Origin: Liolophura sinensis
Taxonomy: Eukaryota > Mollusca > Polyplacophora > Chitonida > Chitonidae
Reading direction: 5' to 3'
Assembly: GCF_032854445.1 (NCBI RefSeq)
Contig: NC_088307.1
Location: 5,144,001-5,208,000 of the forward strand
DNA: 64,000 bases
Position numbers and translations under genes: made by a program. Shown here piece after piece: positions 1-64,000 of the stretch. Positions within the stretch are counted from its first letter, which is position 1. Each line of letters opens with the position of its first letter. A model generated the notes under the pieces. It was given only the letters and a program-made list of their open reading frames with translations. It searched no databases and was not told where the DNA came from.

Positions 1-51
1 CATGTGCATGCCCGTCTGTTAAGGCCATTGCGGCGGAAGTGTTGAAGATGC

Positions 52-767
52 TTGCGTCCCGTCAGCTCTTGCCGTCCCGCAGTGGATCAACTCATCAGCC
101 AGGGCCCAGCTGAGATACTGAGTGAGATATCTTCGAGTTGTAATTCTATATCCACTCCTAAAGATATTTGTGCAACTGGTTTCCTTTCCTTGTCATTACC
201 TTTAGGATTCAATGTTAGTGCTTCAATAAGAGCCACGATACACGCCAATGAGTACATCAACTTTAGTCATCTCCTCAGTCTGTCGGATGACGAACCTTCT
301 GTTAAAGTATCATATAAAGTTGAATAAACCTTTCAACACCTATTCGTAAACAAAGTTTTTAGATCAATTGTTTTTAAATCAACAGCCTCATAAAGTATGG
401 CAGCACTTTTAAGCCAACACTTCGGTTTTCCTGCTGCAAAGAATTATGACGAAAACTTCCGAAATTTCGCGTATTACAGCCGCTGCCCTGGGACAAAATT
501 CATGATGAACTCTGGAAGTTGTGCTCTGTAATAGCCTCTCCTGCACCTTCAGCAAACTCAGCCAAAAAGGGCAATTTTCGACCCTCTTCAGGTAAAGGAA
601 CCTTTAGAAAGTTCCCACTTGGAAACTGTTGGAAATACTGTAGAGCAGGAAAGTGTGACACACCAAATTGCCAGCATAAACATACTTGTTACACGTGCCA
701 AGGGAAACACAATCCATCAACCTGTAAATCCAGCTCACCTGTCCCATCCACTTCCATCTCCTGTTAA
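52..767 (+). pseudogene. DIRS-like gag region with zinc knuckle
   Basis: 52-327 holds PLGFNVSASIRATIHANEYI, a pattern seen in gag proteins of such elements. Around 445-530 is YDENF ... PWDKIHDELW. 610-715 encodes a Cys/His cluster (CWKYCRAGKCDTPNC, then HKHTCYTC). At least one frame break separates the first and later parts. Confidence 0.65.
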
Positions 768-904
768 CATTGAGGTGCTGTATTTTTATTTGGTAAACTA
801 CCCTGATCAGTTGAAACTGACCGCTTTTCGTTCACGTTCAGATTAAGTGTTCAAGTCAGTCCCTCACTCCACCCTGCTAGGAATCATACCTCAACTAGAT
901 TACA

Positions 905-2130
905 TTCAGACCATGTCGAAAGCAAAATTACATCAGAATTACGTGTAGGCAGGATTACAGGCCCTTTTTCTGAAAAACCTATTTCTAACCTAATTTGTTC
1001 TCCACTTGGAGTGGTTTCAAAGAAGGAAACTGGTAAATTTCGTCTAATTCACGACTTATCTTTTCCTTAAAATCAATCTGTCAATACACACATGCCAAAA
1101 GAATTCTCCAAAGTGCAGTATGACTTCATAGAGAATGTTATTTCTCCAGTCCAACAACAAGACAGATATTGCCTCATTTCCAAAACAGACATCGTCCTGC
1201 AAAATATTTGAAAGTCTTAGTTGTTCCCTTCAGTGGATCGTGCAGCATTACTTCAATGTGACTGCTATGTCGCACCTGTTGGATGACTTTGTTTTTCTAG
1301 CCCCAGCGAATTCAAGGAAGTGCACAACCGACTCCCTTAACTTTATCAATTTATGCGAACGCATACGTATTCCCATAAAAATTCTAAAGCTGTAATATCT
1401 AAAACTGTAGTTCAAGTCTATGGAATTGAGATTGATTCTGAAAAGATAGAGACCCGCTTATCGCAGGAAAAAGCTAAAAAAGGCACGAAATCTTCTTAAG
1501 TTTAAGCATCGGAAAGGTGTGACCTTAATAGAGCTTCAATCTCTGCTTGGCTACCTACATTTCTGCTGCTCAGTCATCATTCCAGGACGATCATTCTTGC
1601 GTTGTCTGCAGAAACTCACCGTCGCCTTTACTAAGCCTCATCATCACATTCGAATAAGCAATAATGCCAAAGCAGATACTGATGCTTGGTTGTCATTTCT
1701 TAATAACTTCAATGGTAAGGCATGCTTCCCTCTTTCTGAGTGGGCATCATCTGACTCAATAAAGCTCAATAAAGATGCAGCTGGGAGCAAGGGTTTGCGT
1801 TTGTTTTTGGAATTCAATGGTTCGTAGGCTCATGGAAACAAGACATGGCTACTCAGAGCATAACGGCAAAAGAGCTTTTCAAAATTGTTCGAGCTTTAGA
1901 GATCTGGGGTTTAAAGCTAAAAAAAACACAGAGTTCTTTTCATGACAGATAATGCGGCTGTTGTGGAGATAATACACAAAACATCATTTGAATACGCTGT
2001 TATCATGACTCTAGTCCATCGACTGGTCCTGGCAGGAATGCGTCACAACATTCAGTTTCATTCAAAACATATACCAGGAAAATCTATTCTTGTGGCTGAT
2101 CATTTATCACGCTTTGATTTCCAGGTTGCT
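905..2130 (+). pseudogene. DIRS-like reverse transcriptase and RNase H remnants
   Basis: 905-1068 encodes the N-terminal RT motif GKFRLIHDLSFP, followed by a stop. Around 1267-1296 is HLLDDFVFL, the catalytic YxDD-type box. Near 1860-1925 is ITAKELFKIVRALEIWGLKL and from 1942 MTDNAAVVEIIHKTS, then HIPGKSILVADHLSRF, typical of the RNase H end. Several frameshifts and stops make it non-functional. Confidence 0.75.
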
Positions 2131-2144
2131 CGTCAAGTGGCACC

Positions 2145-2600
2145 ATGGCTGAGTCCCAGTCCAATCAGTATTCCGCAGGCGAATTACATGCTGTAGTTGA
2201 TCATCTCCTCTCCTCCTCCCTTTCGGGGAACACAGTTCGATCCTATCGTAATGTGTTAAACCAGTTTGCTAATTTTCACAAATCAATGTTCCCAGATGCC
2301 CAGGTTTTCCCATCATCAGGACAGAAAGTGGCCCTGTATATTGCTTTTCTTTTTCGTACCAACCGCAATGCAGTTACAATCTGCTCACACATCTCGGCTA
2401 TGTCTTTCGTGCATATGGGGCAATGAGATTTGTGGCCCAAGTGGCCACACTGGTTTGCCAAATTTCGAATAAAGCGATTTCCTCTCAGATTTATAGCATC
2501 ACTCTGTACTTTGAGAGAAAACACAAATTCCGAAGACATACATCTATTTGAGGCACAGTCAGTATTTATATGTAAATATTTCTTCATCCTTACGAAAGTT
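2145..2600 (+). pseudogene. Tyrosine recombinase N-terminal part (DIRS-like)
   Basis: Starts with the helical DNA-binding segment (SGNTVRSYRNVLNQFANFHK) and continues KVALYIAFLF until a stop at 2424. The catalytic R-H-R-Y part is not recognisable, so the domain is truncated or too decayed. Confidence 0.6.
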
Positions 2601-2620
2601 ACATTGTGATAAGAAAAATT

Positions 2621-4154
2621 CCTTACAGAAATCCTCCCAAACAGACGGTAAAGGAGAATGTAACGTGGGGTTCAGTTAGAATTTATGCAAATCACGAAAC
2701 TTGGTCTTTTAGCAAAAATAGGCACCGTTTCTAACATAATTCCTTATGTCCAATCGAACCTATATGCAAAATATGGTGCTTTATTTTAATTCAGTCACAC
2801 TCTCGACCATATTTCAGTGGAAATATTCGAATATACATATTGTTAATCAAATGTCCCATGTACATCTGTAGCTATAATTTACATTGGGTAATCTACCTCA
2901 CGTTACACTAATGTGGCTCTGTTTTAACTCGGGAGGCTGGAAAACGAGAAAAAGTAATTAGAGAGCGGAGGAAAGTATAAATGTGTAATTAAGCCTAATG
3001 CATACCGCTTGAGACTTGAGTTGAGCTCGCACGAGATAAATTTATGTGTGCGCGGTATTTCTATCAGTGGGAGGAGTTTAATAGGTCACCAATATCCCCG
3101 AGGCTGTCAGGGACATTATTGTGTTCGATGAGGATCGGCGACAGTTTATTTCCATGCATTTGTTATGTATTCAGATTCCGTTTTCGAGACGTGGAATTTA
3201 TCTATCTAATAAATACATGGAAGGGAAAATAATCCAGTTTCTAAATTGCCTCTGTCGGTGTTGAATACAAATGTACGTTCATATATGCAGGTCTACATCA
3301 CTAAAACTAACATAGCATTTATGAGTAGCCAAAGAAGATTACATAAATAAATGTTTATCTTCCATCTACAATTAAATATGTTATTTCTGAAAATTCAAAA
3401 TATTCTTACTTCCACGCATTTATGATCAGTCGACTGACGCAGATCTATGATATACTCATTTGGTGACTTGGCGAAATGTGGCCAACTTATGTGGATTTGG
3501 GATAGGCATATGGCCGCCTCACGTCCTCAAGGAACCCTTATCTCATCGAGGAATGCCTATACCACCAGACTACACATACGTTGTAAATCCTGACTAATAT
3601 GGCCATCAAGTTTAATCACTGTTGACAACATACATCCTATTTATGGGCGAACGTGGGATATGGTCTTCCAGCATCCTGCTTCCCCTGGGCTCTCCCTGGG
3701 GTGGACGGAGAGAGACACGTAGGGCACAGGCAGGGTAAGGTTTCCAGAGATTTGCCGTCTGTCAGGACGGGGAGATATACGTAGGACTATCTCCACGTTC
3801 ACTTTACATCACTGGCACAACTAGCAAAATTTATACACAAATCTTGAACAACGCCGAGGTCACTGGGGTCGTGGTGATGAGACAGGAAGTGATGTCAGAA
3901 AACACAAAAACTGTGGCTCAGACTTTGTTTCCGATAATATTTGACAAGCATACATTCTTCATTGCCTAAAGCACGTACACCATGATTCTGAGCTGCATAT
4001 AAAACCGTTTTTATTGCTGAATGCTGATTTAAAAGCTCCGCACTAAAACACAAGTGCATGGTGAGGCTAAGCCTTATTTAGAACTTACTACTTATTTAGA
4101 AGTATTTACTTAGTTTTCATCTGCCGATACCTCGGCTGAGTTAGGGTACCCCCG
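2621..4154. other. Spacer, nothing recognised
   Basis: AT-rich with no long frame. One weak inverted pair (GATAGGCATATGG and GAATGCCTATA) lies at 3500-3565. Confidence 0.5.
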
Positions 4155-4611
4155 AAATAAGTTATAACAAATATAAAAGAACACGATATACAGAGAGTTC
4201 ATTAAACCCAATGCAGCGACGACAGCGTGATAGTGCATGACAAATGGTCACACGTAATTAATTTGTAAGGTGTTTACTTTTTATATAAATGCATAAATAC
4301 TAGCAAATTACACACAATTCTTAAGCAGAATTAGGTAAAATTGGCAATGATGTTTTATCGCAATGTATTACAATTACATTAAAACAATGCAAATCGACCA
4401 ATGATGTTTTATTGCAATGTATTACAATTACATTAAAACAATGCAAATCGACCAATGATGTTTTATTGCAATGTATTACAATTACATTAAAACAATGCAA
4501 ATCGACCAATGATGTTTTATTGCAATGTATTACAATTACATTAAAACAGTGCAAATCGACCAGGCCTCGGGAATGCTTAGTCCACCACAAGAATCCTGCT
4601 TTAAGCGAAAT
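4155..4611 (-). repeat. Dispersed repeat family R, copy 1
   Basis: Contains GTCACACGTAATTAA and ends near TGCTTAGTCCACCACAAGAA, the complement of the GTGGACTAAGCATCCCGAG motif of the 24-25 kb copy. The 54-bp array is an expansion of its middle. Confidence 0.55.
4346..4561. repeat. 54-bp tandem repeat, 4 copies
   Basis: Unit begins AATGATGTTTTATTGCAATG, and copies are nearly identical. It lies inside a minus-strand copy of a dispersed repeat spanning about 4155-4611. Confidence 0.85.
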
Positions 4612-4773
4612 TCGGGGATATTTTATCCCAGCTTCAGCCCGTCGTGTAAAGTTGCTATGGAATTCAAAATCAGGCGACCAATGTTAATCTCGCGTTCCCA
4701 ACTAAGACGCGCAAACAAATCCATCCAGGTACATGTATTACACATATCGGTGCCATTTCATGAAGTGACTGCT

Positions 4774-5103
4774 TCGGTGTCCTCATGGTTAGAGCGTCCG
4801 CCGGAATCAAACTGGAGTCGGGTCATGTAAAGGACTTTAAAAACGGTACTTGTTTCTGCCTCGCTTTGCGCTCAGAGCTGAGAGGCCAGGAAAACATGAT
4901 TGTTTAGCCCGGCGTCAATATCATGTAACTGAATCGAGTGTCATGTCTGGAGTTTTTCCGTGACGGTAGGGCTTTGGCGGCCTGGACTTGCCCTGCCACA
5001 AGAAGACACAGTACATGTACACACACCTGAGGACTTCTCGTCGTCGCATGACAGAAAAATTGTACGACGTTACACCCCAAGCATACATACATGCATACAT
5101 CTC
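4774..5103 (+). mobile_element. tRNA-derived SINE, second family, nearly full length
   Basis: Head with an A-box-like CTCATGGTTAGAGCGTCCGC and a decayed B box near 4805-4820. The body carries CTGCCTCGCTTTGCGCTCAG and a GACGTTACACCC end with a short CATA-rich tail. I recognise this as a widespread molluscan SINE pattern. Confidence 0.65.
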
Positions 5104-5767
5104 AAGAAGACAGACATAATGTAAACCACTGATCCGTTCCCTCAATAAATCAATCAGTCAGTTGACTCATCCATCAAACAGACTAACCAATCAGGCAAAC
5201 CAACCAGGGTCACTAATCATTTTAACTAACCAAATCAATCACTTCTTTAATTAAAAGTTGAGGAAAACATAAAAAATTACGTTCATGTGAAGAGCCTTCC
5301 AAGTTTTTTTTTTGTTAAATACTAGTATAGTGTTACATATTGTTTTCTATAAAGGAAAGTCACAGAAAAATAATTTTTGTATGGTGGATATTTGGGACCA
5401 CCTCTTGGTGTATATTGTCTGTGCATAATTATGTTATAAATGAGGAAATAGGTACACTTGTGCTATAAGTTGCACAAGTGACCGAATCTCTAGATCGACT
5501 CAGATTTTCCGCCATCATGCCGCGTTAGGTAATCAATTCATGATGAAATTGTTAGTATCCATTTTCGTAGCCACGGTAACCGGAGTAGTTGTGGTACCCC
5601 AGAGTACTTCTGGTGCTGATAGTATATTACCGATAAGGCGGATAAGCCTGCAGTTTAGGATAGCGCTTTCTAGGCTCCATTTCCTTGGCTGGTTCGGATT
5701 TACGTTCCAGAAACCTCTGTACACCGTTCTGTTTCCGGAGCAGACCTAATCTAAATGCAAGAACTGA

Positions 5768-5880
5768 CTGATCGATTGATTGGTGTTAAACACCGTGCTC
5801 AAGAATTTATCACTTATATCACGACGTGGGATCAGACTTATTGTTTGGATGGAGGAAACCAGTGTGTCCGGGATAGCATA
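5768..5880 (-). mobile_element. Dominant-family SINE, very diverged 3' part
   Basis: Keeps GATTGGTGTT and GTGCTCAAGAAT, but the rest is eroded. Confidence 0.45.
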
Positions 5881-6043
5881 ACGTAAATACGAGCCAAATA
5901 CTGGAAAAATGATAATTGCAAAATGTATTTCCGGTGTATAAATAGATTTTATGTGAGCTGTCCTTGCTGTCGTTTAGACAAGATTTGGCTTTCACAGAAT
6001 CCTATGAGCGTAATTCACTTCCTTCTAAGAGTTTCTATTTCTG

Positions 6044-6265
6044 TTTTTTACGTCGTAGTCAGATCACACAGAAATATTTCACTTACACGACGGAGGCCAG
6101 GGAGGAAACTGGGAAAAGCCCCACAGGGAAAAACCCACCACCATCAGTAGGTTACTGGAAGACATTCTCATGTACGGTCGAAGAGGAAGCCAGCATGAGG
6201 TGGTCTTGAACTCCCAGCGATTGTAATGGAGATAGGCGCCATTGTGCACTATTAGCAAGCTAACC
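6044..6265 (-). mobile_element. Dominant-family SINE, near full length, diverged
   Basis: The 3' core, the GAGGAAGCCAGCATGAGG module and a decayed tRNA-like head can all be followed. Confidence 0.65.
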
Positions 6266-6914
6266 TCTATAACATTTTGTAAGCGTAGACGCTGGGAAAA
6301 ACGAGGTATTAGTTCAGTCTTCGTCACGGACTGAGGACTGCCAACACTCATTGAATGCCACCAATATGACATGTATATATTAAAATGTCTAAAAAAGACA
6401 AGAGCAGCGACGACAGCGTGATAATTGACAAACAACCACACGCATAGGGTGAAAAACGGCGATCTTGTTTTACCTCGTTTTGTTCGTGTAAATGCCTATT
6501 AAACAGTAGCCATTTACATACCTCACCCGCACCTACACTCAAGTACCAAGACTCAAGCAGAATAATATGTTAAACTGAACCAGTGAAGCTAACAGCAATT
6601 TATTAGACGTAACTGGTATGGAGTTACTCAGAATGCTTTGTTGTCATCAGAATGACCTGCCGAAAAGGAAAGAAACTGGCTAATGTCCAGAAACAATCAT
6701 CTGGGGTACGAATTGAAGATGAGCACACATCTTGAAACTACGTACTACAAAATCTGTGAGTTTCAGAATCGTATCTTGTTTAGTTTAGGATGAGTTGATT
6801 ATGTCGAAGTGCATATCACAATAGCATGCTAGAAAGATAAGGAAACGGCTAAGCTCAGCACCAGAAAATGAATCAATAAGTAAACTGAAAAACAACGCAG
6901 AGGTAAGCAAGCCT

Positions 6915-7060
6915 ACATGGATCTGCCAGCAACTTGAGGATGGTCATCCATATCAACCGGGCTTTGCCCGGTGACCTTCCACCATAATGCTGGCTGCCAA
7001 CAAGTGAATTATTCTTCATCACCGTGTAAAACACCAATGAAATAAATCAAAATAAATCAA
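6915..7060 (+). mobile_element. Dominant-family SINE, 3' half
   Basis: CTGCCAGCAACTTGAGGATG through CACCATAATGCTGG to a degenerate AAATAAATC tail. Confidence 0.65.
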
Positions 7061-7074
7061 GCCTGGATGGCTAT

Positions 7075-7140
7075 AGCCGAGTTCACACGTGACGTTGACG
7101 TTATCGCTACATAAACGTCGTGTTTAAACTCGGCTAGCTG
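7075..7140. repeat. Short imperfect inverted repeat
   Basis: TAGCCGAGTTCACACG faces AAACTCGGCTA across about 35 bases. Confidence 0.4.
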
Positions 7141-7486
7141 AGATGACCAAAAAAAAAAAAAAGCAAACCATTTTTAACTTCCGACGATTGCCGAGCTTAC
7201 TTTGCCTTGAGTTACTTTGCCTTCCCGGTAGGCTCCTTCTTCCGTGGCGTTTGTGGATGCCATATTGGTGTTCCACTCACTGCTACCAGCTTGTCGAATG
7301 ACACGAATTTCTAGATTGGCCACAAACCCCGACTCAGATTTTCCACCAACTTCTTTATTGTTGAAAAAGACGGGTTTTATACGTCTATTTCCACATTCAT
7401 GTATACTTATCGCTTTCTGAGACATTGTCGTTGCAAAACCTCAGAAAAGTAAAAAGTCTTACGCAGGCGTATATATACACTTGGGA

Positions 7487-7640
7487 TTTCTATACGTTGC
7501 TATATATTGTACCTCATCTAGATTTCTATAGATTACTACATATTGTACCTCATCTAAATTTCTCTGCATTTCTATATATTGTACCTCTTCTAGATTTCTA
7601 TGCATTACTATATATTGTACCTCATCTAGATTTTTGGACA
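7487..7640. repeat. 36-bp tandem repeat, 4 copies
   Basis: Unit TATATTGTACCTCATCTAGA followed by TTTCTA(t/g) and ATTACTA. Confidence 0.8.
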
Positions 7641-7837
7641 AGAGTTAAGTGTATATAAGAATTATATAGTTACGTGAATATCAAATTACGTCATAACATT
7701 GTTATGTTATATAGTTGGGACAACTATGCATTATTGTTAAAATTATTGTTTTATCAATTGTCATTTGATAAAACTTTTGCCTGTGCGCTGCTCTTGTGTT
7801 CGAATCCAGTATGCAGAGGTTGGATAGACTGTTGTAT

Positions 7838-8566
7838 TTCATCAGGTGGTTTTGTCAGGTACATTTGAGGGTAGGGTTTCCCTTGGGCTATACCCGATTT
7901 CGTAAGGAGATTTATCAGGTACATTTAAGATCGAGGTTTCCCTTGGGCTACGGCCTCCTTTCGTAAGGAGGTTTATCAATTACATTTAAGGCCAGAGTTT
8001 CCTCTGGGCTACGGCCGGTTTCGTAAGGAGGCTTGTCAGGTACATTTAAGCTCGGGGTTTCCCTTCGGCTACAGCCGGTTTCGTAAGGAGGTTTATCAAG
8101 TACATTTAAGGCCAGAGTTTCCCTCTGGGCTACGGCCGGTTTCGTAAGGAGGCTTGTCAGGTACATTTAAGGTCGGGGTTTCCCTTGGGCTACGGCTGGT
8201 TTCGTAAGGAGGTTTATCATGTACATTTAAGGCCGGAGTTTCCTTTGGGCTACGGCCGGTTTCGTAAGGAGGTTTGTCAGGAACATAGAAGGGCGGGGTT
8301 TCCCATGGGGTATACCCGATTTCGTCAGCAGGTTTGTCAGGAACATATAAGGGCGGGTCTCCTTTGGGCTACGGCCGGTTTCGTAAGGAGGTTTATTAGG
8401 CACATTTAAGGGCGGAGATTCCTTTGGGCTACGGCCGGTTTCGTAAGGAGGTTTGTCAGGTACATTTGAGGGCAGGGTTTCCATTGGGGTATACCCGATT
8501 TCGTCACCAGGTTTGTCAGGTACATTTAAGGTCGGGGTTTCACTTGGGCTACGGCCGGTTTGTTTC
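7838..8566. repeat. 60-bp tandem repeat, about 12 copies
   Basis: Unit centres on GGGCTACGGCCGGTTTCGTA, AGGAGGTTT(a/g)TCAGGTACAT. A variant with TATACCCGATTTCGTCA recurs three times, so the array has subfamilies. Confidence 0.9.
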
Positions 8567-9608
8567 ACATATAAACCCTGCTGACTTCAAATAAATAGAT
8601 TATTATGGATTATACACAGAGAGTCCAACAAGAAAATGTATTCATGTACACGTGCGTAATGTACACAAAATATATGAAGGTTACATTTTAGCATGCGATG
8701 ATCATAATTTAAAGGTGACATTCCTCAATAGTTCATTTCCTGCAATAAAACACTAATCAATTGATAACGTAAATGTCCGTACATTTTCCAGGTGGTGTGA
8801 GCAAGGTGTCGATCATTGATTATAAGTTTTGACTGGACAGATGGAACAGTTTAAAACAGATTGTAAATATAGGTGATGGATATAATGACGTCATCTAGAT
8901 CGAAACAAGTTTAAAATAGAGTACGGTACTGGTAATTAGATATTATAATTAATTAAACGTCGCGCCAGAAAGTAGATAATGAACGTGAATTTGCTTTAAA
9001 TAAAATGGAGAAAAACAACATTATAATGTTAGAAATTATAGCACTTTAAATACTGGTATATATTTTTGTGTCCTTTTCCTTATTATCAATATTTCCTTGT
9101 TACCAAAAAGTAACAAGAAAATATGTTTCTGTATACAAAACTGGTAATGACCTTTCCTTAGACCTACGTACTTTTAGTTTTGAACGGCCACTTCACTCTG
9201 CACGTTTCCGCATCATTCAGATTTCTTTAACAACGTTGCAGACTGGCTTGCCTAGAGATGAATTACTCCTTTTATTTCCTGATGAAATTTTCAACGTTCT
9301 ATGATTTCACCCGATTTCTGAAAAGCACCAGAAACTCGTTTACACTTTACTGACGGAGTGAGAAGATGTCCTGAGCGAGTACACATCCAACTTTATTTAC
9401 CTGCGGTCTCTGGAGCAAAAAATGGCGACTCGGTGCGGCAGGGGTTATAGCACGACTGCTTGCCGCGTTCCGGAGACAAGCCGAAGAAAAGTGACGGATA
9501 CTCCTCGTTGGCACTCGCGTGAAGCGTGCTAGCTACATGTGTGAGTTTGTACAAAGACAACCGGGCCGTATCGGCGTGGCGGAGTAATTTGATCACTTCC
9601 AGCACATC
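8567..9608. other. Upstream region of the SLC5 gene
   Basis: Presumed promoter and 5' UTR. No clear TATA box or other core element could be assigned. The last 200 bases are GC-richer than the rest. Confidence 0.35.
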
Positions 9609-9692
9609 ATGGTGGAACGTTCCGATCTCCACTGGGCGGATTACCTCATAATCATCATTCACTTTATCATCACTGTGGCAGTGGGCCTCTAT
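9609..9692 (+). CDS. SLC5A: SLC5 exon 1 (start codon, first membrane segment)
   Basis: Encodes residues 1-28: [12 protein letters not shown], then the hydrophobic start of TM1 ending AVGLY. An in-frame TAA at 9585-9587 makes the ATG at 9609 the only likely start in this exon. The donor is TAT|gtaagt, phase 0. The family's usual VGLW/VGLY-STWKSNR junction with exon 2 confirms the link across a 6.1-kb intron. Confidence 0.88.
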
Positions 9693-12600
9693 GTAAGTAC
9701 AAACGCATACGCAGGAAACAAATTCGCGAGACTGTGATTCGAACAAGAAACTGATGTAGAAAGGCTGCGTGTGCTGCCTCGTGATTTAGTGCAACTATAT
9801 ATGTAGCGTTTTTACGAAACAAATGGTCATAAATAAACCCACGTGTTATGTTTACTTATTTATTTGATTGGAGGTGTACGCCGCACTCAATATTGCACAA
9901 TGGTGGTGAGCATCATGGTAGGAGTAAACCGGGCAAACCCAAGAGAAACCCATGATCATTCGCAGGTTGCAGTCAGACCCCAAGACGTTATGTCTAGTGT
10001 CATATGTTTAAGTACATTCACCTGGATTTATCTCCAAGCGCATTTGCAGTCAAAGGTCTTTGACTGTAATATTTCGCGTGTACTTTACATGCGACGTGTA
10101 TGCGACCTAAACAATAACGTGAACATCCCCATCTTAACTCGATAGACTCCTTTGTATGTTTTATGTAGCGCTATAATGTCCTGTAATGTACTTGTAACTA
10201 CCATATATCATGCACCCAAATTTTCGTCTTCACGTTTTAGTTACCAATACACCTAACGGTATGCCTGTTTTTTTTTACCTATATTAGAGCGTGGTGCGAA
10301 ACGAGTAATGATCTACCATATCGCCCAAACTTTCATATCAGTCTTGCAGTTCCTTACGTTGTTTTACACATATACAGAGAGTGGCATGTAACTTGTAACT
10401 ACCATATCGCCCAAAGTTTCGTATTAGTCTTTGTACTTATATAACCTAACGGTGTGCACCCTAGTTTACACATATACAGAGAGTGGCATGTAACATGTAA
10501 CTACCATATCGCCCAAAGTTTCGTATTAATCTTGTAGTTATGTACACCTAACGGTGTGCACCCTAGTTTACACATATTGTAGAGTGGCATGTTACATGTA
10601 ATTACCATATCGCCCCTTACTTTCGTATTAATCTTGTAGTTACGTACGCTTAAAGGTGTGAACTATTTTTCATATATTACAGAGTGTGACAAATAATTTG
10701 TAACAACCATATCACCCATATTTTTGTCTAGATTTTTGTACTTACATACACCTAACGGTGTACAGAGCGTGGCATGTAATTTGTAATTACATACCATGCC
10801 GTTCTAAATTTCCTATCGATCTTGCATGAAGTTACGTACACCTAACGGTGTGCACGCTATTTTCCATATAATGGCAGAGCGTGGTACGTAACTATATCAT
10901 GTATCGTAAAATATATAGTACAGAAACAAAGGCGCACAAAGGAGAGCATCACCGGAGGCAGAATGTGAGATGATTAACGTTTTCTACTGGACATTGTATG
11001 CACTTGCGCACAGTCAAGCCTAAGATAAATATGATGGAGCTAAACGCGCTCAGCATACCTATATGCAATTAATTTAGGCTTACATTTATACAATTCGCCA
11101 TATGCTGAAAACAGCAGTGCACTCCTAATTCACTTTAGCTGTTTACATTTCCATTTTTTATTTCCTATACTATTTACATTTTCTGATAATTTATACGGAG
11201 GGGGAGAATGTCCACACATTACCAAAGCAAGTATAGTTTAGACAATTCTATAGCAAGCTATATTAACACTCATTCATGTATAACTATTACGTTCTGTAAT
11301 AAAGACCTGTGCCACTTACGTTCGGTAATATACGTTCTGTAATATAGGTACCACATTCTGTAATATTGGCATAACACATGTTCTCACCGCCGTCATATGA
11401 ATGAAATATTCTTGAGTACGACGTAAAACACTAATCTGATAAATAAATAAATAAATAAATAAATAAATACGTGCTGTAATATAGATAGCATGCACCTGGT
11501 ATATTACAAAACGTACTTGACATCTGCATTACCGAACGTAGGTGTTGCAGGTCTATAGTACAGAACAGACACAAATACGTCACAGATGAAACCGCAGCAT
11601 GCGTTGCGCAACAAAAGGCCTGCGACGCTGAAGTCCAGCACCTCTTGTTGTGAGAGGAAAATCTGGCGGTAAACCATTGTCAGTCCTTAGGAGGGAGCTA
11701 TAGATAGGTTTGTTACGGGGCAAACACGCTGTTAACAGCAACTGGGTTGATTTATACGACAGCATGCGGAATTCTGTCCACCTAACTCAGAGGGGGTGGG
11801 GGTGGGGTGGAGGAACAGAAAAGTATAGTGAAATGCTGTATGACGCTCTGTTTCTAAGACACAAAAGTCAGTCATTCTCACACACGCGTGCCTTCCTACA
11901 ACAACGCGCAAAACACTACGCGGTAGGATGGAAAATGCGGCACGATGGAAAACGCAGTGTGATGGAAATGCGGAAGGATAACGCATTTGTTTATCTATTT
12001 ATCTGTCTATTTCCTATGTATGTTTTTTCTTTGCCTCATTTTCATTTTTGGCGTAGAACAAGTAAGTTTCTTATTTAAAAGTCATCAAAGATCTAATCGA
12101 GATTTAACTCCCCCCCCCCTCCTCCTCTTTCCACTCCATCCATCCACCCATACATATACACGTTCAGCACTGACTTTCAGCTCAAGAAAACTTGGCTGTC
12201 TGCCCTCGTCTAAAGGTTTTACGTTTAACTTCATCTTTAGATGTGTTGCAATTAGGTGTAGTTGATTACTCCACACAAAAAAATGGTGGTCTCTCGTGTG
12301 AATATATATATACTGTCTAAAATTTACAACGTACAACTGGTAACAGTATTGTGATAAAAATACACGTCCACATTATTTCGCGTGGACACAAAATATACAC
12401 ATAATATATAATTTGTGAACAATGACACACGTTATTGTGGGTGTTTTTAGAGAGTAGGCCCTCGGCATTCCAGTACAACAGAGCACAAACTCCCCAAACT
12501 CCCCACCTCAATACACTAATACCCCATGTGGCAGCCATGTTGGCTTACTAGTGTACTAATGTGTATGCTGTATCGCCTGTTGACCCCATCAAATTAGCTT

Positions 12601-15600
12601 CTAACGGTTATAGAAAACAGTCATATCAGTTGGACCGCCTAAAAACAGTACATACTTGTATACAGAGGAGCAGATCGAGACGGAGTTTAAAAGCCGGCAG
12701 ACTGGATATATATACATGTATATCTCCCCTATCAAGCTATAACCCATGCTATGTTATACTACTAATGCACGTTGTTACTAATAGCATGTACACGTGTATA
12801 CACTGACTATGAAGCAGAGTTTGACTAAGGGAGGGAAGGTAAAAAACGGATTGCTTAAGTCTTCCAAGACGCTTTGAAGTGAAATATGTCGGTTATTTAC
12901 AATAAAATGTTTCCCCGTGTTGTTATAACTGCAGCGTACGTGAGGTAAAGTAGGCCTTCATCTTAAAGATGAACTGAAGAAAAGGTTTACACCACAGAGA
13001 AAACGTTTACGTTCTTATTCTGGCCTTATTCTCTGACAACAAACTGCGGATGGTCGTGGGTTTCCTCAAGCTCTGCCCGGTTTTCCTCCAAGCATTTTGG
13101 GGCTGTATCAGTGAAATATTCGCGTTACTCGTACCTCACGCTCATTTGACTTAAAGGCAAAACAGTGTTCGCGCGACGTCATTTGAAACAGCTGCTCGCG
13201 TCTGATAGGTCAAAATTAATAAGACAGCGTTTTGGATTTCTTCAGTGTGCACATTTTACTTACTCTGAAGCGGTCTAAGGTCGCTTCGTGACCCAGTGCC
13301 TTGGTCTAGTGTTGCCTTTTCTTATAACTCTTTGAACTGATCTTTACCTCAGTTAAATTTACCCTTGCTCCGTAATTTATCTCATTTTCCATATTTAGGT
13401 CTACCTAAATGTGCATTTGTAATCGTTGAGGCTAATGAAGACTGAACATTAATGTGTATTTAAATATTCCTCTTTCGTCTAGCCCAAGAAGATTCTGATA
13501 GCGAATGTCTTCACCATATATACTGTAATGTATAAATAAAACACTAGTATTTTTTGGACACATCTTTCATGACATTTGCCCGCGGGGAAAAAAATCAAAA
13601 TACCCCATAAAGCTAGAGTCTTTCATTAATTATTTGACATTATGTACGCATATCATCTGAGAGACTGCGTAATTTGGTATTGCGCAAGCACATATGACTT
13701 AGGGCGACATCACCTTTGATCTGTTATCGATTATGTAATGTTCAAGTATAGGTAAGAACTGGATGATGGTGTGCAGTGAACTCATCTTGAGAAAACTGAT
13801 TTCAAAAACTTAGAACAGCATAATTCTTAATTCTATGTTGCCTTGCATTAAAAAAATCTAAAACTTAAAATCGTCACTTACGAAAATACAATGTTTAAGT
13901 TTTGTCATATGGCATATTTAGGGAAGAGAACCTTACTCCGTATTCGTATATATACTGTTATCAGGATATACAGACTGAGGAACCCATTCTCTGCATGGGC
14001 AAAATTTATTCATCTTAAACATCATTTGCTATGCTCCAATACATTAAAAAATGCTTCATTTTAATCTTGGGTTTAATTTATTAAACGATATTTATTCGAT
14101 GGGCAAACACATTTCTACGGAGCACCTTAGCGTACATGCCCGTCGTTTTTAAAATATTTATATCAAAGAAAAAATAGTTCGGTTATGTAAAGTAAGACTA
14201 ACGATTTTTGTTACAAAAATTAATCAGCCTGATTATTTACAAGAGAAAAGACGAACTTTTTTATTCAGGCGCAAGAAAAAAAGTTATCCAGCTAGTTTTA
14301 GTAACATGAACCGAATGGCAAAAAATAACTAGTTTCACTATTAATAGTTACATAGAAAACAAACAGTGTATCCTCCACTGGCAAACAATAGATGGATAGT
14401 GCGAAGGGATTAAAGACGTCTCTAGGCTGTCTTGAGCTGCGAATTCTTCGATAACGTGTACCCGGTATCGCGTTACACAGCGTGACAGCTGTGGAAGGTG
14501 TGTCTGGCATTGCTTGTCACAAACATTAAGTGTCAAACAGAGGTGTCATCAGGGTGTCATCACGACAACATAGGTGGCATCACGACAACAAAGGTGGCAT
14601 CACGACAACAAAGGTGGCATCACGACAATAAAGATGGCATCACGACAACAAAGGTGACATCACGACAACATAGGTGGCATCACGACAACAAAGGTGGCAT
14701 CGCTACAACATAGGTGGTATCACGACAACAAAGGTGGCATCACGACAACAACGGTGGCATCGCTACAACATAGGTGGTATCACGACAACAAAGATGGTAT
14801 CTCGACAACAAAGATGGCATCACGACAACATAGGTGTCATCACGACAACAAAGATGGCATCACGACAACATAGATGGCATCACGACAACATAAGTGGTCC
14901 TTTGTTTCTCGCCCCAAACAATCGCACAACTACGATTTTCTTGTTGCAAGCAAATAATAAGAACACTGTGTTGCTATAAAAAGCAAAATTATTTATTTTT
15001 TGCTCTCCAGCTCATGTTACCAAAGACATAAAGAAGTTAAACACATCTACCGAAACAAAACAGTGGGCTGCAAACAACGAAGTACTTCATGATTCTTATA
15101 TCCTATCTATATAACCTATATATTTAACTAATGGATCAGAGCCCGCATTTGTCAAGCAACAAGCAAGGAAATTTCTCAAATTACGGTTGGCACATAGTTG
15201 TGCAGTGATTCAGTGTATACATTTCAGACATTTCCTACAGCAAAACATTTTAATTGTGGCTGTGTCTGAATTTTTGAATGGCCGGAATTAAACAACCCAC
15301 CTCTGGCAAGTTACTGAGGAAGCTTCCTCAAATTCTGGTCCTCAGCGAAAGACGACCGAAATGATTGCCTTTAAGTAAATGTCAGACTCTACATTCTGTG
15401 AATTTAGTTACTGATTGTGAATGGTAACGCGCGTGCAGACATGGCTGATATTTTTTGAAATGTAATTATTTGGGTTATTCTAGAAGAAAAACAAACATTT
15501 ACGCTGATCGATGTTTTCCCCAAAGTATTGGGTATTGCCTCTGTAAGCAACATGTGCACGAACTTCACGTATGCACAGTTATGTCAATTATACAACAACA

Positions 15601-18600
15601 TGAGAATGATTTTGAGAATGTTAAGCATGTAAAGTCTCTCTCTTTTATTTTTTTTTTCTGATAAAAAGAACGTTTTCTCCTCCACTTGAGAAGAGGTTTA
15701 CAAACCTCGTTTATGAATATTTGAGTCCTTTGAGTGAATTAAGCCATTAATTAGCGATTATCATTGCATTATGGCAGGAAAAACACAATGTGACCTTTCT
15801 TTTGTTGCAGTCGACATGGAAATCAAACAGGGGAACTGCCAACAGTTATTTTCTGGCTGGACGGGACATGAAGTGGTGGGCGGTAAGTATACACTTCTTT
15901 TAAGTGTCTAGTAGGTAAGCTTCCTGAACCGTTCTATTGAACGGTTCAGGCAAGCTTTATTGAACGGTTCAGAGCAAGTTCTATTGATTCCGTGTACTTA
16001 TGGCTGCAAGCATTATATCTTACAGAGTTTGTGCGTGAGAATAATGATCAAGGACATAAAAATCGTCTGGTACTCGTGCATATGGCGAAATCAAAATGGT
16101 TAAAACTCTGATTCATTCAAAAAGTATATCCAAAATAACAAAAAAACAAAAAACAATAAAAAAACCCCAACAACTGTAGTTTCCATTTGACAACACAAAA
16201 GTTATATTATGCCTGTATGTTCCAGTATGTTCTGTGTTGGTCCTATATCTTTGAAGAGGTTATATGACAGTGCCTAGTTTTTCATGACGTCTTCTTTACG
16301 AGTCCTAGGTACATCAAGTCCGCGGAAACCAGGATACCACAATCCTAGGATCTTAGAATAAAGTCAGATTTAAGCTTAACTTCAAATCAATGTATTGCGC
16401 TGAAATTTAGACCCTATTGTCATTGAAAAGACAATTTAGACCCTATTGTAATCCTTAAAGTTTTAGACATTTTATCATAAAATTGGAAATTAGCCTTTAA
16501 ACTCAAATAAAAGTTCAAGAATAATGCTACAAGTTAAGATTAAATCTGAATTAAGTCTGAGGCAATTTCATATTATCCAGCGTGAACGTAGGAATCTGTA
16601 AAGATGACGGGGATGCATGACGCCTGCATGTAGAATCTATTACGACTCTATTAGGTATCACTCCTAGTGTTAATGTCGTGAATCCTAGTCAGAACAACAT
16701 AAACTATTTATATCCGTCTAAGTTGAAAGAGATTTTTATAGCACTGCCCGGAGCTCTGTGTAGCCACAGTCTCACGGCAATGATGGACCGTGGATAGATT
16801 TATTTTTATTTTTGACTGTAAGTCACTTATACGATGCCGGTCATTTTCATGGGTTGGTAGAGGAAACTGGAAAGCCCCGGGTAGACCACCGACCTTTGGC
16901 AAGTTACTGATTTACTTCCCCACATGTAACGTACGGATATACTTATACCGTATTGGTGGAACCCGCGAATGGTCGTGGGGTTCCCCCAGGCTCTGCCCGG
17001 TTTCCTCTCACCATAATGCTGACCGTCGTCGTATAAGTGAAATATTCTTGAGTACGGCGTAAAACACCAATCAAATAAATAAATAAATAAATATTAGTGG
17101 AAGTCAAAATGGTCTTCAGTGAATGACCTTGCAAACCTCAGTTCAATCGCGTACATCGTCACCCAGTCACGTTGAAAAGACGTTTTGCCGGGATGATTGT
17201 TTTACAAAATGGTTGGAATGGCGACATACTTTATAAAAAAAGACTTACAGCATAGAGTGTAACCATTGATGTTTGAGCGCAGAGCTTTCGGGATCCAAGC
17301 CTACCCACCTCACCTCAAAATCAAAGCGATGTTACCAGCTATTACTGAGTAATTGAGTAATTTCCACCGTCATTGTTTCTCTGCATGTATAATTAGGCTG
17401 CACTTCATCTCTCATAACTCATCTCTAACCTACTGGACGCACTAGGCTAATGCCACGGCGTTGCCTTCTCCAAAGACACAGCTAAACTGATTTACATTCT
17501 TACGTGTAACATATATATATATATATGTACCTGGGTGACTGACAACCTTCATTTGAAAACAGTGCTTATATACGTTCTGATATTGTAACTGCTCAGTACA
17601 GTTCTTAATTACGTTGTGATAGTTTCGTTGTTCTACACAACGTTTGCGTTGTGATAACTGTTCAATACAGAGTGTACCGTGTGATATTTTCACTGCCCAG
17701 TGCAATGTGATGTTTTAACTGTCTAGTACAGTGCACACGGTGGGATATTTGAACTGTCCAGAACAGTGCCTACTGTGTGATATTTTAACTGTCCAGCACA
17801 GTGCATAGTGTGTGATATTTTAACTGTCCAATACGGTGTGATATTTTAAATTTTCAGCACAGTACGTACGTTTTAAGTGGTGTACTAACTGTTCAAAGCA
17901 ATGCCTGCGTTCTGACATTCTTACTGTTCAATGCAGTGGTTACATGATGTGTTTTATCTATTCACTACAGTGCTTGCGTTGTGGTATTATCTTCAATGGT
18001 GTGCTTACGTTGTGGTATTGTCCTCAATAGTCTGCTTACGTTGTGGTATTGTCTTCAGTAGTCTGCTTACGTTGTGGTATTATCTTCAGTAGTCTGCTTA
18101 CGTTGTGGTATTGTCTTCAATGGTGTACTTACGTTGTGGTATTATCTTCAGTGGTGTGCTTACGTTGTGATATTATCTTCAATAGTCTGCTTACGGTGTG
18201 GTATTTTCTTCAGTAATCTGCTTGCGATGTGATATTATTTACAATAGTCTGCTTACGGTGTGGCATTATCTTCAGTAGTCTGCTTACGTTGTGGTATTGT
18301 TTTCACTAGTCTGCTTACGTTGTGGTATTGTTTTCACTAGTCTGCTTAAGTTGTGGTATTTTCTCAATAGTCTGCTTACGTTGTGGTATTGTTTTCACTA
18401 GTCTGCTTACGTTGTGGTATTGTCTTCAATAGTCTGCTTACATTGTGGTATTGTCTTCAATAGTCTGCTTACGTTGTGGTATTATCTTCAGTAGTCTGTT
18501 TATGATGTGGTATTATCTTCAGTTTTTGCTTAAGTTGTGGTATTGTCTTCAATAGTCTGCCTACGTTGTGGTATTTTCTTCAGTAGTCTGCTTACGTTGT

Positions 18601-21600
18601 GGTATTATCTTCAGTTATTTGCTTAAGTTGTGGCATTGTCTTCAATAGTCTGCTTACGTTGTGGTATTTTTTTCAGTAATCTGCTTACGATGTGGTATTA
18701 TCTTCAATAGTCTGCTTACGGTGTGGTATTATCTTCAGTAGTCTGCTTACGTTGGGGTATTATCCTCAATGGTTTGCTTACGGTTGTGGTATTATCCTCA
18801 ATGGTTTGCTCACGTTGTGGTATTGTCTTCAATAGTCTGCTTACGTTGTGGTATTATCCTCAATGGTTTGCTTACGTTGTGGTATTTTTTATCACAGAAC
18901 TTCTTACGTTTTCGTGTTCTGACTGGCCAGGCCATTGTTTTCCTTACGCTGTTTACACGTCTTAATACGACAATGTGATGAACGTAACTGCGAAGTAATA
19001 AGCCAAATTCTGTAGAATTTGAAGACATTTGGCCATTTCACGGCTTGGCAGCTTTAGTATATGACGTGTAACGCTTTGGACGGAGAATGAAGACAAAGCA
19101 ATACACTGATTTGATGCGTAAAAAGAAATCATGCATCCGTCAAGGAAAAAATAGACCTTAAATTTCTGGTTCGGAAAACTCATTGACTGGCATGCTGTTC
19201 ATCCCTAAGTACATGTAGTACGACGATATCATCGATGCCAAGTCACCGCAACTTGCTCACAGTAAAGAAACTGTATCCCGCTTACATACGCAGCAATGCG
19301 CTTAAGAATGTTGCCCATTAAACTCCGCAAAAGCGCATTTATCTTTTCACCTTTTCACTTTATCTTCAAAATGCCTCTCCTACATACACATGTGTTAAGA
19401 TGACATCCCTTGCGCATGCCGACGTATAGAAGTACATTTACATGCCTCCAATGTCTATCCACACAGACTCCAGATATTTCATTTCCGTAAGCTTATTTTG
19501 ACATTAATAGTTTTTTTTCTAATTGACTTCCTGATTCCATCAGAGAACTTTGAAAAGAAATTTCTCTGTATGCTTCCTGTTCAAGTCTTTGTGTTGCCAT
19601 GGAGACTCGGCTGTTTCCGTCAGATATAGACTCTCCAGTTGGCATAACCTACATTTTCAAAGCAGATACAGGGAAGCTGGAAAAGGGTCAAGAAGTTCCG
19701 AATGTAGGTCATGTCAAGGTTTGGCAGGGTGCCAATATTTTCAACATGTATAAAGCCGTATACATTTACAGAAACATTCTTCATGCAGAAGATGGTAATT
19801 TTAATTTATTTTGGATACCATGGAAGCATAAGGCGAAGGTTCTTAATTGCCATTTTAAGGCCATCGATCGGAAAAAAAGCTTCAAGGTCAAGTTCCCTGT
19901 GAGAGTTCCCTTCTTTTAAGAATGTTTCAATATATATGCACACACGATTTGAACGTGAATTTCTGTCTTAAATCTCTGCATCGAAACAGACATTCGTATA
20001 CCAACCATCAACCAAAATGGTCTATAATAGCAAGGCCAATTTCCAAAACAACATTTAATACAAGTAGCCTATGTAAGTGCGAAGTTAAAACGGAATCGTC
20101 CAAAGAGAAGCAGTCAACATTTTTCAGTGATGATCGATGAACAGATTCAAGGAATGCTCTACGGGAAATCAGTATTCAGAGTTTGTACCACGCTTGTTTA
20201 AAAGATGTCGATAATCCAAATATGTATCTTATTGGCGCTTTGATCGTAACTGTTCATTTATGCATCCTATATAGTGTACAGCCCCTATATATCCCACGTG
20301 TTCAGCGTAATTAGACACAATTACAAAACGCAGTGTGGGCATATTGCATGTAATATCCAGTGCATTAAAGGCATTATACGTCATTCCCCCACGATGCATC
20401 TTTGTGGGCCTCAAGATACGAGCTCTTTGTCTGAAAGCAACTAAAATCAGTAGCGTTGGAAACGGTGGAGGAGAAGAGGGCCTGTAGGGAAAACTTCGCT
20501 GTACGCTCATATACATGCCTGCATATACCAGGATTGTGCTGATGCACTAAGCATCCCTGAGACCTGGTCTCTGTATACAATGTGTCATATTAACATATGT
20601 TAAATGTTACCACGCAGCATTTTGAGCATATTTCTAGACAAACCATATCTAATAAATTGGTGCCTAATGAAGCATTTGTTTCCAGACAAGTACCATACGT
20701 ACTAGTACTTCAGAAAGTAAATATCAGCCTTTTGCCCAACATTTTTTTATTTATTTATTTATTTGATTGGTGTTTTACGCCGTACTCAAGAATATTTCAC
20801 TTATACGACGGCGGCCAGCATTATGGTGGGTGGAAACCGGGCAGAGCCCGGGGGAACCCCACGACCATTCGCAGATTCCACCAATACGGTATAAGCATAT
20901 CAGTACGTTACATGTGGGGAAGTAAATCAGTAACTTGCCAAAGGTCGGTGGTTTACCCGGGGCTTTCCAGTTTCCTCTACCAACCCATGAAAATGACCGG
21001 CATCGTATAAGTGACTTACAGTCAAAAATAAAAATCAATCAATCCAAAGTCCGTCATTGCCGTGAGACTGTGGCTTCACAGAGCTCCGGGCAGTGCTATA
21101 GAAATCTCTTTCATCTTAGACGGATATAAATAGTTTATGTTGTTCTGACTGGGATTCACGACATTAACACTAGGAGTGATACCTAATAGAGTCGGTTGCT
21201 GACAGACCTTCCCGCCCCAACATTTTTACTACAGCTTGTGCGGTTCACAAGAAATTACCTGCCTGAATCATTCTTATACATTTATAACTGCCTATGACTA
21301 TAAAAAAAACTGACGCTGTACAAATCAGAGTTCGATTTCCAATAATCGCGAGATAAATTTTGAAAACACCGCTCAAACCACTACTGAACAATGAAAATGT
21401 ATAATATAAGAAAATATGACCGCGCGGATTCATGCAAGAGATCTACATATACAGTGTACAGCTTAACATAACATTTCCGCCGAGAACATATTTTTTTTTG
21501 TTGTGGTTTCTATGCAGTACAATAGAATTTTCATTGATTAAAATTACAATGGGTCATGCTCAGTCCGTTGTCTTGGACATAGATAAAAACCAACAAATTA

Positions 21601-24600
21601 GTATTCCTATCTCTTATACCATTGTTTACAGCACAGGAGGCGTTTTGCTAAAACACTTCCTATTGTCTGGTTATCTCTTATCCGACACCAGTTCCATTTC
21701 GACATACATAATTGGATCTGTTGTTGTTACACAGGTTATTCAAAAGAGTAATTTGAGAGCGTCAAATTATAGATTTGTTATACAGATTATTCAAAAGAAA
21801 AATTTGTTCTTCTGTCACTCGTAATTCAAAATGGATGAAGAGTGATTTCTAGCAATGTAGTTGCTCTGCATATGCGATAGCTCTTGACTATTATTTCTTT
21901 TTTCATGATGTTCTTACAAGTTACAAGTCATTGTCAAGAAATAAAGTTTGGAGAAAAGAGAAGCAGTCAACAGTTTTCGAGTGACACAGGGATTCAAAGA
22001 CACAAGGAATGTCATATTTAGTTATTTATTTATTCATTTATTTGATTGGTATTTTACGCCGTACTCAAGGATTTTCACTTCTACGACGGCGACCAGCATT
22101 ATGGTGGGAGGAAACCGGACAGAGCCCGTGGGAAATCCACGATCATCCGAAGGTTGCGGTTAGACCTTCCCACGTACGACCGAAAAATAAGCTAGCATGA
22201 TCTGGACTTGAAGTCACACCGACTGCATTGGTGGAAGGCTCCTGGGTAACTGCGCCGTGCTGGCGTGACAATAGCCTTGGAAACGGAATCTAAATCGTGT
22301 ACTTTGCATTATAGTTAATACGTCGTTCTTTAATAAAAAAAATACCATTCTGTTGAGCTTTGATCGCAACTATTCAGATATCAAGCCTGGCGATTTCATT
22401 CAGTACGATATGCATATACAGACGGAATTAGCCCCCTAGCCCCTGGGGCCAGTTTTATGAAACTTACTTTGTATTAAGTTGCCCTTAGCTATACAAGTGC
22501 ACTTTATATCTCTACAACATACGCTACTTAGCTAAATGGCTTCCTTAGCTAAATGAGATGAAACTGGCCCCTGTTTAAGCGGAATTAGACACAGTTATGA
22601 ATAAAACAGCGCTCTATATCGCTCTTCAAGTAAAGGTAATTAAAATGTCAGAATTGAAACTATTATCTCTGTAACAGGAAGCCGTTGTCGTCTTTGTGCA
22701 AACATATATATGTACATCTGGACAGTCTGTAATTTCTCTCACATTCTGTTATGAATTTTGCTATAAATCGGTTATCTAAAGCTATCAGATCATCATTATC
22801 TACAGGTCTGTACTGCCTGGTAACACGTATTTATTTGATTGATGTTTTACGCCTTACTCAAGAATATTTCACTTATACGACAGCGGCCAACATTATGGTG
22901 GAAAAACCCATGACCCTCCGCAGGTTGCTGTAACCTTCCCACGTACGGCCTGAGAGGAAGCCAACATGAGCTGGACTTGAACTCACAGCGACGGCTTTGG
23001 TCAGGGTAACATGTAAGTGAGAAGTTTTAAACTTATATGTATATCTGGGTAGTCTGTACTTTCTGTTACAAAAGAGAAAATGGATATATATCTTGCATCG
23101 GTTATCTACAACTATCAGATCATCAATCTGTATTGATCTGGCCTATAGGCCTATTGTCTGGTAAATGAGAAGGATCGAGTCTGATAAAGGTTATTTTGTA
23201 TAACTTCTACATGCGATCATATGAATTAATATCTGAGTCTTACAACGAAGCAATGGCCATTACTCTTCGTCACTATATTTTGTTAATGTGCTTGACGGGG
23301 CGATGCAACATCTTTGTGAAACGGCCCTCAGAGGAGGAAATGCTTAGACATTCCATATGTTTATTTATTTATTAATTAGTTTGTTTTATTCATTTATTTA
23401 TTTGATTGTTGTTTTACGTGGTACTCAAGAATATTTCACTTACACGACGGAAGCCAGCATTAGGGTGACAGGAAACCAAGCAGAGCCTAGGCGAATTCCA
23501 CGACCATCCGCAGATTTTGTTCCATTCTTACAGGTTCGATTATTATTTGATTTGTTTAGACCTATTATTGCAATACTTAAGAATTTTTTGACTTTGACAA
23601 TGCGATTAAGTTTAAGGGTGGAGAGATTCGAACCACCGCGCTTCGCCAAGTACCAGTCAAAAATCCCGACTGAAAGTCGCAATCTAGCGCGTGGTGGATT
23701 CGAACCACCGACCTCGTTGTTCAAAGGACAATTATTTGTGGTGAGAACAGCGGTTTGTTAGCGTGAGCCTGCTTAAACAACCAAAGAGAGTTGTTTTAAT
23801 GATATAAGTACAAGACTATATATGTTTACCATGTGTATAAGAGTATCATTTTGTCTAGGAAATTCCCCAGATGTCATTCTTTACCCAGAGAAGGTCAAGG
23901 AAAAGTCAACCACTTAAGTCGTACAACTTTTCTCTGTGGTGAGCTTAGAAGCGTGCCTTTTAGTGTGACAGTTTTTTTTGCTGCGCGGCATACAACCATT
24001 CGCTTAAAAACTGAAGTAGGCCTAATAATGTTGCAAACATACGAGAAAAAAACAACAGTACGTTAATTATCATTGCCGGTGAATACAGTTTCAGGCGTCT
24101 TTGCCGCATTATTTTGCGTGGTTTGGGGAAACTGCTCCATGACAAGAGGCTGGGTGATAAGTCGAGGCCCTGATGGGAAAGGGACTAAATAAACCGAGAC
24201 CTGGCCCTTTTTTGCATTGTTTTTATGCCCTTAAATGTTAAATGTGATGACAACACGACCTACCATCATTTTGAATTATTCTAGAGGAGTGACGTCTAAT
24301 AATTTACAATTAATATCACTGCCTTTTTTGACACAATTTTACTTAAGCCATGGTGCTAGGGGGTGTGTAATTTGGTACTATTTAAGCGTTTACACGAAGA
24401 GTTAGAATAAAACACCAACTGAGGTACATTGACAAAGAGGTCGTATTTTACCGGTTACGTGTGACCATTTCCCAATTATGTCACTGTCTTGCCCACTCTA
24501 GTTTTACTCTCCATGCTGTAGTGTTTTGTCCCGTATGCCTGGTTAAGCCAGAATTCTGCTGGTGGACTAAGCAATCCTGGTCCCTATGCATTGTTCTCGT

Positions 24601-27600
24601 GTGATGACATGACAGCACTTTGAATAATTTTGACCAGAGACATTCTAATAAACTGCATTTAACACAAGTTCGTCTGTTTTTTAACTTTTTCTGCGCAAGT
24701 CATGGTACTAGTTGGTGTTGTGAGTTGCTACTATTTAATCATTAATTTGTGAACAGAATAAAAACCTGGCTGAATTAAACTGAAGACCGGATTTCATTTG
24801 ATACGTGTCAACTCATTTGTCAACTCTCAAACTGTCGCCGCTCTTGTAGTTTTACTCTCCATGCTATAGTGTTTTGTATGCCTACAAACCCAGGATTCTG
24901 CTGTGGACTAAGCATCCCGTGTTCTGGTCCGGACTATCACACTGTCGTTGCTGTTCTAGTTTTACTCTCCATGCTGTGGTGTTTTGTATGCCTACAAACC
25001 CAGGATTCTGCTGTGGACTAAGCATCCCGAGTTCTGGTTTCGACTATCACACTGTCGTTGCTATTCTAGTTTTACTCTCCATGCTGTGGTGTTTTGTATG
25101 CCTACAAACCCAGGATTCTGCTGTGGACTAAGCATCCCGAGTTCTGGTTCCGACTATCACACTGTCGTTGCTGTTCTAGTTTTACTCTCCATGCTGTGGT
25201 GTGTTGTATGCCTACAAACCCAGGATTCTGCTGTGGACTAAGTATCCCGAGTTCTGGTTCCGACTATCACACTGTCGTTGCTATTCTAGTTTTACTCTCC
25301 ATGGTGTAGTGTTTTGTATGCCTAGTTAAACCAGGATTCTGCTGTGGACTAAGCATCCCGTGTTCTGGTCCCGACTATCACACTGTCGTTGCAGTTCTAG
25401 TTTTACTGTCCATGCTTTGGTGTTTTGTATGCCTACAAACCCAGGATTCTGCTGTGGACTAAGCATCCCGAGTTCTGGTTCCGACTATCACACTGTCGTT
25501 GCTATTCTAGTATTAATTAGCTGTCTAATTACGCTGTTCAGGCACCAGGATGACGAAGTCATCCTTAACCTCAAATCAGATTTCTTTTTGCTTTTGTTAT
25601 AAACGATAGACTTCAGATGACATAATACGTGTACATTCAAAATATAGTCTGTTAACTTAAACAGAAAGTCCTGTTGTCTGAGTGATGCTACAATGTATTC
25701 TGTTATCGTAACACAATATCTTGTCATATTCAACATAATATCCTGTCATATTCAACATAATATCCTGTTAATTTAATAAAATCTTTATGTTGAATTAATG
25801 GAATATGTATGTTATATTTAACAGAACAATTTGCTGCAATAACAGAATACATTCCAGCATCACTCAAACAACAGACTTTCTGTCAGAATTAACAGATTAA
25901 TTTTTCGAGTGCACAGGGCTATATAGACCTTACTACAAATAACACTCTACGGCTGAGATGATAAAATTAGTTTTGCCCATACTTTCCATCGTCTACCATG
26001 GATACTGGCAATTTCTTGACCACTCATATCGTCCCTGAATTTGTTACTTTTTCTGCAACTTCAAAACAGTCTACCGACATAAAATTGTGACTTTCAAGTG
26101 TCTTAACAGTTTTAATTTTCATACTAAGAGTTGTCTTAGACTTTCAGGACAATTAGCAATTAAGTTCATATATCGTATCTAAGTTTAGAAATATTGCCTC
26201 AGGTTAAGACTAAGCCTCACTTAGTCCTGACTATTTACGACAACTTCGTGATTGTGTTTTATACGCCACGCGTCGAAGTTTTGCCGGAGGCGAAATTTGG
26301 TGGAGCTTTTAAAATGTTTATTTCACTGGAGGGAAATCTGTAAAAAAAGAAATCCAATAATGAAAGGCTTTGTTATTACTTGTTTGTTTTGTTCTTTGGT
26401 AGTTTTGGCACCTGTTTGTCAACATTAAGTTTCAGCCTTACAGCCCTCTTGTGTATATGTATAGGCCTAGGTAATCTGAACACTACTATCTGTAACGCTA
26501 AACTATCAAGTACTTCAACAAGTCAATACATTTCCAGGCGGTCTTTTCGGAAAGTGTTGCTGCTATAAGACTATTTCTTCAGTATCTGAAATCCCTTTTT
26601 CGTTATCACACGTTTGCTTGTTAGATAGTACACCTTTTTTGAAGCGAAAAGAATGTTTCGTATTTTGCTTTAAAGCGAATATATTTTGGATAAGGTATTG
26701 CTCAATTATCTAGTAATACTCCGATGTAACGACATAGATACTAAACAACTCTAGAGCAAAAAATCCGATGTACATATAAAGCTCCGATGTAAGCTATGTG
26801 GGCACGCTAAAGTGTACAGTATACGCGGACAATGAATGACACTAAAGTTTACGGTATACGCGGCCAGAGAACAACGCTAAAGTGTACGGTATACGCGGAC
26901 AATGAAGAACTGTAACGTGTACGGTATTCGCGGAAGATGAACAACTCTAAGGTGTACGACGTTCGCGGACATTCAACAACTCTAGAGTCAAACTCCAAAC
27001 AGTGTATGTGGATACTGAATGACCCCAATGCGAAACTCCAATGTACGATGAATGTGGATATTGAGCAACTCTAAAGTGTGTGTGGGTATTGAGCAACTCT
27101 AAAGTGTATGTGGATATTGAGCAACTCTAAAGTGTGTGTGGGTACCCAACAACTCTTAAGTGTGTGTGGGTACTGAGCAACTCTAAAGTGTGTGTGGATA
27201 TTGAGCAACTCTAAAGTGTGTGTGGATATTGAGCAACTCTAAAGTGTGTGTGGATATTGAGCAACTCTAAAGTGTGTGTGGATACCGAACAATTCTAATG
27301 TGTGTGTGGATACCCAACAACTCTTAAGTGTGTGTGGATACTGAACAACTCTAAAGTGTGCCTGAAGACTGAACAACATTAAAGTGTATGAGGGTATTGA
27401 ACAACTCCCTAAAGTGTGTGTGGATATTCAGCAACTCTAAAGCGTGCCTGGGTATTGAACAACTCTAAAGTGTGCCTGGAGATTGAACAAGTCTAAAGTG
27501 TGTGTGGATACCGAAGAACTCTAAAGTGCGTGTGGATATTGAACAACTCTCTAGAGTGTGTGTATATTGAGCAAGTCTAAAGTGTGTGTGGATACCGAAC

Positions 27601-30600
27601 AATTCTCAAGTGTGTGTGGATATTGAACAACACTAAAGTGTGTGTGGATATTGAACAACTCTAAAGTGTGTGCGGATACCGAACAATTCTAAAGTGTGAG
27701 TGGATATTGAGCAATAATAAAGTGTGTCTGAATACTGAACAGCTCTATAGGTATGTGGGTGTTTTCAAACTCTGAAGTGTGCGTGCATATTGCACAACTC
27801 TGCAGCAAAACTTATTATTTGTACATACATAGAATTCATTTATAAACACATTCTGTTACACTTAACGAACGTGTCCTGGTCTTTGATTCATAAAGACTAT
27901 GTTTAGTAATTGAAGAAATTTGTTGATTATTGTAAAATGTGAAATGTGAATATTTCAATACACACAAAATAGTTTACTAAACATGACTTTGTGTTATTAG
28001 GGCTTAAAGCAGAAAAACATTTAAAAGTGTTCACAATCACAATAAATGAATTTGGAAAATGAACATTACAGTTTTCACATGAACAATAAGTGTATCTTTT
28101 CCACAGCAGTCAAAACTGTTGCAAATTGTTGTCTGCCTTTGCTTCCAGATATCCAACCTAATAAAAATTAATGTTATTATTTCGGAGTTTGAATTCCATT
28201 GATGATCTGGTCTTTACCAGCTTTACCTTTGACACAGATTTTTTGACTGACGGTCTGAATGGTGCATGATTTGAAACCTTCCCCTTGTTTTTTTTTATTG
28301 TTGCGTGTCTTCAGAGTGATCTCCCTTGAATGTTCAGACGAGTTCGAGTTTACCTTATCATATACCATCAGGGTTTTAGTTTACCACTGGTGGATTTCGT
28401 CACTGTGCAGTATATACCAGTAAACAGGAACAGGCAAAAGTAATGATTAAACATACTAAAATCTCCACGGCGAACATGACAACCATTTAAAATAAATCTC
28501 TACTAACATAAATATTTATCCTTATAAATATTTTCGCCTTGACCCATACCATACTAATACAGGCATATTATGATGATGTACTTATCAGGCATCCGTACAC
28601 TGGAGAGGTTTACATTTGCTTCTGCAGTCGTCGGAGGTTCTGCAGTCGTCGGAGGTGCTGTAGTCTCAGAGATCTATATTTCCAACGGCATCACTCAGTC
28701 GGAAGTGGAATTATGGGCACGACTTTCACAGTAACACCTGTAAATGAAGCGAACATATGTGTACAAACAAATAATCGATAAATAACATTTATCTTTTTTA
28801 ATTTTCAGGTGGGCATGTCACTGTACGTATCAAATATCGGCAGTACGTCATTTGTCGGCATGTCCGGGGCGGCCTCCGCTCATGGCCTCTCTGTTATATG
28901 CTACGAGTTCTCTGTAAGTATACATACATCAAATGTCCATTTTCGTCTTTATTTCTCTAAGACAACATAAACTGCCCTCGACCTTTGGCTCCTACTTTAG
29001 AGAAGTGGAAACGCAAATCGTGAAATAATTCAAAATTGACATCATTAAGAGTAAATCGATTTTTATTAGATTTATAACTATCTTTGATATCTCTAATCTC
29101 GCTTTTTGCGTGATTCTAGATTTTTTGCTTTCTAGGAAATGAACTATCGGGTGAATTGTACGTTGTTCTATTTTGTTTCAGGGAATTTTTAGCCTATTGC
29201 TGTTAGGTTTTTACTTCGTACCCATTTACATCGCCAGCGGGGTAAGTCGTTCAGCATCCCACCTACTGTTGTATTATCCGGTTCACATTATCTAAAAAAA
29301 ACACTCTTTTGGAATAGGGAGAACTTCTTGCTTCAAACAAGCACAATCTAAAAGTTAATGACCATTTAATGACCATCACATAACTGCAGTGTTCAGCAGT
29401 GACATAAAGCCATGGTATATTCTTCGTATGTAACTAGTTACATAACACTTTCAGTACATTTCACTGACTGAAAGCGTGGGAACGATATTAATACGCGTGA
29501 CGTAATTGCGTGACGAAATCAGCGGAACTTTTTTTTTTACAACCGAGTTATTGAAATGGCGGCCGGTTTGCGTGTTGGCTGTTTTGTCAGTAGAATGTTC
29601 GTGGTATGTTGTCAGGTTTTGAAAGTCAACTGAAACGTCAAAACTATGGTTATAGTTTAGTATCGAGCCCACAGTCTGCACAGGTACGCGAAGTGCTTAA
29701 ATTTAAACAGAAGCAACTAAAACGAGACGGGAAGGGAAATCTCCTCAACAGAGCAGATCCTATTTCTGACGATGAAATCGGCACACTGTGGTAAACAGGT
29801 GTACTTAGGAAGTCGTCTCCTAACAGCCTATTAAACAGCATGTGGTTTTTTAATACAGTGCATTTTGGTCGTTGTGGCACTGATGAACACAGGGCGAGGT
29901 GCTGGGGTGGGGGGATCTTTCCCTTTGTTCCGATACTGGTGGCCGAGAATGTATTCAATTTTTCGAACGGCAGTCGAAGACAAGGACTGGAGAAAATTCC
30001 CGCAATGTAAGAACTATGATCCGTTCTAGATTCCCGCCAACACAAAACATCCATCACTGAATGACAGGGAAATCCCAGCCAATCACATCATGCCCAAGAA
30101 CATTCAATCCATCAATAATTACAGCCATATAAACACTGCTCAGCATAGAAGAATTTCTCATCTCCTCAATTCAACCGTTTCTGCAAGCCTTGTACCTGGA
30201 TGAAACTCCGATTTTTCATCTGAAACAACGCACGCTGCAACAACATCGCACTGTTCACATCCGCAGATCACCGCAGCTTCAACTTCATGGCCGCCAGTTT
30301 TCACGGAATCTAGCGCATCATTATGTTCACAAAACAACACATCTGTGAAGAACTGTTAACAGTCGTCCGTAATCAAAGTGTATGGTGTTCAAACACTCTT
30401 TTCCGGAAACATACCAGGTGGACAGGTCCACATCCATGTTCACAGTGACACTCCGATTACCGAAAATAGTCCACCATCCTTGCCCGATCAACGTGGTGAT
30501 CACTCGTGATAAGCTTGACATCGGTCACTCGGTGCGGACGACGTATTTCATCGTCTGTTGTGGACAGAGTTAACAGTTTTTGCCGTTTCTGACTTACATT

Positions 30601-33600
30601 TTTATTTGCAAACCTTTTTGCACAAGTTTGCTGTTCACATGATATATATGCGTCATTAAGGCTGGCGGTGTTGTCATGGAACTACATGTTCACCGCATAG
30701 TCATGATGCTATCGCCAGGATTCCTTCATCTGAGCCAGGCTGTCGTTTGTTTACATTTGTAAGATGTGTCCGAGCTTGAACTTACAAAGTGTTGGTTTTT
30801 TTCCTCTTTTAGCGGTCTAGAGTGTGCGATGAACAGAATCTAATACTCGTGTTTAATTCATATGAAAGCTATGAAACTCGCTGAGGAAATTTGGCATTTT
30901 GCATATGTTGCGAGCATGAAATGAACACTCGTGCCAGATTGTGCAGTTTCTCATCAGTTTGCGCACACTTTGTATAATTATGGACTAAAATCAACATCAG
31001 TTACATCGTGACCTTAAATCTAATTCCGTGTCACCTATTTGCCTGATTTGATACCCCAAAACTCTTGAAATTGCTAAAATGGCTTAAATTATGTTACCGT
31101 CCCTTTCTCCGTGAAGTTGTATCAGAATATATGGTATCTGAGAAAAACGTAAACCTTATATTCAGGTCCATTGTTGTATTTTTCAAATCAGTCAACAAAT
31201 CAATCCTCAGACCTAAGAAGTACAGAATCAGATGACGTGCCATAATGATTGTGTTTCCCGTTTTCACAGGCCTTCACCATGCCGGAGTATTTGAAAAAAC
31301 GTTTTGGTGGAAACCGCTGCCAAATTTACCTGGCAACACAAAATATGCTTCTTTTTGTCTTTGTGAAGTTATCGGTAAGTTGCCTTCTTGTCATTTTCGG
31401 AAAAGATCTTATTAAATAATAAAAAAAAGTGAGGGAGCAGTTGAAATGTGGCTTGCATCAGACAGTTATTTGCTTTTTTTCCCTTCAGGCTCAACTCAAC
31501 TTCAGGCTATCCAAGTTCCCCCATCTCCAAATTCCTCCATCTCCAAGTTCCCCCATCTCCAATCTCCTCCACCTCCAAGCTCCTCCATCCCCGAGTTCCT
31601 CCATCTCCAAGCTCCTCCATCCCCGAGTTCCTCCATCTCCAAGCTCCTCCACCTCCAAGCTCCTCCATCCCCGGGTTCCTCCATCTCCAGGTTCCTCCAT
31701 CCCCGAGTTCCTCCATCTCCGAGTTCCTCTATTCCCAAGCTCCTCCATCTCCAAGTTCCTCTATTCCCAAGCTCCTCCATCCCCGAGTTCCTCCATCTAC
31801 AAGCTCCTCCACCTCCAAGCTCCTCCATCCCCGAGTTCCTCCAACTCCAAGCTCCCTCATCCCCGAGTTCCTCCATCCCCAAGTTCCTCCATCGCCAAGC
31901 TCCTCCATCTCCAAGCTCCTCCATCTCCAAGCTCCTCCATCTCCAAGTTCCTCCATCTCCAGGTTCCTCCATCCCCGAGTTCCTCCATCTTCAAGCTCCT
32001 CCATCCCCGAGTTCCTCCATCTCCAAGTTCCTCTATTCCCAAGCTCCTCCATCCCCGAGTTCCTCCATCTCCAAGCTCCTCCATCCCCGAGTTCCTCCAT
32101 CTCAAAGCTCCTCCACCTCCAAGCTCCTCCATCCCCGGGTTCCTCCATCTCCAGGTTCCTCCATCCCCGAGTTCCTCTATCTCCAGGTTCCTCTATTCCC
32201 AAGCTCCTCCATCTCCAAGTTCCTCTATTCCCAAGCTCCTCCATCCCCGAGTTCCTCCATCTACAAGCTCCTCCACCTCCAAGCTCCTCCATCCCCGAGT
32301 TCCTCCAACTCCAAGCTCCCCCATCCCCGAGTTCCTCCATCCCCAAGTTCCTCCATCGCCAAGCTCCTCCATCTCCAAGCTCCTCCATCTCCAAGCTCCT
32401 CCACCTCCAAGCTCCTCCATCCCCAAGTTCCTCCATCGCCAAGCTCCTCCATCTCCAAGTTCCTCCATCCCCGAGTTCCTCCATCTCCGAGTTCCTCTAT
32501 TCCCAAGCTCCTCCATCTTCAAGTTCCTCCATCCCCGAGTTCTTCCATCTCCAAGCTCCCCCATCCCCGAGTTATTCCATCTCCAGGCTCCTCCATCCCC
32601 GAGTTCCTCCATCTCCGAGTTCCTCCATCCCCGAGTTCCTCCATCCCCGAGTTCCTCCATCTCCGAGTTCCTCTATTCCCAAGCACCTCCATCTTCAAGT
32701 TCCTCCATCCCCGAGTTCCTCCATCTTCAAGCTCCTCCATCCCCGAGTTCCTCCATCTCCAAGTTCCTCTATTCCCAAGCTCCTCCATCCCCGAGTTCCT
32801 CCATCTACAAGCTCCTCCACCTCCAAGCTCCTCCATCCCCAAGTTCCTCCATCGCCAAGCTCCTCCATCTCCAAGTTCCTCCATCCCCGAGTTCCTCCAT
32901 CTCCGAGTTCCTCTATTCCCAAGCTCCTCCATCTTCAAGTTCCTCCATCCCCGAGTTCCTCCATCTCCAAGCTCCCCCATCCCCGAGTTCCTCCATCTCC
33001 AGGTTCCTCCATCTCCATCTCCAGGTTCCTCCATCTCCAAGTTCCTCTATTCCCAAGCTCCTCCATCTCCAAGCTCCCCCATCCCCGAGTTTCTCCATCT
33101 CCAAGTTCCTCCATCCCCCGAGTTCCTCCAAGTTCCTCTATTCCCAAGCTCCTCCATCTGCAAAGTTCAACCAAAATCTCAACTACTGCCATGCAAGAGA
33201 CATATTCAGTATGCGACACAAGTATGTTCAGTTAAAAGTTAAAGGAAAGAGTATATTGTGTAAATGTATGTTTACCCCCACAATTTGTACAGGCGGAGAT
33301 ATACGCGGGTTCTATCATCATACAACAGACGCTGGGGTGGAGCCTGTACCCTTCTGTTCTCATGTTACTCATCATCACAGCCTTCTACACACTTGTCGGT
33401 TAGTTTCCCTTCATCGCCAACAACGGAAAATAACATTCAGTTGTGGCCCTTGACAAAGACAGGTATAGCGCCATCTGGATGTTGTGTAAGGAAGGATAAC
33501 CGAGTGGTTTAATTCAATATGCTATGTCATTGAGTAATGCCCTACATCACTGAGTTGTGTTCTCTTCGCCAAAAATCTGGATGGCGCTATGCCTGTCTTG

Positions 33601-36600
33601 GTCAAGGGCTATAGCTGAGTGTTGTTTACCACTGTATATAATTTTACAATATTTGTAAATAATCTTACATTGTTTCTGCATTGTTCTGTCACCTTTGAAC
33701 ACGTCTATCTTGTAATAGTTCTCGTCTAGCTTTCAAGCGATTTTTGTTACCTTTTGAACAATTTGCCAGCCTTTCCAACCATTACGTCACTTATATATCA
33801 CCTGTTACTATATTTAATCTACAATGGCATCAATGGATAACATCGTCTGGCATTAACGCTAAATATATCCTTGATTGCCTTTATCATCAAAGGATTTACT
33901 GATAAGAAACTTTTTTGTCTCTTGCATCCTGACATGTAGTGGATTGTCCGATACTAGCTCACTGGCTACATATCTTTCCCACGGACTAACCTTTGTTTCT
34001 GAAACATAGAATTATTATGATTATTAATATTATATGATTATTTAACTTTTTGATCATATTTCCTCATTTTCCCAACGTTGCCATGGTTTCAGGTGGGCTT
34101 ACCGCCGTGATCTACACTGACGTGTTACAGACAGTTGTCCTGCTGCTCGGGGCTGTTATACTGGCTATTCTGGGTAAGGCTTAGTCTCACTTAACTCAGT
34201 AATCAACTAGCACAGTTCTATAGGCTGTTAAGGCTTAGTCTCACTTAACTCAGTGATCAACATAGCACATATCTATAGACTGTTCAGGTACAGTTTTACT
34301 TAACACAGGGTCCACCCAGCACATTTCTGTTTAGGCTCAGTCTCACTTAACTCAGTGATCAACTAGCGCACTTCCATGGACTGCTAAGGCACTGTCTCAC
34401 TTTTCTCAGTGACCAACTAGCACATTTCTATAGACTGTTAAGACACAGTCTAACTTAACCCAGGGTCCTCCAAGCACCTTTGCTATAAACTTTTAAGGCA
34501 CAGTCAGACTTAATTCAGGGTCCACCAAGCACCCTGTCTATAGACTGTTAAGCCACAGTCTGACCTAACTCAGGGTTGAACTAGCACCTTGTCTATAAAC
34601 TGTTAAGGCACAGTCTGACTTAACTCAGGGTCCTCCGAGCACCTTTTCTATACACTGCTAAAGCAGAGTCTGACTTAACTCAGGGTCCTCCGACCACCTT
34701 GTCTATAAACTGTTAAGGCTCAGTCTCACTTAACTCAGGGTCCACCAAGCTCCTTTTCTATAAACTGCTAAGGTACAGTCTCACTTAATTCAGGGTACAA
34801 CTAGCACCTTGTCTATAGACTGTTGAGGCACCGTCTGACTTAACTCAGTTTCCAACTAGCACATTTCTTTAAACTGTTAAGGTTAGCCCTAGGATTGCGC
34901 TAGGGTCAGCTGACTTGGTAGAATCGGCACCAGGTTTACACGTGCATGTACTGTAACTTGAGTTGTCTTGCTAAAGTCAGATTTTGTACCCTTAACTGAC
35001 TTGTAGGTAGTAAGATCTCACCAACCTCAGCCTCACTGAAGTCAGATCTAGGAATCGCTATTTGTAACAACGATGAGACAAGTGAAATTATTCAAAACTT
35101 AATTGCTCCACGTCTCCGTATCACCCAAATAGCAGGTATAGCCCTTCAGTTAAACCAATCAGATTTATTATAACATTTATAAATCAGCTGCACTTTTATT
35201 CTGCTAACCAGTGATAATCAGTTCATTTTCTGTAGGCTTTGTCGAGGTCGGAGGTTATCAGGAGATGGTGACGCGTTACATGGCAGGTGTTCCCAACGTA
35301 ACAGGCATTAGTGGTAACGATAGCAACAACAGTTGTTTACTTCCGGACGAGAGTGCTTTCCACATTTTTCGACCGATCACAGACCACGCTTATCCCTGGC
35401 TCGGGACTTTCTTTGGGGCCAACATCCTGTCCGCCTGGTACTTCTGCACCGAGCAGGTAACCAATCGTGTAATCTTTCCATAACAAATAGGTTTTGACAG
35501 GTTAGGAATAACGTGTCTGCACAAATTGGTAAGAGGTGGTCCCAATAACCCACCTACAATAAAAACATAACTTATTTACAAATAAATTTAGAAGTTTGCA
35601 TTATTTTTATATTTTTTTTCCTCCTTTAAATGTACATGTACTTTCTATGAACACTGTGAATTGCTTGATCTTGAACAGGTTCTCGTGCAGCGCTCCCTTG
35701 CGGCAAAGAACCTTAACCACGCCAAGGCGGGCAGCATTTTGGCCGGCTATATGAAGATTCTGCCCATATTCCTGATGGTCTGGCCTGGAATGATCAGCCG
35801 GGCGCTTTATGCTGGTAAATAGAGTTGGTTTTCAACACTTTACAAATTGAAACCTAGGTCGTTGCTAACTTAGTGAAATGGGGTGATGCGGTCTCTCATC
35901 GAAACCACTATACGTTGGTCTATCGGGTGAATCCTTCCCTGGCGTTAGTCTCAACCCATTTGATTGCATTCTCGAATACAGCTTTGCTAGTTTGGGCTTA
36001 ATATAAGTCAGAAATATAGGTTTGTCAGACTCCCGGTACCCTAGGAGCATGGGTGTCCACCAACAATAAGTCTTAAAACCGTAGCATAAATGTAAAAGTC
36101 CTGAAAAAGGCGTTAAGCACCAATCAAATAAATCAACCATCTGGTTGCGGAATCAACTGAGACTTGTTCTGAGACGCAGGGTTTGTCTGGAACATGCGGG
36201 GAGCGATATACTTTCATCAGGGCTCTATAATAATTCAGAATGTGTTTCAATATGAATACAAAATTCTTGATAACAGCGTAAAGCCCCAATCAATCAACTG
36301 ATCATTCAGTCGCCCAGTTCAGCGAAGCCAAGTGTAATTTTTGCACACGGCAAAGGTCACGATGTCTTTTCCCCAATCTTGGCCCCGTCAACAAAATCCA
36401 AGGCTCCGGCAACATGTGTTAAGAACATACTCTACGTTGCCATAGATGTGAGAGTCATCTTAACCTATACGGTCACTTTGTGAACCAGTCTCTCTGCCAC
36501 GCGCAATTTCTGTGTCTATATACTGAATGGTCAATGTTGATTTCAGATGACGTTGCCTGTGCTGACCCGGTCAGGTGTAAGGCGGTTTGTGGAAATCCTC

Positions 36601-39600
36601 GGGGGTGCTCCAACATCGCGTACCCTCTTCTGGTCATAAGGCTCATGCCCATAGGTAAGGGAGATTGGATGTCTTCACTGAGCAACCAGATTCACGATTG
36701 CTGCCATCGCCGCAAGTGAAGCTGACACCATATTAAACAATGTACAACCGTGTCAAGCTGATCCGCTAGTGATGGTTCACAAATGATCACACGTAACCGG
36801 CGAAATCCGTCCTCTTATCAGTTTACCTCAGGTTTCCACTGTAACTGAAAGAAAACCCATGTGTTTCAGGTTTGCGCGGGTTAATGCTGGCTGCCATGGT
36901 AGCCGCCTTCATGAGTTCGCTGACGTCCATCTTTAACAGTGCCAGTACCGTCTTTACCATTGACATGTGGAAGCGGGTTAGGAAAGGCGCCACAGAAAAG
37001 GAACTCATGGTCGTAGGCAGGTAAATGGGCGTTTCATGCTGAAGTATTTTGTATTATATACCTGTGTAAACGAGCCCTGGAGCACTGGTCCCTTTGCATT
37101 AATTGTTCCCATGACAGTGTTTATTAAATGTGGTGACAACACATGCAGAATTTGAGTAAGTTTAGACAAGTGATGTTTAACGCAATGTATTGTATTGTAT
37201 TTATTTATTTGATGTTTTACGCCGTGCTCAAGAATATTTCACTTATACGACAGCGGCCAGCATTATGGTGGGAGGAAAACGATGTGTAATTAACATCACT
37301 GCAGAATTCACTTTATAAATAAGATTACAAATACCATGGTGTTCATGGGCTTATAAGTCGCTACTTTTTACGCATTAACATGAGCTGTTAGAATAAAACC
37401 CCAACAAGAAGCCGTGTTTCCCCGGTTACGTATGACCATTTGCCAACTGTCACACTGTCGTCGCTGCTCTGATTTTACTCTATGTGCTATAATCTTCTAT
37501 ATTCAATGGATCAGTGAATCTGTGGATCAGAGCATTATGCAGTCAGCTTTTTGGTCGTGGTTTGTTAGCGTGTGATCAGTAACATGACAATAAAACAATT
37601 CCATGTAATTAACGTGTTTTTATTTCTTGTAACGATTGACAATTATTTACTACTTCCAGGATATTTATTGTGGTCTTTGCCGCCGTCAGCGTTGCCTGGT
37701 TACCAATCGTTGCTACGGGACAGAGTGGTCAACTGTTCAATTACATCCAATCAGTGAGCTCATACTTGGCACCTCCTGTTCTCGCGTGCTTCACCGTAGG
37801 ATCGCTGTGGGCCAGGATAACGGAACCGGTAATCTCACAGTCGGTGTAACACGACAAATTTATGTACAGAAAATGGCTTAAAAGAATACCCTTCTGATGA
37901 TATGCGTGAATTTTATTCATACAAATAATTCTGTGATCAGACAGTCCGTATACCTATACTGGGATCAGACAGTCCGTATACCTATAATGGGATCAGACAG
38001 TCCGTGTAACTATACAGAGGTTACGAAGGTGTTTGCATGAGGAAATGAATAAAACTTATAAGTTGATTTGCGTACGTGGAAAGGTCTGCCAGCAGACTGG
38101 TCGTGGGTTTCTTCCGGGCTCTGCCCGGTTTCCTCCCACCATAATGCTGGCCGCCGTCGTATAAGTGAAATATTCTTGAGTACGGCATAAAACACCAATC
38201 GAATAAATAAATAAAAGTTGATTCAAACGCTTTTCTTTTTTTAAATACTTTGACAGTGAACCATGCATCATAATGAAATTTTAAATTATCACTGTGGACA
38301 TGTCTTGCTCTGTGGAATCCATACCAGGAGTCTATATATGTTATGACAACTCTTTAGGGCAGAGATCTAGATAGGATGTGATCTATATTGGATGTGATCT
38401 ATATTGGATGTGATCTATATACGATGGGATCTATACTGGATGGGATCTATATACGATGGGATCTATACACGATGGGATCTATATACGATTGGATCTATAT
38501 TGGATGGGATCTATATTGGATGGGATCTATTTTGGATGGGATCTATATACGATGGGATCTACATACGATGGGATCTATATACGATTGGATCTATATGGGG
38601 TAAGGATCATTAAACGATCTTGACCCCTATAGGACTGGAAAATAAACGCCGATTATAATCAGAATGCTTCCAACTCTAAGTATCTGTTGTGGAGCGGACT
38701 CAGTATTGTTGTTGTCTGATTCGTTTTGCTTTGCTTTCTGCTGTACATTGATTTTCCTTCTGCATCTACCCCAGGGTGCCTTCTACGGCCTCCTGGTAGG
38801 CCTAGTCCTGGGGGTGATTCGGATGGTCTGTGACTTTATCTGGACGTCCCCGGGGTGCGGACAGCCGGACTATCGCCCGGGGATCATAGCTAACTTCCAC
38901 TACCTCCATTACGCCATGTTTCTGTTCGCTGTCAGCATCATCGTCACTATTGTTGTCAGTTTGTTAACTACACCTATACCCGGCGAACAGGTGAGTAAAC
39001 CTCATTGTTCTAAGCTTGTTAACTACACATATACCTGATGAACAGGTGAGTAAACCACATTGTTCTAGCCTTGTTAACTACACCTAAACCTGACGAATAG
39101 GTGAGTAAACCTCATTGTTCTAAGCTTGTTAACTACATCTATACCTGACGAACAGGTGAGTAAACCACATTGCTCTAAACTTGTTAACTACACCTATACC
39201 TGACGAACAGGTGAGTAAACCACATTGCTCTAAACTTGTTACCTACACCTCTACCTGACAAACAGTTGAGAAAAGGCCCATTGTTCTCAGTTTGTTTACT
39301 ACACCTCTACCTGACAAACAGGTGAGAAAACGCTCATTGTCTTAGTTTGTTAACTACACTAATACGTGTCGAACAGGTGAGTATAAACCATATTGTTCTC
39401 ATTCGTTAACTACACTTATCCCTTATACCTGTGGAACAGGTGAGTATAAACCATATTGTTCTCATTCGTTAACTACACTTATCCCTTATACCTGTGGAAC
39501 AGGTGAGTATAAACCATATTGTTCTCATTCGTTAACTACACTTATGCCTGTCGAACAGGTGAGTATAAACCATATTGTTCTCATTCGTTAACTACACTTA

Positions 39601-41663
39601 TTCCTTATACCTGTGGAACAAGTGAGTATAAACCATATTGTTCTCATTCGCTAACTACACTTATGCCTGTCGAACAGGTGAGTATAAACCATATTGTTCT
39701 CATTCGTTAACTACACTTATCCCTTATACCTGTGGAACAGGTGAGTATACACCATATTGTTCTCATTCGCTAACTACACTTATGCCTGTCGAACAGGTGA
39801 GTATAAACCATATTGTTCTCATTCGTTAACTACACTTATCCCTTATACCTGTGGAACAGGTGAGTATAAACCATATTGTTCTCATTCGCTAACTACACTT
39901 ATGCCTGTCGAACAGGTGAGTATAAACCATATTGTTCTCATTCGTTAACTACACTTATCCCTTATACCTGTGGAACAGGTGAGTATAAACCATATTGTTC
40001 TCATTCGTTAACTACACTTATGCCTGTCGAACAGGTGAGTATAAACCATATTGTTCTCATTCGTTGACTACACTTATCCCTTATACCTGTGGAACAGGTG
40101 AGTATAAACCATATTGTTCTCATTCGTTAACTACACTTATGCCTGTCGAACAGGTGAGTATAAACCATATTGTTCTCATTCGTTAACTACACTTATCCCT
40201 TATACCTGTGGAACAGGTGAGTATAAACCATATTGTTCTCATTCGTTAACTACACTTATGCCTGTCGAACAGGTGAGTATAAACCATATTGTTCTCATTC
40301 GTTAACTACACTTATCCCTTATACCTGTGGAACAGGTGAGTATAAACCATATTGTTCTCATTCGTTAACTACACTTATCCCTTATACCTGTGGAACAGGT
40401 GAGTATAAACCATATTGTTCTCATTCGTTAACTACACTTATCCCTTATACCTGTGGAACAGGTGAGTATAAACCATATTGTTCTCATTCGTTAACTACAC
40501 TTATCCCTTATACCTGTGGAACAGGTGAGTATAAACCATATTGTTCTCATTCGTTAACTACACTTATCCCTTATACCTGTGGAACAGGTGAGTATAAACC
40601 ATATTGTTCTCATTCGCTAACTACACTTATGCCTGTCGAACAGGTGAGTATAAACCATATTGTTCTCATTCGTTAACTACACTTATCCCTTATACCTGTG
40701 GAACAGGTGAGTATAAACCATATTGTTCTCATTCGTTAACTACACTTATCCCTTATACCTGTGGAACAGGTGAGTATAAACCATATTGTTCTCATTCGTT
40801 AACTACACTTATGCCTGTCGAACAGGTGAGTATAAACCATATTGTTCTCATTCGTTAACTACACTTATGCCTGTCGAACAGGTGAGTATAAACCATATTG
40901 TTCTCATTCGTTAACTACACTTATGCCTGTCGAACAGGTGAGTATAAACCATATTGTTCTCATTCGTTAGCTACACTTATGCCTGTCGAACAGGTGAGTA
41001 TAAACCATATTGTTCTCATTCGCTAACTACACTTATGCCTGTCGAACAGGTGAGTATAAACCATATTGTTCTCATTCGCTAACTACACTTATGCCTGTCG
41101 AACAGGTGAGTATAAACCATAATGTTCTCAACTTATTAACTACAGCTATACATGGCGAACAGGTGAAAAAATTCATTCTCCTTTTGTTAACCACGCCTGA
41201 TGAACAAGTAAGCAATGATTAATCAATTAATACAATACCACTAAGCCTATTGCTGGTCAGAGTGAATAAGAATAAGATCAAAAATTTCACAAGGCGTCAT
41301 GAATGTTTTAACTGCAGTGCAAGGTAAACAGTTGCAGTATCAAATGTAAGACAAGCCGTTCATTAAAGCAAATGTTTGTTCGATTATGTACACTACGGTA
41401 TTTGAAAAAAAAGTGCGCAAAACAATATAATCTGCCCATAAAAATAGTTCCGTGGAGTTAAGTCGATGGTGTAGAAAAAACTCAAGTCGTGCAGTAGCCT
41501 ATATCTTTTCTCTTTGCAGTTGGTGGGAGTCACGTGGTTTACGCGTGAAGTTCCGCCCCCCGAACCGAAGGCGGTATCCGACGAAGAAAGCGAAACGGAT
41601 GGGCTGGTGAAAACTCTGGAGGTGGTGGATAGGCCGACAGAGGTGGCCAATATCAATAGTGAG

Positions 41664-41749
<86 letters not shown>

Positions 41750-42785
41750 CATGACAGAAATTCCTAGTTTGGGGCACCCGGGTTCCTAGCAAGGAGCATG
41801 AGATGATCAATAACATAAATGAGCGAACTGTTGACTTTTGCCGATTCCTAACATTCAAAGTAGGCCAACTTCATGACCCTGAAACCATCATATATGGAGG
41901 CTAAACACATTCTGATTACTCTACCAAAAAAAGATTCTTACCTATAAGCTAAATTTTTCAAGCAAATCACTTTTGAAACTATTTTAATCTTTATGAACCC
42001 CAATTTGATTTGCAAAAAAGGGGACATGGCTCACAATATAAAAGCGGCAACCAATCGGATTCTGATCGATGAGGTTGCAGGTTCGAATCCAGCTGTCGCA
42101 GGTTCAGGTGCGACTTTAAATTAGGTATCTAGCGAAAGGCGGTTGTTTATTCCTGGCTATCTTTTTTCCCTCCACCCACAATTTAGACTGTTGATATAAA
42201 AGTGAATCATTCTTTGTGTGTATTTTCGTATACAGTTTAACTGAAATAAGTTAGCTAGGCTATAACATTTGATTTTTTTTGACTGGGGTTGAATTATTTC
42301 TGCTATAGGTAAAATAACTTCCTCTTCCTCTCCATCCGCAGCGGTGAAAATTTTTCTATTTATTCTTTTTTTCTTTTGTAAAAACATAACTTTACGTGTG
42401 AAATAATATTTTCCCAGAAACTCGGATTGACTGTTGATAAACACTTTGATAGGCCGCCATGCTATGATAAGTATATGCAGAAAATAAGCCAAAGATTCAG
42501 ATGAAGTCGTATGGGAGCGTTAAACCACAGCGGTATAAATATCTGTCTTTATCTACTGTCTTATTTCTGCTCTCTCTGTCAGAACCGAGTTTCTTTACCC
42601 GTCTGGTCGGTTGGATTTGCGGAACATTCTCCTCCCAGAGGATGACTCCAGAACAACAAGAGGCGCTCAACAAGAAAATGATCCAGATGGCGCTGTCAGT
42701 GGATCCAAAATGGCGCAAGATCATAACACTCAATGGTATTGTTTTGTTTGCAATCGGAGCCTTTGTCTGGGGATATTTCGCCTGA
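9609..42785 (+). CDS. SLC5A: SLC5-family Na+/solute symporter (SGLT/SMIT2-like), complete, 15 coding exons
   Basis: Sodium-coupled uptake of a sugar- or inositol-like solute across the plasma membrane. Coding exons: 9609-9692, 15811-15882, 28809-28913, 29182-29241, 31270-31374, 33293-33398, 34093-34173, 35236-35456, 35679-35814, 36547-36654, 36870-37020, 37660-37828, 38775-38990, 41520-41658, 42583-42785. They total 1956 bases, or 651 residues plus stop, close to the usual 650-680, and every junction keeps the frame with AG/GT borders. By recalled alignment with human SGLT1 (constant offset of 17), N61, E85, D187, Y273, K304, S375, S376 and Q440 are kept. H83 is S66, T287 is S270, W291 is F274 and S389 is A372. 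N-glycosylation sequons lie in the loop near residues 225-235. The family has 14 membrane segments, and the last one is encoded by exon 15. The start ATG has an in-frame TAA at 9585. Exon 13 text ([15 protein letters not shown]) looks closer to SLC5A9/SLC5A11 than SLC5A1, but the substrate cannot be assigned. Confidence 0.93.
9852..9985 (-). mobile_element. Dominant-family SINE in SLC5 intron 1
   Basis: ATTTATTTGATTGG tail, then a diverged core with AACCGGGCAAACCC. Confidence 0.65.
10186..10890. repeat. About 115-bp tandem repeat, about 6 diverged copies, SLC5 intron 1
   Basis: Landmarks recur in order: ACCATATCGCCCAAA, TTTCGTATTAATCTTG, ACACCTAACGGTGTGCACCC, GAGAGTGGCATGTAAC. Confidence 0.85.
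11283..11546. repeat. CTGTAATA fold-back with a SINE in the middle
   Basis: Left side repeats ACGTTCTGTAATATA and ACGTTCGGTAATA. The right side carries the complements (TATTACAAAACGTACTTG, CATTACCGAACGTA). Confidence 0.45.
11382..11470 (+). mobile_element. Dominant-family SINE 3' end
   Basis: ATTCTTGAGTACGACGTAAA and an (AAAT) tail of nine units. It sits inside a fold-back sequence. Confidence 0.7.
11547..14555. other. SLC5 intron 1, mostly unique sequence
   Basis: Apart from a SINE part at 13030 and three loose GATGGAAAACGC copies near 11925-11965, I see no gene or ordered repeat. Confidence 0.45.
13030..13130 (+). mobile_element. Dominant-family SINE, diverged 3' part without tail
   Basis: GCGGATGGTCGTGGGTTTCC and CTCTGCCCGG are clear. 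The end is lost. Confidence 0.6.
14556..14892. repeat. 20-bp tandem repeat, about 17 copies, SLC5 intron 1
   Basis: Unit CACGACAACAAAGGTGGCAT with point variants. Because 20 is not a multiple of 3, all frames cycle and stay open. Confidence 0.92.
14893..15810. other. SLC5 intron 1, 3' end
   Basis: No gene-like frame. Ends in the pyrimidine tract and ttgttgcag acceptor of exon 2. Confidence 0.5.
15811..15882 (+). CDS. SLC5A: SLC5 exon 2
   Basis: Residues 29-52, [20 protein letters not shown] then KWWA, the highly conserved family signature after TM1. The acceptor is ttgttgcag and the donor gcg|gtaagt, phase 0. This small exon precedes a 12.9-kb intron, the largest in the gene. Confidence 0.95.
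15923..15950 (+). repeat. Perfect 11-bp hairpin near the exon 2 donor
   Basis: CCTGAACCGTT, loop CTATTG, AACGGTTCAGG, about 40 bases after the splice site. A further partial copy of ATTGAACGGTTCAG follows. Confidence 0.6.
16345..16570. mobile_element. Possible fold-back element
   Basis: AGTCAGATTTAAGCTTAACT near 16361 pairs imperfectly with the complement of AGTTAAGATTAAATCTGAAT near 16533. Boundaries are uncertain. Confidence 0.35.
16637..17095 (+). mobile_element. Composite repeat ending in a dominant-family SINE 3' part (copy 1)
   Basis: A unit of about 455 bases: TATCACTCCTAGTGTTAATG, a middle block with GACCTTTGGCAAGTTACTG, then the SINE 3' end and (AAAT) tail. The same unit lies inverted at 20750-21196, so the composite moved or was duplicated as a whole. 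Confidence 0.7.
17560..18895. repeat. 31-bp tandem repeat, about 30 copies, with a diverged leading part
   Basis: Unit TAGTCTGCTTACGTTGTGGT plus ATTGTCTTCAA from about 17960 on. 17560-17960 is a related, longer and more diverged unit (GTGTGATATTTTAACTGTCC). SLC5 intron 2. Confidence 0.9.
18896..20749. other. SLC5 intron 2, unique stretch
   Basis: A 106-codon frame at 19599-19919 shows no family features and no splice support. 20520-20580 has motifs of family R (GCACTAAGCATCCCTGAGAC). Confidence 0.4.
20750..21196 (-). mobile_element. Composite repeat, copy 2 (inverted relative to copy 1)
   Basis: Same block order as copy 1, read on the other strand, with only scattered differences by eye. 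SINE part at 20750-20880, partner block at 20930-21030, unrelated end to 21196. Confidence 0.7.
21197..22019. other. SLC5 intron 2, AT-rich stretch
   Basis: Only an imperfect repeat of TTATTCAAAAGA near 21735-21800. The open frame here looks random. Confidence 0.4.
22020..22270 (-). mobile_element. Dominant-family SINE, nearly full length
   Basis: Tail, core, CTTCCCACGTACGACCG module and the start of the tRNA-like head (GCATTGGTGGAAGGCTCCTG) are present. Confidence 0.75.
22443..22575. mobile_element. Short MITE with GGGGCCAGTTT ends
   Basis: Left end GGGGCCAGTTTTATGAAACT, right end the complement of GGGGCCAGTTTCATC. The interior has TTAGCTA motifs. Confidence 0.6.
22830..23008 (-). mobile_element. 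Dominant-family SINE with internal deletion
   Basis: Core GCGGCCAACATTATGGTGG runs straight into AAAAACCCATGACC, so the CGGGCAGAGCCC block is missing. Confidence 0.75.
23389..23520 (-). mobile_element. Dominant-family SINE 3' half
   Basis: Ends abruptly in CCGCAGATTTTG, where it abuts the third-family SINE. Confidence 0.7.
23525..23762 (-). mobile_element. tRNA-derived SINE, third family
   Basis: On the minus strand it has a B-box GGTTCGAATCC (near 23690-23712), then GACTTTCAGTCGGGA, and a second GGTTCGAATC near 23627-23640. The internal repeat of the TpsiC-like arm is distinctive. It is not a foldable complete tRNA. Confidence 0.5.
24200..25520 (+). repeat. Dispersed repeat family R, copy 2, with 110-bp array
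   Basis: 24200-24840 holds two diverged full units (GTGATGACAACACGACC, GTTACGTGTGACCATTTCCC). From about 24845 one end of the family is amplified in tandem. Confidence 0.65.
24845..25515 (+). repeat. 110-bp tandem repeat, about 6 copies
   Basis: Unit includes TTTTACTCTCCATGCTGTGG and CCCAGGATTCTGCTGTGGAC. Copies differ by a few bases. Open frames here are shifted copies of the same repeat. Confidence 0.9.
25629..25914. mobile_element. MITE with long terminal inverted repeats
   Basis: Arms of about 85 bases pair end to end. The left arm contains AACAGAAAGTCCTGTTGTCT and the right arm carries its complement with few mismatches. The centre repeats TCATATTCAACATAATATCC. No coding sequence, so it is non-autonomous. 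Confidence 0.75.
25915..26794. other. SLC5 intron 2, nothing recognised
   Basis: 26100-26230 has TTAAGACTAAGCCTCACTTA-like blocks that could be an old fold-back. Confidence 0.35.
26795..27800. repeat. 28-bp tandem repeat, more than 25 copies, SLC5 intron 2
   Basis: Unit GCAACTCTAAAGTGTGTGTG plus GATATTGA. The left end (26795-26990) has an older variant with GTGTACGGTATACGCGGAC. Confidence 0.9.
27801..28808. other. SLC5 intron 2, 3' end
   Basis: AT-rich, with a small direct repeat TCTGCAGTCGTCGGAGGT near 28620-28660. Ends in the exon 3 acceptor. Confidence 0.4.
28809..28913 (+). CDS. SLC5A: SLC5 exon 3
   Basis: Residues 53-87, starting [12 protein letters not shown]. It carries sugar-site equivalents N61 and E85. 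The histidine normally found in SNIGxxHF is replaced by S66. Acceptor ttttcag, donor tct|gtaagt, phase 0. Confidence 0.95.
29182..29241 (+). CDS. SLC5A: SLC5 exon 4
   Basis: Residues 88-107, [20 protein letters not shown], matching the TM2-TM3 segment ending VPIYI in the family. Acceptor tttcag, donor ggg|gtaagt, phase 0. It is only 268 bases from exon 3. Confidence 0.95.
29590..30345 (+). mobile_element. Crypton-like tyrosine recombinase relic in SLC5 intron 4
   Basis: 29690-29890 encodes [17 protein letters not shown], then [14 protein letters not shown] and [10 protein letters not shown]. After a frame change 29960-30000 gives [10 protein letters not shown], and 30090-30160 gives [19 protein letters not shown], where the tyrosine and preceding helix of the catalytic domain lie. 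This set is known from Crypton-derived DUF3504 proteins (ZMYM/QRICH1/KIAA1958 group). Stops and frameshifts show it is dead. It is in the same direction as the host gene. Confidence 0.7.
31270..31374 (+). CDS. SLC5A: SLC5 exon 5
   Basis: Residues 108-142 with the family motif [12 protein letters not shown] followed by a membrane segment. Acceptor ttcacag, donor tcg|gtaagt, phase 0. The next intron holds the 16-bp polypyrimidine array. Confidence 0.96.
31498..33165. repeat. 16-bp polypyrimidine minisatellite, about 100 copies, SLC5 intron 5
   Basis: Unit CTCCTCCATCTCCAAG with C/T and A/G variants (CCCGAGTT, TCCAGGTT). All three + frames are open for about 600 codons, and long minus frames are open too. 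The apparent proteins are artefacts of a stop-free 16-base unit. The array ends about 125 bases before exon 6. Confidence 0.95.
33293..33398 (+). CDS. SLC5A: SLC5 exon 6
   Basis: Residues 143-177 ([16 protein letters not shown] onward) plus one base of the next codon. Matches the AD(I/L)(F/Y)SGA segment of the family. Acceptor ttgtacag, donor g|gttagt, phase 1. Confidence 0.95.
33434..33621. mobile_element. MITE, 47-base inverted repeats, in SLC5 intron 6
   Basis: Left arm 33434-33480 with ACAGGTATAGCGCCATCTGG, right arm 33575-33621 its near complement. It starts 35 bases after the exon 6 donor, so the fold-back would form close to the splice site in the pre-mRNA. Confidence 0.75.
34093..34173 (+). 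CDS. SLC5A: SLC5 exon 7
   Basis: Encodes [20 protein letters not shown] onward, a classic SLC5 signature. D187 corresponds to SGLT1 D204. Phase 1 on both sides. A 54-bp tandem array starts at its donor. Confidence 0.96.
34174..34885 (+). repeat. 54-bp tandem repeat starting at the exon 7 donor, about 13 copies
   Basis: Unit AAGGCTTAGTCTCACTTAAC, TCAGGGTCCAC, AGCACCTTGTCTATA(g/a)ACTGTT. The first unit overlaps the donor itself (GGGTAAGGCTTAGTC). Confidence 0.9.
35236..35456 (+). CDS. SLC5A: SLC5 exon 8
   Basis: Residues 205-278. It begins in the EVGGYQEM segment and runs through an extracellular loop with sequons NVT, NDS and NNS, at about the position of the known SGLT1 glycosylation site. 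It ends in AWYFCTEQ, where SGLT1 has LWYWCTDQ. Phase 1 in, 0 out. Confidence 0.96.
35679..35814 (+). CDS. SLC5A: SLC5 exon 9
   Basis: Residues 279-323: [19 protein letters not shown], then a membrane segment ending [11 protein letters not shown]304 aligns with the sugar-site lysine K321 of SGLT1. Acceptor gaacag, donor g|gtaaat, phase 1. Confidence 0.96.
36040..36138 (+). mobile_element. Dominant-family SINE 3' end, diverged
   Basis: Only GGCGTTAAGCACCAATCAAA and the tail are clear. Confidence 0.45.
36547..36654 (+). CDS. SLC5A: SLC5 exon 10
   Basis: Cysteine-rich extracellular loop: [20 protein letters not shown], then CSNIAYP and LVIRLMP. The four-cysteine pattern is the one known from SGLT and SMIT proteins. 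Acceptor tttcag, donor g|gtaagg. Confidence 0.96.
36870..37020 (+). CDS. SLC5A: SLC5 exon 11
   Basis: Encodes [20 protein letters not shown] and IFNSAST, the Na+-site helix. S375 and S376 match SGLT1 S392 and S393, but A372 stands where SGLT1 has S389. Ends KELMVVG plus two bases, phase 2. Confidence 0.97.
37050..37510 (+). repeat. Dispersed repeat family R, copy 3
   Basis: GGTGACAACACATGCAGAAT and GTTACGTATGACCATTTGCC. Split by a SINE at 37195-37279. Confidence 0.6.
37195..37279 (-). mobile_element. Dominant-family SINE 3' end inside another repeat
   Basis: Interrupts a dispersed repeat (37080-37510). Core ACGCCGTGCTCAAGAATATT is well preserved. Confidence 0.75.
37660..37828 (+). CDS. SLC5A: SLC5 exon 12
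   Basis: Residues 410-466 with [21 protein letters not shown]440 aligns with the sugar-contact Q457 of SGLT1. Acceptor ttccag, donor ccg|gtaatc, phase 0. Confidence 0.96.
37936..38016. repeat. 28-bp tandem repeat, 3 copies
   Basis: GATCAGACAGTCCGTATACC plus TATACTGG. Confidence 0.85.
38066..38216 (+). mobile_element. Dominant-family SINE 3' half, well preserved
   Basis: CGTACGTGGAAAGGTCTGCC through CACCATAATGCTGGCCGCCG to AAATAAATAAAA. Confidence 0.8.
38365..38600. repeat. 16-bp tandem repeat, about 15 copies
   Basis: GATGGGATCTATATAC and variants, with a GATC in every unit. SLC5 intron 12. Confidence 0.9.
38775..38990 (+). CDS. SLC5A: SLC5 exon 13
   Basis: Residues 467-538, [17 protein letters not shown] through CGQPDYRPG and HYLHYA to [10 protein letters not shown]. 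The donor CAG|gtgagt is close to perfect. The last 30 coding bases and the donor are the founder of the tandem array that fills the next intron. Confidence 0.96.
38991..41215 (+). repeat. Exon-intron junction array: about 38 tandem copies of the exon 13 end and its splice donor
   Basis: Each 55-63-base unit carries GTTAACTACAC(c/t)TAT, then GAACAGGTGAGTA, homologous to the last 30 coding bases (residues [10 protein letters not shown]) plus about 23 intron bases of exon 13. Early units (39000-39350) are 55-60 bases and diverged. The central part is very homogeneous, with 56- and 63-base types that alternate as a 119-base dimer. Nearly every unit keeps CAG|GTGAGT. Confidence 0.95.
41520..41658 (+). 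CDS. SLC5A: SLC5 exon 14
   Basis: Residues 539-584, [20 protein letters not shown], then an acidic cytoplasmic linker. The acceptor tttgcag is clear. The 3' end is inferred: ATA|gtgagg at 41659 is the last GT before a long TA run and gives the phase (1) that exon 15 needs. Confidence 0.85.
41665..41746. repeat. (TA)n microsatellite, about 41 units
   Basis: Begins a few bases after the inferred exon 14 donor. Codes for alternating Y-I if read through. Confidence 0.95.
42046..42160 (+). mobile_element. SINE head with B box
   Basis: GGTTGCAGGTTCGAATCCAG gives a good B box, followed by TAGCGAAAGGCGGTTG. No acceptor-stem pairing is visible, so a SINE fragment in intron 14 of the symporter is more likely than a tRNA gene. 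Confidence 0.45.
42583..42785 (+). CDS. SLC5A: SLC5 exon 15 (last membrane segment and stop)
   Basis: Read in phase 1 it gives [16 protein letters not shown], a charged linker, [20 protein letters not shown] and WGYFA then TGA. This matches the conserved family ending VNxNGIxLxxxxxFxxxYFA. Acceptor ctctgtcag. Confidence 0.92.
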
Positions 42786-42884
42786 TTACGGAAAACCTCT
42801 CAATGTCATGGACTGGACCGTCCAGAGTCCATTTAAACATTATCAGACTCTGTAAACTGCCACACGGGTGTCGTCGACAGCATA

Positions 42885-43020
42885 TATCAGAGATCTTTAG
42901 TTGGAAGTTACAACTTGTAACTTGTAACTCCTAACTTCAAACTACAAACTACGATCAGTTTACCTATTCTAGTTTGAAGTTACAAGTTACAAGTTGAACT
43001 TGTAACTTGTAACTAAATTT
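42885..43020. mobile_element. MITE-like fold-back (AAGTTACAAGTTACAAG)
   Basis: Multiple inverted copies of CTTGTAACTTGTAACT around a centre with TTTACCTATTCTAG. A relative is at 62307-62420. Confidence 0.6.
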
Positions 43021-43980
43021 CTCTATTGTCACCTGGATTGCAATATGTATCCAAGTTGTCTGAAAGGTCCCACTAGGGACTACAATCTTCACAAAATCCC
43101 TTAATTCCCAAAACCAATTTTAAAATATAGAGATTAAAAGGTAAGCACCTCTAAACATTATGTTAGAATATATGGCTCGCTCCTCTGTTATCCTGTACAC
43201 TGTAAATATTAACGACACATAACGCCTTGCTGTTTTATTTGTATGCAGATGTCTTATCCATAGACGTGTTACATGTATATGGTGGGACTGTACACGCTGG
43301 CTGGTTTCCTTTTTGTAATATTGACCTTTTCAGTGTATCATTTCCACGTTTTCTTCAAAACATTGAAGAAAACATGTGACAGCTCTACTAGAGTGGTGAA
43401 ATAGCCGGGTTTTTTTAACATGTATATACATGCCTATAGGTTTTTGCTGTGTACAAACTGTTCATAAAAGCCCTAAAAGATAAGTAAAGAGAAATATGTG
43501 CAAAAGGCATTTAAAGGCCCATGAAACCAAAGCCCGCTGAATGCAGGTGAAGGCCAGTGAAAGCAACGGTTAGGAAACGCAAAGCACAAATTTAGCCACA
43601 CGCAGAAAAATAAATCGCCTTAGCACGTAAAGGCCAGTAAAGGTAAATCGTGTATGTGGAAAAACACGTAGCCAGTAAAAGCTTAAGTTGGGCAAAATCA
43701 CTTAAAGGCACCTAAAGGCTAGCTGTGTACGTCCGTCAGGTCGTTCATTTATTACATCGATGGCTTTTCATCATGACTTCAGCTGACTGTAGGCTGTTAT
43801 TTTGATATACATTGGCTGAGCTGCGTTCGCGCCACGAGATTGTCCAATCGACATTTCTAATTCGGCCAGTAGAATGAAAGAAGGACGTGGGCTATATTAT
43901 GCGATTGTAAGATGCGCCATATCGCATCATCTGAGCACGGCTTATGAAATAGATCTGCCCTGGTTTCATTTCACTTGTCT
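43021..43980. other. Downstream of SLC5: 3' UTR and spacer
   Basis: No AATAAA close after the stop; one lies at about 43608. 43490-43730 repeats AAAGGCCAGTAAAG-like motifs loosely. Confidence 0.35.
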
Positions 43981-43981
43981 C

Positions 43982-44150
43982 CGGCCGTACGTGGGGGGGG
44001 GGGGGGGGTCTTTCAGCAACCTGCAGAGGGTCGTGGGTTTCCTCTGGGCTCTGCCCGGTTTCCTCACATCATGATGTTGCCCGCCGTGGTATAAGCGAAA
44101 TATAAGGCGTAAAACATCAATCAAATAAATAAATAAATAAATAAAATATT
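43982..44150 (+). mobile_element. Dominant-family SINE 3' half with poly(G) expansion
   Basis: A run of about 16 G at 43992-44008 interrupts the CGTACGTGGG module. Its downstream flank is shared with the 55.7-kb copy. Confidence 0.75.
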
Positions 44151-44364
44151 TCGAACTGCTTGCATGATCCTGAGCAGACCGACAATGAGCTATTTTTCTA
44201 CATTTACAGTACTAAAATGAACAACAAAGACACGATAAAAATGATTATCTGACTATAGATGATGGGTTCTTATTTATGTATGATTGCGTCTGGTTAAATG
44301 TACAACTTTGGCTACTATATGCAGTTTACAGCTATATTCTCTTTGGTTTTTATAAATAACGTAA

Positions 44365-44369
44365 AGTAT

Positions 44370-44400
<31 letters not shown>

Positions 44401-44456
44401 TTTGATTGGTGTTTTACGCTGTACTCAAGAATATTTCACTAATACGACGGCGGTAA
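44365..44456 (-). mobile_element. Dominant-family SINE 3' end with long tail
   Basis: Tail of about ten ATTT units, then TTTTACGCTGTACTCAAGAA. Confidence 0.75.
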
Positions 44457-44654
44457 CGTGAAGTAAGAAAGTATTTAAAATTATATACTAAGAATTTTGA
44501 AATTTTATATGCTAAGAATTTTGAAATTTTTTACCTGATGTCGATCAGAAAAGGCCGTTTTACACTGTGAAAACATTTCGCCAAATACGCTAATCTGTGG
44601 CTGTAATATAAAAATCGAGGCCCCAATGTTACTAAATTTAATTCTTTGTCTGTT

Positions 44655-44730
44655 TTCGGCCCCGGTCGTATGTGGAAAGGTCTGCCAGCAACGAGAGATG
44701 AACACGACGTAAAACACCAGTCAAATAACT
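44655..44730 (+). mobile_element. Dominant-family SINE with large internal deletion
   Basis: GGTCTGCCAGCAACG joins directly to the ACGACGTAAAACACCAGTCA end. Confidence 0.6.
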
Positions 44731-45317
44731 ATGTGTATTTCTGTTAGCACTAATATTTTGAGCCATCACGACATAAATGTTAACTGTATTTTAAATGCTT
44801 ACTTATACATTGTATTCATATAAACCGTGAATTCCATGTAATTCTATATCCATCCATCCGTGCAGCTATCTATGTGCATTTATATTTTCGAGTGATAGCC
44901 TTATTAATATTTTTTGAAAAGAAACATGTATGTTCTTAACATCGACAGAAATGTTAATAAATACTGCTGATGGCATTGTCCAATTCCACCTATGTCTAAT
45001 AATTCTTATTACCTTTTTTTATCTTTTTTATGATAGAAAAACGTCTTCCGGCCTGTTACAAACGTTTGTAAGTATCACCATACACCCATGCTTGCATCAT
45101 GCGGGCGATGGGCCGATTACACACAAATGGCTGATTAAAGTACAAATTTCAAAGTTAATTTTAGCGCTTTATTTTGTTAACCTGTGGGTTCAGATCACAA
45201 TCGCAGATGTATGACCGTCGCACAAAGATGGAATTTCTGTTCGATTATTGGATTGAGTGATCTGTAACTCAGTTTACACCATAGAGTTTTTTACTTATGT
45301 AAAAAGAGAAAACGGCG

Positions 45318-45430
45318 AGAGCTAGATTCGAACCTGTTACCTCTTTGGCCACGCAGGAATGACTAAATGAATGAAAGATTGAAGCTTAACGCCACATCGG
45401 CAATATTTGGGCCCTATCGTGGGGAGAACA
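45318..45430 (-). mobile_element. SINE fragment, fourth family
   Basis: The minus strand has a tRNA-like GGTTCGAATCTAGC. The body contains the complement of GCTTAACGCCACATCGGCAA, a common animal SINE tail module. Confidence 0.45.
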
Positions 45431-46040
45431 AGTTGAAAACACGAGGCGGTAATATGGTATCCTTAAGACGGATATGAAGTAATTAAGTAGTAAAGCGAGG
45501 AAGGCAGAGTTCTATTCTTCCAGCTCTACAAGATTCCCGTACGGTGCGCGTACAGCGATACACATTCGTACAGTATGACGTTGTTATGACGTAAGCATAT
45601 GACGGATCACCACATTTCTGCCATTGTAAAGAAGTGGCTTCTACTAGAGAATGGAAGTTACTTAAGGGAAGCATGTGTTGAATGTGTATATAACGACAAT
45701 TGTTAACATATGCTCACTGAAACATGATCCGTAAAAACATGGAATGAAAGCATAACTGAATAAGAAATAGGGTAATGCTATTTCCCACTGGAAATACATT
45801 TAACAACACCTGTTAACTTTTGCGGTATAAAACAGTACACTGATTCACTTACCTACCCATAACAAAATCCTTAGTCCAACCTGGACGGTTTCTTGCACGT
45901 GGATTTCTAACTGGTTTGAGGTTAACCGCTCGTCTAGGATTGGTTGGATACGCTACATTTTCTAAAACTGGGATAAACAATGTATCATCATCTCCCTCTC
46001 GGTTAAGAGAATCTTCTGGTTCATAGAACGGAGAAAAATA

Positions 46041-46330
46041 CTACTGGTTCCATTTCTGACCGTTGGCCAAGACGTACGTGTGTGGACCAATCTGTTTCCG
46101 AATTGCAGAAGGAGAAGTGTATTTACTTTCCCCTTTCCTGAATGACCATCGTTTCTTTGTTAATTCGAACAAGCACTCCCCAGGTGGAAATTTTCTGAAC
46201 TTAACTGCAAAATATGGCAGTATGTTCAAAGGCAAATTATTTCTTTGAATTAGGTCATCCAGAGGTAATCTATGGTTTGAGGGTTGTAGGATCCTCATCT
46301 TCTCCTGTAGCATGTTGTAAGTGTACACTT
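46041..46330 (-). pseudogene. Gypsy integrase C-terminal tail
   Basis: Encodes KGESKYTSPSAIRKQIGPHT then YVLANGQKWNQ, the usual SH3-like tail. It follows the RNase H directly, so the integrase core has been deleted. Confidence 0.65.
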
Positions 46331-46367
46331 GTAATGGCCCCGCAGGAGTTCGAAGTCACAATCATCT

Positions 46368-46790
46368 TCACTTATGGCTGACTCCAGTGTGGACATATAT
46401 ATATAATATATCTGCGATAGTGTTTTGTGATCCAGATTTGAACTGGACAGTGTAATGGCAATGTAACAATCGGGCATCCCATCGAGCAATTCTCATAGGG
46501 CTGTAGCCAGTGCCTGTAGAGGAGAGTAAGGTTACCAATAATCTGCAAAGAATAAAATGTCTTCCCCACATATACATGTGCCACTTTTCAATAGCCCATA
46601 CATAGGCTAAGGCTTCGCGTTCTCCCACAGAGTAATTACGATCTGCGGCAGTCAGTGTTGCGATGCACAAGTTACCATAACCTCGGATCCATCTGGAGCA
46701 ACTTGAGAAAGGGCTCCATCAATACCGTACGCACTGGCATCGATGGCAACAACGTCGCGATTTGGATCAAACAACGCGAGACCTGGACTG
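46368..46790 (-). pseudogene. Gypsy RNase H remnant
   Basis: VVAIDASAYGIDGALSQV is the first catalytic-Asp strand. After a frameshift come NYSVGEREALAYVWAIEKW, WGRHF, LLSSTGTG, RIARWDARL and GSQNTIAD, in family order. Confidence 0.85.
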
Positions 46791-46829
46791 TCAACGATAT
46801 CAGACGTAGTATCGAGAAATGTATTAGGC

Positions 46830-46985
46830 ATTTAACTAAGCAAATCTTCCACTGTACGAAGAGGGAATTTGTCACAGACAATTGCCTCCTTAGGCTTGCT
46901 CAGGTCAACACATAAACGAATTTTGTTGTTTTTCTTTTTCGCAACAACAATGGAGAAACCCATTCAGATGCCTCGGTTCGCTCTA
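46830..46985 (-). pseudogene. Gypsy RT N-terminal segment, truncated
   Basis: Encodes EASEWVSP and, one frame over, KKKNNKIRLCVDLSKPKEAI then FPLRTVEDLLS, the conserved entry to Gypsy RT. A stop follows at once and the YxDD core is absent. Confidence 0.75.
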
Positions 46986-47354
46986 TTATACTTAAACTAG
47001 GCGCAAACTTCGATGTGTAAGGAGTATGGTAACTAACGGAGCTTTTGCTGCACGGGTTTTACATTTGCACGAGTTTTCACATGATGAGTAAACCCTTTAA
47101 TTTGGTCTAATTATCAGAGAACGAGTCGGGAAAATCTGATCTAATCTTTGCAGGTATAGGGCTGTAGACAGATGTAGGACTGTTAATGTTAGCTTCAGTG
47201 TTACAATCAGTAATAACAGGCTCAATTACTGTAACCTGAGATAGCGGCAAATGACAACTAGCAGCTGTAGAAGTAGTAAAGCATGACTCTGTACTGCCTT
47301 GGATATTAAGACCCAACCCTTGGATGAAATCCTTACCAGATAAGCTAGAGCCTT

Positions 47355-47815
47355 TCTGAAATGGAATTGACTAAAGTTCAACAGTGGCTTCCAGCCAACC
47401 GCCTATCACTTAATATCGCGAAAACTAAGTACATGCTAATAAAATCTATCAGAAGGGGACACACAAATGTCCCCCTGCCCCATTTTAATAAACAGTGAAA
47501 TTATCTCTATTTCAGAATTTAAATTCTTTGATTTAATAACAAGCCTCCGTGGGTCTCTCGTATAACGAACATCTGCCAAAAATATCCAGAAACATAGGAA
47601 TCATAAGCCCCGTAAAATGTTCACTCGACAAAAATGCTTTACTTACACGATACTATTCCCTGATTAACCCTTACTTAACATATGCAAACTCTTTATGGGG
47701 AAATACTTATCTGAGTCATCTCAAGCCTCTAGAAATTCTACAGAAACGACCGATTTGCATCGTCACCTTCTCTCGTAAGACAGAACATACAGCTCCACTC
47801 TTCAAATAATGTTAC
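47355..47815 (+). mobile_element. Non-LTR (LINE) reverse transcriptase C-terminal relic
   Basis: Encodes MELTKVQQWLPANRLSLNIA then KTKYML, and after breaks YNEHLPKISRNIGIISPVKC, YSLINPYLTYANSLWGN and LEILQKR. This is the thumb and end of a LINE RT of the Jockey/CR1 general type. It lies tail to the Gypsy relic, on the other strand. Confidence 0.8.
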
Positions 47816-48223
47816 TTTCTATGTTATATAGGCCTATACTATGTAAAACACTGTAATTGATTTACAACATTTAAACAGTTGTGTGGCCTTCAAAGACAAA
47901 CACAGAGATCAAATGTCGATTCTCCATGAAAATTTATGTGCTTCAAGTGATGCGTCTTTATTGTTGAGAGTTGTAAGTGTCCGTATAAACATTTGTTAAC
48001 TCGATGCATGTACTTGCGTACACAAAAACAAAACATAATGATTGCTCCCTGGTGAAATGCAGCGACACCTAGCGAGGAAACCCCTCCGCGGCATTCCGGA
48101 AGTCGGGAGCTGTCTTGTGAAATCATCAAACCCTCTCGAGTCAGCCGGTAAGCATCTGAAGGGGTGTTGAGTAAGTCGCACGAGTGTTCACTGATTTGGT
48201 GGCTTTTTGGTGAAAGAACAGTC

Positions 48224-49078
48224 ATGTTTGGTGGAAAATTTCGAAGATACCTACCGAAAACTCCCACTGACACTTGTGCTTTCGTCTTCACGGTTGTGAT
48301 GATTCCTGTGATTTGGCTGTTCGAAGTGTTCGTTGTTTTGCCGAGGTTGTACGATGGCTTTCCCAGGACAGCCATGTTCTATTTTCACATCCTCGCTGCT
48401 GTTTTCTTGTGTGCCAACGTCGTGGGAAACCTGTGGATGATCCTGTATCAGGACACATCCACGGCTGGTCGAGTTTTGCCGTCCATTTTGAAACCGGGCT
48501 GGAAATTCTGCAGCGCGTGCGAGGCGAACTCTCCCCCTCGAGCGTTTCACTGTCATATTTGCGACCGCTGCATTTTAAGGCGGGACCATCACTGCACATT
48601 CACAGGGAACTGCATTGGGTTTTTCAACCAGCGCTACTACCTGACTCTCGTTTTCTACATGCTGGTCGCAGGGGTATACGCTAACATCATGAATATTGAA
48701 TTTGTGTGGGCAAACATGGAAGGATTTTCCTTTGGATCGCTTGTCTGTATAATTTTTCCTTTCATGGGATTGGTGTTAGGACTTCATAGCCCCATATCCA
48801 TGTTCTATTCATTTCTCACCTCCCTCTGTATTTTCGGTACTTTGCTGATGGCAGGGCTGTTTGCATACCACGCATGGAATGCATTGAACGGACAGACAGT
48901 ATTTGAGCGGGCCCATCACGTAAAGCAGTACAATGTTGGGTGGAGAAGAAATGTCGAACTGACCCTTGGAAAGAACTGGTATATTTCGTGGATTTTTCCA
49001 GCAGTAAAATCACCACTGCCTGGAGATGGACTGGAGTTTGATGTCAAGTCTTCGTACGAACCACCAAAGTCATTGTAG
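48224..49078 (+). CDS. ZDHHC24: Palmitoyltransferase ZDHHC24-like, intronless
   Basis: Protein S-acyltransferase of endomembranes that transfers palmitate to cysteines of client proteins. The 284-residue protein has two N-terminal membrane segments (about 17-40 and 50-76), the cysteine-rich domain at 96-130 (CSAC, HCHICDRC) with the catalytic DHHC at 121-124, then membrane segments near 138-160, 168-188 and 192-218. The usual TTxE motif after the last segment appears as QTVFE. The C-terminal SPLPGDGL is typical of ZDHHC24, and the length equals the human protein as I recall it. I chose the ATG at 48224; the open frame upstream begins with GTG, not ATG. No intron interrupts it, which is unusual for this gene in vertebrates and may mean intron loss or an old retrocopy. 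The frame is fully intact, so it is probably functional. Confidence 0.92.
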   Translation: MFGGKFRRYLPKTPTDTCAFVFTVVMIPVIWLFEVFVVLPRLYDGFPRTAMFYFHILAAVFLCANVVGNLWMILYQDTSTAGRVLPSILKPGWKFCSACEANSPPRAFHCHICDRCILRRDHHCTFTGNCIGFFNQRYYLTLVFYMLVAGVYANIMNIEFVWANMEGFSFGSLVCIIFPFMGLVLGLHSPISMFYSFLTSLCIFGTLLMAGLFAYHAWNALNGQTVFERAHHVKQYNVGWRRNVELTLGKNWYISWIFPAVKSPLPGDGLEFDVKSSYEPPKSL

Positions 49079-49125
49079 CCTCGATAGAAATAGATGGACA
49101 TTTTATATATTTCTGGCTCAAGATC

Positions 49126-49131
49126 ATTAAA
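49126..49131 (+). other. Candidate proximal poly(A) signal (ATTAAA) of ZDHHC24
   Basis: ATTAAA lies 48 bases after the stop codon. Using it would exclude the downstream minisatellite from the mRNA. Confidence 0.35.
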
Positions 49132-49232
49132 TCAGACATAATCATTTCAAGAGTAATTCTTTTTGGTAGCAAAATTTCTGTTTATTTAGCCCCATCCTCT
49201 GGGTTGTCTATGCTGTCCTCAGTCCTTCACCT

Positions 49233-49530
49233 GTGTTTTGTCCACCCTCCACTCACCCTCCACACAACTTCCACCCCTATTTGTCCACCCTCCACTCACC
49301 CTCCAAACAACCTCCACCCCTATTTGTCCACCCTCCACTCACCCTCCACACAACTTCCACCCCTATTTGTCTACCCTCCACTCACCCTCCACACAACCTC
49401 CACCCCTATTTGTCCACCCTCCACTCACCCTCCACACAACTTCCACCCCTATTTGTCCACCCTCCACTCACCCTCCACACAACCTCCACCCCTATTTGTC
49501 CACCCTCCACTCACCCTCCAAACAACCTCC
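49233..49530. repeat. 43-bp minisatellite, about 7 copies, probable ZDHHC24 3' UTR
   Basis: Unit CCACCCTCCACTCACCCTCC, ACACAACCTCCACCCCTATTTGT. Stop-free in all three frames. Confidence 0.9.
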
Positions 49531-49880
49531 ATGGCCTGAGTGCCCACCTTGAATGCTCTCCACCTTGCCGATTCTCCACCCCCATTTTGTCCACCCTCCA
49601 CCTTACCCACAGACCTGTTTTTCTCACCCAGCTGATGCCTGCACTCCTGTTAAGCTCACCTTCCACCCTGTCTCATGTCCAGCCCAACCTTGTATAACTG
49701 CCTTGACTACTTTTTCAGGCAGGGCGTTTTATATCTTCTTTTTATCTTTTAATGTTTTTTTTATAATTTTTGAAACAAGTTTAAACTTACAAGGACACAT
49801 ATCAGTTAAATGTTTTCCTGAAATGAATACCAATGATTTTAAGATGTTTTAGTATCTGTCGTTTAAGTTGATCATTTTGC

Positions 49881-49886
49881 AATAAA
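49881..49886 (+). other. Candidate distal poly(A) signal (AATAAA) of ZDHHC24
   Basis: AATAAA in T-rich sequence about 800 bases after the stop. Using it would place the 43-bp minisatellite in the 3' UTR. Confidence 0.35.
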
Positions 49887-51299
49887 TTTACTTTCTAAAT
49901 GCGGTGTAAATATAGATTGTTTTCACGTGTAGATTCTGCAGGCATATATGTTAATGTCTGTGTTAGAAAAGTAGACACAGTATTATTTAATTCCAGGCCT
50001 TTCATGGGTACAACTGCATAATGGCTTGTAGATTGTTATTTTTCTTTTGTTCCGTTTTGCTTTTTGTTATTTGTAGAAAAGCTTACAGTGCTTGCAGTTT
50101 TTTATTCTATTGACTTACTCTATACAATGCTAGTCAACGGTGTGTGATGATCAAGTGCTTCAAGATGTACATGTGTATGACTTTGTCCTTGAATCAGTAG
50201 GACCTTACTCCTTACAGTGTTCTTCGCTCGCTTTACTTCTCTGCCACTACTAGACAAGTTTGACCTGTGGAACTATAATGAGCTTACATCAGTAATATTG
50301 TTTCAGGAGTTGGTTAGAATCATGTGGTGCATACTTGAGATAAAGACAATGCATTTGTATCAAGTATTATTATAAACCAAGGATATGATTTGAGTTTTTG
50401 CGTTTTCAGACCTCGTGTGGCCTCATCACATTGCCCTTATTTGGCATTGTGTAAGATTTCTGTACAAAATTTGCTAGTGCTGGCAGTGATATAAAGCGAA
50501 CGTAGAGAGAGTATGATGCATGCTCTAGTACACAATCAGAAAAGTGACACAGCAGCCATGTTGGCTCTTTCCCAGCCTCAGACGGGAAATCCCCAACATT
50601 TTTCTACCTAGGTGACCATTTTTACATATTGTAGGTCTCTTACCTTCCACCAATAAATATAACTAGCGTGTTAACAGAGTTATAGCCCCTTTAACAGTTA
50701 TACAAGATTTGGAGAATTTATTGTGAATGTATCATTTTATTAATGTTTTAGCTGTATGTTAGACATGGAGTTATCTTCCCCTAGGTGTACAGTTACACAA
50801 TGCTTTAATTAGTTCAAGATGTCAGAGCTGTGTTTTTGTGTTGGATGTGACCATAGATTTAGATTCAGATGTATCGCACCAAAAAACTGACTTACAGCTG
50901 AGTGCTAAATGAGTACAAAAGCGTATGGTCAGTGAAATGACAGAAATGATTTGATATACTTACCTTAAGTATGTCATTGCTCTCATACCCATTTTCATTA
51001 GAACTGCAAACTGTTTTAGTATTGGATTGGCACAGGCAGGCACATAAAGGTTCATGCCCTCATTTTGGGCTCAAATGTCACATGCTCAGTGAGTAGCCGC
51101 TCGTCTTGTGATGGCAGGAGTCCATCATCTTAAAAAAGAGTTCTTTGTATATTGCAGACATCACACCTTGAATTCAGCTTCAGCTATGGCTTAAAACGCT
51201 GACCAAATAAATAAATGGTAGCTCCATCGTGCATTATTATTGGAAGACTGGTATACATGTATTTGCCCAGTTAAAACTGAATAATAAGTGAAAAAAATG
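49887..51299. other. Spacer downstream of ZDHHC24
   Basis: No gene seen. 51165-51215 resembles the tail of a SINE (GCTTAAAACGCTGACCAAAT). Confidence 0.4.
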
Positions 51300-52160
51300 A
51301 AGCAAAATGTGAAAGTTGCATTACATTTGCTGTACTGTAAATGAGCCATAGCTTAAAGGCCGTGTTACATTTGCTGCATTGTAACTGAGTTAGATGTGCA
51401 GTTGCCATACTGTGTTGCATTTGTTGTACTCTAGGGGAATTATGATTGGAAAGCCCCATAACATTTGCTGTACTGTAGCTGGATTATGGGGAGAAAGCAT
51501 CATTACATTTGCTGTGCCGTAGCTGAATTACTACTGGAAAGACCCATAACATTTGCTGTACTGTAGCTGGATTATGTTGAGAAAGCATCATTACATTTGC
51601 TGTGCCGTAGCTGAATTACTACTGGAAAGATCTATAACATTTGCTGTACTGTAGCTGGATCATGGTGAGAAAGCCTCATTACATTTGTTGTGCTTTAGCT
51701 GAATTACTACTGGAAAGAGCCATTACATTTGCTTTACTGTAGCTGGATTATGTTGAGAAAGCATCATTACATTTGCTGTGCTGTAGCTGAATTACTAGTG
51801 GAAAGACCCATAACATTTGCTGTACTGTAGCTGGATCATGGTGAGCAAGCCTCATTACATTTGCTGTGCTGTAGCTGAATTACTACTGGAAAGACCCATT
51901 ACATTTGCTGTACTCTATACCTGAATTACTGTTGGAAAGGCCTGTTACATGTGCTGTAGTGTAGATGAATTATGATTTGAAAGCCCATCACATCTGCTGT
52001 AGAATACTGTACTCTCTTGAATTATTACTGAAGAATCATGTTACGTTTGCTGTACTGTCGTTGAATTATGATCAGAATGCCCCCATTACATTTGCTAATA
52101 GCACTGTAATTCAAATATAAAGAGAAAAGCGCCTTACATTTGATGTACTGTAATTGAATT
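51300..52160. repeat. 45-bp tandem repeat organised as 89-bp dimers
   Basis: ACATTTGCTGTACTGTAGCT and ATTACTACTGGAAAGACCC alternate with GGATTATGTTGAGAAAGCAT. About 18 half-units, diverging at both ends. Confidence 0.88.
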
Positions 52161-53886
52161 AACTGAAAAATTTTGCTTCTTTCATATAACATTGTATATT
52201 ATAATTTCTAGGTTTTTACAACAGTAGAATTTTTTTACTGGGTATATCCAGTGGTATTTTATCATATTGATGGCAATAATGGCATGTGTACATATTTTTT
52301 CCCAAAGCTTTGACCTTGAAATGGATGAAACAAGATAAGAAAATTGGGCAACCATACTTAAAAGCAGAGAATTGTGAACAGAGGTTCCTTTGTGTCAAAG
52401 GGCTGAAAGTTCTGGGTCGTTAAACAAGCTACATGAGTATGTAATATTGTATTAAAAATGAACAAAAGAAAGAAATAAAACAAAAAAACAAAGAAGGTTT
52501 TGTTTTTCTGTTTTATTCCCTTTGATGTACTATACGGTGTACATGAATTTTCATTACTTTTCAATTTTTGTAAACATTTCAATTAATATCCTGTTGTTTC
52601 AAGTATTTCAAGTTATGGAAAAGTAATCATTCGTTGTTGTTAGTCAGTACATTGCTTAAGAAGCAAATACGTGTATAAAGTTTCTTAAAAGTTTTTCACC
52701 ACGTTGTTGTCGTTTCACATGTTTGACTATTTCATAACTTACACTAGGAGTTGTTCTCCAACGATCTGAGTAATGGACAAAGTGCAGGCTTTAAAAGAAG
52801 GAAGAAAGAACAACCATGACAACAAAGGTTGCCGTCTTTTTATCATAGATTGTCAGGTCGTTGCTTCCAGCAGCCTATAGCTGTGGTTGATCCCAAACTC
52901 TGTCCGGGTATCCTCTCACCACAGAGCTGACCACCGTCGCAGAAGTTTTATATATTTTGGAGTACGGTGGCGTAAAACACAAATCAAATTGAAAGTCTTA
53001 ATTGGCATCCATTGGACAATCTGGAAGTTGACTCAGATAGAAAATAAATGAAAAAATACCCGTGTACCAACCACACTTCTTTAAAGTCAAGAGGTAAGTG
53101 ACTTCAATTCTTATTGGTTTAGCATCATTTGACGTGCGCCCATACGGTTATACCCTTCTCAGATAGCTCGCGACAGTGTGGCTGAAATACTGTGGCGTTT
53201 AGCCACACACTCGTTCATTCCTCATTGTAATCTATTGCAGAACAAGCATGATTACCAGATAAGGCCACATATTGTGATGCTATTTGTTTCATTGTTGTGT
53301 ATATATAACCCGAAACTCGGGGAATCTCCGTGGCCAAGTTGTTGGCGTGCTCGGTACACAAAATATGCAGTCTACGGCGTCCGTGGAACCATTTATCCTG
53401 TCTTTGTTGAAGATCGCTTGCTTTCCACCACTATGATGTAGAAATCTATTCGTCATACCTCGACTGATAGACCTGAATGTTATTGTAAAAGTGAAAATTT
53501 CATAGGCTATAGAAACAACAACTAAAGAATGAATTAATTCAGTGAGCTTACATCCCACGAACAATGTGCAAAACTTATGTAAACCGCAAGTCGATCTTCG
53601 CACTTCATTTGAGATGACACGAAATGAATTTACCAACATAATGTGATCAAAATAAAGAGAATATTTGAAGCAGGTAATAATTGCACAGAAACCCACCTCC
53701 AGTCAGAATCAACAAAATGGTTTAATATATAGGCCTACAAAAATATACACGGACACGGTTGATTTTGAACATGATCTGTTGAAGTTCTACTAAAAGAATG
53801 ACCAGTCATGAGCAGTTAAAGAAATCGTGAAATATACAAAACCAAAACGTGAACCAGGTTGATGAATCTATACACAATACTTCATT
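52161..53886. other. Spacer with one SINE part
   Basis: Besides the SINE at 52855, 53325-53360 has an A-box-like CGTGGCCAAGTTGTTGG, perhaps a SINE head. Open frames show no family features. Confidence 0.35.
52855..52992 (+). mobile_element. Dominant-family SINE, diverged
   Basis: CTCTCACCACAGAGCTGACC and GGAGTACGGTGGCGTAAAAC remain. Confidence 0.6.
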
Positions 53887-54064
53887 AAATGTATTTATTT
53901 ATTTGCCTGGTGTTTTACGCCGTACTCAAGAATATTTTACTTATACGACGGCGGCCAATATTATGGCGGGAGGAAACCGGGCAGTGCCCGGGGGAAACCC
54001 AGACCTGCTTGCAGACCTTCGCACGTACGTCCGGAGAGGAAGCCAGAATGAGCTGCACTTTATT
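53887..54064 (-). mobile_element. Dominant-family SINE 3' two-thirds
   Basis: Well-kept core. It ends after GAGGAAGCCAGAATGAGCTG. Confidence 0.78.
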
Positions 54065-54218
54065 AAAAGTAGACAACCTGTGAAAAAGCTATTACATGTA
54101 AACCAATAGAAGCGTGGCGGACGGGTAGACTGTCACAAACTATAGCAAACACAAATTAATATCCCGAATGGGTGAGATGCTTTTGCAGTCAAGGGTGAAG
54201 GGAAGGGAATGCGTAATA

Positions 54219-54330
54219 GATTTATTTATTTACTTATGTAATTGGTGTTTTATGCCATACTCAAGAATATTTCACTTGTACAACGATGTCCACCATTATA
54301 GTGGGCGGAAATCAGGCAGAGAATGGGTAA
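54219..54330 (-). mobile_element. Dominant-family SINE 3' end, diverged
   Basis: ATTGGTGTTTTATGCCATAC and the (ATTT) tail are recognisable. Lies 155 bases from the previous copy, same orientation. Confidence 0.65.
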
Positions 54331-54993
54331 AAGACGCAGTTTACGTGACAAAATTACTGTTATACAACATTCATGCGGGCTTACCCAGTTATCAAAATCT
54401 TGACAAACGAATGCATCCCAGATATACAGATCGAACAAAACTGCCTGAAAGTCTAGTTTCACCAAGACAACACTAGTGCAGTATATACATATGCAGATGT
54501 ATCTATCTACAAGGACACGTGTCCGGATATTTCAACGCCTGCAAATAGCCCGGGAAGCTGCATAAGCGGCCATGTCCAAAAACGTCCTGACGAAGAAGAC
54601 AATTATTCGATCTGTCATCAAAAAGCAACTCCCACGATTGCCTTAGCGGACGTGAGTGGGACTGCGCACGCATGAAACTTCACATTATATGATGGGTTAC
54701 AGAGAAAAAAAAATAATTGAACACTGTTTCTGACAGCGTTTAGCTTGCTCTTACGTCGTGTAATTACGAATAAACCCATCTGATCTTATATATTTAGCCA
54801 AATCTCCATGGTTACACATTTTTATGTGGCTTAAATGTATGCTGTAATTCCGGACCTTGATGACCCACAAGGTCAAAAGGATGAAATCACTAGTGAAAAA
54901 CGTATCTTGCTAACGTAACTGAGCGTTAAAAATAACTTTGGTTCAAACATTGCCGATATACACATTCGCATTTTATTTAGAAGTGTAATATTT

Positions 54994-55150
54994 ACTTTAT
55001 TGATTTGATTTTTGCTTAACGCCTTACATTGTCAACAAAGTCTTAATCATACAGTGTTGCCAAGTTTATGGGTGGAAGAAACTGTAGTGCCCTGAGTAAA
55101 CCATCGACGTTTGGTTAGATACTGGCGAACTTTTCCACTAGTGATATACA
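54994..55150 (-). mobile_element. SINE-like repeat related to the composite middle block
   Basis: Tail TTTATTGATTTGATTTTTGC, then GAGTAAACCATCGACGTTTG, like the middle block of the 16.6- and 20.7-kb composites. Confidence 0.5.
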
Positions 55151-55158
55151 TTTACCGG

Positions 55159-55345
55159 TCATTTATTTATTTATTTTCATTGGTGAACATCGTACTGAAT
55201 TTTCTGTCAAAGGTCAGGTAAATGGAGGGTGCGGATGAAGGTACCACAGTACCGTTTTTTGATTGGTACCTCCGGACGAGAGCTGAATTTGAACTCTCGA
55301 CTTCACTGATCAAGGACCTGACAGTTGCTCATTAGCCTAACTCCT
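55159..55345 (-). mobile_element. SINE-like repeat with decayed tRNA head
   Basis: (ATTT) tail followed by a body ending in GAATTTGAACTCTCGACTTC, which resembles a degenerate B box on the minus strand. Confidence 0.5.
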
Positions 55346-55384
55346 ATGCATGTGCAATGTTTTTCAAGACAAGTAGCCTTACTT

Positions 55385-55682
55385 TGAAGTTGATATGAAA
55401 ATGGGAAAATGTTTTGATATGAAAGGTGTTGGAACGATTTGATGTAGAAACGCAGAGAAACTTTGGTACGAAAAGAGGGGAGATATTTTGTTGGGAAGGA
55501 AGAGGAGAAATAATTTGATATGGAACGTGAAGAAATGATTTGGTATGGAAAGTGAAGATATGACCTGGAAAGACCCAAAATAATTTGAAATGAAAAGTGG
55601 AAAAAAATGTTTTTCGCATATGGAAAAGTAGAGAGACAATTTGATCTGAAAGGTGAAGAAATAATTTGATATGGTGTAGCTC
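55385..55682. repeat. Degenerate purine-rich tandem repeat, about 25-30 bp
   Basis: GAAATAATTTGATATGGAA and variants (GATTTGGTATGGAAAGTGAA) recur about ten times. Confidence 0.6.
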
Positions 55683-55722
55683 ATTGTCGGTTTGCTCAGG
55701 ATCATACAAGCAGTTCGAAATA

Positions 55723-55976
55723 TTTTATTTATTTATTTGATTGGTGTTTTACGCCGTACTCAAGAATATTTCACTTGTATGACTGCGGCCAGCATTATGG
55801 TGGGAGGAAACCGGGCACAACCCAGGGAAACCCACGACCATCCACAGGCTGCTAGCAGACCTTCCCGCGTACGGTTGGAAAGGAAGCCAGCATGAGCTGG
55901 ACTTGAATTCACAGCGACCGCATTGGCGAGAGGCTCCTGGGTCATTATTGCGTTGCGCAAGCGCGCTAACCAACGA
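55723..55976 (-). mobile_element. Dominant-family SINE, full length with TSD
   Basis: All modules from tail to head are present. Direct repeats TTCGAAATA at 55714-55722 and 55977-55985 flank it. Confidence 0.8.
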
Positions 55977-56744
55977 TTCGAAATACAGTGCGATGTCCAA
56001 AGTATACAGTTTGGCCTTCACTGTATTGATTAATGAATAACATTAATTGAAAGACTTAAGTTGATTCAATAAGCCTTTTTTAATTTATTTATTATTTTTT
56101 TTTTTCTTTTTGGTTTTCCTTATAGCTTAATTAAGAAACCGTATATACTGACCTTTTGTACTTTACGGCTCCCTGCTGAACTATGAATGGATACATAAAT
56201 GTAAACGATCTGCGCATAATTTCAGGCAGAAATTTTTTTTTTTCTGATCAGCTACTGAGTATTAGGTCTACACAGCGCAGGACTACCAGCGAGTAGTGGG
56301 GGTTAAAAATGAACCAGTATTCATATGTTAACCGCTGAAGCCGTCTTGATTTTAACCTGCTGATTGAAAATAATGACCGCTCCCCCATCAACCGTTTGGG
56401 TGGGAACTGCGCACAAATTTAGAAAAATCAGACCATTTTCTTCAGTTTGAGAGGTTTTAAGACTACACGTTGAATTAAGCATCCCAATATATTTTGATGC
56501 AGTTCCTTCGCCGACGGTTGTCACTGAAAAGTTAAATATTATTCACAAAAATCATGAAGCCCGATCCACAGGGGTATCCCCATTCCAGGGATTCCCTTCA
56601 GCGCGTGCGCGTAGGAATCCACACGTCAGCCTTTCCAGTGAAATCAAAATGGAGGCATGTGGCGAAAAGACGTTGACAGGCCTAAAACAGGGATGTCATG
56701 TTTGACTTGCAAACTTTTAACTTCCAGAACATGAGGACGAGAAA

Positions 56745-56800
56745 ATGTGGTGGAAAAACGCGCTTTTATTACTCGTGACTTTTCTCACAAGTTTATATAC
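56745..56800 (+). CDS. Unidentified gene, exon 1 (signal peptide)
   Basis: Hydrophobic run ALLLLVTFLTSLY after a short W/K-containing N-terminus. Donor ATAC|gtaagt. 56 coding bases, phase 2 at the end. Confidence 0.7.
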
Positions 56801-59800
56801 GTAAGTACATTTTAGGCTCATAATTTCATTGTGTACAAAAAGTCTAGACTGTAAACATGCTGATGCTTACGATTTGAGAAAACTGTTCTAACTTGCACGT
56901 GTGCGTTTACATGGCAGCTACACGGAACTTTCTCTTCGAACAAGGAAGATGATCATTGCGCCATACTTTATACACCGGATATTTCCACCATGTGTTTTAA
57001 TTTTACAGACACACATGTGGTGATTTCTTTATAAGAATTACACATGGATGATTTCAAATCCGTGTAAACTTAAAAAACTTACCAGTTTGCTTACATTTAC
57101 TTGTGCTTTTCACGTCGGACACAAATACGTAACTAAGTGGCAAGTTTCTATCGTTCAGCAACATTGGAATCAACGCAAATACGTACAGATAATCGTGGGA
57201 AAACTAAACTGAAATGAGATCCTCTGTCATTTAAACACACAGGTTGACGTCCAGCTAATGCTGACTTTCTCTCCGGCAGTACGTGGGAATGTCTGCCAGC
57301 AACCTGTCATCCAGGCTTTGCCTGCTTTGATCCACCATAATGCCAGCCACCGTTTTATTAGAGGAAAATTCTTGAGCATGGCGTAAAACACCAATCAAAT
57401 AATAAATAAATAAGCACTCAGATAGACAGGACAGAATAATTGAGTTTCAGAGTTGTGTATGTAATCTCTGGGTGTTTATCATGTTTATACAAATCCACAC
57501 AAGTCATTTTGACATACCTAAAATGGCACTGGTTGAACATACTTTTTTGAATTAGCATGGTACCAATACGATTGAAAAACACACTTCCAACAGCTACATG
57601 TAGGGAATATCTAAAGCCATATCTGTTTTGGAAAACACATAAAAATGGTTGGTGCCCAAACTAGTTAAGCTGTGTTTTCTAATGCTTATAGAAATTGAGC
57701 TAAAATATGTTGGAAAAGCAATAATTTTTAATGCTATAGCAGTAAATTTTTTTCCATACAAATTTCTTTCTTTGACAGACTTGAAAGCTTTTGGAAAGCA
57801 TATCATTTCGAGAACTTTACATTTTATAAAACTTTCATATGGTCTCAATGTCACTTTTAAAGTTCAAGTGTGTTCTAGATATCCATATACCACATTCATT
57901 CCACCTAGGCGTATTAAAAGTGGACAAAAATCCAGGAGAAAGAAGTGATTTGATAGGTTTGAACTTTGAAGTTTGATGAGTTTTGAACTTTGAAGTTACT
58001 GTAGTATACAGCACCTAAAAGAATAACCCACAGCACCACAGGCTGTCACATGCTAAGATACAAGCTGCGCTTTATTTTATTTTTTTTCCTGATGTTAAGG
58101 CTATGACATCTAAAGTTATCAGTTTGTCATTGTGCTTTTTGTTGTACATTGCTACTGATGTGCATGACAGGTTGTCAGAGGGAATCAGTAATACAGAATG
58201 GACAGTTTATTGACTATCAGTGAGTTGAAACACTATAGCCTTGTTCATGCTTGAGTGTGGGGGCCTCCATGGCTCAGTCGGTTAGCGGGCTAGCTCAGCG
58301 CAATGACCCAGGAGTCCCTCACCAATGCATCTGTGAGTTCAAGTTCAGCTCATGCTGGCTTCCTCTCCGGCCGTAAGTGGGAAAGTCTGCTAGCAGCCTG
58401 CGGATGGTCGTGGGTTCCCCCGGGCTCTGCCCGGTTTCCATCCACCATAATGCTGGTCGCCGACGTATAAGTGGAATATTCTTGAGTACGGCGTAAAAAT
58501 CAAATCAAATCAAATCATGCTTGAATGTAAAATGTATAGTACCTGTGAAATCAAGTTGTAGTGGCCTAGGCTTAGCATGTACATACCTATTTATGACATT
58601 AACCTATCACTGAGGATTCTGTATCTCTTCAGACTGATTATACTCTATCAACCCTCTATATACTTCCCTGTGTAGAGGGCTGATGTGATATAAGATTAAT
58701 GTACTGGAAATTCATATCATAAGGCAATTTAAGTTCAATGTTTAAGCATACCATTTTAGCACATGTAATAAGCATGTATAAATTGTACATACTTATATAC
58801 ATACTGACCTATCCCACTTTGACAACACGAAAAATTTCACAATGGAATGTCAGACTGGTTCTTAAAAAGTCATTTCAACATTGAATTGAAACACATGTTT
58901 TTTTAAACAGATCGAGCAGGTTTTTTTGTTTTTTCATTACAAGAATTCATGGTATACAGTTATTGGGTTAAGTCGATTAATAGGCCAGTTGTGTATTAGG
59001 GCTACTGGGTAGGCATGGAAGCGTTACCTCTCTAGCCTCGGGGCATACATTGTATATGTAGGTAGAGAAGTATTTCTTAACCACAACCAGTTCCTGTTGA
59101 CGCCTTCACAGGAATCCTCTGTGTCACATAATATCATGTTACATACACACACTGTTCTTAGGGTTCTTGCAGGCTCAGAAGGTTTTAAATAAATGCATGT
59201 TCCGTGCAACTTGTCAGACCCATAGCAAATGAGGTCACAGCGCTGGCTGTTTCAACTGTAGCTTTCAGTCAGGTGGTTTGTCAGGTATCTGTCAGTTGTC
59301 GGTGGACACCTGGGCAATCCAGTTTCCTCCCCCAATTAACCTGACTGCTGTATTTTAATTGAAAAAGCTCTTGAGCATAGAATTTAACACAGTAAAATAA
59401 ATAAATAAATCTTGTTGTTTGGCGTGTTCCTGTTGTTATATCTGGGATATGGGTACATTACATCAGAATCACTGACCTTCATATTGGGCTGTGCTGGCAT
59501 GCTAACCACCTCAGCCACCGAGGCCCCCAGCAATATTTACTACAAAAGAACATACAATAGTGTGTAAGTAGATATGCATACTTCAAGAGCTTGAAAGTGG
59601 GCTCTTGTTTACAAACACACATTCGTGATGTGACGCATGACTGGTATGGACTGTCACCAGCAAGAAGAGGTAATGTAAAGACACAACTTCAACAAAAACA
59701 TGTGTAAAACTGGGTCAGATATTAAAGTCTACGTGGCAGTCTATGGCAGTAGTTCCTCAAAAACAAATACGTCATGAGTGAGATAGTTCCCACTTTATGC

Positions 59801-61325
59801 AGTAAGCGGACTTCCTTCAGAAATGAGGACTTCAGTTTGTTTTACACTTGTTTCACCCATAAACATACAGGCCACCATACATGCACATGTCATAGTGTAA
59901 GTGCAAAAAATTTCAGCAAGATCTTGAGCAGTAAACAATTAAGATGTGTAAAAGGTCTACTGAGACTTGAAGGGTGTCATTAGAGGTGTAGTGCTCCCAC
60001 CCCCACCCCCCCACCTTTTTTTTCCCATCCAATGGCAGGTGTGTTTCGATAGGTAGGTTTAAACAAAAAGAAAAAAACAATGTCTTACTTTTTTAACCAC
60101 TTTATTAATCAAACACCCATTCATTAGTCAAATGTTTCAGGATTTACAGTCAACATTACGTAATATTTTACAGCATTTAAATGCACCAGTTGAGCTCCTT
60201 ATTCTGAATATTTGAAATAGAAGCGATTTCAAAACTGACGAGATGTGTCAGCAGTTATTGATTCATTTAACTCCAAATTTTTCAGCATCTTTGTGGAGGA
60301 GTTAATTGTGAAATGATGGCACTATTAGCAACAGATATATGTAGATGAATGGGAAGATTCTCTTACTTTTCTGACCTTAAATATGGGTCAGTATCGCTGA
60401 CCAGGAGGTGTATAGCCTGTAGCTAGACTACAACAGACCTAGAACCTATATACTGCAAGGAGGTCATGTGAAAATAAATGGGTCACATATTTTTACCCTT
60501 AGGCTATGAGAACCTGATGTGGGATAAAGTCTCCTTTTTTTTTTCCCTACAGACAGACTATTGTTTCTGACCTGTCCGTAGTTTATAGTAGGGCCTGTGA
60601 TATTTACGATGTCCACTTACAGCTGCAGGTGGTCATTCGGCCAGTGGATTCGTGGTTAATACATGTATAATACATCTACATGCACATGTACATGGGATAT
60701 CTGTCTGAAGGGAACTTTTCTCCCTCATGTGTGCATTTTCTGGTCATGCTAGTAGATGCTGTGGCAATGAAATATGATGTTCTCCCTTGAAGATCACATA
60801 ATATTATATTTTTTTTTCTGGAACAAATATGTAGAGTTTTGCTCTTTTCTGTGCCTACATTTAATAAAACATATGACATATCCATGTTATGCTAAAATTT
60901 CTGTGTGGTGTTGGATTATGATTTTGAAAATTCTTGTATTACGAATTAAAATTTAACTGAAAAATTCTATTTACATGTGCACGCTCTTATTATGCACACA
61001 AGTACATGTACATCTGTGATTTGATGACTTCCGATGATAATTTAGTTTCCATTGTTGATAAATGACAACTTTGTTGGTCTATATTTATTGATTAGCATGG
61101 TGATCATTACATAGTTGAACTGTGTTTTGGCGATATTTTCACTTTCAACATCTCCTTTGATACAATTTATTACATTTAATTCATTCTTCCTATTTAATAC
61201 TGCTCCACAGGTTGGGTGTAAGCCATAGCCAAGAAACCCCAGCTTTGTCAGCAAACGCTGGAACCAGGGATGCTACACTGAAGGCCATTTTATCAGCCGA
61301 TATCGTTGCCACGGCAACCAGACAG
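56745..61325 (+). CDS. Start of an unidentified secreted or membrane protein gene (partial; exons 56745-56800, 61211-61325)
   Basis: Exon 1 encodes MWWKNALLLLVTFLTSLYT, a textbook signal peptide or signal anchor, and ends at a strong donor AC|gtaagt. Exon 2 follows a ccacag acceptor, keeps the frame (phase 2 into 0) and encodes LGVSHSQETPALSANAGTRD plus 18 more residues ending TATRQ|gtaaat. The 57 residues are not enough to name a family. The later exons must lie beyond the right edge. The ATG at 56745 is preceded by short upstream ATGs (56649 and 56731) in other frames, so small upstream ORFs may modulate translation. The intron between the two exons holds SINE copies. Splice borders and frame are seen; the existence of the gene is inferred from them. 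Confidence 0.7.
57249..57412 (+). mobile_element. Dominant-family SINE, 3' two-thirds
   Basis: CTCTCCGGCAGTACGTGGGA through GCGTAAAACACCAATCAAAT and the tail, in intron 1 of the unidentified gene. Confidence 0.75.
58259..58514 (+). mobile_element. Full-length SINE of the dominant family (reference copy)
   Basis: Starts GGGCCTCCATGGCTCAGTCG. A box TGGCTCAGTCGG at 58270-58281, B box GAGTTCAAGTTC at 58335-58346, conserved GGCTCTGCCCGGTTTCC and CTTGAGTACGGCGTAAAA 3' part, and a tail of CAAAT units. Flanked by 14-base direct repeats with one mismatch (58245-58258 and 58515-58528), the mark of retroposition. Confidence 0.85.
59265..59412 (+). mobile_element. Diverged SINE 3' part
   Basis: TTTCCTCCCCCAATTAACCT and GCTCTTGAGCATAGAATTTA with an AAATAAAT tail. 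A separate minus-strand tRNA-like head (GCTAACCACCTCAGCCACCG) lies at 59483-59530. Confidence 0.5.
59531..61210. other. Intron of the unidentified gene, nothing recognised
   Basis: AT-rich with homopolymer runs (C at 60000, T at 60018 and 60536). Ends in the exon 2 acceptor. Confidence 0.4.
61211..61325 (+). CDS. Unidentified gene, exon 2
   Basis: 39 codons counting the split one, open only in the frame set by exon 1. Polar and Ala-rich. Borders are ccacag|g and cag|gtaaat. Confidence 0.7.
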
Positions 61326-62304
61326 GTAAATCTTTGTGTAGCCCATTGTGATATAGGAAAAGCCAGACGTGTCGACAGTTGTGGCTGGCATTTGGCCAGA
61401 ATTCAGACGTTGACATTTCTGCCGTAGAGTCATCGTGACCTGCGACTGTCTGGCCTCTGTATGTCTCCTTCTTTCATCTGTTAGTTCAGTTGTCTTTTGT
61501 CAGTTGTTGTGATTGTGTAGTTCAGTTATTAATGTCACTGATGATTTTCTTTGCGCCGCGTGGAAACCATAAATTTATGCTGTTTTGATGCCACATGAAT
61601 AATGTAATTGTACACCTGTACAATTGTGATATATACTAGTTTACATTCATGACTGGAAATGGGCCCTCAACTGTTCCCTCAACATTGCTCAGCAAGTGCA
61701 GTGCAAAGCCTGATATTTTCGGGCTGGTATTGTTTTGAATTACTGTACAAGTAAACATTTTGAAACAATGTCTGGCAAAAGGGTTTGTAAAAAGAGTAAA
61801 TGTATAATTTATGTTGCCAGGTTAACCATGGTAAGATCAACACTGCGTGTTCATGCCGTAAAGGTTAGAACTATCCCAGCAGTTTTTCCTGTTTAAGACA
61901 TACATGTACTTAACATGATCAGAGAGAGTTGAAAAAGCAGGAAATTCATATAAGCAGGCAAAATATAAAGGTTGATTCTCAGTTGTATTTTTATTCCATT
62001 TTTGTGTGATATAAATATGTCCCTTATATACCCCCATGGTGTGAGCCAAACTGTAGTGAGTATTGTGCAATAGACCCAGGTGAAAATTTTTGTTAGTTTT
62101 ATTTAAGAGATCTGTTTCCAATGGTATCAGTTATATACCGCATGTCATGTATGTGAGGTTGATGTCATAAAATGACACCATCACATTGCTCTGGGTTGTC
62201 AGTCTCTTTGTCCTGTCTCGAAGGCTGCCAAGGACCATTCATAGAAGTTAGATCTTTCCTAGGGTTGACAAGCTGCTTGTTCGACAAGCTTTCAAAGGAC
62301 CATT
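61326..62304. other. Intron following exon 2 of the unidentified gene
   Basis: No phase-0 exon with convincing borders was found here or up to the right edge of the window. Confidence 0.35.
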
Positions 62305-62422
62305 AGAGACCTGAAATAAGGAGTTAAAAGTTCAACTTGTAACTTGAAACTAGAATAGGTAAATTAATTCAATTTTGACGTTTAAAGTTACATCTTGTAG
62401 CTTCTAACTATTAAAAGGTCTC
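62305..62422. mobile_element. MITE-like fold-back, second copy
   Basis: Ends AGAGACCT and AGGTCTCT are inverted repeats. The interior shares CTAGAATAGGTAAA with the 42.9-kb element, in reverse. Confidence 0.6.
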
Positions 62423-62771
62423 TATTATGCCTGTATGTATTGTTGGACCCCATGACAATACATGTACATAAGGCAAAACCATGCATCAGGTAAGTAAGAT
62501 TGTAAGTTACTTGACAAAACCTGACAGTTTTACCCCTGCAGCCATGAAATGGAATGTCATCATAGACAAGTATGAAGTGAATTGGACTGGAGTGGGGGTT
62601 ACACACCAGTTTTTGTTTTTTATTCTATCAGCTCAAGTAGATGAATTTTTAATAGTGCTAGTAAAACTTGCATATTAAAATGGTTGTTGGGTCAGTGGTA
62701 TTTAACTCATGTACACACGTACATGCAGTACTGTAGTTTTATAAAATATCAATACCTGCTGGTTTTGATTT

Positions 62772-63002
62772 GATTTGATTTATTATTTATTGATTTGATT
62801 AGTGTATTACCCTGTACTGAAGAATATTACATGTCAGTGGCGGCCAACATTAGGTTCGAATTAAACCAGGCAGAGCCCGGGGGGGGGGGGGGGGGCAGGC
62901 ATGTCAGGAGAGTAAGCCAGCTTGAGCAAGACTGGAACTCACAGCGATCACATTAGTGCACCATGCTGGCACGTTAACCACCTCAGCCACCAAGGCCACT
63001 GC
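62772..63002 (-). mobile_element. Dominant-family SINE, near full length, poly(G) inside
   Basis: The core is followed by about 17 G at 62879-62895 where other copies have GGGGGAAACCC. The head GTTAACCACCTCAGCCACCA is kept. Confidence 0.7.
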
Positions 63003-63082
63003 TGGCCTGAATTATACCCATATGCACATACACTGATATGTGTTGACAATATACGCTTCAACAAATGTGTTTTAAAACTGCC

Positions 63083-63300
63083 TGGACCTCCAGGGCCCAG
63101 CATTTAGCAGTGAGTTCTTGTAGAGCTTATGCTGACTTTGTCTCTGGTCATAGGTGGAAGGGACTACAAGCAAACTGCGGATGGTATTAGGTTCCCACTG
63201 GACTCGGTTCAGTTTCCTCCCAACGTTAGGCTGACTGCTGTCATACGTGTATAAGGGACATAGTCTTGAGTATGGCGTAAATCACCAATCAAATAAATAT
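63083..63300 (+). mobile_element. Dominant-family SINE, diverged, near full length
   Basis: CTTATGCTGACTTTGTCTCT through GAGTATGGCGTAAATCACCA to the tail. Confidence 0.65.
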
Positions 63301-63417
63301 GTATCTCTAAAACCACTTCATAACAGGTGATTTTCCATGTTCACTCTGCTTGTTCAGTATTATAAGATCTTCAAACTCCTTGCATGTTTGCAAGATGTTT
63401 ATTCACTGGCTGTACAT

Positions 63418-63560
63418 GTATGTGGAAAGGTCTGCTAGCAACCTGCGAATGTTTGTGGATTTCCCCTGGGCTCTGCCTCATTTCCTCTTATCATAACGCT
63501 GGCAGCCGTCATAAAAGTGACATGTTCTTGTGTAAGGCGTAAAAGCTCCAATTATCACAT
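63418..63560 (+). mobile_element. Dominant-family SINE 3' half
   Basis: GGAAAGGTCTGCTAGCAACC and TTGTGTAAGGCGTAAAAGCT. The tail is lost. Confidence 0.65.
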
Positions 63561-63617
63561 CAAGAAAGAAGACATTTTGTTGGCATTTAATCATATTCTG
63601 AAGGCAATATTCCGTGC

Positions 63618-63708
63618 AGAATATCCGATCACCATAATGCTGCCTGCCGTCGTATAAGTGAAACATTCTTGAGCACGACGTAAAACACCAATCAAATAAG
63701 TGAATAAT
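63618..63708 (+). mobile_element. Dominant-family SINE 3' end
   Basis: CACCATAATGCTGCCTGCCG to ACACCAATCAAATAAG. Confidence 0.75.
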
Positions 63709-63785
63709 TCTGATCAAAGTGAAGGTTTCTCTTTGTGAAGGGTTTAAGAATTAGGATACTGTGCTTCAATACTAGCCTCTAATTG

Positions 63786-63890
63786 TAGCCATGTAGCCAT
63801 GTAGCCATGTAGCCCTGTAGCCATGTAGCCCTGTAGCCCTGTAGCCATGTAGCCATGTAGCCATGTAGCCCTGTAGCCCTGTAGCCCTGG
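63786..63890. repeat. 8-bp tandem repeat, about 13 copies
   Basis: GTAGCCAT and GTAGCCCT units in mixed order. Confidence 0.95.
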
Positions 63891-64000
63891 GTATGATCAG
63901 CATTCTATGTAGGTGGGCAGGGTGTGTGTTTTATATGCAGTATTTCAAAGCATTTCGTCGGTGTGTTCTAACAGCCTTTGAGTGAATTTTGAAAGGGTAG

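Follow-up and report, generated by a model that had tools for sequence, protein, structure and literature searches.

How does the intron behind a coding exon come to hold dozens of further copies of that exon's end, each with its splice donor, and do these copies serve a purpose? The question is raised by a 64,000-nucleotide stretch of the chiton Liolophura sinensis (contig NC_088307.1, positions 5,144,001 to 5,208,000; in the following the window, whose coordinates are used below, all features of the gene under study being on the + strand). The array found there is, with good confidence, a boundary minisatellite of the kind described as "mirage", grown from a short tandem duplication that spanned an exon end and the start of its intron, and probably tolerated since splicing would take the first donor.

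Results and Discussion

Judged by homology, the host gene is an SGLT of the SLC5A1/2 type. Using phmmer, the 216 bp exon at 38775-38990 aligned with residues 484-553 of an SGLT1 structure chain (E 2.3e-17), and for further exons of the window matches to the SSF family were obtained. Following the numbering of the initial annotation, this exon is called exon 13. It ends with ...GEQ and CAG|GTGAGT, and the true 5' splice site GTGAGT (38991-38996) is assigned from the sequence and from its stop-free join to exon 14. The latter (41520-41658) exhibits the acceptor TTTGCAG and the donor A|GTGAGG and continues the frame of exon 13. About 7 bases past its donor (GTGAGG at 41659) a perfect (AT)40 run is located (41666-41746). 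A 1.6-kb CCAAGTTCCTCCATC array, open in three forward frames, occupies positions 31511-33130 and probably sits in an intron of the SGLT gene. The same gene contains a second array of ~55-bp units (34174-34882), which starts at the donor of the exon ending at 34173. As a second boundary copy it was rejected, since it only touches the donor and its exon part is matched by 78 of 500 shuffles.

Behind exon 13, 38 donor anchors follow the true donor at 38991 head to tail and reach 41213, with a spacing of 45-63 bp. The amplification of about 38 copies into the following intron, initially annotated with an end at 41215, is thereby confirmed. The unit size of mostly 55-63 bp is in the minisatellite range, and the head-to-tail arrangement is that of mirages. 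The exact motif CAGGTGAGT (CAG|GTGAGT) is present in 32 of the 38 units and GT is retained in 37, in line with the statement that almost all units keep the donor. Within the window the motif occurs 44 times at one mismatch or less, compared to 12.6 +/- 3.8 occurrences (maximum 25) in 100 dinucleotide shuffles. Each unit comprises ~40 coding bases and the first intron bases. All 40 positions of the last 40 exon bases align to the array and none of 500 shuffles aligned equally well; homology to the last 30 coding bases had been noted before, and while the exon copy stands, its length has to be corrected to ~40 bases. From this alignment and the stop-free donor join, the unit appears to combine exon and intron across the splice site, as do mirages. 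A 439-base probe searched against the 609-Mb assembly gave at least nine matches, all nine inside the SGLT array, a search that sets a lower bound for repeats.

The units are not equally alike. Units u01-u07 (38991-39376, 55-56 bp) are diverged, with 25-28 identities to the final 30 bases of the exon. The homogenised core u08-u36 (39377-41105) comprises 29 units, in which a 56-bp and a 63-bp form partly alternate, and TRF reports a higher-order period of 119 bp (56 bp plus 63 bp). Units u37-u38 (41106-41213) form a diverged 3' edge, in which u37 has kept the exon-like GGCGAACAG. Outside the donor, pi amounts to 0.035 in the core compared to 0.248 in the flank units. The homogeneous centre described earlier is thus found again, and diverged edges around a homogenised centre are also a property of mirages.

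Such a structure may be explained in a few steps. A short tandem duplication spanning the exon-intron boundary would found the minisatellite, which would then grow and be partially homogenised via unequal exchange or slippage. A duplication over the donor would leave the protein unaltered provided that splicing takes the exon-adjacent donor, since every later copy is intronic. If an array donor replaced the true one, an in-frame stop codon at 39036-39038 would be met: it is brought in by all seven array donors worked through, and the remaining donors lie downstream of it. We infer that splicing takes place at the first donor; the array would then be neutral and tolerated for this reason. Introns near the examined exons are rich in minisatellites, of which a small share crosses or touches a donor; of the 24,250 SGLT intron bases sampled, 4863 lie in arrays.

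In a survey, 90 exon ends chosen regardless of arrays were covered: 30 SGLT ends (three exons at 10 paralogue loci, the window's own gene being excluded) and 60 of 132 kinesin rows (stop-free inside, profile end < 318, first 60 by list order). By TRF and the letters of some loci, a procedure with which misses are possible, arrays crossing or touching the donor were observed at 3 of 30 SGLT paralogue ends (L011, L012, L014) and 2 of 60 kinesin ends (L081, L083). Three of the 90 donors carry significant exon copies (95% interval 0.7-9.4%), and two more arrays touch the donor. The formal TRF rule yields five donors and two acceptors of 90; the five include L014 exon 13, whose array begins 14 nt behind the exon, and L014 exon 12 goes undetected. 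Concerning the two acceptor rows, a T-rich array covers the acceptor AG in L016, and the array of L080 stops at least 24 nt before the AG. In a symmetric test of exon edge against flank (300 shuffles), 4 of 90 donors (L012, L014 exon 12, L083, L049) and 1 of 90 acceptors (L008 exon 11) were positive. Since acceptors also carry copies, a donor preference is not established by this survey: 5 versus 0 would give p 0.06, and 5 versus 2 gives 0.44.

Single old partial copies were observed in L049 downstream of 554 (a kinesin exon end) and in L008 upstream of 1619 (the start of SGLT paralogue exon 11), and are perhaps remains of two-copy boundary duplications. In the kinesin locus L083 (454-968), the 63-bp unit resembles a mini-exon composed of CTCTCCAG, 36 in-frame bases (DMSYSVSMSYLE) and GTAATG, and could be exonised without a frame shift.

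Arrays of this type were also found on one sampled chromosome of the assembly, C1. Tandem CAGGTRAGT triples number 1159 and those of the reversed motif 291 (ratio 4.0); for single sites the counts are 19,957 and 7,605 (ratio 2.6). Acceptor-like motifs and their reversals behave similarly, with 1035 versus 284 tandem and 75,526 versus 34,712 single occurrences. In the listed part of C1, at least 18 donor-motif clusters face at least 4 reversed-motif clusters; the 18 donor arrays represent every cluster among the matches listed (C1 0-18.84 Mb). Eight of these 18 adjoin an exon end supported by homology (E < 1e-3), and seven of the eight copy the exon significantly. The homologues comprise an SNF2-type helicase, presumably Mot1-like, an iron hydrogenase-like and a BMS1/Tsr1-like protein, 2-oxoglutarate dehydrogenase, ABCC, a choline transporter, RNA polymerase III RPC1 and a fucosidase, whose array (L026) touches the donor only and whose match (E 5.9e-4) falls under Pfam's own cut-off. 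For the other 10 arrays, an exon homologue at E < 1e-3 was not found. L020 matched polycystin-2 at 0.037 only; this weakly matched exon seemingly ends at a GC donor, CAG|GCGAGT, before the array.

Of 19 sites selected for an array in contact with an exon end or behind it, 11 had a significant exon copy (0 of 500 shuffles): the SGLT array of the window, L012, L014 exon 12, L021, L027, L028, L032, L033, L034, L035 and L083. In the same 500-shuffle test it was not significant for L014 exon 13, L011, L020, L025, L026, L029 and L081. By eye, the arrays of L011, L020, L026, L029 and L081 start at the exon end, and that of L025 lies 70-120 bp into the intron. Judged by their letters, the tandem units TTTCTGCAG|GTGTAAAGTACAACATCC... 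at C1:16815639, C1:16829850 and C1:23633208 look like copies of an acceptor-side boundary.

These counts bear on the possibility of an active targeting, in which a mutational hotspot, linked for example to transcription, would direct arrays to exon-intron boundaries. Counter to mere tolerance, boundary-type motifs, donor-like and acceptor-like, are in excess over reversed motifs, and the tandem excess exceeds the single-site ratios. The single-site counts include array copies, so that the ratios do not decide between the two views, and the tandem excess was not accepted as proof. Supported exons adjoin 8 of 18 donor arrays compared to 0 of 19 control edges at E < 1e-3 (Pfam, longest frame; best control matches 0.005 and 0.03), and 4 of 18 compared to 0 of 19 if Pfam alone is counted. 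The controls were 12 arrays hand-picked from ~23 listed reversed-motif clusters; of their 24 edges, four outside the fetched piece and one inside its own array were omitted. One cluster left out, at C1:92961139, shows CAGGTGAGTGGAC in its letters and thus resembles a donor array. For ten donor arrays the query was a frame picked by hand, for eight it was one joined frame or several, with some frames omitted, and six were additionally searched in PDB; as the exon searches were unequal, the comparison favours the donor arrays. Against targeting, array coverage drops towards exons when distances are taken from the ends of profile matches. Downstream of the kinesin matches it is 3.4% in the first 40 nt and 10-12% at 240-400 nt; on the upstream side it rises from 1.8% within the closest 35 nt to ~8% at 245-350 nt. 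Profile matches may stop short of the exon end, so this thinning may partly represent remaining exon. Overall, we regard active targeting as improbable.

Even less probable is a functional donor array, in which U1 snRNP bound to many copies would buffer or delay splicing or protect the transcript in the manner of a sponge or of telescripting; buffering, delay and a U1 sponge had been proposed in the initial annotation. Its sole positive evidence is the good pairing with the 5' end of U1, offered by donors whose GT is intact in 37 of 38 units. Among the 38 array donors, 29 were calculated to pair at -14.1 kcal/mol, slightly better than the true donor (-13.8 kcal/mol). Use of these donors, in contrast, would lead to the stop at 39036, and in an array kept for U1 binding the donor should be conserved above the rest of the unit. 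This was not observed. Over 17 donor arrays, variation of the donor 9-mer relative to the remaining columns has a median of 0.55, compared to 0.62 in 10 control arrays found identically with the reversed motif (p = 0.94); one of the 18 donor arrays and two of the 12 control arrays gave no usable alignment. For the GT pair by itself, the median is 0.92 of the other columns' rate, compared to 0.29 for the corresponding column pair in the control motif (p = 0.42). The suggested check, whether donor bases mutate less than the rest of the unit, therefore revealed no excess constraint, and the matched comparison rejects donor conservation as a sign of selection.

The SGLT array itself behaves alike. 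In the core, donor pi is 0.008 compared to 0.035 elsewhere, and 16 of 37 other 9-column windows are equally low. In the flank units the values are 0.194 and 0.248, with 8 of 38 windows equally low. Only the figure for all units pooled (0.057 versus 0.118; as low in 1 of 37 windows and 852 of 10,000 random column sets) leans opposite to core and flanks taken apart, and it mixes the two zones.

It is more unlikely still that the intron itself was gained by tandem duplication, a documented model according to the available part of PMC4974935. Similar to that system, a splice boundary was tandemly duplicated here, and the AG|GT needed by the model is present in most units. In contrast to it, the chiton intron bears no sign of newness. 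By eye, all 10 fetched paralogues have a donor-like GT within ~25 bases of the matching exon end, so the intron does not appear peculiar to this gene and looks older than the array; moreover, the acceptor at 41520 lies ~300 bp past the array and is not an array copy.

A false expansion during assembly is equally improbable: tandem arrays are error-prone, the HiFi depth is given as 14x in the accessible part of PMC11068029 and the same assembly contains an apparent mitochondrial concatemer (C99), but the mean HiFi read of 8.3 kb stated there exceeds the 2.2-kb array, which has 16 distinct sequences among its 38 units and diverged edges, in a window without N.

The 108-kb contig C99 shows seven cox1 matches (Pfam) at intervals of ~15.5 kb, a pattern probably due to concatenation of the mitochondrial genome during assembly. 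The order around cox1 we take to be nad3-nad2-cox1-cox2-atp6, which is of molluscan and not of amphioxus type.

The boundary minisatellite thus preferred has known relatives. In amphioxus, minisatellite-like duplications of exon-intron boundaries were described as mirages for Adh3, BflGb6, BflGb9, TnC and PGBD5 in the available portions of PMC3087553 and PMC3902484. Similar to the chiton array, many of their units keep AG/GT and the cluster edges escape homogenisation. For the amphioxus mirages, regular splicing was reported to be undisturbed according to RT-PCR (PMC3087553, in part). As to size, the two haplotypes of the globin BflGb6 are given with 6 and 3 units, each of 150-160 bp, and Adh3 with units of 10-72 bp. 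In contrast, the chiton array belongs to a mollusc, has 38 copies with a higher-order period, and is accompanied by arrays in several unrelated genes of the genome. Human segmental duplications also contain boundary minisatellites, with ~30-bp units; as far as the text at hand of PMC2812944 goes, the variable repeats have a mean of 4 units, occur in recent paralogues and can yield alternative splicing or new introns. The chiton copies, in comparison, seemingly are all intronic.

No title on boundary arrays in molluscs was found among open-licence literature, which is a weak absence, and a term search of the available text of a chiton genome comparison (PMC12005716) returned neither "tandem repeat" nor "tandem duplication" nor "minisatellite". 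The novelty hence seems to lie in the mollusc host and in the apparent frequency.

Conclusion

The frequencies observed permit a tentative extension, which we put at somewhat below an even chance: boundary minisatellites may be common in this chiton genome, affecting a few percent of donors and possibly thousands of introns, with an origin independent of amphioxus. If this is true, introns of the SGLT type, in which dozens of donors as strong as the true one, or slightly stronger, stand behind it, would be natural experiments on the choice of the first donor and on the movement of exon ends. Since many array donors match the true donor by U1 pairing, the rule that the 5'-most donor wins could be tested from existing RNA-seq. 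In the searchable literature, mirages have so far been described for individual genes of amphioxus, and related boundary repeats for segmental duplications of the human genome. The presence of mirages in unrelated genes of one mollusc suggests that they may arise wherever introns are rich in minisatellites, and the boundary arrays show a possible route by which exon ends shift.
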